Shown here: positions 1 to 59,677 of the stretch, piece by piece
Layout of the letters: each line of letters starts with the position of its first letter
Numbering within the stretch: the stretch's first letter is position 1
DNA from: Thermodesulfobacteriota bacterium
Lineage (GTDB): Bacteria > Desulfobacterota > Desulfuromonadia > Desulfuromonadales > Geopsychrobacteraceae
DNA: 59,677 bases
Assembly (NCBI GenBank): GCA_028282145.1
Contig: JANQIN010000168.1
Location: 1-59,677, forward strand
Direction: 5' to 3'
Position numbers and translations under genes: made by a program
Notes under the pieces: model-generated
Seen by the model: only the letters and a program-made list of their open reading frames with translations
Databases searched by the model: none
Told to the model about the DNA's origin: nothing

Positions 1-347
1 AAGAATCTATATTGGATCACTATGCGGGCAAAAAAGCAAGGTGGCAAAGCAGAACAGGGGCGTTTAAAAAAGGCGCGCCTGCTTTTGGCGTTTGCTCTCC
101 ATAACGCCCTCTCTTCTCCCATCGGTCCGTTTGCCGGGGGTCGCCTACCGGGAAATATTGCGATTTCATTGTCCCGGTTTTATAGTCAATGAACTTTGGC
201 AAAAGACGGATCGGTATTCGCTCCATGAGCAACACAGCATCGATTTCAAGCGGAGTGCCGCAGCCATAACGGAAAGGGAAGACCCCCTTGCAACGGGTCG
301 TTCTTTTTCCCACGACCTTAGCTTGCCCCCGGGGAGTGTTCGCGCGA

Positions 348-1214
348 ATGAAACAAGATTTGCACGCCAACTCAACAGAACCCAATTGCCTGTTGCGTCG
401 ATTCATCGAAAACACGCAGGTACAGAACGGCATTATCGGCCTGATCCTTTTTAATGCCGCACTGCTCGGTCTCAAAACCTGGCCGGACGTCATGTCGCTA
501 GCGGGCGACGCCATTGTCGCGTTGGATCGGATCGTTTTGGCGGTGTTCGTTGTGGAAATCGGCATCCGCCTTTATGTCTATCGGCGTGCCTTCTGGCGTG
601 ACGCCTGGAGCCTTTTTGATTTTGCCGTTGTCGCTATCGCTCTTTTGCCTGCGGCCGGGCCGTTCGCCATATTGAGAACATTGCGTGTCCTCCGCGTACT
701 GCGACTGCTTTCGATGGTGCCTTCGATGCGGCGCGTGGTGGGGGCCCTGCTGGCGGCAATCCCGGGGTTGGGCTCCATCGCGCTGTTATTGATGATCATC
801 TATTATGTGTCCGCCGTGATCGCAACCAATCTGTTTGCCGAAGCCTACCCGGAATGGTTCGGTCATCTGGGTCGCTCGCTCTATACCCTGTTTCAAATTA
901 TGACGCTGGAAAGCTGGTCGATGGGGATTGCACGACCGGTGATGGACTCCTTTCCCTATGCCTGGGCATTTTTTGTTCCGTTCATTATGGTGGTGACCTT
1001 CACTATCCTCAATCTGTTCATCGCGATCATCGTTAACGCCATGCAGACCTACAGCGAACAGGAGCATCAAGAGACGGTGGCCGTCGTGGAACATGTCCGC
1101 ACACATATCGAAGCCGATCTGCACGCTGAAATCGGGACGTTGCGTCAGGAAATTCGAGAGTTGAAGCTGCTGCTGCAACACGGGAGAGAGTCCAATCCGG
1201 AGGGGCCGTCATAA
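348..1214 (+). CDS. Bacterial voltage-gated sodium channel (BacNav/NaChBac-like ion transport protein)
   Basis: One 6-TM ion-transport domain; S4 with regularly spaced Arg (RTLRVLRVLRLL); selectivity filter TLESWSM as in BacNav channels; C-terminal coiled-coil. Start placed at the internal ATG (MKQDLHAN) of ORF 288..1214. Confidence 0.88.
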   Translation: MKQDLHANSTEPNCLLRRFIENTQVQNGIIGLILFNAALLGLKTWPDVMSLAGDAIVALDRIVLAVFVVEIGIRLYVYRRAFWRDAWSLFDFAVVAIALLPAAGPFAILRTLRVLRVLRLLSMVPSMRRVVGALLAAIPGLGSIALLLMIIYYVSAVIATNLFAEAYPEWFGHLGRSLYTLFQIMTLESWSMGIARPVMDSFPYAWAFFVPFIMVVTFTILNLFIAIIVNAMQTYSEQEHQETVAVVEHVRTHIEADLHAEIGTLRQEIRELKLLLQHGRESNPEGPS

Positions 1215-1538
1215 AAAAGGCGATTCCAGACGGGCCTCGCCTACCTCGCGTATCGTATTTCCCGGTATTTTCACGACAACCTCTGTCGTCAATACGGTCT
1301 TTACCCCCTCCTAAACCCTCGGGAGACCCCGCCTTTCGGTCTCCGGAGAATGGATAAAACAACCCGTCTGTTTCCTTGGCGAAAAAACCATCCGGCTGCA
1401 CACAAAATCCTTTATTTATTGAGACCTTTTATCTGATTCGGACTTTGTTATAGTTTCACATATTGCTGTTGCAGCAGGAAGGTCATTTGAACGGTTCGGT
1501 GACCGTTCAAAAAACATCGCTGTGTAAGGAGAAGGGCC

Positions 1539-1988
1539 ATGAACCGCCTGATACAGATACTGTTTTTCAGTCTGATGTGCCTGCTCCTGACAACGCCGTT
1601 GCTGGCTGAAAAGTCTGCCTATATCGGTAAGGTCGCGAAGGTCTCCCCGGATGCGATGATCCTGAGAGACGGTCAAACGCTGGTGGCCAACAAAAACCTG
1701 GAAATTTTCGCCAACGACCTCTTTCAAACAGGCCCCACCGGAACCCTGGGAATCATTTTTCGTGATGGAACAATTCTGACGATCGGCCCGTCTTCCGAGT
1801 TTCATATTCGGGACTACGTGTTTGTCCCTCTCGAAAAGAAAACCTCTTTTCTGGGCAGAATGCGCCAGGGATCGCTTTCCTACATCTCGGGAGCGATGGG
1901 TCGAATGAACCCGGACTCGGTCAGGATTGAAACACCTACGGCTTACCTGGGGTTGCGCGGAACCAAGGTCCTGGTCCAAGTCGACTAA
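1539..1988 (+). CDS. FecR domain-containing secreted protein
   Basis: Signal peptide, then a FecR-like core (LRDGQTLVANKNLEIFANDLFQTGPTGTLGIIFRDGTILTIGPSSEF) and C-terminal VRIETPTAYLGLRGTKVLV. Confidence 0.8.
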   Translation: MNRLIQILFFSLMCLLLTTPLLAEKSAYIGKVAKVSPDAMILRDGQTLVANKNLEIFANDLFQTGPTGTLGIIFRDGTILTIGPSSEFHIRDYVFVPLEKKTSFLGRMRQGSLSYISGAMGRMNPDSVRIETPTAYLGLRGTKVLVQVD

Positions 1989-2026
1989 CCGCCTCGGAAT
2001 CCAATAGCCTATCTGAGGGAGGGGCT

Positions 2027-2620
2027 ATGAAATACACGTTTTTACTGGCAAGCCTTCTGGGTTTTCTACTCCTGGCCGGTTGTTCCACAACGCGTGTGGT
2101 GCTGGTTCCCGATCCGGATGGAAAGGTGGGAAAAATAGAGGTTGTCACCCGGGGTGAAAGCCAGGTCCTTGATCAAGCAGGTGAAAGTGTCACCGTTGGC
2201 AGTCTTCTTCCTCCTGCGGAACCGACCATCCTTTCTCAGGAAGAAATTGACAGCCGGTTTGGCTCCACCTTGCAAAACGAACCCGCCCCCCCGACCACCT
2301 ATATTCTGCAGTTCCGTCATGACTCGACGGAGTTGACCACAGCTTCCGCCGGCGAACTTCCAGCGGCAGTTGGCCTTATCAACCGTCGAAACTCCTGTTA
2401 CATCGTCGTTGCCGGGCATACCGACGCTGTGGGAGATAAAGCCTACAATACCGAACTGAGCTTACGCCGAGCCAACAAGGTACGCGGTTTACTGATCGAG
2501 CAAGGGGTTGAGGCCCGTTGTATCGAAACTCTGTCTTACGGCGAGAACGATCCTCTCATACCCACAGCGGACAACGTTGCTGAACCACGTAATCGGCGGG
2601 TTGAACTGGTCGTGCGTTAG
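2027..2620 (+). CDS. OmpA family lipoprotein
   Basis: Lipobox LLLAGC; OmpA C-terminal peptidoglycan-binding motif (VVAGHTDAVGDKAYNTELSLRRANKVRGLL...NRRVELVV). Confidence 0.88.
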   Translation: MKYTFLLASLLGFLLLAGCSTTRVVLVPDPDGKVGKIEVVTRGESQVLDQAGESVTVGSLLPPAEPTILSQEEIDSRFGSTLQNEPAPPTTYILQFRHDSTELTTASAGELPAAVGLINRRNSCYIVVAGHTDAVGDKAYNTELSLRRANKVRGLLIEQGVEARCIETLSYGENDPLIPTADNVAEPRNRRVELVVR

Positions 2621-2623
2621 GCG

Positions 2624-4711
2624 GTGGTTGTGCAAAGAAAAGTTCACCCCATGTCCTGGTTCGACACGGAAGCGGCTTCTTCCTCCAGGTTCGACCGTTC
2701 TCTTTTGTGTGTCGGTCTTCTCCTTTCGTTGCTGGTAGCCATCCTGGCGTTTTATCCTCCGCCGGCTTTCCAGCGGGCCAAGGCCTCTGTCTACGACTTC
2801 CAGCACCGTGGCCTCTCCTCCGCGCCACCTTCCAGCCTGCCGCTGATTGTGGATGTGGATGAGCAAAGCCTGTCTCAATATGGACAATGGCCCTGGCCCC
2901 GCTATCGCCTTGCATTGTTGATAGCGAAGCTTCAACGTTGGGGGGCCAAGGTTGTTGCGCTAGACATGGTTTTTCCCGAAGTCGACCGAACTTCCCCTGC
3001 TGTCATAAAGGCCGGTCTGGAGAAGGAACTGAACATTTCGGTGAGCCTGGAAGGCGTTCCCGAATCGTTGCGGGACAATGACCAGGTTCTGGCGGACGTC
3101 CTGGCGCGCGGACCCGTGGTTTTAGGACACTTTTTTTTCTTTAATGAAAGATCCCGCTCGAATCGTTGCTCTCCTCCCAGCACCCCGATCGGAATCGTCT
3201 CCCAGGGAAACGAAGCCGCCGAGTTGGCGTTATATGACGCCCAGGGTGTTCTCTGCAATATCCCCCTACTGGCCCAATCAACGCCCCGGTCAGGTTTCTT
3301 CAACGCACGGCCCGACATCGACGGGGTTTACCGAAAGTTGCCTCTGCTCATCCGTTACGAAGGACGTATTTACCCCTCCCTCGCCCTGGAGGCCACCTTA
3401 ATGGCTTTGGGAGAACGTCAGCTGGTCGTTGAACAGTCGCAAGACAGACTCCTCTTACGTTTACCGCACCGCACCGTTCCTTTGGACCGTTTGGGGAATT
3501 TGCACCTGCGGTTCCGCGGTCCCGGCCATACCTTTCCCTACGTTTCGGCTGCGGATATCCTGAACGATGAGGTTTCCGCAACACTCTTTCAGGATCGAAT
3601 CGTTTTTATCGGATCGTCTGCCGCCGGGATCAATGACCGCAGTGCAACGCCCACCGATCCTCTGATGCCGGGAGTTGAGCTTCATGCGGTGGCGGTGGAC
3701 AACTTGCTGCAGCAGGATGTATTGCACCCTCCACCGCTGAGCGCGCTTCTGGAGGCTCTTTTTGCCCTGATCGCAGGCTCTCTCTTTACGCTTGGTGTAT
3801 TGCGGGCCGGTCCCTACTTCGGCGCTTTTCTCCTCGTTATTGCCGGAGCGGCTGTGGTCGCTCTCTCTCAGACGCTCCTGTCCAGGGAAGGGCTTATCGT
3901 ATCCCCGGTACCGGCCATCACGGCGATGATCCTGGTTCTCACCTGCCTTGCCATACTCCAGTATTGGCGCGAAAGGGTCCTCACTCAAAAACGCTTTCGA
4001 CAGTACCAACGAAGTCAGGAGGCAACCATCGAGGGGTTTGGGGCTTTGGCGGAATACCGCGATCCGGAAACGGGAGGGCATATCAAACGAACCCAGATCT
4101 TTGTCAGACTCTTGGCGGCACACCTGGCAAAGGAGAAGGCTTATCAGGGGGCCCTTCCCCTCTCCGCCGTAGAAATCCTGGGAAAAGCGGCCCCTCTGCA
4201 CGATATCGGAAAAGTGGGGATGCCCGACCATATTCTGCTCAAACCCGACCGGTTGTCAGCGGAAGAGTTTGAGTCGATGAAACGTCATACGATTTACGGT
4301 GCACAAGTCATTGAAACGATCAAAAAAAAGGTGGGTGACACGCCATTTTTACGGTATGCCGGCGAAATCGCCCTTTCTCATCAGGAGAAATGGGATGGAA
4401 CGGGATATCCGGCGGGACTGAAAGGGGAGACGATTCCTATTTCGGCGCGTTTGATGGCTCTGGCCGATGTGTACGATGCCTTAATCAGCAAGCGGGTTTA
4501 CAAACCGGCATTGAGCCACGCCAAAGCGAGAAAAATCATTCTCGAAGGGCGTGGGAGCCACTTCGATCCAGTCGTTGTGGATGCCTTTTTAAAGGTGGAA
4601 CAGGCTTTCCTTTCGGTCGCACTGCACCATGCCGACTCCGATGACCATCGGGAAGCCTTACTCAAGGAGGATGTCTCCGAAATGCCCGAAATGACCTCTA
4701 CCGCAAGTTGA
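2624..4711 (+). CDS. CHASE2 sensor domain protein with C-terminal HD-GYP phosphodiesterase domain
   Basis: N-terminal TM plus CHASE2-like extracellular region (VDVDEQSLSQYGQWPWPR...ALDMVFPE), TM helices, then HD-GYP motifs (PLHDIGKVGMPD, GTGYPAGLKGETIP). Confidence 0.88.
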   Translation: MVVQRKVHPMSWFDTEAASSSRFDRSLLCVGLLLSLLVAILAFYPPPAFQRAKASVYDFQHRGLSSAPPSSLPLIVDVDEQSLSQYGQWPWPRYRLALLIAKLQRWGAKVVALDMVFPEVDRTSPAVIKAGLEKELNISVSLEGVPESLRDNDQVLADVLARGPVVLGHFFFFNERSRSNRCSPPSTPIGIVSQGNEAAELALYDAQGVLCNIPLLAQSTPRSGFFNARPDIDGVYRKLPLLIRYEGRIYPSLALEATLMALGERQLVVEQSQDRLLLRLPHRTVPLDRLGNLHLRFRGPGHTFPYVSAADILNDEVSATLFQDRIVFIGSSAAGINDRSATPTDPLMPGVELHAVAVDNLLQQDVLHPPPLSALLEALFALIAGSLFTLGVLRAGPYFGAFLLVIAGAAVVALSQTLLSREGLIVSPVPAITAMILVLTCLAILQYWRERVLTQKRFRQYQRSQEATIEGFGALAEYRDPETGGHIKRTQIFVRLLAAHLAKEKAYQGALPLSAVEILGKAAPLHDIGKVGMPDHILLKPDRLSAEEFESMKRHTIYGAQVIETIKKKVGDTPFLRYAGEIALSHQEKWDGTGYPAGLKGETIPISARLMALADVYDALISKRVYKPALSHAKARKIILEGRGSHFDPVVVDAFLKVEQAFLSVALHHADSDDHREALLKEDVSEMPEMTSTAS

Positions 4712-4762
4712 GTAAAGTTCCCCTTCCGGACAACCCTACTCTTCCCCCTGGCAACAACGTTC

Positions 4763-4945
4763 TCACAAAGGCGTGCTGCCCTCGTCATCAAACCATTGTT
4801 CGTTCAACTTCTTCAACTCTTCGGCCCAGGGCTGGAGCTCTTTCTGTGCCGCCATTTGAGAAAAGCTCAGGTGGCTGTACTTGTCCCAGAGATCCTCCGG
4901 GATACCGTGGGCCAGTTTTTCGTACCGTTCTCCAAGTGTCATCAA
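4763..4945 (-). CDS. Small hypothetical protein (60 aa)
   Basis: Short acidic ORF preceded by an SD-like GAGAGGAGAG on the minus strand; no family recognised. Confidence 0.45.
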   Translation of the reverse strand: MMTLGERYEKLAHGIPEDLWDKYSHLSFSQMAAQKELQPWAEELKKLNEQWFDDEGSTPL

Positions 4946-5600
4946 CGTCTCTCCTCTCGTGCGCTATTGAACGTCTCGACAGTTCTTTATACGCGAACCG
5001 TGCCAACTTCTTTGTTCTTTCCGTCACAGTTCGACGATTTTCCCGAAGCGGGTTCGATCTGTTGGGAAATCTGAAAAACCGGCTTTTTATCAGCCCCTTA
5101 GAAGAAAGTCAATAGGTGTTTCCCCACCAAGGACGCTTTCATGAGGGGCCGAAAGGGTCGGGATCGCTCCGGTTTTCAGACGCGGGACATTCGACTATCG
5201 AACCGATATTGTTGAAGGATTGTCGTGACGGCGTTACCGGGAGGTGACTATTTCACCAAAAAGAGAGGGATATCTTTTTCGCCGGGAAAAACCTAAAACT
5301 TTCAATATCTTACCAACTGGAAAGATGGTCTGGCCAATCTTTTGCGTGAAAAGGTTTTAGACACAGAGACCATTAAAGAGGCACGAAACGATTGAAAACG
5401 GCATTCTCGTAACGCCCGCGCTTTGTTATGCTACCAACACGTAACATTTTCGCCTTGGTCTCCCTCATTTTCCGATATAAGCAGTGAATGAACGCTATTT
5501 CCACATAGTCTATGTTGAAATATAGAAAACTTCCCGCTAGACTACCAATTTGGTAATATTTTCGTTCTGTCCACATACTGCTGTTATTCGAGGAGGAGTT

Positions 5601-6125
5601 ATGAAGAAGGTTCTGTCCCTGGCGCTCGCGCTGTTCCTTTGCCTGTCCACTGTTTCCCTGGCGGCCCACCACGAAAAACAACCGGACCAGAAAGCCCATG
5701 TCGCCTGCCCCCACTGCGGGATGGACCGGGTCAAGTTCGCTCACAGCCGGATGCTGATCGAGTACGAGAATGCTCCCAGCGTTGGTACCTGCTCGATCCG
5801 GTGCCTGGCGGTTGAATATGTTAACGCCATCGACAAACAACCGACCGCGATCAAGGTCGGTGATTTCAACACCAAGAAGCTGATTGATGCCGAGACCGCC
5901 TACTGGGTGATGGTCCCCGGCAAGATGGGCGTGATGACCCAACGGGCCAAATGGGCCTTTGCCGAGAAGGCCGCCGCCGAAGCTTACATCGCCGAAAACG
6001 GCGGGGATCTGGTCTCGTTTGACAGCGCGATGAAAGCTGCGTTGCAGGACCTGTATACGGACACACAAATGATCCGCAAAAAGCGCAAGATGAAGCGGAT
6101 GAAAAAGATGCACGGGCATAACTGA
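5601..6125 (+). CDS. NosL-family copper-binding accessory protein (first copy)
   Basis: Signal peptide; CPHCGMDRVKFAHSRMLIEYENAPSVGTCSIRC typical of NosL; aggaggag SD before ATG 5601; ATGA overlap with the next gene. Confidence 0.8.
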   Translation: MKKVLSLALALFLCLSTVSLAAHHEKQPDQKAHVACPHCGMDRVKFAHSRMLIEYENAPSVGTCSIRCLAVEYVNAIDKQPTAIKVGDFNTKKLIDAETAYWVMVPGKMGVMTQRAKWAFAEKAAAEAYIAENGGDLVSFDSAMKAALQDLYTDTQMIRKKRKMKRMKKMHGHN

Positions 6126-6598
6126 TGCCGATGCGTGCTCTCTGGCTTCTGCTGATTGTCCTGCTCCTCAGCGGGGCAACCCTTTCCTTCGCCGCCGATC
6201 CCCGGATGCCGAATAAAACGGATCGTTGCCCGGTCTGTGGGATGTTTGTCGCACCTTATCCCGAATGGGTCGCGACGATCCAGTTCAAGGACGATTCGCA
6301 GCTGTTCTTCGACGGGGCGAAAGACCTGTTCAAATACTACTTTGCCCTTCCGACCAAGGACGATCCTCGGACCCGGGAGCAGATTCGGGATATCTTTCTG
6401 ACCGACTACTACACCATGCAACTCCGGTCGGCCGGAGAACTGTACCTGATCCGCGGCAGCGATGTTTACGGCCCCATGGGGCATGAACTGGTTCCGGTGG
6501 CAGGTGAGGAAGCCGCCAAAACCTTTGCCCGCGACCATGGCAGTACCCATATCCTCACCCTGGATCAGCTGACACCCGAGCTGCTGCCGGAGGACTGA
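6125..6598 (+). CDS. NosL-family protein (second copy)
   Basis: Signal peptide; CPVCGMFVAPYPEWVATIQFKDDSQLFFDGAKDLFKYY typical of NosL. Confidence 0.82.
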   Translation: MPMRALWLLLIVLLLSGATLSFAADPRMPNKTDRCPVCGMFVAPYPEWVATIQFKDDSQLFFDGAKDLFKYYFALPTKDDPRTREQIRDIFLTDYYTMQLRSAGELYLIRGSDVYGPMGHELVPVAGEEAAKTFARDHGSTHILTLDQLTPELLPED

Positions 6599-6924
6599 TG
6601 TACCGCGCACACCTCTTTGCCTTCTGCCTCTGTTTTATGACGGTCCTGCTGATCGCTCTGATTCTGCAGGGTTTCCGACAGGCTGTCGATCAGGAGGTCC
6701 ACTGGGAAGGACAGCGGCAGCTGGTTTCCCAGTTGGGGCTGACCGATCTCGCCCTGTGGAGTGAAGCCCGCTACACCCGGCACATTTCACAAGCCGACCT
6801 GTTCACCCCCTTTCAGAATATGCCCGGCGCACCCGATCTTTTCCCCGCCGGGTCGATTCTGCCCCCGGCTTTTTCCCTTCCGCAAACCCGGGTTGAGGTG
6901 GTTCGTCAGGAGTCCTCCCAATGA
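6598..6924 (+). CDS. Small membrane-anchored hypothetical protein in the NosL/ABC cluster
   Basis: N-terminal TM; translationally overlaps the neighbouring genes (ATG shares bases with the upstream TGA). Confidence 0.65.
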   Translation: MYRAHLFAFCLCFMTVLLIALILQGFRQAVDQEVHWEGQRQLVSQLGLTDLALWSEARYTRHISQADLFTPFQNMPGAPDLFPAGSILPPAFSLPQTRVEVVRQESSQ

Positions 6925-8078
6925 CCCGGCAATGGAAGCTGCTCGACTACGCCCTCGCCTCCCTGTTACGTCGCAAAGGGAAAAATCTGTCGATTCTGGT
7001 GATCTACACCCTTACCGTTGCCACCCTGGCCTCGGTGCTGTTTCTGACCCAGTCACTGCGTCAGGAGGCCACCAAGGTCCTCAGCGGAGGGCCGGACCTG
7101 GTGGTACAACGACTGATGGCCGGTCGTCACGAGCTGGTTCCCCTCAACTACGCCGACCCGATCCGAAAGCTTCCCGGCGTTAAATCGGTACAACCTCGGG
7201 TCTGGGGGTACTACTACGACAGCCTCAAAAAAGTGAACCTGACCTTGATGGGGTTGCCGGCGGAACCGGAGATCCTGGTCCTGTTGGAGGGGGAACGCCC
7301 GTCGAAGGGGCAAGAGATCGCTGTAGGCCGGGGAATTGCCGACACTTACGGCTTTGGTGTGGGTGACAGCCTGTTGCTGATCGACGCCGCCGGAGAAAAG
7401 CAACTGTATCGGATTACCGGATTATTCGAGACCGGCTCCGACCTGCTGACCAACGACCTGATCCTTTTCCCCGAGGCAGAACTACGTCGTTTCTTCGCTA
7501 TGCCGACCAACCGGGCCACCGACCTGGCGGTTTCGGTTTACAACCCGCGTGAAGTGGCGACCCTGGCACAGAAGGTGCGTTATCACCTGCCCGACAGCCG
7601 ACCGATCGGAAAGACGGAGATTCTTCACACCTACGATACGGTCTTTCACTGGCGCAGCGGTATGTTGCTGACCGTCTCCCTGGCGGCGCTGATCGCCTTC
7701 TGTATCCTGGCCTGGGACAAAGCCACCGGCATCAGTGCCGATGAACGGCGGGAGATCGGCATCCTGAAAGCGGTCGGCTGGGATACGACCGACGTCCTCG
7801 CTCTCAAGTTCTGGGAAGGGCTGGCCGTCAGTCTGGTCGCCTTTCTGCTTGGAACGATTCTGGCCTGGACCCATACCTATGTCTTCGGTGCCGGGCTGCT
7901 GGCACCGGTAATTCAGGGGTGGTCGGTCCTCTTCCCCGACTTTGACCTGACCCCGTCTGTCGACCTGTACCAGCTCTTTATACTGGGGATGCTGACGGTG
8001 ACCCCCTATATCGCCTGTACCGTGATTCCTTCGTGGAAGGCGGCGATCACCGACCCCGACAGCGTGATGAGGAGCTGA
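6921..8078 (+). CDS. ABC transporter permease, FtsX/MacB-like
   Basis: N-terminal TM, periplasmic MacB-like domain, three C-terminal TMs with DERREIGILKAVGWDTTDVLALKFWEG motif. Confidence 0.87.
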   Translation: MTRQWKLLDYALASLLRRKGKNLSILVIYTLTVATLASVLFLTQSLRQEATKVLSGGPDLVVQRLMAGRHELVPLNYADPIRKLPGVKSVQPRVWGYYYDSLKKVNLTLMGLPAEPEILVLLEGERPSKGQEIAVGRGIADTYGFGVGDSLLLIDAAGEKQLYRITGLFETGSDLLTNDLILFPEAELRRFFAMPTNRATDLAVSVYNPREVATLAQKVRYHLPDSRPIGKTEILHTYDTVFHWRSGMLLTVSLAALIAFCILAWDKATGISADERREIGILKAVGWDTTDVLALKFWEGLAVSLVAFLLGTILAWTHTYVFGAGLLAPVIQGWSVLFPDFDLTPSVDLYQLFILGMLTVTPYIACTVIPSWKAAITDPDSVMRS

Positions 8079-8080
8079 CC

Positions 8081-8758
8081 ATGACCCCTCTGATTCAAAT
8101 CGACCAGGTCAGTCAGACCTTCAACCGCCATCAGCCGGACGAGGTACAGGCGCTGCGGGACGTCTCCTTGGATCTTCAGACCGGGGAAACCACCGTCCTC
8201 ACCGGTCCCAGCGGTTCGGGGAAAACCTCGCTGTTGAGCCTGATCGGATGCATGGCGCGACCCACCAGCGGACGGGTGCACCTGGAACAGCGGGAGGTGA
8301 CCCGTCTGCCGGAACGGTTCCTGGCGGAAGTTCGACGAGAGAACTTCGGATTTGTCTTTCAGCAGTTCAATCTGCTTCGGGATCTGACCGTCACCGACAA
8401 TATCCTGCTGCCCCTCACCCCCACCTCTCTTCCGGCACGGGAGATGCGGAACAGGGCAGAAGAGGTCCTGGAGCGGTTTGACCTGACCCGGCGGGCCACT
8501 CTGAAGGTGCGGCAGCTCAGCGGTGGGGAGCAGCAGCGGGTCGCCATCGCCCGGGCCCTGATCAACCGCCCTCGGGTCCTGATCGCCGACGAGCCGACCG
8601 CCCATCTGGACCACGCTCTGGCGGAGGGGCTGATGGAACTCCTTTCCAGCCTCAAGACTGACGGAACGACACTGATCCTGGCCAGCCACGATCCTTTTGT
8701 GATCGATCATCCCCTGATCGACCGCCGAGTTCAACTGCACGATGGAGCTTTGGCGTGA
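8081..8758 (+). CDS. ABC transporter ATP-binding protein (LolD/MacB-type)
   Basis: Walker A GPSGSGKTS, signature LSGGEQQRVAIARAL, Walker B VLIADEPTAHLD; start at ATG 8081. Confidence 0.93.
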   Translation: MTPLIQIDQVSQTFNRHQPDEVQALRDVSLDLQTGETTVLTGPSGSGKTSLLSLIGCMARPTSGRVHLEQREVTRLPERFLAEVRRENFGFVFQQFNLLRDLTVTDNILLPLTPTSLPAREMRNRAEEVLERFDLTRRATLKVRQLSGGEQQRVAIARALINRPRVLIADEPTAHLDHALAEGLMELLSSLKTDGTTLILASHDPFVIDHPLIDRRVQLHDGALA

Positions 8759-9771
8759 TCCTTCACCCCGGTATCCTGGCTTTACTTCTGGGGAGCGCCA
8801 TCACCCTGGTGATGTGCCTGCAGGCGGCCCGTCTGGGGCTGGAGGTGCTGGCCCATTGGGATCCGACCCGGTCTGACGAACGTCAGCTGATGCTGGAACG
8901 GAAGACCGACCTGATCTCGACCCTGATGAGCTATGCCCTGGGGTTTCAGATTGTCGCCGGGCTGCTCTACCTCTACACCCTGGAAGACCTGCACCGGCTC
9001 TTTATCGGCGCCATGTGCGCCACCGGCACTCTCAACGCCAACGAGATCGGTTGGATGGTGCTGCTGCTGAAGATCGTCCTCTTCTTTGGCGCCGCCTTCT
9101 GGGTCCACTTCAACCAGCTCGATCTGCGCACCGAAGACACCCCGCTGATGCGGGCCAAGTTCCGCACTCTGCTGGCGCTGGTTCCTCTGCTGGGACTGGA
9201 CCTTTATCTGCAGGTGGCCTATTTTTCAGGACTCAATCCGGAGATCATCACCAGCTGCTGCGGTTCCCTCTTCCGCCTCGGCAATACCGGGGTCGCCTCC
9301 GATCTGGCGGGACAACCGCCCGGGCAGACGATGGTTGTTTTCTTCTCTCTGGCAACCGTTCAACTGGTGCTGATCGGCTTCTGCCTCCGCAAACGGACCG
9401 CCATCGGCCGCTACCTGCTTTTTGTCAGCACCGCCTTCTTTTTTCTGGCAACGTTGGTGGCAGTGGTCTCCTTTATTTCACCGTACATCTATCAGATGCC
9501 GACCCATCATTGCCCCTTTGATATGCTGCAGCACCACTACAACTACATCGGCTATCCGTTTTATATCGCTCTCTTTACCGGTGTATTCTTCGGTCTGCTG
9601 CCGGGACTGAGTCTGCCCGGGGTACGGATCGCCTCCCTCAGGCCGGTGATCGAACGGTTTGAACACCGCTGGCTCTGGATCAGCCTGGTGGCCCATCTGA
9701 TTGTCCTGCTGATCGTCCTCTGGCCGATCCTCTTCTCGCCCTTCAAGCTGTTCGGAGGTGCCTTTGGATGA
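8755..9771 (+). CDS. Polytopic membrane protein of the NosL/SCO cluster
   Basis: About 8 hydrophobic segments; ATGA overlap with the ATPase gene; potential ligand motifs SCCG and THHCPFDMLQHHYNY. Confidence 0.75.
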   Translation: MILHPGILALLLGSAITLVMCLQAARLGLEVLAHWDPTRSDERQLMLERKTDLISTLMSYALGFQIVAGLLYLYTLEDLHRLFIGAMCATGTLNANEIGWMVLLLKIVLFFGAAFWVHFNQLDLRTEDTPLMRAKFRTLLALVPLLGLDLYLQVAYFSGLNPEIITSCCGSLFRLGNTGVASDLAGQPPGQTMVVFFSLATVQLVLIGFCLRKRTAIGRYLLFVSTAFFFLATLVAVVSFISPYIYQMPTHHCPFDMLQHHYNYIGYPFYIALFTGVFFGLLPGLSLPGVRIASLRPVIERFEHRWLWISLVAHLIVLLIVLWPILFSPFKLFGGAFG

Positions 9772-10331
9772 AACGCCATCTGATCCCACTGCTCGGCCTG
9801 ATTGCCCTGGGAGCAATGATCTACTTCAGCACCCTCGGTAAAGCAAAATACCATCGAACCGAGATGACCTATGCGATTCCGGCCGTCACTCTGATCAATC
9901 AGGACGGACAGCCGGTGCCGTTGCAAACCTTTCTCTCTCCGGGCAAACCGGTGTTGCTGGAATTTATCTTTACCAGTTGCACCACCCTTTGCCCTACCCA
10001 GTCGGTCAAGTTCACCAACTTCCAACGACGCCTGGCACCGGACACCGAACAGGTACGACTGGTGTCGATCACCATCGACCCCGAGACCGACACACCGCCG
10101 TTGATGAAAACCTATCTGAAACAGTTTGGGGCCCAACCCGGTTGGGATTTTCTGACGGGGGATAAAGAGACGATCCTGCGGGTAATGAACGCTTTCGGAA
10201 TTCAGGCGTCGGACATGATCACCCTCGACAACTCATTGCTGATGCGGGCTGTCAACGGCCAGTGGTTCAAGTTTGATGGGGAACTGAGTGGCGAAACCTT
10301 TCAGACCGAGTTTGACCGACTGCCCCATTGA
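9768..10331 (+). CDS. SCO1/SenC-family copper chaperone/thioredoxin-fold protein
   Basis: VLLEFIFTSCTTLCPTQS (CxxxC), VRLVSITIDPETDTPPLMKTYLKQFG typical of SCO. Confidence 0.88.
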   Translation: MKRHLIPLLGLIALGAMIYFSTLGKAKYHRTEMTYAIPAVTLINQDGQPVPLQTFLSPGKPVLLEFIFTSCTTLCPTQSVKFTNFQRRLAPDTEQVRLVSITIDPETDTPPLMKTYLKQFGAQPGWDFLTGDKETILRVMNAFGIQASDMITLDNSLLMRAVNGQWFKFDGELSGETFQTEFDRLPH

Positions 10332-10458
10332 CCCCCTTCTGTTATTTGTTTGTTAAACCTGTTTCAGACTCTTGTCTTCCCTCCACCATCTCTGGAAAAT
10401 ACGGCCTGAGTTGTTCGACCGGGATCAACCACAGATATCGCTATTTGATCTGGAGGGG

Positions 10459-11718
10459 ATGATGAAACCTTGTCTTGCTCGTGTCGCTGTTATTACCCTA
10501 CTGGGACTCTTTCTTTCCGTTGCCGGAGCTTTCGCAGAAAAGTGTCTTCATTACACCGACATCTGGAAGGAAAAGAACAGGGACACTCTGCAGAAACATC
10601 TCTCTTTCACCGAGTTTAAAAAACTGGCCAAGTCCCGATACTCCCTGGAAAATCTTGCCAGCCTTTATCGCCGTGGCCCCACCCGTTTCAATAAGATGTT
10701 CGGCATTCTCTCCCAGAAGGAAGGTGCCTATATCGCCGAGCGTTTCACCATCCGGGAAAACGGTCGAACTCGCCCGTACCAGATCTTTTCACTCAGCAGC
10801 AAAGGGAACGAAAAGATCGACTTTGACAGTTTCCTGAAGCGGATGCGTCGCAAGATACCGCTGACCGACCGCCAGATAGCCCGACGCGGAGTTCAATTCG
10901 CCATCAAAAATGCCTCCCAATGCCGCACATTGGCTTATGCGATAAACGACGAAGGAGAGGTCGGTGCCACCTTCAGCGATACTTTTGGCAACTATTCGAC
11001 ACGCAAGGAGATGGTGAGCCGGATCTCTGAATATGGCAGCAGCCTGGCGCTACCTTCGACCCACAGCCTGGACTTCACCTCCCACGGCATGACCACTGTA
11101 AAGATCGCCATTCCGGAAAACAGCGTCGGTCTGCTCTCGGCCTCCGAATCGGATCGAATCCTGACCTACCGGGACGCCGACTTCAAACTCTACGAGCTCT
11201 CGTTCACATCGACCGGCTCACCCCGGAAGACCTTTCGCCAGACTGCGGAAGACTGCACCAAACGCTTTGGTTTGGTGCCGTTCAAGGAGTACCTGGAAAA
11301 AGGGCATGGGCGCTTTCCGCTGACCTTGGATCCTGTCCGGTCCTGCATGGTCAAATCCGGCTACATCTCCACGAAGCCAATGGTGGTACTGCGTCCCTTT
11401 GAATTGCGGGTGGAAATCGACTATTTGAAAAAGCCGGGCCAGGCGTCCGAAGACCGCCCTTCCCTGCCGAAAGAGGCCTGGATTCAGGGCAGTTCTGTCG
11501 TCCTGTACCCGTCGAGCCTGCAGATCGAAACCCGGCAGGACCCGATTCTGGCGGCCAGTCGTATTCGAGACTGTTTTGAGGAGAACTTCGGCGACACCGA
11601 ACTGGCGCTCATCTGTATGGAAAAGGGCGGAGACTTTCGGATTAAACGGGTGAAGCCTTATCCGGCTGGGCCTCATGGTCGGAGAGGAGAACGGGTGGTC
11701 AGTCAGCAGGAGATTTAA
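10459..11718 (+). CDS. Secreted hypothetical protein
   Basis: Signal peptide MMKPCLARVAVITLLGLFLSVAGAFA; ggaggg SD; long intact ORF; no family recognised. Confidence 0.7.
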   Translation: MMKPCLARVAVITLLGLFLSVAGAFAEKCLHYTDIWKEKNRDTLQKHLSFTEFKKLAKSRYSLENLASLYRRGPTRFNKMFGILSQKEGAYIAERFTIRENGRTRPYQIFSLSSKGNEKIDFDSFLKRMRRKIPLTDRQIARRGVQFAIKNASQCRTLAYAINDEGEVGATFSDTFGNYSTRKEMVSRISEYGSSLALPSTHSLDFTSHGMTTVKIAIPENSVGLLSASESDRILTYRDADFKLYELSFTSTGSPRKTFRQTAEDCTKRFGLVPFKEYLEKGHGRFPLTLDPVRSCMVKSGYISTKPMVVLRPFELRVEIDYLKKPGQASEDRPSLPKEAWIQGSSVVLYPSSLQIETRQDPILAASRIRDCFEENFGDTELALICMEKGGDFRIKRVKPYPAGPHGRRGERVVSQQEI

Positions 11719-12299
11719 TAGAGGACATACTGCAATCCCGGAGCGGTGGATCGTCTGGTAGGCCCTTTTTTCTGAACCCGCTCAATCTGCCGGGCGACAT
11801 AGTCTTTCAAGGCGATTGCTTCATCCTGTAGGAGTGAGTCGACATCCCGATAAAACTCAATCGCCTCCCGACCCAACCCCATTCTTTCCGAGGATCGAGC
11901 CGATTTGAAGTTCACCACCAGATGGTTCGAGTACTCCTTTAAAGCCTTCTTCAGCTTGGCATCGGCTGCAACAGGGTCACCGAGTTTCAATTCCTGTTTG
12001 ACCTCTTTTAAGCATTTTGCCAAGTCGGAACCGTCAGCCCCCTTTCTGGTAGACCGTTCCAGATAAGAGTACTCGAAGGCCCCTCGCCGCTTTCCAAAGA
12101 AGTACGATACCGCAAATCCCTGAAAGGCAACCCCAAAGATTGCGGGAAAGCTGATGGGACTGAGAAGGAACACGCCCCCGACGCGCAAAGCCATCAGACC
12201 GAGAATTAAACCTGTGCCGATGGCCATCAGGGTGTTCAAGGTCCAGAAATAGAGGTAGTGCCCTATTGGAACCTTAAGTTTTCCCTCTGAAAACTCCAT
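11715..12299 (-). CDS. Hypothetical membrane protein
   Basis: Two TM segments followed by a soluble helical C-terminus; start at MEFSEGK. Confidence 0.65.
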   Translation of the reverse strand: MEFSEGKLKVPIGHYLYFWTLNTLMAIGTGLILGLMALRVGGVFLLSPISFPAIFGVAFQGFAVSYFFGKRRGAFEYSYLERSTRKGADGSDLAKCLKEVKQELKLGDPVAADAKLKKALKEYSNHLVVNFKSARSSERMGLGREAIEFYRDVDSLLQDEAIALKDYVARQIERVQKKGPTRRSTAPGLQYVLY

Positions 12300-12301
12300 T
12301 T

Positions 12302-12715
12302 TTACTCCTTCTTTTCTCGGCCAAAGGAACGAGGTCGAACCCAGAACCAACTCCCCAGAACGGCGGCGCCAAAGAGGGTGTAGATCACGACGAAGACCCA
12401 GGGCGGAAACTGCCAGTACAACAGTTTCTCCAGCCAGTGACCGATAAAGGTCCCCGAGTAAGCTTCACCGCCGCCTTTTTTGCGAAGCGCCGTCTCCCAG
12501 ACCGTCAGGGGGCAGATCACCCCGACCCAGGATTGAAGGACGACGATCCCGATTGCCAGCAGGTGACAGAGCCGAAACCAGGGGTTGCGAACCCAGGACC
12601 AGCGGCAAACGTTTCCGACATAGATCAGCACCAGCCCGAACACGACAAAGAGAACAAAAAGCACATGGGTCAGTAGCAGGACATCGGCCGCAAAGAGATA
12701 GACGTCTGCACTCAT
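12302..12715 (-). CDS. DUF2784-like membrane protein
   Basis: LTHVLFVLFVVFGLVLIYVG...WFRLCHLLAIGIVVLQSWVGVICPLTVWE pattern typical of DUF2784. Confidence 0.75.
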   Translation of the reverse strand: MSADVYLFAADVLLLTHVLFVLFVVFGLVLIYVGNVCRWSWVRNPWFRLCHLLAIGIVVLQSWVGVICPLTVWETALRKKGGGEAYSGTFIGHWLEKLLYWQFPPWVFVVIYTLFGAAVLGSWFWVRPRSFGREKKE

Positions 12716-12947
12716 CGGTTCAAGCCAAAAAACCGCAGCACCCCATTGCGGAGCCTGCGGCCTGAAATTTTTCACAGGGTTCCATCATCTCCTGCCCTCA
12801 CAAGATTCGATGGTTCAAGGCACGTGAAACACGTATTACCCTAAGGGAGAATCCCTCTCGGTTCAAGCAAAACCTTTGTACTTCTTTTGGGTCCAAGGGT
12901 GGTATGATGCGAAAACATTTCACCATTTTGGCCTTCTAGGAGGGGTT

Positions 12948-13829
12948 ATGATGTATCGGTCGTTCCAACGTTACCTGGCACTGGTCCTGCTACTCTGTCT
13001 TCTTGTTCCTGCCTCAGCTTTTGCTCAGAAATCGTTCCTGTGGGAGGTGAAATCGGACCGGACCACCGTTTACCTCTTCGGTTCGCTCCACATGGCCGAC
13101 GCCAGTTTTTACCCTTTGAGTGATGCCGTCGAAGAAGCATTCGCAGGTTCCGACTATCTGGGGGTGGAGGTGAATCCGCTGACCGGCCAATCACCACAGT
13201 TTCAACAGATGATGCTGCAAAAAGGGCTTTATCCTGGGAGCGAGACCTTACAGACCGGGGTGTCGGAAGAAACTTTCGGCCAGTTAAGCGCCTTTCTGCA
13301 AACCAACGGCATGCCGATCCAGATGTTTATGAAGATGCGTCCGACCATGGTGGCTTTGACACTGACAATGGTTCAGCTGCAGAAATTCGGCGTGTCCCCC
13401 GAGTACGGACTGGATCTGCATTTTGCCAAACAGGCAACGGATCAGAAACCGATTATCGAACTTGAGTCGATGGAAATGCAGTTGGATCTTCTCTTTGACC
13501 ACCTGGATCAGGAATTGTTCCTGAAATATACCCTTCAGGGATTCGACAACCTCGAATCCGAGTTTAACCAGATGGTCTCGGCCTGGAAATCGGGAGATGC
13601 GGGCGCCCTTGATGCTCTTCTGTTGCTTCCCTATGACGAGCAACCTGAATTGAAGCCGATGATGCAAAAGATCTACTACGACCGGAACCTGACAATGACC
13701 GATCGGATCAAGGAGCTGTTGCAACAGAAGGAAACCGGCTTTGTGGTGGTCGGAGCCGGACATCTGGTGGGAGACAAGGGGATTGTGCAATTGCTGAAGA
13801 ACGAAAACTACCGGGTTCGGCAATTGTAG
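12948..13829 (+). CDS. TraB/GumN family protein
   Basis: Signal peptide; FLWEVKSDRTTVYLFGSLHMADASFYPL and C-terminal GFVVVGAGHLVGDKGIVQLLK. Confidence 0.87.
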   Translation: MMYRSFQRYLALVLLLCLLVPASAFAQKSFLWEVKSDRTTVYLFGSLHMADASFYPLSDAVEEAFAGSDYLGVEVNPLTGQSPQFQQMMLQKGLYPGSETLQTGVSEETFGQLSAFLQTNGMPIQMFMKMRPTMVALTLTMVQLQKFGVSPEYGLDLHFAKQATDQKPIIELESMEMQLDLLFDHLDQELFLKYTLQGFDNLESEFNQMVSAWKSGDAGALDALLLLPYDEQPELKPMMQKIYYDRNLTMTDRIKELLQQKETGFVVVGAGHLVGDKGIVQLLKNENYRVRQL

Positions 13830-13948
13830 CCTTTAGATCTGTTGATTGTTGATAACTCCTTAACCTCTTGAAACGTAAAAGAAATCTATTTTCCGCTTTT
13901 TCGGAAAAACCGGTGTATTGAAATTTGATCATGAGCGGCTCTTACTTC

Positions 13949-13998
13949 TGCTTTACTCACAAACTCAGGGGCATTGTAAGCCCCTGAGTTTGGCTCGC
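13949..13998. repeat. 50-bp hairpin repeat, copy 1
   Basis: TGCTTTACTCACAAACTCAGGGGCATTGTAAGCCCCTGAGTTTGGCTCGC; about 43/50 identical to 33326..33375, with perfect stem AAACTCAGGGGC/GCCCCTGAGTTT. Confidence 0.8.
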
Positions 13999-14014
13999 AA
14001 TGAATGATGAGAGC

Positions 14015-14212
14015 TCAGATGTAAGGAGAGCGTCTCTCCGGTCCGGTGTAATTATTGTTTCCGCCGGGATTCCGAAGTTGAACTTCACCGATTTTGGCCC
14101 AGCCATCGGACCGTTCAAAGCCACTGATCTGGTTGTGTGAAAGAAGTTTCTTCAGTTGGTGCGGCCGCACCAACTGCTGTTCTCCATCGTGATACTCCAC
14201 ACGGATCATCAT
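14015..14212 (-). CDS. GSU3473-like small protein
   Basis: MIRVEYHDGEQQLVRPHQLKKLLSHNQISGFERSDGWAKIG...YTGPERR resembles the small Geobacter-type family; aggtg SD. Confidence 0.65.
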   Translation of the reverse strand: MMIRVEYHDGEQQLVRPHQLKKLLSHNQISGFERSDGWAKIGEVQLRNPGGNNNYTGPERRSPYI

Positions 14213-14251
14213 AATTTCACCTCCGTGGTGAATGAGCGCTATACACCTATC

Positions 14252-15424
14252 TTAGCGCGGTTCGGAGGCTGGCTCTACCCTGGCCGATCCTTTGGCCGGT
14301 TCCGGCTGGAGAGAGGTCACGATCTTGCCCATCTTCAAACGGGCCATTCCGATACTGGCTCCGGGGCGAAGGATAAGAACCAGGTGACGCGGTTCGGGTT
14401 TACCGGGCAGGCAGCGGATCATGATATGGGCCTGCTCGGCCTCAATATGCAATAGTTGACCGGCTCCGGTCCCCAGCATGTCGGACGCCTTCTGGCTGTT
14501 TTGCACCAGCCGGTTCACCAGATTCCCCATATCGCCCGGATGCTCACAGTTCTCGGCTTCCAGTTTGGCCTGAAGCTCTCCACCGGGGGTGAAGACGCCG
14601 ACGCTGAAGAAACCCTCGATCACCGAAAAAGGGGCCAGCTTGGCCTGGAGAGACGCATCCATGACCGGCATGCTACCAGTCTCCGATTCCGGGAGAGTGC
14701 TGAACATGTCGCTCAGATCGAGATCGTCCTCTTCGGCGGCAAAAGCGTCCTCCTTTTCGGCCCACTCCTTTTCATCCTTCAGACGTAAAGCCTCCAGCAA
14801 AAGATGATTCAGCGGCGCATGGATCGTTTGCCGGGGTGGTGCCTCCAAGGCCTCCATTTCAATCGACACCTCGCCCCAGGCGAGGACTTCGTAAGCGGCC
14901 TCTTCCCCATCCAGGTCGCCACAGGTCACATCGACCAGTCTGCCCCCGTCAAAGACCAACCGTCCGACCTGTTTCTCGGCACGAACCTCCAGGGTACAGC
15001 TCTTTTTTTCCATCTCCATCAGCTGAGCGAAGGTGGGCAGGGTAATCCCCTGCACAAAGCCGGAAGCACGGGAATCCAATGCCTGTTGGATGGTATCGGA
15101 CAGGGTTGCCAGATCCATCGGCTTTTCGATGCAACGAATAGCGCCCAGTTTCTCCTGTACTTCCGGTGCTCCCAGGGCGGTCATCACGATCACCGGCATA
15201 CCCGTATGGTCGCGGCTAACGTTGCTCAGCAGTTCAAATCCGTCCATCACCGGCATCTTCAAATCGGTTACCAGAAGGTCAACCGGGGTCAACTGCAACA
15301 TAGCCAGCGCCTCGACACCGTTTTGGGCGGTGAGGATCTTGGTCTTTTTGAGGCGGGATTTCAGTCCCTGCTCCACACTCAGCAGAAAGGGCTTTTCGTC
15401 GTCAACAATCAGCACCTGTTTCAT
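14252..15424 (-). CDS. Response regulator with DUF4388-like middle region and C-terminal extension
   Basis: N-terminal REC domain (LIVDDE, DLLVTDLKMP, VMTA); the following segment TLPTFAQLMEMEKKSCTLEVRAEKQVGRLVFDGGRLVDV is DUF4388-like. Confidence 0.83.
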   Translation of the reverse strand: MKQVLIVDDEKPFLLSVEQGLKSRLKKTKILTAQNGVEALAMLQLTPVDLLVTDLKMPVMDGFELLSNVSRDHTGMPVIVMTALGAPEVQEKLGAIRCIEKPMDLATLSDTIQQALDSRASGFVQGITLPTFAQLMEMEKKSCTLEVRAEKQVGRLVFDGGRLVDVTCGDLDGEEAAYEVLAWGEVSIEMEALEAPPRQTIHAPLNHLLLEALRLKDEKEWAEKEDAFAAEEDDLDLSDMFSTLPESETGSMPVMDASLQAKLAPFSVIEGFFSVGVFTPGGELQAKLEAENCEHPGDMGNLVNRLVQNSQKASDMLGTGAGQLLHIEAEQAHIMIRCLPGKPEPRHLVLILRPGASIGMARLKMGKIVTSLQPEPAKGSARVEPASEPR

Positions 15425-15436
15425 CGTTGTCCATCC

Positions 15437-16504
15437 TCAATGAAGGTGACACTCGGGTGTCCCGTCGGGCAGGGAGATGGCAAAGCTGCTCCCCTGGCGG
15501 GGCTGGCTCTGCACGGATATGGTGCAGTTCATGCGGGCGAGCTGCTTACGGCAGATCACCAGGCCCAAACCGGTTCCGTTGGGCTTGGTGGTGTAGAACG
15601 GTTTAAACAGCTGGGATAGCTGGCTCTCGGGAATGCCGCATCCATTGTCTGTCACCTCGATCCAGGGGCGGCCTTGGGCCCGGTAAGCGCGGATCAGGAT
15701 CGTCGGCTGGGTCTGTTCCTGCAGCGCGTCCGCCGCGTTGGTAAAAAGATTGAGCAGCACCTGCTGCAACGGCCTCGGATCGGCCAGAGCCCACTGGGCA
15801 TCGGGGCTGAATTCGGTGTCAATCCGGATGTGACGCCGCCCGGATTCGTCCTGCACCAGTTTGACGAACCGGTCGAGAAATTCGGGCAGGGCGATCCGCT
15901 CCGGAATCGGCTGTTCGTACTGGTTGATGTTGCGGAGGGTCTTGAGAAGGTCTTCAACCCGCAGCAGTTCGGTCAAGGAGCGGTCGATAAACTCCAGGGC
16001 GGTTTCGGGGGGGAAGTCCCGGTAGTTTTCCCGGAGCACACTCAGGGTCATCTTGGCCGAGTTGAGAGGGTTGCCGATCTCATGGCGAATGCCGGAAAAG
16101 GCGTAACCGATGTTCTCCATGGTGTTGACCGCATCGGCGATCGATTCCAGACGGAGCTTATCGGTAATGTCGCGCACAAAGATCCACAGGTATTCCCCGC
16201 CGGGAATCGGATACACCGAATAACCCAGAAGCCGTTCCTGGAAGGAGGTCGACTGCTGCCCTACAGGGAGCGGGGCCAGCCCGGCGGGAAAGAACAGCGC
16301 TTTCAGTGCGGCGAAGTCGCGCGGATCCTGTCCCGGGGAGATCAGTTGTTCCGCTGCCGGATTGAAATATTCGATCGCCTCTTGCGCCCGATCAAGCACA
16401 ATAATACCGATATCGATGGTTTCGAAAATACCGGCATAAAGGCAGACCCCGGGACAGGGTGCCTTGCTGATGGGACAGACGTCACTGTTCAAACAGCCGA
16501 TCAT
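15437..16504 (-). CDS. PAS-domain sensor histidine kinase
   Basis: PAS-like N-terminus, HisKA around IRHEIGNPLNSAKMTL, HATPase motifs N..TNAADAL, DNGCGIPE, GTGLGLVICRK. Confidence 0.88.
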   Translation of the reverse strand: MIGCLNSDVCPISKAPCPGVCLYAGIFETIDIGIIVLDRAQEAIEYFNPAAEQLISPGQDPRDFAALKALFFPAGLAPLPVGQQSTSFQERLLGYSVYPIPGGEYLWIFVRDITDKLRLESIADAVNTMENIGYAFSGIRHEIGNPLNSAKMTLSVLRENYRDFPPETALEFIDRSLTELLRVEDLLKTLRNINQYEQPIPERIALPEFLDRFVKLVQDESGRRHIRIDTEFSPDAQWALADPRPLQQVLLNLFTNAADALQEQTQPTILIRAYRAQGRPWIEVTDNGCGIPESQLSQLFKPFYTTKPNGTGLGLVICRKQLARMNCTISVQSQPRQGSSFAISLPDGTPECHLH

Positions 16505-16813
16505 GGTACCTCGCACAAGTGAAGGAGGAAACTACGAGGATATTCTTAGAATTGTCTAATTATTTAGTATAACAAGCGGCATCAAATGTCCAGCCTTCTC
16601 TCCCACTCCACATAAAAAAGACACCATGAGACCAAAGATGAACGCGCCGAAAATCAGAGCATATCGAACGGTTTTTTGTGAATGACGTACAAAACCACGC
16701 CACGATTACAGGTGAGGAAATGGGAATGACAAACGCCAGGGAAGGTGTCTTTCATCAAACAGTTACACCCAAGGTGTCCGACTTTGGGCGTATTCGGAAA
16801 CACGGAACCGGCT

Positions 16814-17488
16814 TCAGGTGTCGGCACCCGGTTTAAGAGCGTTCCAGAAATGCTGGCTGAGGCGGGTCTTGATATGTTGCGCGGTGCGGGATTTGGGAGA
16901 GCGCTGCAGCAACCGCTCAACGGATGGAACATCATCGACATCGTCCCAGGTCTCCAGCTCTCGATGGATCAGACCGTGGAACATCAGGCGTTGCCGGGTT
17001 CGATCGACCAGCTTCTCGGTCGACCAGGGCATGTCCACGAAGATTTCGGGGTTATGTTTCGACTCGCCAAGCAAAACGTACCCACCGTCCTCCGCCGGAC
17101 AAAAGACCACCTCGACATGCTTCAGATGCAGAAAAGCCTTGTCAACCTTCTCCGGTGGCAGATCGGGGTTGTCCGATCCGACCAGAATCACCCCATCCGC
17201 TCCCCGATCCAGTTCACCAGTCATCGCATGGGCCATTCGCTGACCCAGATCCTCCCCCTGTTGCTGGACGATCCGAAGTTCCGGCCAACGTTCGGCGAAA
17301 TAGCTTTCGTCTCCCGCAACAAAAAGGACCACTTCGGCTCCGACCACCTTTTGCATCTCGGAAACCGTCTCTGCGAGCATCACCTGATACAGCTCTGTCG
17401 CTTCCTGCGGAGACAGAGGCGGAGTCAGTCGGGTCTTGACCTGCCCCTCTACCGGCGTTTTGGCAAAAACGCCAATCACATTTTTCAT
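16814..17488 (-). CDS. TIGR04282/DUF2064-family glycosyltransferase-like protein
   Basis: FAKTPVEGQVKTRLTPPLSPQEATELYQ, GVILVGSDNPDLP, EDGGYVLLG motifs. Confidence 0.85.
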   Translation of the reverse strand: MKNVIGVFAKTPVEGQVKTRLTPPLSPQEATELYQVMLAETVSEMQKVVGAEVVLFVAGDESYFAERWPELRIVQQQGEDLGQRMAHAMTGELDRGADGVILVGSDNPDLPPEKVDKAFLHLKHVEVVFCPAEDGGYVLLGESKHNPEIFVDMPWSTEKLVDRTRQRLMFHGLIHRELETWDDVDDVPSVERLLQRSPKSRTAQHIKTRLSQHFWNALKPGADT

Positions 17489-18345
17489 GAAAGCCCCTCA
17501 GGGTCGCTATAAAAAGTGGCCGATTTTTCGAGGTTATCCACGCTATTCACAGAGTTATCCACAGAAATCGTGGATTTCTCCCGTTCCACCATGGCATAAG
17601 CCGAGTGATTGTGAATCGATTCGAAGTTTTCGCAACTGACCTTGAACCAGGTGATTTCATCGACGGCAGCGAGCTTTTCGGTCACCGCGCGCACCATATC
17701 TTCCACAAACATCGGGTTGTTGAACGCCTGTTCGGTGACGTGTTTCTCGTCCTCCCGTTTCAGCAGGGAATAGACCGGTGCGCTGCCGCACTCCTCCAGC
17801 CATTCGATCAGGTCTTCGATCCAGATAAAGGCAGTAGAGCGGATACCGACCCGGATCTCGCTCCGCTGGTTGTGAGCTCCTCCGTCGCTGATCTCTTTGG
17901 AACAGGGGCAGAGGCTGGTCACCGGAACGGTGACTCCGAGCACAAAATCTTTCTCCTCGCCACAGGTCCCTTCCAGCTGAATGGTGTATTCCATCAGGCT
18001 TTTGGCGCCGGTGGCTGGAGCGGTCTTTTCGATAAAGTAAGGAAACTCCATCTCCATATGGGCGCAACTGGCTTCGAGCCGATCCTTCATCTGCTCAAGA
18101 ATCTTCCCCAGGTTGCGCATGGTGATCTCGCCCCGGTATTGGTTGAGGATTTCCACAAAACGGCTCATGTGGGTCCCCTTGAAGTGGTGGGGCAGATCGA
18201 CGTACATGTTGACCCGGGCCACGGTGTGCTGCTCCCGGTTGGCCTTGTCCAACACCACAATCGGGTAACGGATATCCTTCACCCCCACCTTGTCGATGGC
18301 GATGTTTCGATCGTCGGATCGGTTTTGCATATCGGGCATCGTCAT
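17485..18345 (-). CDS. folE2: GTP cyclohydrolase FolE2
   Basis: FolE2 motifs (TRFVEILN-like [37 protein letters not shown]); C-terminal low-complexity tail overlaps DnaA boxes. Start may be MPDMQN just inside. Confidence 0.9.
17533..17579. promoter_or_regulatory. Paired DnaA-box element (copy 1) plus 7-3-7 inverted repeat
   Basis: TTATCCACG (17534-17542) and TTATCCACA (17555-17563), 21 bp start-to-start, with ATTCACAGA between; followed by AGAAATC-GTG-GATTTCT. Confidence 0.6.
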
Positions 18346-19028
18346 CGGACACCCTCCACATAGGCTGCCGGATCGGCCACGCCGACCTCGGCAAACCCTT
18401 TCAGACGCAGCTGGCAGCTGTCGCAGCGGCCGCAGGCCAGATCGCCCACCGGATCGTAACAGGAGTGGGTCAGGGCATAATCGACCCCCAATTCCAGGCC
18501 TTTCCGGATCGTGTCGGCTTTGGTCAGGTGAAGCAGCGGTGTATGGATCCGGTAGCGACCGATCCCTTCCACCCCGGCCCGGGTCGCCAGGTTGGCCAGA
18601 TTCTCGAAAGCCTCGACAAACTCGGGACGGCAGTCGGGGTAGCCCGAATAATCAAGGGCGTTGACACCGATATAGATATCGAACGATTCAAGGACCTCGG
18701 CCCAACCGAGGGCAAAGGAGAGAAAAATGGTGTTGCGCGCCGGCACATAGGTGATGGGGATATCGTCCTCGATCTCCCGATCCTTCGGTACTTCAATATC
18801 GGCGGTGAGGGCGCTGCCGCCGATCTTCCGCAGATCGATGGTCGCTACCTGGTGTTCCACCGCACCGACCCGAGGGGCATACTCCCGAGCCTTTTCCAGT
18901 TCCACCGAATGGCGCTGGCCATATTGAAAACTCATCGCATAGGGTTCAAAACCCTCAGCGCGGGCGATCGCCATACAGGTGGTCGAATCGAGCCCGCCAC
19001 TGTACAGAACAATGGCCTTTTTACTCAT
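18342..19028 (-). CDS. queC: 7-cyano-7-deazaguanine synthase QueC
   Basis: [17 protein letters not shown]-loop, [19 protein letters not shown]-terminal [14 protein letters not shown]. Confidence 0.95.
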
Positions 19029-19047
19029 GGAGTCATCCTTGGTTCCG

Positions 19048-20481
19048 TTACCCGACCGAACCCAGCCGGTGCATCTTGATCAGATTGGTGGTTCCTTTGG
19101 CTGAAACGGGGCTTCCCATGGTGATCGCCACCAGATCCCCTTCCTTTAACAATCCCGCATCCACCACTGCTTTTTCAAGGGTGGAGATCTGACTCTCCGT
19201 ATCTCCGGTTCCGTCGACCAGCAGGCCGTACACCCCACCGTGCAGGGCCAGACGTCGCTTCACCCCTTTGGAGGGGGTGACACCGAAGACCGGAACCGTC
19301 GGCCGATATTTGGCAACCAGACCCGCCGTATCCCCGGTCTGAGTGAAGGCCAGAATCGCCGCGGCATCGAGATTCTCCGCCATATCGCCCACCGATTTGG
19401 CAATCGCTTCCGAGATCAGATAGGGTGCCTGGTCCTGATCGAAATGCTCAAACAGGTGTTGACGCAGGTGCGGGTCCTTCTCCACATCCTTGGCCACCTT
19501 GTCCATCAAATGAACCGCTTCCAGGGGATAAGCTCCGGTAGCCGTCTCGCCCGACAGCATGATGGCGTCGGTTCCGTCCATGATGGCGTTGGCCACATCG
19601 GAGGTTTCGGCCCGGGTCGGTCTGGGATTGTGTATCATGCTTTCCAGCATTTGGGTAGCGGTAATCACCGGCTTTCCGGCCATATTGCAGCGGTGGATGA
19701 TCTCCTTCTGGATCAACGGCACCCGTTCGGGCTGCACCTCTACTCCGAGATCTCCCCGGGCCACCATCACGCCGTCGCTCACCTCCAGGATGGCAGGAAA
19801 ATGCTCAACCGCTTCCGGTTTTTCGATCTTGGCGACCACCCGAATATCACTTTGAGCCCGTTGCAGCAAATCTTTCAGCAGAATCACGTCATGGGGCGTT
19901 CGAACAAAGGAGAGAGCGACCCAGTCGACCTCATGGTCGATACAGAACTGAAGGTCCCGCCGATCTTTCTCAGTCAGAGCGGGAGCTGACACGGACACCC
20001 CCGGGAGATTGATCCCTTTTCGGTCCTTCAGCGTTCCTCCAATCACCACCTGACAACGGACTTCCGTTTCCCCGGCCGACAGCACCCGCAATTCGAGCAG
20101 TCCGTCATCCAGCAGGATCTGATCGTCCGGTTTGACATCGTTTGGCAGCGCTTCATAGATGGTGGGAATCAGGTGATCGTGGCCCACCACATCGGCCGAA
20201 GTGATCGTGACCTCCTCCCCTTTCTTCAGCTCCAGTGCCCCCCCCGCCAACAGGCCGACCCGGATCTTAGGCCCCTGCAGATCGCCGAGGATTCCCACCG
20301 GCCAGTTTTTTGCGATAGAATACTCCCGTATTCGCCGAATCCAGAGCGCCTTGTCTGCTGGGTCTCCATGGGAAAAATTCAGTCGAAAGACATCTACGCC
20401 GGCATCAATCAGGGCATGAATCTTTTCCGGCGAGCAGGTGGCCGGTCCAAGGGTGGCAACAATCTTGGTGCGTCGAAACAT
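19048..20481 (-). CDS. pyk: Pyruvate kinase
   Basis: [64 protein letters not shown]. Start assigned at [12 protein letters not shown]; the upstream ORF extension is unlikely coding. Confidence 0.95.
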
Positions 20482-20634
20482 AAAAAGCCTCCTCACAAGG
20501 GACAGGGGCAGTATAAATGCTGCTAAAGCATAGCACAGGGCCCCGCCCGGGCAATCGGGCGCAAAGTTTGCCCACTTGGCACGGCACATGCTATAAGTAC
20601 AGGTTCTCAAAACGTTTTTACAGGGATCTGAACC

Positions 20635-23070
20635 GTGAAAATATTTAAACTTTTGCTCCGCCTGACCCTTTGGGGAGCCTTTCTTGGCAGCCTCATGGCC
20701 GGAGCCGCGTTGGTCGGTGCGTACATTTATGTGCAGGACTCCCTGCCCAGAATCGATTCCCTGGCGGACTATCGGCCACCGATCATCACCCGTGTCTTTG
20801 CCGACGACGGCAGTCTGATTGCCGAGTTCAGTGAAGAACGTCGGATCGTCGTCCCTTATGACCAGATCCCCGAACAGCTGGTGCAGGCCTTTGTGGCGGC
20901 CGAGGATGCCAACTTCTTCGGGCATGAAGGTATCGACCTTCTGTCAATCGTGCGCGCCGCCATCAAAAACTTTCAGGCCGGCCGGATCGTTCAGGGCGGC
21001 AGCACCATTACCCAACAGGTGGCCAAAGGTTTTCTGCTGACACCGGAAAAGAAATTTTCCCGGAAATTCAAAGAGGCGATCCTTGCCTACCGGATCGAAC
21101 AGAAGTTCTCCAAAGAGGAGATCCTCTATCTCTATTTGAATCAGATTTACCTCGGCCACGGCGCCTATGGGGTTCAGGCCGCAGCCGAAAACTACTTCGA
21201 CAAGGACGTCGATGAGCTGAACCTGGCCGAGTGCGCTATTCTGGCCGGACTGCCGCAGGCCCCCAGCCGCTACTCTCCCTACCGCCATTTCGACCGGGCC
21301 CGGGACCGCCAGCGCTACGTCCTGAAGCGAATGTCCAGCGAAGGCTATATCGACCGGGATCAGATGATCGACGCTCAGAAGACACCGGTCATCGTCCACA
21401 AGAGGGTCAATTACCGGTACACCGACAACGCCTATTTCACCGAACAGGTCCGCCGGTACCTTGAAGAGAATTTCACCTCGGATGTGCTGTATCGGGAAGG
21501 GCTTCAGGTTCACACCAGCCTGAACCTGAAGATGCAGCAGGCGGGCCAGCAGGCCGTGCAGGACAATCTACGAAACCACGACAAACGGCAAGGATACCAG
21601 GGAACGCAGGTGCTGACCCCCGAGGAGGCCGAGACCTTTCTCGCGGACCAGTCGGAGAAACTGGAACAGCCCCCCGCCAACGGCGACGTCGTGCAGGGAA
21701 TCGTTCGTCCCGCCCCGGGCAAGGGAATCATGGTGGTGATCGGCCCCTATCGCGGGCGGATCGACCCCAAGGCCGAGGTCAACAAGTGGGCCGCTCCGCT
21801 GCGCCTTGGTGAAGAGGGGGAAGAGAGCCGCGGAAACCGCAAAGTTGAAAACCTCGACGAGACCGTTTCGACGGAGTCGGTTCTTCCACCCAACAGCCTG
21901 GTCCTGGTGCGTGTTCTGGGTCGGGACAAGCAGGGAACCCTCGACTTGGCGTTGGAACAGGAGGCCACAGCCCAAGGGGCGCTGGTGGCCATGGACCCCC
22001 ATTCCGGCGAGATCAAGGCGATGGTCGGCGGCTACGACTTTAAACAAAGTCAGTACAATCGCGCTATTCAGGCCAAACGTCTTCCCGGCTCGGCGATCAA
22101 ACCGCTGATCTATGCCGCAGCCCTGGACAAGGGCTACACGCCGGCCAGTATCATCCTCGATACACCTCTGATTTACGAGGAGTTGCGGGAGGAAACCGGG
22201 AAAATCATCGCCTGGAAGCCACGCAATTATTCCGAAAAGTTTTATGGCCCTACCCGCTTCCGCAAAGCGCTGGCCTCTTCCATGAATGTGGTGACGATCA
22301 AGATCCTGGAGGATATCGGAGTACGCTATGCCGCCAACTATGCCCAGAAGCTGGGCGTGGATACCCCGCTGACCCGCGATCTCACTCTTGGCCTCGGCTC
22401 GACGGCTGTCACCCCCCTGGAGATAACCCGAGCCTACTGCACGTTCGCCAACGGCGGGGTGCGGGTGACCCCTTCTTATATCAGCCGCATTTACGATCGC
22501 GATGGCAACATCCTGCATTCCATCGATCCGGCCGACTTCCCGGAAGGGATCGGACCGGGTCAGAAGCTGATCACCGAAGCACCACAGCGGGTCATCACCC
22601 AGGAAACAGCCTATCTGATCACCAACATCATGGAATCGGTGGTGCAGGAGGGAACAGGGCGTCGGGCTAAACGGATCGGCCGGCCCCTGGCCGGAAAAAC
22701 CGGCACCACCAACGATCTGAAGGATGCCTGGTTTGTCGGTTTCAGTCCCAGTCTCGTTGCCACCTCCTGGGTCGGCTACGATATCGCAGAGTATCTCGGC
22801 AAGCATGAAACTGGCAGCCGTGCCGCTTCGCCGGCCTGGATCAATTTCATGGATGAAGCCCTTCAGGAACGGCCCGTCGCCGAATTTCCCGTCCCGGACA
22901 CGATCGAGTTCCATCCGATTGATCGGGAAACCGGTCTACTGCTGGACGAGGCGGCGGATTCCTATATTGAGGTCTTTGCGCCGGGAACCGCACCCACCCG
23001 ATTTGCGGACGAAGAGGTTCAGCCGACGGCAAGGGACTTTTTCCGGCTCGACCTGGAAGAAAACCTGTAA
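20635..23070 (+). CDS. mrcA: Penicillin-binding protein 1A (bifunctional transglycosylase/transpeptidase)
   Basis: Glycosyltransferase-51 motifs (AAEDANFFGHEG, RIVQGGSTITQQVAK) and transpeptidase motifs (GSAIKP, SMN, GKTGTT). Confidence 0.93.
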   Translation: MKIFKLLLRLTLWGAFLGSLMAGAALVGAYIYVQDSLPRIDSLADYRPPIITRVFADDGSLIAEFSEERRIVVPYDQIPEQLVQAFVAAEDANFFGHEGIDLLSIVRAAIKNFQAGRIVQGGSTITQQVAKGFLLTPEKKFSRKFKEAILAYRIEQKFSKEEILYLYLNQIYLGHGAYGVQAAAENYFDKDVDELNLAECAILAGLPQAPSRYSPYRHFDRARDRQRYVLKRMSSEGYIDRDQMIDAQKTPVIVHKRVNYRYTDNAYFTEQVRRYLEENFTSDVLYREGLQVHTSLNLKMQQAGQQAVQDNLRNHDKRQGYQGTQVLTPEEAETFLADQSEKLEQPPANGDVVQGIVRPAPGKGIMVVIGPYRGRIDPKAEVNKWAAPLRLGEEGEESRGNRKVENLDETVSTESVLPPNSLVLVRVLGRDKQGTLDLALEQEATAQGALVAMDPHSGEIKAMVGGYDFKQSQYNRAIQAKRLPGSAIKPLIYAAALDKGYTPASIILDTPLIYEELREETGKIIAWKPRNYSEKFYGPTRFRKALASSMNVVTIKILEDIGVRYAANYAQKLGVDTPLTRDLTLGLGSTAVTPLEITRAYCTFANGGVRVTPSYISRIYDRDGNILHSIDPADFPEGIGPGQKLITEAPQRVITQETAYLITNIMESVVQEGTGRRAKRIGRPLAGKTGTTNDLKDAWFVGFSPSLVATSWVGYDIAEYLGKHETGSRAASPAWINFMDEALQERPVAEFPVPDTIEFHPIDRETGLLLDEAADSYIEVFAPGTAPTRFADEEVQPTARDFFRLDLEENL

Positions 23071-23166
23071 TCCTCCAGAGAGCTTGCATTTTTATGGGTT
23101 TGATTTAGCATGATAAGTCCGTGCCAATAGTGTGCGGCACAACCACGGCTTTTGGAGGAGAAAGAT

Positions 23167-23610
23167 ATGTGGCAACTGCTCGTCGGAACCTCAGACCACA
23201 TGGCCGGTCTGATCGCGAGGGCGACCCTGGGGCTGGTCCTGTTTCCCCATGGCGCTCAGAAGCTGTTGGGCTGGTTTGGCGGGGCCGGACCGGAAGCAAC
23301 GATCAACGCCCTGGGGCAGATGGGAATCCCCCCAATCCTTGCCATGGCGGTGATCGCCGGTGAGACCCTGGGAGCCCTCTTCCTTATTATCGGTTTCCTC
23401 AGCCGGTTCTGCGCCCTCTCGGTCGGTGCCATTATGGCTGGTGCTATCGTGATGGTTCACCAGCAGCATGGTTTCTTCATGAACTGGTTCGGTCAACAGG
23501 CCGGGGAAGGGTTTGAATACCACCTTCTGGCGATCGGACTGGCACTGGTGGTCTTTATCTCCGGAGGCGGGTTCGCTTCGATCGACTACCTGCTGACCCG
23601 GGAGCACTGA
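23167..23610 (+). CDS. DoxX family membrane protein
   Basis: RATLGLVLFPHGAQKLLGWFGG, VIAGETLGALFLIIGFLSRFCAL typical of DoxX; ggaggag SD. Confidence 0.87.
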   Translation: MWQLLVGTSDHMAGLIARATLGLVLFPHGAQKLLGWFGGAGPEATINALGQMGIPPILAMAVIAGETLGALFLIIGFLSRFCALSVGAIMAGAIVMVHQQHGFFMNWFGQQAGEGFEYHLLAIGLALVVFISGGGFASIDYLLTREH

Positions 23611-23836
23611 GGTTCCAACCCATTCTGCTGAAATTCGGCAGCCGACGGAGGAACGCCGAAGAAATATCCCTGCCCCAAAAGACACCCCTGCGCCAGGAGC
23701 CATTGCTTCTGGCGTTCGTTTTCGGTCTCTTCAATAAACTGCCGACCGGTCTGCTGGATATCCTTCCCCATCGCCTGATGAGTGATCGTGCAGCCCCCGA
23801 CAAAAAGCTCTTTCGATCCCGATCGACATGGATCGA
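23586..23836 (-). pseudogene. Decayed C-terminal fragment of an EAL-domain protein
   Basis: Minus-strand frame reads ...FIEETENERQKQWLLAQGCLLGQGYFFGVPPSAAEFQQN, which lines up with AEGIENEKQLQFLVEQGCHQGQGFLLGRPTPAEDM of the in-window EAL protein at 25504; an in-frame stop lies just upstream and there is no EAL signature. Confidence 0.6.
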
Positions 23837-23914
23837 TTTGTTACACTACCAGGGAGCACCAGAACGAAAAAGCGGCTGCAAAAGGCCGCTCATCATTTCA
23901 TGGGAGGAACGACG

Positions 23915-24319
23915 ATGGCCGCCGCAGAATTTCGCTTGTTACACACAATGATCCGGGTTCAGAATCTGGAAAAAAGCCTCGACTTTTATACCCGGATTCT
24001 GGGAATGACTCTCTTGCGCCAAAAAGATTATCCGGGAGGGGAGTTTACGCTTGCCTTTGTCGGTTATGGGGAGGAAAAAGAGACAGCCGTGATCGAACTG
24101 ACCCACAACTGGGGGCAGACGAAGCCCTATGAACTGGGGAACGGATTCGGCCATATCGCGCTGGGCGTCGCCGACATCTATGCCGTGTGTGACCGCCTCA
24201 AAGCGGAAGGGGCTTCGGTGGTGAGAGAGCCGGGGCCGATGAAACATGGATCGACCCATATCGCTTTTATCGAGGACCCCGACGGTTACAAGATCGAGCT
24301 GATTCAGACCGGGGGGTAA
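23915..24319 (+). CDS. gloA: Lactoylglutathione lyase (glyoxalase I)
   Basis: LLHTMIRVQNLEKSLDFYTRILGMTLLRQKDYPGGEFTLAFVGY, GHIALGV, THIAFIEDPDGYKIELIQ; ggagg SD. Confidence 0.95.
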   Translation: MAAAEFRLLHTMIRVQNLEKSLDFYTRILGMTLLRQKDYPGGEFTLAFVGYGEEKETAVIELTHNWGQTKPYELGNGFGHIALGVADIYAVCDRLKAEGASVVREPGPMKHGSTHIAFIEDPDGYKIELIQTGG

Positions 24320-24322
24320 AGG

Positions 24323-24916
24323 TTACCGACCAATCCCCAGTCGTTGATAGAAACTGGGTTTCAGATAACGGAACGATTGGATGAACGCATCAAAGACCGG
24401 CCCATGGATATCGGAGAACGGCCTTCCCTCTTCTTCCCACTGCGTAAAGATAAAGGCCACAATCCGTTCTCCCCGATAGACAAAGAGGACGCGACCGCGA
24501 ACTTTGGATTTTTTCACGGGCTCATGCCCGACGACCTGCATCTCCAGCGCCGGCTTTCCGTTCCAGGAGGTTTCGACAAAGGTCGGTGTCTCAAACTGAA
24601 CCCGTGCCGCCCACAGGTAGCGTTTGAGGAACTCAGTGGCACGGGGTTTCAGCTCTCGGCTGTACCCGAACGGTTCTTCCGCATAGGAGATCGCCACCTG
24701 CCCGGTGAAGTTTCCGTCCCATCGGACAAAGGCCAGGGACACATCCTCTTCATTCATATCGTACAGAGCCCAGGGAGCCGGCGGATGGCGGAAGGCATAT
24801 TCCTCACGCCAAACCGATTCCTCGCCGACCTTCGTCAACGTCGGTGGTTCTTTCGGCGCCGGAACGACACAGCCTCCCAGAAGAAGCGCAAGAAGAATCA
24901 ACCATCCGTATCTCAT
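24323..24916 (-). CDS. Lipoprotein of unknown function
   Basis: Lipobox LLGGC; intact ORF overlapping (ATGA) the peroxiredoxin gene. Confidence 0.7.
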   Translation of the reverse strand: MRYGWLILLALLLGGCVVPAPKEPPTLTKVGEESVWREEYAFRHPPAPWALYDMNEEDVSLAFVRWDGNFTGQVAISYAEEPFGYSRELKPRATEFLKRYLWAARVQFETPTFVETSWNGKPALEMQVVGHEPVKKSKVRGRVLFVYRGERIVAFIFTQWEEEGRPFSDIHGPVFDAFIQSFRYLKPSFYQRLGIGR

Positions 24917-25443
24917 CGGTTCTCCTCGTTCAGCTGTTTCAAAAGGGTCAGAATCGCCTGATAATCGGGAGAGCCGTCCTGGACGTAACGCAGAATTCCG
25001 TTGCGGTCGATCACCACCGTGCGCCGGGAGAACATCGGCTGCGGCTCTTTCTCGGCCCCGAACATTACGCCCAAGTAAGCCGTCTGATTCGACAACAGGG
25101 GGAACGTCAGCCCGAGATCATCGGACCATTGTTTCAGGGTAATGGGGTTATCCATGCTGACACCCGCCACGCGGGTGTTGAGGCGCTCGTAGAGGTAGAG
25201 GTTCCTCTGGTGCCCCTCCATTTCCCCGGTTCAGACGGGGGTGAAAGCCGCAGGGAAAAAGGTCAGGATCAGATGGTGACTGCCGTAGATCTGGTTGACA
25301 TAGTCAAACAGACCCTGTGTGGAGGTGAGGGTAAATTCCGGCGCCTGGTCTCCAATAGAAAACGGCTTCACCTGCTGGGCCGCCAGAACCATCGGGCTCC
25401 ACAACAGAACGGTCAGTAGAAGAAAAATCGGTACCTGTCTCAT
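24913..25443 (-). CDS. Secreted peroxiredoxin (AhpC/TSA family), candidate selenoprotein with UGA at 25231-25233 read as Sec
   Basis: ORFs 25231..25443 and 24913..25221 are in the same frame, separated only by TGA ACC GGG GAA; continuous reading gives LILTFFPAAFTPV-U-TGEMEGHQ...VAGVSMDN...FPLLSN, with the UGA at the peroxidatic Cys of the TPVC motif. Confidence 0.85.
25196..25220 (-). promoter_or_regulatory. Candidate bacterial SECIS hairpin
   Basis: mRNA UGGAGG-GGCACCAGAGGAA-CCUCUA: 6-bp stem (one G-U) with a 13-nt loop starting GG, 10 nt after the UGA codon. Confidence 0.55.
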
Positions 25444-25503
25444 CGGGTCTCTCCAAATCTTGCTCTTTTAATGAGTATACCAACCCGAGAGACAAAAGCG
25501 GAA

Positions 25504-28323
25504 TCAACGGTGCTTTTTTAACAGAACCGACATATCTTCGGCCGGTGTGGGACGGCCAAGGAGAAAGCCCTGCCCCTGGTGGCAACCTTGTTCCACCAGA
25601 AACTGCAGCTGTTTTTCATTTTCGATACCTTCGGCGACGATCTGCAGCCCCAGGTTCCAGCCAAGGTTGATGACGGTACAGACGATGGCCGCATCGTTGA
25701 ACGAGGTTTCAAAATCGGTGATAAACGAGCGGTCGATTTTCAACTTTTTGAGGGGGAACCGGCTCAGATAGGCCAGAGAGGAATAACCGGCACCAAAGTC
25801 GTCAATACTGACCGCCACACCCATCTCTTTTAGGTCGGACATGGTGGACATCGCCGCTTCGGAATGTTCCATCAAGAGATTTTCGGTAATTTCCAATTCG
25901 AGCAGATAGGGCTCGATACCTGTTTCCTCGAGAATATTGGCGACCGTCTGGCTCCAATCGCTCTGCTGAAACTGCGCCGGCGATATGTTGACCGCAACCG
26001 GCACCACAGGAAGGCCGGTCTCCTGCCAAGTGCGGATCTGATAACAGGCTTCGCGCAGAATCCAGTCTCCCATGGGAAGAATCAGGCCGGTCTCTTCGGC
26101 CAGAGGGATAAAATCTCCGGGCGGCACCATCCCCCGTTCCGGGTGATGCCAGCGAAGCAGGGCCTCCATACCCACAAGCTGTCCGTCTTCCAGTTCGAAT
26201 TGCGGCTGATAATGCAGGACAAACTGGTCCTGCTCCAGGGCTCTTCGCAGGCTGCTTTCAAGGAAGAGGAATTCGGTGGCCCGGGCATTCATCTCCGCAT
26301 GGTAAAAACGGTAACAGTTGCGGGTTTCCTTGGCCTTGTACATGGCCACATCCGCATATTTCATCAGTCCTTGTGCCGATGCCGAATCCTCAGGATAGAG
26401 AGCCAACCCGATACTGGTGGTGACAAAAAGTTCACCCTCAGGAAGGGAGATTGCCGGCTGGACCGTCTCCTTGACCTTCTGGGCCAGGTGGGTGAGGCTG
26501 TCTACATCGGTCACATCCTCCACCAGAATGACGAATTCATCCCCACCCAGGCGCCCTACCGTATCTGTGGAACGGACTGTTTTTTTCAGCCGTTCCGCCA
26601 CACGACAGAGAACCCTGTCCCCGATATCGTGTCCCAGGCTGTCGTTGATATTTTTAAAGCGATCCAGATCGAGAAAGAAAACGGCCACTCCGGTCTCGTG
26701 TCGGGCAGCCAGATTGATGGCATGCTCAAGCCGGTCCTGAAACAGAAGCCTGTTGGGCAAACCGGTCAGGGAGTCATGAAACGCCAGGTAGTTGAGTCGT
26801 TCTTCATTTTCAAGCAGCTGTAACTCATGTTGTTTTCGATCACTGATATCTCGGACATAACACAGAAGAACAGGTTGATCGGCCCATTCACACCGACTGA
26901 CCCGAATATCAACCGGGAACACGGTGCCGTTGGCCTGGCGGTGCTTGGACTCGAAATGGCGGTTGTCTTCGACCTCGATCTCTCTCAGAAGACCGTCCAG
27001 CATATCGGGGGTAAAGATCGGATCGATATCAAAAACGGACATCTTTCGAAGTTGCTCCCGCTCCACGCCCAGGCTTTCCTCGGCATGTTCGTTCACGTCC
27101 AGTATCTGTCCGTCCAGACTCACCAGATAGATAGCATCCGGTGCGTCTTCAAACAGCCGCTGCATCTGCCAGCGACTGGCCTGAAGTTCTTTTTCCGCGC
27201 GACGTCGCCGGTTGATATTCAAACTGAGCAGGGCGATGATCCACAGCAGAGAGAACAGAACACAGGCAACCGCAAAGGATTCGTAGGGATATTGGGAGAT
27301 CAGGTTGATCGGTTCGTTGATCAGGCGGCTGCCTTCCGGAAGAAGCACCCGTGGCAATTGGTGTTTCCGAAGAGCCTGATAGTCAAAAACCGCTTCTGCC
27401 GCAGTCACCGCCTGCTGAGGCTGCAAGGGGCTGTCCGAGGTGAGCATGGAGACCGCCACTTTCGCCGCAGAATTCCCTTGAAACCGACTGCTGTTGACCC
27501 AACCGCCGATCGCACCTGGCAGTAGATAGGTATCTTCCATCACAAAAATCTGGAAATCACCCGCTCCGGCAATCGCTTTGACAACCTGCGGCAAAGGCGC
27601 CACTTGATTCTGATCATCCCAGAACCCGCCGATCGTGGACAACAGGACCACGCCCTGTTTTCGTTTTCTCAACTGGGAAACAACCTGGGTCAGGGAACGA
27701 TCGGCCAGAAACTCCATTTCCAGCCAGGATCCATGCTCCCAGCCTTCCCGGCGAATCGCCTCCGCCATGGCCCTATGGGTCGAAGACCCGTCCCCGACCA
27801 CCAGGATCTCGTTCAGATCGGGGTGAAGCTTTCGCAACAGATCAAGGTTCTGCTGAACCTGAAGACGTTCAAATATCCCCTGCATTGAAGGGGTCAGGTG
27901 CCGTTCCTGGTTCAGATTGTTCACACCGCTGAAAACAATCGGGACCGTTGTGAAGACTTCCCGGGCTTCCTCAAGAACAAACGTTAATCCATTGTCGTCG
28001 GTGGTATAGATCAGATCCGGTTTGAAATTTTGGTATTTGTCGCGGAGATAGTTGAGAAAAAAGGTGCGATAGGCAGGGTCAAAGGAGCGCCGCTTGGTGT
28101 CCAGGTACTCTGAATAGATCTGAAGCTCAGTCTGAGGCAGTTTTGATTTCAGGGTGGAAGCAAATCCCTCGTGTTGCCCCTCCGTCCAGCCGTATCCCTG
28201 GTGATAAGCGTGAATCGCCAGAATCTTCAGTTCATCGGTCGAAGCAGCCGCTCCTGTCCCTGCCGAGCCCAGAAGGCACAGAAAGGTGACGACAACAATC
28301 CAGATCGATGAATTGCAAATCAT
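25504..28323 (-). CDS. Diguanylate cyclase/phosphodiesterase with periplasmic ABC_sub_bind-like sensor, PAS, GGDEF and EAL
   Basis: N-terminal signal/TM and ILAIHAYHQGYGWTEGQHEGF substrate-binding-like domain; PAS; RLGGDEFVILVED; MEALLRWHHPERG EAL; start at MICNSSIW (the ORF extends to 28398). Confidence 0.88.
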   Translation of the reverse strand: MICNSSIWIVVVTFLCLLGSAGTGAAASTDELKILAIHAYHQGYGWTEGQHEGFASTLKSKLPQTELQIYSEYLDTKRRSFDPAYRTFFLNYLRDKYQNFKPDLIYTTDDNGLTFVLEEAREVFTTVPIVFSGVNNLNQERHLTPSMQGIFERLQVQQNLDLLRKLHPDLNEILVVGDGSSTHRAMAEAIRREGWEHGSWLEMEFLADRSLTQVVSQLRKRKQGVVLLSTIGGFWDDQNQVAPLPQVVKAIAGAGDFQIFVMEDTYLLPGAIGGWVNSSRFQGNSAAKVAVSMLTSDSPLQPQQAVTAAEAVFDYQALRKHQLPRVLLPEGSRLINEPINLISQYPYESFAVACVLFSLLWIIALLSLNINRRRRAEKELQASRWQMQRLFEDAPDAIYLVSLDGQILDVNEHAEESLGVEREQLRKMSVFDIDPIFTPDMLDGLLREIEVEDNRHFESKHRQANGTVFPVDIRVSRCEWADQPVLLCYVRDISDRKQHELQLLENEERLNYLAFHDSLTGLPNRLLFQDRLEHAINLAARHETGVAVFFLDLDRFKNINDSLGHDIGDRVLCRVAERLKKTVRSTDTVGRLGGDEFVILVEDVTDVDSLTHLAQKVKETVQPAISLPEGELFVTTSIGLALYPEDSASAQGLMKYADVAMYKAKETRNCYRFYHAEMNARATEFLFLESSLRRALEQDQFVLHYQPQFELEDGQLVGMEALLRWHHPERGMVPPGDFIPLAEETGLILPMGDWILREACYQIRTWQETGLPVVPVAVNISPAQFQQSDWSQTVANILEETGIEPYLLELEITENLLMEHSEAAMSTMSDLKEMGVAVSIDDFGAGYSSLAYLSRFPLKKLKIDRSFITDFETSFNDAAIVCTVINLGWNLGLQIVAEGIENEKQLQFLVEQGCHQGQGFLLGRPTPAEDMSVLLKKHR

Positions 28324-28513
28324 ATACAGCCTGTTCGGCTTCAAAGCATGAACCCCCTCTAACAAAAGAAGGGTAAAGCAATGATCGGTCCGATGCAAAC
28401 GGTTTTTTCTCAGCGGTTTCGGTCCGATTTTTTACCAAACCAATATGGCGTCCTCATCTCTCCCTAACAGGCCCCTTCCATCCTCGGGCCACCTGAGTGA
28501 AAGGGATGGTTCA

Positions 28514-28648
28514 ATGATCTGGTTGCGTATTCTTTATCTACTGATGGGTTTTTCCATTTTGGGTCTAGCGACGATTGAACTGCTTCGGAGAACCTCGGGG
28601 CAGGATAATCTGGTCCGTCGATCGCGATCCGGGGGTTCCCTCCGATGA
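28514..28648 (+). CDS. Small single-TM hypothetical protein
   Basis: MIWLRILYLLMGFSILGLATIELLRRTSGQ...; 4-bp overlap with the downstream response regulator. Confidence 0.5.
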   Translation: MIWLRILYLLMGFSILGLATIELLRRTSGQDNLVRRSRSGGSLR

Positions 28649-29064
28649 TGTCGGACAAGACTTCAGAGGAGGAATCGCCGGGAACAGTTCTGATCGTCGA
28701 AGACGAGCCACCTCTGGCACAGATTCTGGACTACAACCTTGCTCGCAGCGGCTTTCAGACCCACGTGGCGCACGACGGCCTGACCGCCTGCAGGATGGCT
28801 GCCGCACATCGGCCGGATGCCATCCTGCTGGATATCCTGTTGCCCGACCTGGATGGGTTTGAACTCTGTCGAATGCTCAAGAAAGACCAGGATTCGGATA
28901 TCTCTTCCATTCCGGTCATCATGATCAGTGCCCTGGGGGCCCAGGAGACGATTGATCTGGGTCTTTCTCTTGGTGCTGCGGCTTATTTTACCAAGCCGTA
29001 CTCGGTCAAGCAGGTGGTTGCCTGCCTGCATGAATTATTAAAGGAGCGCGGGCAAAAAAACTGA
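28645..29064 (+). CDS. Single-domain response regulator (REC only)
   Basis: VLIVEDEPPLAQILDYNL, AILLDILLPDLDGFELC, VIMISALGAQ, YFTKPYSVKQVV. Confidence 0.92.
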   Translation: MMSDKTSEEESPGTVLIVEDEPPLAQILDYNLARSGFQTHVAHDGLTACRMAAAHRPDAILLDILLPDLDGFELCRMLKKDQDSDISSIPVIMISALGAQETIDLGLSLGAAAYFTKPYSVKQVVACLHELLKERGQKN

Positions 29065-29117
29065 CAGAGCGAGAGGGATCACAAGGAGGGGAGGACACAC
29101 GACAAAGGCTACACAGT

Positions 29118-30887
29118 ATGATCTGCAACGACCTGGATGAAATACTCGCCCATCGAAAACTGGCCTCCTGGTTCCAACCTCTTGTGAACCTGAAAGAACA
29201 CCGTATCATCGGTTATGAAGCCTTGGTGCGCGGGCCCTCCGACAGCCCTTACCATTCCCCCATGAAGCTGTTTGATGCAGCCCTTCGGTGCGACCGGCAG
29301 GTCGACCTGGAGCTGATTTGTCGTGAAGTCCATATCCGGAACTTCAGCCGGCTGGAACTTCCCGGAAAACTGTTTCTGAACGTCAACCCCCTGACTCTTC
29401 AACAACCGAACCATCCCACCGGCTTTACCCTGCGCCACCTGGAACAATATGGCCTTGCGCCTGGGGACGTTGTTATCGAACTGACCGAGCAGGTACCGAT
29501 CGAGGATTATAATCTGCTTCGGGCAACACTGGGACACTACCGCAGCATGGGGTTTGCCGTTGCGATCGATGATCTGGGGGCCGGTTACGCCGGTTTGCGC
29601 CTCTGGTCGGAGTTACGCCCGGATTACGTAAAGTTCGACAAGCATTTTATTCAGGGTGTCAATGAAGACAACAGCAAGCGCCAGTTTATCCGGTCGATGC
29701 AGGAGATTGCTCTGGGTCTGGGTTGCATTACCATTGCCGAGGGGATCGAAAACCAGGCTGAGTATCGGGTCATGCAATCCCTGGGCATCTCCATTGGTCA
29801 GGGTTACCACTTTGACCGCCCCAAGGCCAATCCGATGCGGGATCTTCCGGTCCTGCAAGACCTTCATCACGAGGCCTATTGTCCCCTCCCGGGTCAGCGG
29901 ACCGAAAATCTGTCCAACCTGATTACCGAGGTTCCCACCATTCAGCCGAACACCCCCCTGCTGGATGTGGATGAAATCTTCAGCGTCAACCCGGACCTCT
30001 GGTCGATTCCTGTCATCGATCGGAGTCGCCCTGTCGGCATCATCCGGCGCCATGAGTTCCTTCGTCTCTTTGCCAGCCGCTATGGCCGCGATCTTTATTC
30101 CCGCCATCCGATTGAAAAATTCATGGAACCGGACCCGCTGATCATCGACAAGCACATCAGTCTGGAGAAGGTCAGTAAAGTGGTTACCGGGAGCAAGCAG
30201 CTTCAACCCGGAGAGTATTTTATTATTGTCGATCAGGGCCTTTATGTCGGTGTCGGCACGGTCATGGATCTATTGCGGACGATCACCGACCTGCAAGTCA
30301 AAAATGCCCGTTACGCCAATCCGTTGACCGGCCTTCCCGGAAACGTGCCGATTAATGAAATTCTTCAGACCCTTATCCGTAATCAACACACGTTCACGAC
30401 GTGTTACGTGGATTTGGACAATTTCAAACCGTTCAACGACTTTTACGATTACAATCGTGGCGACCAGGTTCTCCAGATGTTGGCCAAGCTGTTGGCGGAT
30501 GAAGCCCACCCCGACCGTGATTTTATCGGTCATATCGGGGGGGACGACTTTATGCTGATCTTTCAGAGCGAAGACTGGGAACTGCGCTGTCAGCGCATTC
30601 TCAAACGGTTTTCCCAACAGGTCACGCATTTCTACGATTCTCGGCACCGCAAGGACGGTGGGATCTATGCCACTAACCGGAGCGGTGAACAGGTCTTTTA
30701 CCCTCTGATGACCGTCTCTATCGGAGCCACCCGCTCCTCGACCGCACATCACCAAAGTTGCCATGAGGTCGCTTCTCGTGCCAGTGAGGCCAAACGGATG
30801 GCCAAGAAAACCAAAGGCAACAGCCTTTTTATTGACCGTCGAAGCCACCACCCCAAAGTCCCTTCGCAGCATTCAACCACTGCCTGA
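29118..30887 (+). CDS. EAL-CBS-GGDEF domain protein
   Basis: GYEALVRGPSDSPYHSP EAL; central CBS-like pair; C-terminal GGDEF with HIGGDDFMLIF. Confidence 0.87.
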   Translation: MICNDLDEILAHRKLASWFQPLVNLKEHRIIGYEALVRGPSDSPYHSPMKLFDAALRCDRQVDLELICREVHIRNFSRLELPGKLFLNVNPLTLQQPNHPTGFTLRHLEQYGLAPGDVVIELTEQVPIEDYNLLRATLGHYRSMGFAVAIDDLGAGYAGLRLWSELRPDYVKFDKHFIQGVNEDNSKRQFIRSMQEIALGLGCITIAEGIENQAEYRVMQSLGISIGQGYHFDRPKANPMRDLPVLQDLHHEAYCPLPGQRTENLSNLITEVPTIQPNTPLLDVDEIFSVNPDLWSIPVIDRSRPVGIIRRHEFLRLFASRYGRDLYSRHPIEKFMEPDPLIIDKHISLEKVSKVVTGSKQLQPGEYFIIVDQGLYVGVGTVMDLLRTITDLQVKNARYANPLTGLPGNVPINEILQTLIRNQHTFTTCYVDLDNFKPFNDFYDYNRGDQVLQMLAKLLADEAHPDRDFIGHIGGDDFMLIFQSEDWELRCQRILKRFSQQVTHFYDSRHRKDGGIYATNRSGEQVFYPLMTVSIGATRSSTAHHQSCHEVASRASEAKRMAKKTKGNSLFIDRRSHHPKVPSQHSTTA

Positions 30888-30990
30888 CCTCCTGAATGAC
30901 GCAAAAAAACGCCACAGCCTAATCCATTGCTAACATTTTAAAGTTAAAAATTTTTCATAATATCGGCAATGATTTTTTAAAGGAGACATC

Positions 30991-33177
30991 ATGAGTCTCG
31001 GAAAAAAGCTTACTCTCGGGTTTGGCGCGATTATCTTTCTGGTCATCGGCATGTGCGGCTGGTCTTACTGGACCGGCACGCGGGTTCTTGACGCAAGCGA
31101 TAAGGCGTTGGTCGCACAAACTTCCGCCCGCCAGGCTCAGGAGTTCTCAGAACAGGCCCGGCTGTGGAAAGAACGAATCGCCGCCACGGTTACCGGTCAC
31201 CAGAAAGAGCTCCAACTGCTTCAGGCCAGTCTTTTACGGAACCAGTCGCCCGCCAACGCTTTCCTGGCAGAAACACCTAACAGCCTGCGAGAGTTTCTGT
31301 CTTACTCCGATCTGGAACAGCTCTATCTTCTGGCACCGGGCAGCCAAAAGGTGGTGACCCAGCTGACAAAGCAGCAAGAGCTTCTGGAACGTGAAGGTGC
31401 TGCCCTCCAGGAGGGGTGGAGGGTTCGCCACGAAGGGCTGGCGCCTCAGCTCGAAGGTTTGAAACGGACCTTGCTGAACTGGTCTCTCAAAACCGCCAAC
31501 ATGGTCTTTATTCAGAGTTCGGTTTCCGAACTCGTTGCGGACGAGTTGGAGGAGACGCCGCTCGAAGAGTTTCTGGCCAGCCCTATTTATCAAGAGTTTG
31601 CCCCCCAGTATGCGCCTCTCGTAGAAACGATGAAAAGTGCCCGGGTTACCAACGAAAAACTCTATCGCGCCATCTACGATCTGGACGACATCATGATGGA
31701 GGGCGCCTGGGAAAAAGCCCGTTTGCATTACCGGGATTTCTTCCCGCCGTTGACCAAATCCCTGTTGGTCGACCTTGACAGTTTGCTCTCCAGTGAAAAT
31801 CGCATCCTCAAAGCCCAGAAACGGGGTATTGAGCGTCTCAATGGTCCTCTCAGCCAAGCCTCGGACGACGCGCAAAGGCTGCTGGCGCAACTGGAAACGA
31901 GCATCTCGTCCCGGGCCGCAGGACGACAGACGGCAGCGCTCGAAGCCTCCCAGGCGGCGATTGCCGCTGGCAAGGCCATGAGAAGCGAGGTCAAATTGGC
32001 TCAGATGTCGACCATCGGCCTAACCTTGGGGATTGTCCTTCTTTCAATGCTGATGAGTTGGTTTCTGGTTCGGGTGACCACCCGTCCTCTGGCACAAGCG
32101 ATCCAGATGCTGAAGGATCTTGGGAATGGTAAGCTCGACCGACGTCTCAGCCTTCGGTCGAAAGATGAATTCGGCCAGATGGCACAGACCATGAACAGCT
32201 TTGCCGACACCCTTCAGCATCAGGTTCTGACCGCATTCCGCTGCCTCGCTCAGGGCGACTTCACCTTTAAGGCCGATGGGCTGATCGCCGAGCCTCTTGC
32301 TGAGGCCAACCGGAGCCTCAATCAACTGATCGACGAGATCGATGCCTCGGCTCAGCAGGTCAATCTCGGCAGTAATCAGATCCATAGCACCAGCCAGACC
32401 TTGTCGGAGGGTGCAACTGAGCAGGCCCGTTCCATTGAGGAGATCACCGGCCATATGGATGGCATCTCCAACCGTACCCAAATGAATACTGAGCGTGTTC
32501 AAGAGGCCAATAAGCTGTCCTCGGAAGCTCAGGGTGCTGCCAAACACGGGCGAGACCAGATGCAACAGATGACAGCGTCCATGGCCGAGATCAATCAGGC
32601 CGGTGAAGCGATCTCCAAAATCATCAAAACGATCGATGAGATCGCCTTTCAAACCAACCTGCTGGCTTTGAATGCAGCGGTTGAAGCCGCCCGGGCCGGC
32701 CAACACGGTAAGGGATTCGCCGTGGTGGCGGAAGAGGTTCGGGGCCTGGCGGCGCGAAGCGCCAAGGCGGCGGCAGAAACCGCTGTATTAATTGAAGACG
32801 CAGTCACCCGGGCCCAAAGAGGGACCGAAATCGCCGGTCGAACGTCTCACGCCCTGGACGGTATTGAAGAGACCATCGGTAGTCTTGGACAGCTTATCGA
32901 AGATATCTCCAGCACCTTTGTCCAACAGGCTGGCGGCATCCGCCAGACCAACGAGCGACTTCAGGATATTCGGCGGGTCACCGAGCAGAATACAGCCCAC
33001 GCGGAGGAAGCGGCGGCGGCCGCCGCCGAACTGGCGGGTCAGGCGACCAGTCTGCATCAGAGAATCAGTCAGTTCACTTTGAGCAACCAGTTTCGTGGTC
33101 ACCATTCCCTGCCTCACCCAACACAGAGTGCTGACGATCAATTGAACCTTTTATCGCCTCCAGAGCGTGTCGCCTGA
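30991..33177 (+). CDS. Methyl-accepting chemotaxis protein
   Basis: TM-sensor-TM-HAMP, then signalling hairpin [47 protein letters not shown]. Confidence 0.95.
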
Positions 33178-33228
33178 TTTCGGAACACCGAAAATACGTA
33201 TCTCTCCAGGAATATTGTCAAAAAAAAG

Positions 33229-33251
33229 GCCGGAACCCTTGAGGTTCCGGC
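33229..33251 (-). terminator. Rho-independent terminator for the phoU direction (H1)
   Basis: GCCGGAACC-cttga-GGTTCCGGC; on the minus strand it is followed by TTTTTTT. Confidence 0.7.
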
Positions 33252-33325
33252 ATCCGTTTAATGACAAACCCCTTCCCTGGGCTTTGTCATACTCGTTTCG
33301 CCCTCGTGTAAGGATGGCGTGGTTT

Positions 33326-33375
33326 TGCTTTACTCACAAACTCAGGAGCTGACAATGCCCCTGAGTTTGGCTCGC
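33326..33375. repeat. 50-bp hairpin repeat, copy 2
   Basis: TGCTTTACTCACAAACTCAGGAGCTGACAATGCCCCTGAGTTTGGCTCGC; same 20-bp left and 18-bp right arms as copy 1. Confidence 0.8.
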
Positions 33376-33416
33376 CCATCCTTGGGCTCGAGCTGACTGT
33401 TTGTCAACAGTCTCAA

Positions 33417-33450
33417 ATGCCGGAAACTTGAAGTTTCCGGCATTTTTTTG
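33417..33450 (+). terminator. Rho-independent terminator for the mcp direction (H5)
   Basis: ATGCCGGAAAC-TTGAA-GTTTCCGGCAT followed by TTTTTT. Confidence 0.85.
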
Positions 33451-33458
33451 GGAGTCAC

Positions 33459-34115
33459 TCAGGCAATCGTGTGACGAACAATATCGCCCTGGATCATGTA
33501 GATGATATCTTCGGCGATATTGGTTGCCAGGTCAGCAATCCGTTCCAGATGCCGGGATACCGTCAGGTAACTCATGTGCTGGTGAATATGTTCGGGTGCC
33601 TCCTGAATCGCTTCTTTGACCTTGTCGAAATTTTCCGCATGGCGCCGGTCGATCTCATCGTCCATTGCCATGACTTTTTTGGCCAGAATCACGTCCTTGT
33701 TCACCAGAGAGTCGAGAGCGAACTCCAGCATCTGTTGAGTCTCTTCCGCCATCTTCCGCAAATCGTAAGGGCAGGTTACATGCTTCTTTTCACACAGAGA
33801 CAGGGCGCGGCGGGACAAGGCAGCGGCCAGGTCGCTGATCCGTTCAAGGTCGTTGTTCATCTTGAGGATGGCGATAATATAACGCAAGTCACTTGCCACA
33901 GGCTGATACAATGCCAACGCCTTGAGACACTCTTCTTCCAGTTCTACTTCCAGGGTATTGACCCGGTCGTCCGAATCGACCACCTTCTGCGCCAGGTCAC
34001 AATCGTTCTTTTCCAGCGCACGGACCGACTGCTGCACCGACTCCTCCACCAGTGCCGCCAGGGACAGGAGGCGTTTTTTCAACAGCTCCAGTTCACGATG
34101 AAAATGCAAGGTCAT
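33459..34115 (-). CDS. phoU: Phosphate signalling complex protein PhoU
   Basis: HFHRELELLKKRLLSLAALVEESVQQSVRAL, VDSDDRVNTLEVELEEECLKALALYQPVASDLRYIIAILKMNNDLERI. Confidence 0.95.
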   Translation of the reverse strand: MTLHFHRELELLKKRLLSLAALVEESVQQSVRALEKNDCDLAQKVVDSDDRVNTLEVELEEECLKALALYQPVASDLRYIIAILKMNNDLERISDLAAALSRRALSLCEKKHVTCPYDLRKMAEETQQMLEFALDSLVNKDVILAKKVMAMDDEIDRRHAENFDKVKEAIQEAPEHIHQHMSYLTVSRHLERIADLATNIAEDIIYMIQGDIVRHTIA

Positions 34116-34126
34116 ATCTTCCCCCC

Positions 34127-34900
34127 TTAACCGAAACGGCCGGTGATGTAGTCTTCCGTTTTCTTGTTTTTCGGATTGGTAAAGATGTCTTGAGTCTTAT
34201 CATACTCTACCAGCTCACCTTCGAACAAAAAGGCCGTGTAATCGGAGACACGTGCCGCCTGCTGCATGTTGTGGGTAACGATCAGGATGGTGAACTCTTC
34301 GCGCAGTTCGGTGATCAGGTCTTCCACTCGGGCGGTCGACTTGGGGTCGAGCGCAGAACAGGGTTCGTCCATCAGGATGACTTCCGGATTGACCGCGATG
34401 GCGCGGGCAATACAGAGACGCTGCATCTGCCCACCGGACAGTCCGAGGGCCGATTCACTTAACCGATCCTTGACCTCGTCCCAGAGGGCCGCACCGTGAA
34501 GGGCTTTTTCCACCGTCTCGTCCAGCACCGCCTTGTCTTTGATGCCGGCGATCCGAAGACCGTAGATAACGTTTTCGTAGATCGACTTGGGGAAGGGGTT
34601 GGATTTCTGGAAGACCATCCCCACCCGGCGCCGCAGTTCGATGACATCGACACCCGCCGAATAAATATCCGTGCCATGAAGACGGATGTTGCCGTCCATA
34701 CGGGCAATATCCACCAGGTCGTTCATCCGGTTGAAGCACCGCAAAAAAGTCGACTTGCCGCATCCCGAAGGTCCGATCAGCGCTGTCACCTGTTTTTTGG
34801 GAAACGACAGATTCAGATCGAAAAGCGCCTGGGCGTCGCCGTAATAAAAATTGAATTTTTCGACCTCGATAACGGGGTCCGGAATGGTGATATCGGTCAT
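34127..34900 (-). CDS. pstB: Phosphate ABC transporter ATP-binding protein
   Basis: [50 protein letters not shown]. Confidence 0.97.
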
Positions 34901-34918
34901 GATCAGTCCCTTATTAAA

Positions 34919-36538
34919 TTAGAACGTACCCGAAGAGTACTTCTTTTTCATCTTGTTTCGCATATGGATTGCCACGCTGCTCATGACCAGTACAATCAGC
35001 ACCAGCAACAGGGTGGTCACATAAACCATCGGTTTTGCGGCCTCAACATTCGGCGATTGGAAACCGATGTCGTAGATATGAAAACCCAGATGCATAAACT
35101 TGCGATCCAGGTGGAGGAACGGGAACTCTCCATCCAGGGGAAGACTGGGGGCCAGCTTGACCACCCCGGTGATCATCAACGGTGCAACTTCACCGGCAGC
35201 GCGGGCCATGGAAAGGATCAGACCGGTCATAATCCCCGGAGAAGCCATCGGCAGCAGGATACGGGTCAGGAGTTGGAACTTGGTGGAACCCAGCGCCAGG
35301 GAACCTTCGCGTACCCCCTGGGGAATCGCACCCAAAGCCTCATCGGTGGAGACGATAACCACCGGCACCGTCAGGATAGCCAGGGTCAGCGAGGCCCAGA
35401 GAATACCGCCGGTGCCCATGGTCGGGGTCGGTAACCGTTCCGGGTAGAAGATCTGGTCCAAGGTCCCACCGATCCCATAGACGAAGAAACCCAGACCGAA
35501 GATGCCGTAAACGATCGACGGAATCCCGGCCAGGTTGTTAACCGCGATCCGGACCAGTCGCACAACCGGTCCGTCCTTGGCGTACTCCCGCAGATAGACC
35601 GCAGCGATAACCCCCATGGGGAAGGACACCAGGCTCATCAGGAAGATCAGCATCACGGTGCCGAAGATTGCGGGAAACAGACCGCCCTCGGTGTTGGCTT
35701 CCCGAGGTTCTCCGAGGAACAGCTCAATCAGCTTGCTGCCGTAGAAGAGCATCTTGGACCCGGTCCCCATATCGTTGGGCTGGTAGAGTCGCACCACATG
35801 GGACAGTGGCAGGTCGATCTTGATACCGTTGGCGTCTTCCAGCAGCAGCCTGTACCTGGCTTGTTCGGCGCGGAGCTCATCCTGCTGATTCAGCAGGATG
35901 GTGAAATCTTCCCGCAGGGCATTGTGCATCCGCCGGACATCCAGCAACTCAGGGTCCTCGTCCTTCACACCGTTGTAGACCAGACGCTGGTCCTCCAGAC
36001 GCAACTCCTGCATCTGCTTGGAAAGGACCTGAATCCGATCGGCCAGAGCTTCAATTCGATGTTCCAGATTTTCAACCACCTCTTTTTTCTGATGGAACAG
36101 ATCCAGTACATCCTGATCCTCTGTCCCTTCCAGACCGGGGGCCCGGACTCCGGTCAGATAGCCGTAGAAATTTCCATACTCTTCCCGCTCGATGGCCACC
36201 GCATCCTTCGGCTCTGTGGTCTCGGTCACATCGGGTAGATTGATCCAGCGGAAATCCAGTCCGTTGATCTCCCGGTTGCCGATCTTGAACTGGGCCCGGT
36301 CACCTTCGCCGGACGGCATCGGCTCCTGCTTGATATGCTCGCCCATCACCCGGGTACCGTCCTTCATCTGCAGTTGCTGAAGGTTGGCAGGCCAGAAAAC
36401 ACCCAGTCCATTGACCATAACCACCACAATCAGGGTGGCGGTGATCAGCAGGGTCAGCGCCAGCGAGGCCCCGGTCATCCAGACCCAGGGTTCCCCCTTG
36501 CGCCAGAGGCTTTCGCTCTTGTTATTCGTAATATCCAC
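34919..36538 (-). CDS. pstA: Phosphate ABC transporter permease PstA (long form)
   Basis: C-terminal permease domain (AAVYLREYAKDGPVVRLVRIAVNNLAGIPSIVYGIFGLGFFV); extended N-terminal periplasmic/coiled-coil insert; next to pstB. Confidence 0.93.
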   Translation of the reverse strand: MDITNNKSESLWRKGEPWVWMTGASLALTLLITATLIVVVMVNGLGVFWPANLQQLQMKDGTRVMGEHIKQEPMPSGEGDRAQFKIGNREINGLDFRWINLPDVTETTEPKDAVAIEREEYGNFYGYLTGVRAPGLEGTEDQDVLDLFHQKKEVVENLEHRIEALADRIQVLSKQMQELRLEDQRLVYNGVKDEDPELLDVRRMHNALREDFTILLNQQDELRAEQARYRLLLEDANGIKIDLPLSHVVRLYQPNDMGTGSKMLFYGSKLIELFLGEPREANTEGGLFPAIFGTVMLIFLMSLVSFPMGVIAAVYLREYAKDGPVVRLVRIAVNNLAGIPSIVYGIFGLGFFVYGIGGTLDQIFYPERLPTPTMGTGGILWASLTLAILTVPVVIVSTDEALGAIPQGVREGSLALGSTKFQLLTRILLPMASPGIMTGLILSMARAAGEVAPLMITGVVKLAPSLPLDGEFPFLHLDRKFMHLGFHIYDIGFQSPNVEAAKPMVYVTTLLLVLIVLVMSSVAIHMRNKMKKKYSSGTF

Positions 36539-36565
36539 GTTTCGGTCCTTCGTCTTCGGTTCGGG

Positions 36566-38794
36566 TTAGAAGCGGCCGTACTTGCGCCGCAGTCGCTGCC
36601 GAACCACTTCGGCCACGGTATTCAGGACAAAGGTCATCACGAAAAGGATGACCGCCGAAAGGAACAGAACCCGGTACAGGGTCCCACCCACCGGTGCTTC
36701 GGGAATCTCGACCGCGATGTTGGCCGACAAGGGACGCATCCCGTTAAAGATCGACCATTCCATGATGGCCGTGTTACCGGTCGCCATCAGCACGATCATC
36801 GTTTCACCGATCGCGCGACCGAAACCGATCATGGTTCCGGCAAAGATCCCGGGCGAGGCCGAGGGCAGAATGACCCGGGCCACTGTCTGCCAGCGGCTGG
36901 CTCCCACTGCCAGGGAGGCCGCCTTCAGCGGTTTGGGCACGTTGGACAGACTGTCTTCGGCGATGGTGAAGATAATCGGGATCACCGCAAAACCCATCGC
37001 CAGGGCGATAATCATGCAGTTCCGCGGGTCGTAACGCATACCGGCCGAGTTGAACAACCAGAGCTTGAAACTGCCGTCAAACAATACCCCTTCAAAGAAA
37101 GGTCCCAGAAGATAAGCCACGAAAAGAGAGAAGATGAAGATCGGTGCAATGACGAGAAACTCGTTCCCTTTTTCAAGATCTTTGACCTGATCCTTTTTAC
37201 GAAACTGGTCCCACAGAGCCAGGAAGCCGAAAAAGACGAACGGGGTGAGAATAAACGTGATAAAAACAGCCACCACGTTGATCTCAACCAGTGGGGCCAG
37301 CCAGAGGGCGGCCAGGAAACCGATGACCACGGTAGGGATGGCGGCCATGATCTCGACCGTCGGTTTGATCATCTCCCGGGTTCTTGCGCTGGCAAACTGA
37401 GAGGTGTAGATCGCGCCCAGCAAGGCTACCGGGACGGCAAACAACATGGCATACACAGTACCCTTGATGGTTCCGAAGATCAGCGGTGTCAGGCTCAGTT
37501 TCGGCTCGAAATCATCGCTGCCCGAGGAGGACTGCCAGGAATAGCTCGGTTCGTCGTAGCTTTCATACCAGACCTTGCCAAACAGGGTGGTCCAGCTGAT
37601 TTCCGGATGGGGGTTGTCCACCTCCCAGATGGTGACTTTTCCATCGGCCGACTGGGCCAGCAGTCCATTATCCCGGATAGAAGCCGAGATCCGTTCGGTT
37701 TTTCCCGGCTCTTCAAAGGTCAGCAGCAATCGTTCGCTGGTGGTATGGTTCAGGTGGATCTTTCCGGTCGCATCCAACGAGTAAAATCCTTTGTTACGGC
37801 TGGACGGAACAAACTGCTTGATCGGGGCTCCATGGGGTTTGAGGGTATGGATCTTCTCCAGAAACTTCCCTTTGCCCTGCTCCGGCTTACGAACCGGGAA
37901 CCAGGAGGCGACCCGCCCCTTGTCATCACCGACCAGTACGGAGATATCGCCCAGAAGCATTGCCAGTGCGGTAATAGCGGTCCCGTCACCGGAAGCATCC
38001 ACTTTTTCAGTCAGGGCAACCTCTTCCGGATCAGCCAGTTGCCAACGAAGCAGTTCACCCTTGTCAGTTCCGACATAGAGAATATCGCCCAGAGTACCCA
38101 AGGCCATAGCGGTCAGGGTCTCCCGGCCCTCGGTCAGGCGGGTATGCTGAACCACCTCTTCCTCCTCACCCAGCATGTCTTCCTGCACTACCCACTGTCT
38201 GAGGTGGAGGCTTCCGTCCTGCATCAAGTCAACCCGGGTGGTCCGGTTTTCCTCTTCATGGAAGCGGGCCAGGCTTTTGAGCGGAATGCCGTTTTCAGGA
38301 GTCGGAAGTTTTTTGATCTGCTTGATGACCGGACGGATGGTCCGTGTGCCTTCGGCATCGAACTCGGGTTTGAACTGAACCTGAATCAGGCCGAGCGATC
38401 CATCGTCCCACAACAGATTGAATTTCTGGGCACCATAACTATCGATAGCCAGAATTTTTTTCCCGCCATTGGCCGACTGAAGTTGTTTCTGAAAGACCAG
38501 TTGACTGCGCCGGGTGTCGACAAAACGAACCATTCCAGTCTTATCGATCGAAAAGGCCGTTTCAAGGTATTCATCCACACCGGAGGTCAAAATGGGATGG
38601 TCCTGCTTCTCTCCCTGCAGGGAAAACTTGGCGAACACGTCTGCATCGGCCGGCAGGAAAAGGGGCACAGAGACCTTGGCAATCAATAAAAGGATCAGCA
38701 CAACGCAGAAGATAATCGAGACCCCACCCAGGGTGATACCGTAGCGGGCCCAGCGATCGTTCCGTTTTGCGCGTTTCAGAAACTTCTGGTCCAT
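36566..38794 (-). CDS. pstC: Phosphate ABC transporter permease PstC (long form)
   Basis: C-terminal permease (AIYTSQFASARTREMIKPTVEIMAAIPTVVIGFLAALWLAP); about 400-residue beta-rich insert after TM1. Confidence 0.92.
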   Translation of the reverse strand: MDQKFLKRAKRNDRWARYGITLGGVSIIFCVVLILLLIAKVSVPLFLPADADVFAKFSLQGEKQDHPILTSGVDEYLETAFSIDKTGMVRFVDTRRSQLVFQKQLQSANGGKKILAIDSYGAQKFNLLWDDGSLGLIQVQFKPEFDAEGTRTIRPVIKQIKKLPTPENGIPLKSLARFHEEENRTTRVDLMQDGSLHLRQWVVQEDMLGEEEEVVQHTRLTEGRETLTAMALGTLGDILYVGTDKGELLRWQLADPEEVALTEKVDASGDGTAITALAMLLGDISVLVGDDKGRVASWFPVRKPEQGKGKFLEKIHTLKPHGAPIKQFVPSSRNKGFYSLDATGKIHLNHTTSERLLLTFEEPGKTERISASIRDNGLLAQSADGKVTIWEVDNPHPEISWTTLFGKVWYESYDEPSYSWQSSSGSDDFEPKLSLTPLIFGTIKGTVYAMLFAVPVALLGAIYTSQFASARTREMIKPTVEIMAAIPTVVIGFLAALWLAPLVEINVVAVFITFILTPFVFFGFLALWDQFRKKDQVKDLEKGNEFLVIAPIFIFSLFVAYLLGPFFEGVLFDGSFKLWLFNSAGMRYDPRNCMIIALAMGFAVIPIIFTIAEDSLSNVPKPLKAASLAVGASRWQTVARVILPSASPGIFAGTMIGFGRAIGETMIVLMATGNTAIMEWSIFNGMRPLSANIAVEIPEAPVGGTLYRVLFLSAVILFVMTFVLNTVAEVVRQRLRRKYGRF

Positions 38795-38943
38795 AAGGGG
38801 AATACCTGTTCTTTATAAGGAATATGAGCAAAACATGAGGTCGCGTCGTTTATCCACTGCAATCACCCTCAGTGTCAAGGCACAATATTGCTAATTAACC
38901 ATTCCTTTATTAGCAGACGATGAATATCCGCCCACTTCAAACA

Positions 38944-38982
38944 AAAGTACCCCCTGAACCCGAAAGGCCCAGGGGGTACTTT
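38944..38982 (-). terminator. Rho-independent terminator downstream of pstS
   Basis: AAAGTACCCCCT...AGGGGGTACTTT, followed by T-rich sequence on the minus strand. Confidence 0.75.
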
Positions 38983-39010
38983 CTGTGTTAAACCGAATCA
39001 GTTACTCGCA

Positions 39011-39976
39011 TCAGTCGAGAGCGCTGACCTGCTTGGCTGCCAATTCGGCGGTCAGGGGCAGGTAACCGTCTTTGACGACGATCTGCTGACCTTCCTTGGA
39101 GCAGACGAACTTCAGGAATTCCTTCACAACGGGATCCATTTTCTTGCTGGGATCCTTCACAACGTAAACCCACAGCATACGGCCCAGAGGGTACTTGCCC
39201 TTGAGAACGTTGGCGTAGGTTGGCTCGTAAACGCTGCCGCCCTTCTTCTTGGACAAAGCGATGGCCTTAACACCGGAAGTCTTGTAGCCGATGCCGGAGT
39301 AGCCGATGCCGGCCTTGTCTTCGGTAACGGACAGAACAACAGAAGCGGAACCAGGCTGCTCTTTCACGGTGTCCCTGTAATCACCTTTGAACAGAGCCTT
39401 CTTCTTGAAGTAACCGTAGGTACCGGAGGCCGAGTTACGGCCATAGAGGCTGACGGGCATGGCGGCCAGACCGCCCTTGATGCCGACCTGACCCCAGGTG
39501 GTGATATCGTCGAGACCGCCCTTACGGGTCTTGGAGAAAATGGCGTCCACTTCCTGCAGGGACAGAGCTTCGATCGGGTTGTCCTTGTTCACAAAAACAG
39601 CCAGGGAGTCCAGAGCCACACCAACCTTGGTCGGTTGGAAACCATATTTCTTTTCAAACTTATCGGTCTCTTTGGACTTCATTTTGCGGCTCATGGGACC
39701 GAGCTGAGCAGTACCGGCGATCAGAGCGGGAGGAGCTGTCGAAGAGCCCTTGCCCTCGATCTGGATGTTGACGTTGGGGTACATCTTACGGAAAGACTCG
39801 GCCCACAAGGTCATCAGGTTGTTCAGGGTGTCGGACCCGATGGAGTTCAGGTTGCCGGCAATTCCGTCTACCTTCTGATAAGAGGGCAGCTTGGCATCAA
39901 TTTCGAGGGCCAGTGCGGAACCGGCGCCCATCACGATCGCCAGGGTAGCGACGACCAGAACTTTCAGCTGTTTCAT
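39011..39976 (-). CDS. pstS: Phosphate ABC transporter substrate-binding protein
   Basis: Signal peptide; GNLNSIGSDTLNNLMTLWAESFRKMYPNVNIQIEGKGSSTAPPALIAGTAQLGPMSR. Confidence 0.93.
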   Translation of the reverse strand: MKQLKVLVVATLAIVMGAGSALALEIDAKLPSYQKVDGIAGNLNSIGSDTLNNLMTLWAESFRKMYPNVNIQIEGKGSSTAPPALIAGTAQLGPMSRKMKSKETDKFEKKYGFQPTKVGVALDSLAVFVNKDNPIEALSLQEVDAIFSKTRKGGLDDITTWGQVGIKGGLAAMPVSLYGRNSASGTYGYFKKKALFKGDYRDTVKEQPGSASVVLSVTEDKAGIGYSGIGYKTSGVKAIALSKKKGGSVYEPTYANVLKGKYPLGRMLWVYVVKDPSKKMDPVVKEFLKFVCSKEGQQIVVKDGYLPLTAELAAKQVSALD

Positions 39977-40135
39977 GGTGTTAATCTCCTTTTTTGTTTC
40001 CAAATTATAAGGGGGACGACGATGCCGTCCCGGGTTTTACCAATTCGGGGCCCAAACTAAGGACACTCTGTTAGGGTTCTGTTAGGAAAAGGTGAATTTT
40101 CCGTATTCCCGGTTCAGAAAACTTATCCTAAACTC

Positions 40136-41914
40136 TTAATTTTGCGGAATAAACAAGGTAAATACCGTTCCTTCACCGAGTTCGCTTGCTACCGTGACGC
40201 GCCCCTGGTGGGACTGGGCGATATGTTTGACGATCGCCAGCCCGAGACCGGTCCCACCCAGCTTTCGACTGCGGGCTTTGTCGACCCGATAAAACCGTTC
40301 GAACAACCGGGGAAGATGCTCGGCGGCAATTCCGCACCCCTGGTCGTGAACCCGGAGCGCGACCTCCGCATCTTCGGCAACGGCTTCCACCCGGATTTCA
40401 CTGCCTTCCGGACTGTATTTGATGGCGTTATCCACCAGGTTGATCAACGCCTGCTCCAGCAAGGGGGCATTGATTCGGGCCTGAAGATCCCCCGGGACCT
40501 CAATCAAGACATCAAGCCCCTTCTCCTTCGCCTTCATCATCCAGGTCTGGGAGGCACTTGTTACCACCGGACGCACATTGCCCATCGAAAGCTCAATCGC
40601 CTCCTGCTCACTGTCCTGCTCAATTCGGGACAGGTCCAGCAGGTCCTCAATGATGGCGTTGAGTCGGTCAGCCTGGTTCACGGCAATGTTCAGGAACTCG
40701 ACTGCCTGCGGGCTCTCCTGAATATGATCCTCATCAAGAAGCGTCTCGACAAATCCCTTGATGGCGGTAATCGGTGTTTTCAGCTCGTGAGAGACGTTCG
40801 CAACAAAATCCCGCCGCATCCGCTCGAGCCGCCGCATCCGAGTCACATCGTTGAAAACAACCAGACCACCGATCTGGCGGTCTTCTGCATCTCTCAACAG
40901 GGTCCCGTTGGCCTGAAGAACCCGGTCTTCTTCGTTGACCAGAAGCTCGATCTCTCCCTGGATCGGCTGATCCGATGCCAGGGTCTTTTCCACAAAGGCC
41001 TGGACATCGGTCTTTCGAATCACCTCATGCAGCCCTTTACCCTGAACCTCTTTGCCTTCAACACCCAGAAGCTTGGCTGCGGCCCGGTTTATCCGCAATA
41101 CCCGCTCTTCGTTGTCGATGGCCAACACACCTTCGATCATGGATGAAAGCACAGCGTCCTGGGCATTACGCTGCTCGATCACTGTTTTGAGGCGCTCATC
41201 CAACTGGGCAGCCATCTGGTTGAGCGACAACGCCAGGTCCCGCGCCTCCTGCGACCCTTCCAGTGGCAGTTTGTTTTCAAAATTCCCCGCCGCAAACCGA
41301 CGAGCGCCTTGCTGCATCGCTTCCATCGGTCGGCTGATCAGGCGACTGCACCAAACACTGACCGCGGCTGCCAACACCAAACCGACCATAAAACCGACAA
41401 AGAGCTTCTGTTGCAGCGCCCCCAACTGTTTGTCGATGGCGGTCAGTGGGAGAGCGACCCGAACAACCGCAAATGGGTTGTCCTTCGACCCTACGCGGGT
41501 GGCGAAGTAGATCAGATTCTTCTGCAGGGTATGGCTGAACCGTTGACTGAATCCGACCCCTTCCATCATCGCCTGGGCGATTTCCGGGCGTTGGGCGTGA
41601 TTGTCCATCACCTCGATCTGATGATCCGAATCACCTATCACCAGGCCATCCGGCAGAATGACGGTATAGCGCGTACCTGTTTCTTGCCCGAGTTTTTTAC
41701 AGTCGCGATTGATCGATTCCAATTCCCCATGATTCAGATGAGGCGTAAAGAATTCACCGGCTAATGTCGCTTGCGCCTGCAGCCGCTCGGTCAGATGGTT
41801 CAGATAAAACCCCTTGACTGAACGGGTCAAAAAGAAGGAGGTCCCCAAAAATGCCACCAGGAGGACCACCAGAAAGGTTGGATAGAGTTGCCACAAGAGG
41901 CGGGTTCGGATCAT
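40136..41914 (-). CDS. phoR: Phosphate regulon sensor histidine kinase
   Basis: TM-sensor-TM-HAMP-PAS-HisKA (FVANVSHELKTPITAIKGFVETLLD) and HATPase; adjacent to phoB. Confidence 0.93.
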   Translation of the reverse strand: MIRTRLLWQLYPTFLVVLLVAFLGTSFFLTRSVKGFYLNHLTERLQAQATLAGEFFTPHLNHGELESINRDCKKLGQETGTRYTVILPDGLVIGDSDHQIEVMDNHAQRPEIAQAMMEGVGFSQRFSHTLQKNLIYFATRVGSKDNPFAVVRVALPLTAIDKQLGALQQKLFVGFMVGLVLAAAVSVWCSRLISRPMEAMQQGARRFAAGNFENKLPLEGSQEARDLALSLNQMAAQLDERLKTVIEQRNAQDAVLSSMIEGVLAIDNEERVLRINRAAAKLLGVEGKEVQGKGLHEVIRKTDVQAFVEKTLASDQPIQGEIELLVNEEDRVLQANGTLLRDAEDRQIGGLVVFNDVTRMRRLERMRRDFVANVSHELKTPITAIKGFVETLLDEDHIQESPQAVEFLNIAVNQADRLNAIIEDLLDLSRIEQDSEQEAIELSMGNVRPVVTSASQTWMMKAKEKGLDVLIEVPGDLQARINAPLLEQALINLVDNAIKYSPEGSEIRVEAVAEDAEVALRVHDQGCGIAAEHLPRLFERFYRVDKARSRKLGGTGLGLAIVKHIAQSHQGRVTVASELGEGTVFTLFIPQN

Positions 41915-42603
41915 AGATTGTCCTTAAAGCGATATCCGACACCCCGGACGGTTTCGATATAGGAACCGCAAACATCCAATTTTCGACGAAGACCCGCGAT
42001 CTGCACATCCACCGATCGCTCGGTAACGATATAGTCCTCACCGCGGACAGCATTCACGATCTGATATCGGGTAAAAACCCAGCCCGGACGGCCGGCCAGA
42101 AAATGCAACACCCGAAACTCCGTATCGGTCAACTGTACCGGCTCTCCCTGAATCATGACTTCCCGCCGCCCCGGTCTGACAATCAGGTCACCGCGAACGA
42201 GGTCTTCCTGTCCTTGTCCCTCTTTCTGTCCTTGATCCCGTAACGCCGCCTTAACACGAGCCATCAGGACCTTGGGTGAAAACGGCTTGGTAACATAGTC
42301 GCACGCTCCCAGTTCCAGACCGGTAACGATATCGTCTTCTTCCCCCTTGGCGGTGAGCATAATGACGGGAATCTGAGAGGTTTCACCCTGTGCCTTGAGT
42401 TCGCGACAGACCGTGAGCCCGTCCATCTCCGGCAACATCAGGTCCAGCAGAATCAGATCCGGTTGAACCTTGCGCGCCTTCGAGAGACCGTCTTCACCGG
42501 TCAGTGCCGTCTCCACTTCGTAACCCGATTTCATCAAGTTAAAGTGCACCAGCGCCAAAAGATCTTCTTCGTCTTCTATAACGAGTATTCGTTTGTTTGC
42601 CAT
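41911..42603 (-). CDS. phoB: Phosphate regulon response regulator PhoB
   Basis: REC plus winged-helix (OmpR-type) ending RSVDVQIAGLRRKLDVCGSYIETVRGVGYRFKD. Confidence 0.93.
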   Translation of the reverse strand: MANKRILVIEDEEDLLALVHFNLMKSGYEVETALTGEDGLSKARKVQPDLILLDLMLPEMDGLTVCRELKAQGETSQIPVIMLTAKGEEDDIVTGLELGACDYVTKPFSPKVLMARVKAALRDQGQKEGQGQEDLVRGDLIVRPGRREVMIQGEPVQLTDTEFRVLHFLAGRPGWVFTRYQIVNAVRGEDYIVTERSVDVQIAGLRRKLDVCGSYIETVRGVGYRFKDNL

Positions 42604-43038
42604 AAAGCCTCCATCGCAATTTCCGTTTTGCTATCACCATTTTATTAGAAACATGTTAGCGAATGTACCAGTTTTTAACATTTGAATCTCGTTCCCATCA
42701 GCTTTTTGCCTGATATTTACACGATGCTCACTTTTTTCATATTTCCCCTTTCCCAGGTCCTTACACGTAAAAAACCATCCCCGGTCGCTGTCAATTGGTC
42801 ATACCTTCAGATCAATTTCTTTGGATTTTCTATTTTTTCTTGATTTTTCGGGGGGTTACGACAAATAAACCCTTGTTTTATCGCGATTGCTGTGCCAGAG
42901 TGAGGCGGTAAATTTTAATAACATCCATTATCCGATGTTTTTATGGAGTTTATGCTGCGAATGACGGCATGACATTGGGTCGGTAGGACCGGCAACATGC
43001 AAGGCTCGGTTACCCCAGAGTTCGAAGGAGAGTGTTAC

Positions 43039-43239
43039 ATGGCAGAAGGTACAGTGAAGTGGTTTAACGATGCGAAAGGGTATGGCTTTATCGAACAGGA
43101 AGGTGGACCGGATGTCTTCGTTCACTTTTCCGAAATTCAAATGGACGGTTTCAAATCCCTTGCTGAAGGGGACAGGGTTAACTTCGATATTACCCAGGGA
43201 CAAAAGGGGCCTCAGGCCGCCGGGGTAACCAAAGCGTAA
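43039..43239 (+). CDS. Cold-shock protein (CspA family)
   Basis: [33 protein letters not shown]; ggagag SD. Confidence 0.97.
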
Positions 43240-43276
43240 ACAATCCACCACCAATCAAAGATTTTTGGGTAACCTT

Positions 43277-43310
43277 AAGGTCTCACCATTTTGTGAGGCC
43301 TTTTCTTTTT
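43277..43310 (+). terminator. Rho-independent terminator downstream of the csp gene
   Basis: AAGGTCTCAC-cattt-tGTGAGGCCTT followed by T-rich TTCTTTTT. Confidence 0.8.
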
Positions 43311-43323
43311 CCGGGAGATTCCG

Positions 43324-44655
43324 ATGACCGACAGTGCCACCCTCCGCCAGCACGCCCGTCACATCTTTCAAGCCGGCCTGAAAGCCGTTGATCCGGCTGC
43401 GTCGATTGAGCGAACCCTGCGCCGCCAGGATGACCGTCTTATGATCGGGGATCACTGTTTTGATCTGAACCGGTTCGGGAGGATCTATGTAGTCGCCATT
43501 GGAAAGGCGGCAGCCCGTATGGCTCAGACGGTGGAACCGATTCTGGGTGATGCGCTGACGGCCGGCCTTGCAATCACCAAGGATGAACACGGCCTCCCTC
43601 TGGACCGGATCGAGCTACGTGAAGCCAGCCATCCCGTTCCCGATGAACGAGGTGTCCAGGCGGCCCAAGAGGTCATGGCTCTCCTCTCCGATACCCGAAA
43701 CGACGATCTGGTTCTCTGCCTGATGTCCGGTGGTGGGTCGGCTCTTCTGCCTTGCCCGGTCGACGGGGTAACCTTGGCCGACAAAGGCGAATTAACGCGC
43801 CAACTCTTGGCCTGTGGTGCCGACATTGCTGAAATCAATAGCCTTCGGAAACACTTGTCCCGGTTAAAAGGGGGCGGACTGGCACGACAGGCCGCACCGG
43901 CGACCGTTGTCTCGCTCATCCTGTCCGATGTGGTTGGAGACCCTCTGGACGTGATCGCTTCCGGTCCAACGGTTCCGGATTCCAGTACCTTTTCCGAAGC
44001 CTGGAACAGCCTGGAACATCATGGACTTCTTGAAACGGTACCTTCGTCGATCCGATCCTATCTTCAACAAGGCTGTGAAGGGTCCATCCCCGACACCCCC
44101 AAGCCTGGAGATGCGCTTTTTGACAAGGTGACAAATCACCTGATCGGTACCAACCGGATGGCGGTGGAAGCCGCGGCGCAAAAAGCCCGGTCCCTCGGCT
44201 ATCAGACATTGATCCTCTCGACCACCATCACCGGGGAGACGCGAGATGTCGCCATGATGCATGGTGCTCTGGCCCGTGAAATTCACCAGACCGGTCAACC
44301 GATCTCCAGACCGGCTTGTCTCCTGTCTGGTGGGGAAACCACCGTAACCCTGACCGGTCATGGAAAAGGGGGCCGCAATCAGGAGTTTGCCCTGGCCGCA
44401 GCTCCTGAGATTGCAGGTTTGGAGGGAACCTTGGTTCTCTGCGGCGGGACCGATGGAACCGATGGTCCTACCGATGCTGCCGGTGCCCTGGCCGACGGCG
44501 AAACCCTTCAGCGGTCGCGCGCCCTCGGGCTGGACCTGCAGCAGGCTCTGGACGGTCACGACGCCTACCCTTTCTTTGCTGCTCTGGACGATTTACTGAT
44601 GACCGGACCGACGGGAACAAACGTGATGGATTTGCGGCTGGTTCTGGTCGCCTGA
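43324..44655 (+). CDS. Glycerate 2-kinase (MOFRL family)
   Basis: VVAIGKAAARMAQ, LCLMSGGGSALLPCP, GGRNQEFALAAA, GGTDGTDGPTDAAGA. Confidence 0.93.
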   Translation: MTDSATLRQHARHIFQAGLKAVDPAASIERTLRRQDDRLMIGDHCFDLNRFGRIYVVAIGKAAARMAQTVEPILGDALTAGLAITKDEHGLPLDRIELREASHPVPDERGVQAAQEVMALLSDTRNDDLVLCLMSGGGSALLPCPVDGVTLADKGELTRQLLACGADIAEINSLRKHLSRLKGGGLARQAAPATVVSLILSDVVGDPLDVIASGPTVPDSSTFSEAWNSLEHHGLLETVPSSIRSYLQQGCEGSIPDTPKPGDALFDKVTNHLIGTNRMAVEAAAQKARSLGYQTLILSTTITGETRDVAMMHGALAREIHQTGQPISRPACLLSGGETTVTLTGHGKGGRNQEFALAAAPEIAGLEGTLVLCGGTDGTDGPTDAAGALADGETLQRSRALGLDLQQALDGHDAYPFFAALDDLLMTGPTGTNVMDLRLVLVA

Positions 44656-44667
44656 ATCGATGAGAAA

Positions 44668-45627
44668 TCAGGTAGGCCCCAGGCGTTTCTGCCGGAATTC
44701 CTCCCAAAAACGAGCGGCCCCGGGATGAAGGGGCATACGCACTCCCATTCGTCCCTTGACCGGGTCGAGTTCCATACCCACCGGGACCATGGTCGACAGG
44801 TAGCGCTGGCCGGGGCGGCTGTAGAGGAGTTTCAACGCCCGGTAGACATAATCTGCCGGGACTTCCGGCTGGGCCAGCCAGAGCGCACCGTCGGCAAAGG
44901 TCATGATGTCCTGGTCCATACCGCGATAGGTCCCTGCCAGAAGCTGGGTGGCCCCATAGAACGGATACGTGGTGAAAACACCGCTGGTCACCGCCTCGTC
45001 GAACAGTGCGATCAGACGAATCGGTACGTCCCGGCTGCTTTGGAGAATCGTCTGGTCCGGAAAGCCGACCATGGCCCAAACCGCCTCGACTCGGCCTCGA
45101 TTGAGTTCATTCATCCCTTCCGCCAGTGAGATGTACACCGGGACAATGCGGTCCCAGATTCCGATTTTTTCAAAAAACCGCCGGGCGGATAAAGCAGAGC
45201 CGGAGCCAGGACTTCCCACGGCAACACGGGTATTTACCAGCTGTTGGGCCATGGTTATGGGGCTGCTCTGCCTGACAATCAACTGTGCCACCGAATCGTA
45301 CAGTCGGGCTACCGCCAGACTTCTTTCTATACGCGGTATGCCCTGCACCTGCGGATCCTGGCTGACGTAGGCGTCTCCGGCGAAGACCAGGGCCATATCG
45401 ACGCGATTCTTTTCCATCCGCCGAAGGTTGGCCAGAGAGCCACCGCTACGCTCAACTTTGAGAGTGTGATCGGTGAGATGTTTATTGAGAAGCCCACTCA
45501 GGCCCTGAGCATAGAGATAAAAGGTTCCACCGGCTGGGCCGCCGGCCAGAATCAGGGTGTTCTGCTGCTCACACCCTGTGGTGCAGACCAGCAAAAACAG
45601 CATCAGAAGATGTGAGACCTGTCGCAT
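44668..45627 (-). CDS. TAXI-family TRAP transporter solute-binding lipoprotein
   Basis: Lipobox-like CTTGC; LAGGPAGGTFYLYAQGLSGLLNKHL; VAVGSPGSGSALSARRFFEKIGI. Confidence 0.88.
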   Translation of the reverse strand: MRQVSHLLMLFLLVCTTGCEQQNTLILAGGPAGGTFYLYAQGLSGLLNKHLTDHTLKVERSGGSLANLRRMEKNRVDMALVFAGDAYVSQDPQVQGIPRIERSLAVARLYDSVAQLIVRQSSPITMAQQLVNTRVAVGSPGSGSALSARRFFEKIGIWDRIVPVYISLAEGMNELNRGRVEAVWAMVGFPDQTILQSSRDVPIRLIALFDEAVTSGVFTTYPFYGATQLLAGTYRGMDQDIMTFADGALWLAQPEVPADYVYRALKLLYSRPGQRYLSTMVPVGMELDPVKGRMGVRMPLHPGAARFWEEFRQKRLGPT

Positions 45628-45648
45628 CTCATCTCCAGGACAAGGAGG

Positions 45649-46296
45649 TTACTTGGAACGGCTCACCCCATTTCTCGGACACTCATCCAGCAAGGGGCAC
45701 TGACTGCAAATCGGGGTGGGTGCTTTACAAAGGGCCCGTCCATGCGCAATCAGCGTATGACCCGCCTGGGTCCATACCCTGTCCGGCAATAACCGACAGA
45801 GATCCTTTTCGATCCGGTCGGGGTCGGTCTGTCGCGTCCAGCCAAGCCGGAAACTAATCCGTTTCACATGAGTGTCGACCACCATTCCGGGGAAATCGAA
45901 CGCATTGCCACGAACCACATTGGCCGTCTTTCTCCCAACACCCGGAAGATTGACCAGAGCTTCCAGGCTTTGTGGAACCTCTCCATGATGGAGAGTCAGA
46001 ACCTTATGCGCGGTGCCAACCAGGCTTCGGGCCTTGGTGCGATAACAACCGACCGACCGAATGATCTCGGCGACCTCATCCTCACCCCCCTCCAACATCT
46101 CGCGAGGGCCGGGGAACCGCTCGAAAAGGACTGCTGTCACCTTATTGACCCGTTCATCGGTACATTGGGCGGATAAGATCGTTGCAATCAGCAATTCCCA
46201 AGGAGACCGATAGTTCAAAGCGCAATGCGCTGTCGGATAGATGTCCTGCAAGCGCTTCAGTGTTTCTTGGGCCCGAGCCCTGGTCATTCGGGGCAT
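45649..46296 (-). CDS. nth: Endonuclease III
   Basis: LLIATILSAQCTDERVNKVT, LPGVGRKTANVVRGNAFDFPGMVVDTHVKRIS, C-terminal 4Fe-4S Cys set. Start at MPRMTRARAQ. Confidence 0.95.
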   Translation of the reverse strand: MPRMTRARAQETLKRLQDIYPTAHCALNYRSPWELLIATILSAQCTDERVNKVTAVLFERFPGPREMLEGGEDEVAEIIRSVGCYRTKARSLVGTAHKVLTLHHGEVPQSLEALVNLPGVGRKTANVVRGNAFDFPGMVVDTHVKRISFRLGWTRQTDPDRIEKDLCRLLPDRVWTQAGHTLIAHGRALCKAPTPICSQCPLLDECPRNGVSRSK

Positions 46297-46348
46297 TCGA
46301 TTGTCCTTCAAGTATAACGGGCTCTGGTCGAGCCGAGGTTTGGGGCAG

Positions 46349-46380
46349 GTTATCCACAAAATTCACAGACTTATCCACAG
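46349..46380. promoter_or_regulatory. Paired DnaA-box element (copy 2)
   Basis: TTATCCACA (46350-46358) and TTATCCACA (46371-46379), 21 bp start-to-start, ATTCACAGA between; same layout as 17533-17564. Confidence 0.65.
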
Positions 46381-47123
46381 CCCGCTCCCTGCCCGCTGAT
46401 AACGCGAATCTGTGGCTTGCTCGGCTTTTCCAGCTTCAGCGGTGTCCTGGAATCAACCAACTGCAGGGTTAAAATCAGCGGAAGATTACCACACCGACGG
46501 CGGATCATCTTTTCCATCGGGATATGGCCGGCGATCTCTTTGATCTCCCCCTGAAGATAGATACGGCTCCGCCCCCATAACGGTAATCTTGCCGGATAGG
46601 TGGCCCGATAACGTGGGAAGCGGGCACGGCGAAACGTGGCCGACAGATCCAGTTGGCCCGGGTCGGGAAGAGGCAGCGAAAAGTCCCCATGAACCACAAT
46701 CGGACAAGGAAGGCGTAAATTCCCGAGCAGTTCTTCTCCCTGCAGGGCTTCCAATTGGGATTTTCGGTGAAAGAGGTGAAAACTGAGACCGAAGTTAAAC
46801 AGGTGCACCCGGCGATCATGGAGGGAGTAATCTGTTTTGAGGCAACGCCCACCCCAACCGAGATCGAAGACCTGCAGGGCCCGTAAGGGAGAGCGGGACA
46901 GGAAAGCCAGCCCCGTATCCTGATCCAGTCCGTAGGCAGCCATTCCCAGACGATCCGGAAGTTCAACCATCCCCCGGTCAAGGACCTCACGGTTAACCCC
47001 CTGAAGGGCGACGATATCGACATCGGACTGATGAATAATATCGCCTATTCGGTCACAATCGATCTTGCCGTTTCTATCCCGACATTCCTGGACGGAAAAG
47101 GTCATGGTCCGAAACGCAATCAC
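46371..47123 (-). CDS. Endonuclease/exonuclease/phosphatase-like protein
   Basis: TMTFSVQECRDRNGKIDCDRIGDIIHQSDVDIVALQGVNRE pattern and IVVHGDFSLPL; fairly divergent. Confidence 0.7.
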   Translation of the reverse strand: MIAFRTMTFSVQECRDRNGKIDCDRIGDIIHQSDVDIVALQGVNREVLDRGMVELPDRLGMAAYGLDQDTGLAFLSRSPLRALQVFDLGWGGRCLKTDYSLHDRRVHLFNFGLSFHLFHRKSQLEALQGEELLGNLRLPCPIVVHGDFSLPLPDPGQLDLSATFRRARFPRYRATYPARLPLWGRSRIYLQGEIKEIAGHIPMEKMIRRRCGNLPLILTLQLVDSRTPLKLEKPSKPQIRVISGQGAGCG

Positions 47124-47154
47124 GTCAGTGCCCCCTCGATAGGAATAGGTTCGT

Positions 47155-47670
47155 CTACTTTTTACCCTGTACCCGAATCGAAAGGATCAGGTCTCCGCGT
47201 CGAATGTTCTGTACCAGCTCCATTCCTTCGACGACCTGCCCAAAGATAGTATACCCGCCATCCAGATGAGGTTGGCGCGCCAGACAGATATAAAATTGAG
47301 ATCCGCTGGAAGCCCGTTTGGGATTGATCTGATCCGGCAGTCGGGCCATGGCCACCGCACCGGTTCGATGAATCAGTTTTTTGGAAATTTCGGCAGGCAC
47401 AGTGTAGCCTGGTCCGCCACGGCCGGTTCCCTCAGGGTCACCCCCCTGGGCAACAAAATCCGGGATCACCCGATGAAAGGTTAAACCATCGTAAAAACCT
47501 TTCTGAGCCAGGGTTTTGAAGTTGGCGACAGTTTTGGGTGCCTTTTCGGGGTAAAGTTCGATGACGACTGTGCCCTGCTTCAGTTTGAGTTCGGCCCTTT
47601 CCGCCGCCCAGGCAGGAACGGCCAGAAGGGTCAGAAACAGCAGACACCAGAAAATTCGTTGTACGTTCAT
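47155..47670 (-). CDS. Peptidylprolyl isomerase (cyclophilin type), exported
   Basis: Signal peptide; KTVANFKTLAQKGFYDGLTFHRVIPDFVAQGGDPEGTGRGGPGY. Confidence 0.95.
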   Translation of the reverse strand: MNVQRIFWCLLFLTLLAVPAWAAERAELKLKQGTVVIELYPEKAPKTVANFKTLAQKGFYDGLTFHRVIPDFVAQGGDPEGTGRGGPGYTVPAEISKKLIHRTGAVAMARLPDQINPKRASSGSQFYICLARQPHLDGGYTIFGQVVEGMELVQNIRRGDLILSIRVQGKK

Positions 47671-47682
47671 TCGAAAGACTCC

Positions 47683-48699
47683 TTAGGCCATTTCCGGCTT
47701 GGGCTGTCGCATCATCAGGTCGGTCACCGCTTTTCGAGCATCCTTTCCTTCGTAAAGGATCAGATAGGCCTGCTCGATAAAGGGCATCTCTACCCCCAGC
47801 TTTTGGGAAAGTTGATATGCAGACAGGGTCGTTTTGACCCCTTCGGCCACCATTTGCATCGAAGACAGAATCTCATCCAGGGAACGCCCCCGCCCCAACT
47901 CCAGACCAACAGTCCGGTTTCGGGAGAGATCACCGGTACAGGTCAGAACAAGATCTCCCATTCCTGCCAGACCGGCAAAGGTTGCCGAGTCGGCCCCCAG
48001 TCTGCGGCCCAGTCGGGACATCTCCGCCAATCCCCGGGTGATCAGGCCGGCACGTGTGTTGCTGCCAAAACCCAAACCGTCGGAGATCCCGGCCGCCAGG
48101 GCAATCACGTTCTTCAAAGCTCCGCCCAGTTCGACCCCCACGGGATCCGTCGACGTGTAAACTCGAAAATAATCGGTGGTAAATAGATGTTGCACCCGCT
48201 CCGCTTGTTCCAGATCTTTGCTGGCCGCCACCACTGCCGTCGGCATCTCCTGTGCAACCTCTCGCGCAAAGGAAGGACCCGAGAGGTAGGCAAATTGACA
48301 GTTCAGTTCCGCCGGGACTTCCGTCTCCAGGATATCAGACATCAGCATCAGACTGTCGTTTTCGATCCCTTTGGAAGCAGCAATCAACAATGCTCCAGGC
48401 TTCAGAGAGGGAAGAATCTGTTGCAACAGGGATCGCAGTACCTGGGACGGTGGAACCAGGAGGACAACGTCAACCTGGTCAACCGTCGCCACGAGATCAT
48501 GGCTTATGGACAGCTTCGGATCCAGGGATATCCCCGGCAGATAAAGGTCGTTCTCCCGGTTTTTCTGCATTCGTTCAGCCAGGTCGGCTTCATACACCCA
48601 AAGTCGGACCGGGAGTTCACGTTTGGCCAAAAGGTTGGCCAAGGTCGTTCCCCAGCTTCCCCCTCCGATAACGGCAATCTGTGTTTGGCTATGGTTCAT
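47683..48699 (-). CDS. gpsA: Glycerol-3-phosphate dehydrogenase [NAD(P)+]
   Basis: IAVIGGGSWGTTLANLLA, LSGPSFAREVAQEMPTAVV, GVELGGALKNVIALAAGISDGLGFGSNTRAGLITRGLAEM. Confidence 0.96.
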   Translation of the reverse strand: MNHSQTQIAVIGGGSWGTTLANLLAKRELPVRLWVYEADLAERMQKNRENDLYLPGISLDPKLSISHDLVATVDQVDVVLLVPPSQVLRSLLQQILPSLKPGALLIAASKGIENDSLMLMSDILETEVPAELNCQFAYLSGPSFAREVAQEMPTAVVAASKDLEQAERVQHLFTTDYFRVYTSTDPVGVELGGALKNVIALAAGISDGLGFGSNTRAGLITRGLAEMSRLGRRLGADSATFAGLAGMGDLVLTCTGDLSRNRTVGLELGRGRSLDEILSSMQMVAEGVKTTLSAYQLSQKLGVEMPFIEQAYLILYEGKDARKAVTDLMMRQPKPEMA

Positions 48700-49500
48700 C
48701 GTTTGTTCTTTTGTCGTAACCGGTGCCGTACTTTTTCGAGACGCACCTGAATCTGCGGGTTGTCAGCATTGTTTTTGGCAATTTCCTCCAAAAGATCCAA
48801 TGCCGTCGTCAGTTCTCCCCGCTCTTCGTAAACACTGACCAGTCCCACTCGGGCTTCCAAGGCAAAAGGACTGTCCGGGTGTTGTGTAATAAGTTTTTTG
48901 TACCAGTCCTCTGCCAAAAGAAGTTTCCCCTCCAGGGAAGACATCATGGCGATTCGAAGAAGAACCTCGGCGGTTCGGGGGGCATCCGGCCAACGCTTCA
49001 GATGCTGCTCGAACTCGATACGCGCCTGCTCAAAGTTCCTCAACTGGTAATAGGCTTCGGCCACTTCGTACTGGTAGCGAGCTCCCCGATCCGGGTCCAG
49101 CTCCACCAACTGCTGGTAGGTCCCTACGGCCCTCCCCGGGTCCTGTAAACGCAGTCGATAGATCTCCGCGGTCTCCTCAAGCGCTCGAATCAGGAAGGGG
49201 GAGTCCGGGAACTGGTCTTCCATCTTCAGAAAGAGCAGTATCGCCTGGCGATACTCCTTTTTGTACCGATGGAGCAACCGTCCGCTGTGAAACATCGCTT
49301 CCGGAGCCAATGGGGAATTGGGGCTTCTCTGGTAGATCCCCTGATAATAGCGCAGAGCAGAGTCGTACTCTTTCCGCGACAGGGCCAGTTCCGCCCGATC
49401 CATGTCCCAGCTGTCTCTTTTTTTCAGATAGACGACACCACCGACGATCGTTCCGATAACGAGACAGATCAGCAGGCCGACGATCAGCCCGAACCGGATG

Positions 49501-52008
<2,508 letters not shown>

Positions 52009-52051
52009 TCGATATCCTCCAAACGCTCTAACAGCGCGTCAGTTGCTTCGT

Positions 52052-55518
<3,467 letters not shown>

Positions 55519-55521
55519 TTT

Positions 55522-56640
55522 TTAAAGGCGCATCGGCATGACCACCGCCAGAAACTGGTCGTCGTTCTGAGGCAGAATCATTCCCGGCGATATATTGTCC
55601 TTTAATACAAAATCGACTTTTTCCGCATCGGTTGCCTGCAGAATATCGATCAGATAACGGGCATTGAAGCCGATCGACAATTCCTGACCGGGAAATTCAA
55701 TTTCCAACTCTTCTCGCGCTTCCCCAACTTCGGATTGGGATGAAGAGAGTTCGATCTTTCCAGGAGAAAGAGAGAGTTTAACCCCTTTGGATTTTTCGTT
55801 GGAAAGGACCGCAATCCGACGAAGGGCATGCACAAATTCATTTCGCGGTAAAGTGGCAATCTGTTCCTTCGATTGCGGAATAACCCGGGTATAATCGGGA
55901 AATTCGCCATCGACTAAACGCATGACAACCACAGTTTTATCTCGCATCACCACCGCATTATTTTCAGTAAACCCAAGCCGGATTTCACCTTCACCTTCAT
56001 CGGCAATCTTTCGCAACTCAGCGATCCCTTTTCGGGGAAGAATAATTCCTTTGGCCAGTTCAGGAAGAGCCGGTACCGCCAAAGGTCGTTTAACCATGGC
56101 CAAGCGATGACCATCTGTTGCCACCATATTCAGCAACACATTGTCTTCGAATTCTTCCCGACAAAAATAGATACCGTTGAGATTGAATTTGGTTTCGTCG
56201 GTGGAAATGGAAAAAGAGGTCTTTTCCACCATGTCCCGAAGAACCGAGGCTTCAATATTAAAAAAGTTATCCTGATCTGTATTGGGGAAAGGGGGGAACT
56301 CTTCCGCCGCCAATCCGACGACGTTAAATACCGATTTTCCGCATTTGATTTCGATCCAGCAGTTTTCTTTTGCGACAAAGGAAATGCTGGCCTCGGGAAG
56401 TTCCTTGATGATTTCGAAGATCTTTTTGGCAGCGACCGTCACTTGTCCCGGTTTGGCAATCTGTGCCGGATAATGGGTTCGAATTCCCACTTCGAGATCG
56501 GTTGCCGTCAGACAGATCCCATTCTCTTCCGTGGTAATCAAAACATTGGACAAGATCGGAATGGTATGGCGCTTTTCAACGACACTTTGAATCTTGGCCA
56601 AGGCGCGAAGAAAAACATCTTTCTCGATTGAAAACTGCAT
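55522..56640 (-). CDS. dnaN: DNA polymerase III subunit beta
   Basis: MQFSIEKDVFLRALAKIQSVVEKRHTIPILSNVLI; ends with VVMPMRL. Confidence 0.98.
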   Translation of the reverse strand: MQFSIEKDVFLRALAKIQSVVEKRHTIPILSNVLITTEENGICLTATDLEVGIRTHYPAQIAKPGQVTVAAKKIFEIIKELPEASISFVAKENCWIEIKCGKSVFNVVGLAAEEFPPFPNTDQDNFFNIEASVLRDMVEKTSFSISTDETKFNLNGIYFCREEFEDNVLLNMVATDGHRLAMVKRPLAVPALPELAKGIILPRKGIAELRKIADEGEGEIRLGFTENNAVVMRDKTVVVMRLVDGEFPDYTRVIPQSKEQIATLPRNEFVHALRRIAVLSNEKSKGVKLSLSPGKIELSSSQSEVGEAREELEIEFPGQELSIGFNARYLIDILQATDAEKVDFVLKDNISPGMILPQNDDQFLAVVMPMRL

Positions 56641-56673
56641 GAGACCTCCATTCACAGGGAACCAATACTTCTT

Positions 56674-56766
56674 TTTTAATTATTTAAAAACTAGTAGTAA
56701 GTAGTAAGTCTTGTGGACAGTGTGAATTGCCAAAAAATAACTTTTATTTTCGTTACTTATCCAGCT
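56674..56766. other. Putative origin unwinding module (AT-rich tract, DnaA-trios, DnaA boxes)
   Basis: cttttttaattatttaaaaac-TAGTAGTAAGTAGTAAG-tct-TGTGGACAG-TGTGAATTG in the dnaA-dnaN intergenic region, plus TTATCCAGC at 56758. Confidence 0.6.
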
Positions 56767-56871
56767 TTAAAAACTGTGAAAAACCCGTTTACAGTTTGAG
56801 GATAAAAACGCCGATCCGTTCACGACCGAGTTTCCCACAACCTGTCCCTCGGGTTCACCCACATTTTTTCC

Positions 56872-58227
56872 TCAGGTATGGCTGAGGCTTTTTTTCAAGT
56901 TGACCACGGCCGTCTTTAACTGCACATCTTCCTCCATCTTTTGTTCGATCTTTTTGATGGCATGGATGATGGTTGAATGATCTTTTCCACCAAACCTTTT
57001 TCCGATTTCCGGAAAAGACTCGTTGGTCAACTGACGGGAAAGATACATAGCCACTTGTCGTGGAAGGACCAGGGTCTTCAAGCGTTTGGATGACTTGAGA
57101 TCCGACAAACGCACATTGTAATGGGTTGCGACCCTTTTTTGAATATCTTCTACGGTCACTTCCCGGTTCTTTTCAATCAAGATATCCTTCAGCACTTCCT
57201 TGGCCATTTCCAGAGTGACCTGGGTGGAGGTCAAACTGGAATATGCACCAATTCGGATCAGGTACCCTTCAAGCTCCCGGACATTACTCGAAACGGAGGT
57301 TGAGAGAAAATAGGCCACATCCTCCGGAAGATGAATACTGTTTTGTTCCGCCTTCATTTTCAGAATGGCTTGGCGGGTTTCAATGTCCGGTGGTTGGATA
57401 TCGGCAATGAGACCCCATTCGAAACGGGATCGGAGGCGTTCTTCCAATCCAGGAATTTCTTTTGGGAACTTATCCGAGGTGACAACAATCTGTTTATGCG
57501 ATTCGTACAATGCATTGAAAGTGTGAAAAAATTCCTCTTGGGTACGTTCTTTTCCTGCAATAAACTGGACATCGTCAATCAGCAGGACATCCATCGAACG
57601 AAATTTGTTACGAAACTCATCCATCTTGGCGTAACGCAATGAATTTATCAGTTCGTTCATAAATTTTTCAGACTGATAGTAACAGACCCGAACCGACGGA
57701 TTTTTTTCCAGGATCGCGTTGCCGATCGCATTGACCAGATGGGTTTTTCCCAGACCCACTCCTCCATAGATAAAGAGGGGATTATAGGTTGTAGCCGGAT
57801 TGTTGGCTACTGCCATGGCAGCCGCATGGGAAAATTGGTTGGAAGAACCCGATACAAAACTATTGAACGAATATTTCGGATTAAGATGACTTTTGTAACT
57901 AAAGCCTTGGGATTCAACGGCGGTTACTGTGGGCTGGGGGGATGCTGGACGAGCATCCTGTTGTCGCTTAGGAATCTCTTTCTTTTTTTTGGGAGCGATT
58001 TCCAGGCGAATCCGGTATTGGACGGCCCCCAATTGAGAGAGGGTTTCTTCCAGCAGTTCGATAAAATTGTCTCGCACCCAATCCAGAACAAAACGGTTCG
58101 GTACCTGGATGGTGATCATATCTTTTTCGAGAGCAATCGGCTTTAGCGGCTGAATCCAGGTTTTGAAATGCTGGGGACTGATTTGCTGCTTCAGCTGATC
58201 CAGTGTTTCCTGCCAGAGTTGTTCCAT
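56872..58227 (-). CDS. dnaA: Chromosomal replication initiator DnaA
   Basis: NPLFIYGGVGLGKTHLVNAIGNAI; VLLIDDVQFIAGKERTQEEFFHTFN; C-terminal FGGKDHSTIIHAIKKIE. Confidence 0.98.
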   Translation of the reverse strand: MEQLWQETLDQLKQQISPQHFKTWIQPLKPIALEKDMITIQVPNRFVLDWVRDNFIELLEETLSQLGAVQYRIRLEIAPKKKKEIPKRQQDARPASPQPTVTAVESQGFSYKSHLNPKYSFNSFVSGSSNQFSHAAAMAVANNPATTYNPLFIYGGVGLGKTHLVNAIGNAILEKNPSVRVCYYQSEKFMNELINSLRYAKMDEFRNKFRSMDVLLIDDVQFIAGKERTQEEFFHTFNALYESHKQIVVTSDKFPKEIPGLEERLRSRFEWGLIADIQPPDIETRQAILKMKAEQNSIHLPEDVAYFLSTSVSSNVRELEGYLIRIGAYSSLTSTQVTLEMAKEVLKDILIEKNREVTVEDIQKRVATHYNVRLSDLKSSKRLKTLVLPRQVAMYLSRQLTNESFPEIGKRFGGKDHSTIIHAIKKIEQKMEEDVQLKTAVVNLKKSLSHT

Positions 58228-58269
58228 GAATCTCTCAAAGGTTTCGTTAGGGTGCAGGGGGACTTACCT

Positions 58270-58375
58270 GAAAATGGTTCTTTTAAACTGATATATCCAC
58301 AGTTTTTTAAACAGGTGTTGATAAAATTTATAACTATTTGAAAAATATAGATAAATATAAAAAATTAAACGGTCT
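58270..58375. other. AT-rich region with DnaA-box-like sites upstream of dnaA (possible second origin sub-region)
   Basis: ATATCCACA at 58293-58301 followed by about 70 bp of nearly pure A/T (gttgataaaatttataactatttgaaaaatatagataaatataaaaaattaaa). Confidence 0.4.
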
Positions 58376-58569
58376 AATCCGTTGATTCAAGCTACCAGAG
58401 GGTTCATGGATTTGCAAGCCTCTTTTTCCTGTGGAAAAGTCCTTTATTTAATGGGCGGAAATTTTCAATTTTAGGTTTCTATAAACTATTGACAAGGAAG
58501 GGGAAATATGATTAAAAGTAGTGCTTTGCGAAAAAACCGATTATTGTTTGACATAAAGGAGAACCAGAG

Positions 58570-58722
58570 ATGTCTAAGAGAACGTATCAGCCCAGTAAAA
58601 TCAAGCGCCGCCGGACCCACGGTTTCCGTCAGCGGATGCAAACCAAAAACGGTCGGGCCGTACTGAACCGTCGTCGTGCACGCGGTCGGAAATCCCTGGC
58701 GGTTTCGACCCACAAAAAGTAA
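58570..58722 (+). CDS. rpmH: 50S ribosomal protein L34
   Basis: [50 protein letters not shown]; absent from the supplied ORF track because it is short. Confidence 0.98.
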
Positions 58723-58732
58723 TGAAGCAGAT

Positions 58733-59080
58733 ATGACCACAGAACCGAAAGACCTTCGTTTTCCGAAGGACGCTCGGCTACGCTGGTCCTGTCAGTTTCA
58801 AGAATTGTGGAAAAAGGGGCGTAAATACCATACGCCCCATTTTATTATTCTGGTGGGACTTTCCGATTCGGAAGAGGCGCGACTTGGATTGACCATCAGT
58901 CGAAAAGTTGGGAACGCTGTTCTTCGAAACAGGATTAAGCGAACTGTTCGGGAGTGGTTTCGTCATCACAGGTTACAACTTCCTCCTGTCGACTTTTCTG
59001 TTGTTGCTCGCAGTAAAGCAAAATTTGAAAGATCGCAGCACTGGACAGAAGAGTTGGATGCGGTTCTCAAACAATTATGA
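58733..59080 (+). CDS. rnpA: Ribonuclease P protein component
   Basis: LGLTISRKVGNAVLRNRIKRTVREWFR; located directly after rpmH. Confidence 0.96.
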   Translation: MTTEPKDLRFPKDARLRWSCQFQELWKKGRKYHTPHFIILVGLSDSEEARLGLTISRKVGNAVLRNRIKRTVREWFRHHRLQLPPVDFSVVARSKAKFERSQHWTEELDAVLKQL

Positions 59081-59083
59081 ACC

Positions 59084-59317
59084 GTGAAGGCAAATGGCAT
59101 GCTTCAGCAATGTCTTATTCTTCCCATTCGGTTTTATCAGAAGGGGATCTCTCCTTTGATGCCCGGCCGTTGCCGTTTTTATCCCTCCTGTTCAAACTAC
59201 TCGATTGAAGCTATTCAAAAACACGGTGCTTACAAAGGTATGCTAATTGCCGTTCGTCGTATTTTAAAGTGTGGTCCTTGGCATCCCGGTGGGATCGATC
59301 CGGTACCCGATATTTAG
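59084..59317 (+). CDS. yidD: Membrane protein insertion efficiency factor YidD
   Basis: [42 protein letters not shown]...[13 protein letters not shown]. The internal Met (MLQQC) is a possible start. Confidence 0.96.
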
Positions 59318-59342
59318 ACACCATCTCTTTGGAGTTTTTGTG

Positions 59343-59677
59343 ATGGAAGATAAGAACCAGATTCTCGCTCTCGTTTTGATGTTTGGGATTTTGATGGTCT
59401 ACTTGACCTTCTTTACCACACAGCCGCCTACAACCGAGATCACCGAAAAACCTGTCCAGGAAGTTGCAGAGCTGAAGGAAACCACAGCTGCATCCAGCCC
59501 GACATCTTCTTCTCCCACTGTGTCCAATGCTGTTGTCGCAGAGGTCCCACAGAGAACGGTTCTTGTCGAAACCGATCTCTATGTTGCCAAGATTTCTTCC
59601 AATGGAGGGACTCTAACTTCTTTTGAATTAAAAGAGTATCGGAAGGAGAATACCCCTGATGCCGGTCCTGTTAATCT
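59343..59677 (+). CDS. yidC: Membrane protein insertase YidC, N-terminal part (runs off the window)
   Basis: MEDKNQILALVLMFGILMVYLTFF...VETDLYVAKISSNGGTLTSFELKEYRK; open to the window end. Confidence 0.92.
   Translation, partial: MEDKNQILALVLMFGILMVYLTFFTTQPPTTEITEKPVQEVAELKETTAASSPTSSSPTVSNAVVAEVPQRTVLVETDLYVAKISSNGGTLTSFELKEYRKENTPDAGPVN

Follow-up and report, generated by a model that had tools for sequence, protein, structure and literature searches.

A gene seemingly interrupted by a stop codon almost certainly encodes an exported selenocysteine peroxiredoxin paired with a lipoprotein

The window analyzed here, a stretch of 59,677 nucleotides from a Desulfuromonadales draft genome in 278 contigs, carries two overlapping genes on its minus strand. 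The upstream gene runs from 25443 to 24913 and translates into 176 residues (24916..25443) with a single internal TGA at residue 71 (25231..25233) and a terminal TGA (24913..24915), confirming the sequence-only reading that this frame is open except for one codon. Its ATG at 25443 is preceded by a Shine-Dalgarno-like GGAGAG (25449..25454, minus strand), as read from the sequence, and the product comprises a predicted signal peptide of about residues 1 to 22 followed by an AhpC/TSA domain at residues 30 to 154. The downstream gene (24323..24916, minus strand) encodes a predicted lipoprotein of 197 amino acids with the lipobox LGGC and its Cys at residue 16, and its start codon overlaps the terminal stop of the first gene as ATGA. 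The list of open reading frames held only a C-terminal fragment of the peroxiredoxin frame, 102 amino acids long (24913-25221). Because gene callers split such genes, an annotation can easily overlook the enzyme as well as its coupling to the lipoprotein. A scan for promoters and terminators in the window gave nothing useful, with no consensus sigma-70 site on the minus strand, and the two other candidates for read-through genes within the window were weak and without merit.

The product of the upstream gene is a full-length member of the AhpC/TSA family. It matches PF00578 over the whole profile (positions 1 to 124 of 124) with an E value of 1.3e-24 and 87 bits against a cutoff of 26, and the internal TGA lies in the context PAAFTPV[U]TGEMEGHQRN. 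This places it at the peroxidatic Cys position of the PxxxTxxC motif, as had been proposed from the sequence. Among the relatives compared, P64, T68, residue 71, and R140 are invariant. An AF2 model of the protein (pLDDT 89.5) matched Bcp and AhpE structures in Foldseek searches. Every copy checked lacks a second Cys in its mature part, which makes this a one-Sec peroxiredoxin. A hydrophobic N-terminal stretch, read from sequence as a signal peptide, recurs in copies across the family, in agreement with the earlier prediction of a signal peptide, and some copies carry a lipobox (e.g., L015, L018, and L062). At the position of the Prx6 active-site His, which we matched by eye from motif spacing, the window protein and most relatives have Phe (Phe63 in the window), and some have Val. 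A Tyr or Phe in place of this His is characteristic of AhpE-type enzymes (PMC12697902). By similarity searches, the protein would be an exported 1-Sec peroxiredoxin resembling AhpE, a name that conveys resemblance. As a separate observation, an ordinary Cys peroxiredoxin (FVPAAWTPVCSDQ) lies approximately 3 kb upstream of the Sec gene at two loci (L016, 9-506; L024, 1791-2399).

A TGA within a conserved gene could reflect a pseudogene or a sequencing error, in which a TGC or TGT Cys codon has mutated or been misread. Only a single change would be needed, and the window comes from a fragmented draft. The distribution of the codon effectively refutes this explanation, which we rejected and consider to have almost no chance of being correct. 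A pattern-based scan covering genomes of 84,980 species recovered 25 homologous loci, all from assemblies labeled as metagenome assembled and mostly from Desulfuromonadales, Syntrophaceae, Geobacteraceae, and Deferrisomatales, and the TGA sits at the same codon in all 25. When 277 genomes of the class were searched with a profile, the peroxiredoxin appeared in 23, in each as one copy with a single TGA; the one additional place without a stop, in genome G124, is the Cys paralogue L072. Matches in a sample of 395 genomes of the phylum were obtained in 20 genomes, again each with one TGA. Across these two whole-genome scans, 41 of 42 distinct family places carry the TGA, with the Cys paralogue as the exception, and it is for this reason that we do not regard the in-frame TGA as a lesion. 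The approximately 40 genomes with the TGA in one search and the 25 loci in another include single-contig genomes. Protein conservation is intact on both sides of the codon, synonymous constraint is confined to the stretch after it, and a search of the window's own genome saw one stop in the frame and no other lesion, bearing out the earlier remark that the flanking sequence is undamaged. No other disabling mutations were found in homologues, one of several points on which the selenoprotein reading could have failed; all those that could be run were favorable, with the TGA conserved across families and orders. There is almost no doubt that the seemingly broken gene is intact and that its product is an exported peroxidase containing selenium. 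Within the window's own family, the class search found the gene in no other genome; this distribution is patchy, through either loss or horizontal transfer.

The frame would be equally open if TGA were read as Trp, Cys, or another residue through a general change of the code or a suppressor. However, this gene itself terminates at a TGA, as do 40 of the 43 distinct copies among relatives, and TGA therefore still acts as a stop elsewhere in the same transcript. The codon also falls exactly at the catalytic Cys: TGA occurs in all close relatives, whereas four paralogues and ordinary peroxiredoxins have Cys there. Global reassignment of TGA was rejected on the basis of the genuine TGA stops of the family, and we consider any such change of decoding to be very improbable.

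The machinery for selenocysteine insertion, which also speaks against a changed code, is present in the window's genome. The sequence-only reading had named the Sec genes as a check, and we identified selA (587 bits), selB (396 bits), and selD (364 bits) clustered on contig 226, as well as a tRNA-Sec (selC; 80 bits, anticodon TCA) on contig 5. Among the other genomes having the peroxiredoxin, selB was detected in 37 of 39, including all 25 with at least 90% completeness and at most 5% contamination; the two genomes in which the search found no selB are both incomplete (81% and 78%). The selD gene of the window's genome (L046, contig 226, 6506-7429) itself contains an in-frame TGA (SNSAG[U]AAKIG), and SelD is therefore probably a selenoprotein here. 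SelD is a known selenoprotein family (PMC1794560).

The region immediately downstream of the TGA (25174..25230, minus strand) has features of a putative bacterial SECIS element. Across 25 orthologues, codon homozygosity exceeds expectation by 0.33 at codons +1 to +20 after the UGA, compared to 0.06 upstream and 0.03 past codon +40. Synonymous choice is almost fixed from codon +5 to +24; for example, all 25 orthologues have CTC at codon +13 and CGC at codon +16. With the T of the TGA as the origin of the column numbering, APC-corrected mutual information among 39 sequences places 21-48 and 30-39, in this order, above every other column pair. Both fall within one putative hairpin, in which columns 20 to 30 pair with columns 39 to 48 (25214-25204 with 25195-25186, minus strand) as stems 20-24/44-48 and 26-30/39-43 around a loop at columns 31 to 38 that starts 27 bases after the UGA. 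Of 36 sequences, 34 preserve pair 30-39 as GC, AU, or GU, and an upper stem persists in divergent copies with altered amino acids. Columns 21 and 48 alternate between T/C and C/G, which in our reading fits a lower stem that can take either of two registers offset slightly from each other (20-48 with 21-47, or 20-49 with 21-48). Covariation is limited in extent: some controls with slid pairing partners score as high as the true pairing, so that only one or two pairs carry the covariation and the overall scores are not decisive. In the window's own copy, two pairs of the lower stem are mismatched, and the folding energy does not improve on that of shuffled sequences (z, -0.15). Folding of this single copy was not convincing as proof of a SECIS, and the case for the element consequently rests on the family. 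Apical loops of bacterial SECIS elements usually carry a guanosine (PMC1088965); a constant guanosine in loop 31-38 was not found across the family alignment, and a search of Rfam for named SECIS elements gave no meaningful match. The constraint and the placement of the two best covarying pairs in one hairpin are nonetheless what would be expected of a bacterial SECIS.

The lipoproteins, of about 200 amino acids, lie directly downstream of the peroxiredoxin, and in 37 of 43 copies the stop codon of the first gene and the start codon of the second share the sequence ATGA. Among the 277 genomes of the class, the lipoprotein occurs in 25: all 23 with the Sec peroxiredoxin; G003, in which a Cys form lies immediately upstream; and G126, in which the contig ends. 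The co-occurrence of 23/23 versus 2/254 corresponds to a Fisher P value of 1.3e-31 with shared ancestry ignored. Additional lipoprotein copies in G123 and G124 likewise follow Cys forms. The operon with a lipoprotein proposed from the window alone thus extends across the family, and genomic pairing suggests that the lipoprotein is a near-obligate partner of the exported Sec peroxiredoxin. Searches of Pfam, NCBIfam, and PDB by sequence gave no match for it. Its AF2 model (pLDDT 87) gave a Foldseek match to PsbP at 3.2e-6, with TM scores of only about 0.4 to 0.66, and DcrB and LpqN were also matched, so that a PsbP/Mog1-like fold is predicted; the likeness to PsbP/Mog1/DcrB/LpqN fold proteins is one of predicted fold, without a match in sequence. 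There were no other general neighbors in the loci compared. A macro-domain-like gene near or just behind the lipoprotein appears in 11 of 25 loci (L005, 1246-1785; L006, 6347-6886; L007, 6127-6666; L016, 4820-5362; and others), and further genes likewise appear in only part of the loci.

Since the start of the lipoprotein overlaps the stop of the peroxiredoxin, translation of the lipoprotein should depend on ribosomes passing the UGA. The UGA could accordingly be an adjustable stop that senses selenium, with the peroxidase and its coupled lipoprotein made only when selenium is ample and regulation being the point of the arrangement. However, such coupling may be ordinary control of stoichiometry, the Cys paralogues retain the lipoprotein partner too, and nothing favors a function for the short product; we regard selenium sensing as unlikely. 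The explanation that best accounts for the observations, and which we consider very likely, is a translationally coupled two-gene unit of an exported Sec peroxidase and a lipoprotein.

Sec peroxiredoxins of the TxxU type are an accepted bacterial family (PMC1794560, PMC1088965, PMC13188914, PMC9312934), reported from Deltaproteobacteria among others (PMC1794560, PMC1088965, PMC13188914), and members of the window's clade may already have been counted among them. The window protein shares with this family the AhpC/TSA domain, the PxxxTxxU motif, and a UGA followed by a hairpin (putative in the window), but differs in its predicted export, in having no other Cys, and in forming a tight two-gene unit with a lipoprotein. 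Text searches of three of these reports (PMC1794560, PMC1088965, PMC13188914) returned no mention of export or of a lipoprotein for Prx. PrxU of Eubacterium acidaminophilum (NCBIfam NF040737, peroxi_PrxU) likewise has Sec at the peroxidatic position, and the window protein scores 38.9 bits against a cutoff of 270 and is not a member of that family. The best solved relative by sequence is the 1-Cys enzyme AhpE of Mycobacterium tuberculosis (Rv2238c; 9.8e-20), which has a close fold (TM score of 0.89 on the target), a single catalytic residue, and no His at the Prx6 position, but has Cys instead of Sec and only about 30% identity to the window protein. AhpE is not known to have a signal peptide. 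The Sec peroxiredoxin class TxxU is thus already known. Should the Prx of Geobacter metallireducens and Syntrophus aciditrophicus, which PMC1794560 lists, turn out to fall within the window's clade, what is new would narrow to the export and the lipoprotein partner. In the open-licence papers covered, we did not find a description of an exported peroxiredoxin with one Sec that is coupled to a dedicated lipoprotein of predicted PsbP fold, which is a weak absence.

For the preferred reading of a coupled Sec peroxidase and lipoprotein, the following mechanism can be proposed. UGA71 would be decoded as Sec through the downstream RNA hairpin (SECIS), SelB, and tRNA-Sec, and the peroxiredoxin would be exported across the inner membrane. 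There, Thr68 and Arg140 would activate the Sec selenolate, which could reduce H2O2 or organic hydroperoxides. As no Cys occurs elsewhere in the mature protein, the resulting selenenic acid would need an external partner for its resolution, such as sulfide, a small thiol, or a redox protein of the periplasm. Translation of the lipoprotein would start at the ATGA overlap, and the most likely role of this protein is to anchor or stabilize the peroxidase at the envelope or to serve as a dock for the reductant. The enzyme itself is most likely a peroxidase of the envelope that depends on an external reductant. Sulfide is reported to reduce Prx6-type enzymes and, more slowly, AhpE (PMC12697902), and by analogy sulfide is a possible donor. 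A more specific proposal, which we put forward tentatively and at somewhat less than even confidence, is a dedicated peroxide defense module of the envelope in Desulfuromonadia-type and related bacteria, in which the exported one-Sec peroxidase without a resolving Cys would require the cotranslated PsbP-fold lipoprotein and be rereduced by sulfide or another envelope donor rather than by thioredoxin.

If the peroxidase reading holds, a selenium peroxidase would act at the envelope, the first part of the cell that oxygen and peroxide reach. Exported peroxiredoxins with one Sec further raise the question of which reductant acts on a selenenic acid beyond the cytoplasm when there is no second Cys. 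The lipoprotein is a concrete candidate partner; in the sediment bacteria with this peroxiredoxin, the enzyme would nearly always be made together with this one uncharacterized lipoprotein.

A distant paralogue clade (L072, L090, L101, L103, and L104), also predicted to be exported, has NAFG in place of PxxFT, and this loss of PxxxT suggests a changed function. The clade lends some weight to the alternative that the window protein is a Sec thiol-disulfide oxidoreductase or a selenium or sulfur carrier in a peroxiredoxin fold rather than a peroxidase, as does the existence of Prx-like thiol:disulfide oxidoreductases with Sec (PMC1794560). However, the window's own clade keeps PxxxTxxU and the Arg invariant and offers no second Cys for disulfide exchange, making a nonperoxidase role improbable. 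Four members of the paralogue clade have Cys (FIANAFGPNC) and one, L090, has Sec (FFANAFGEGU). Downstream of the Cys members lies a lipoprotein of the same family as in the window. As the Sec member L090 and the Cys member L072 are sisters (support, 100/98) and three more members have Cys, Sec and Cys seem to have been exchanged within the NAFG clade, in one direction or the other. At L072, a third exported gene, DsrE-like by eye, follows the lipoprotein (2688-3242).
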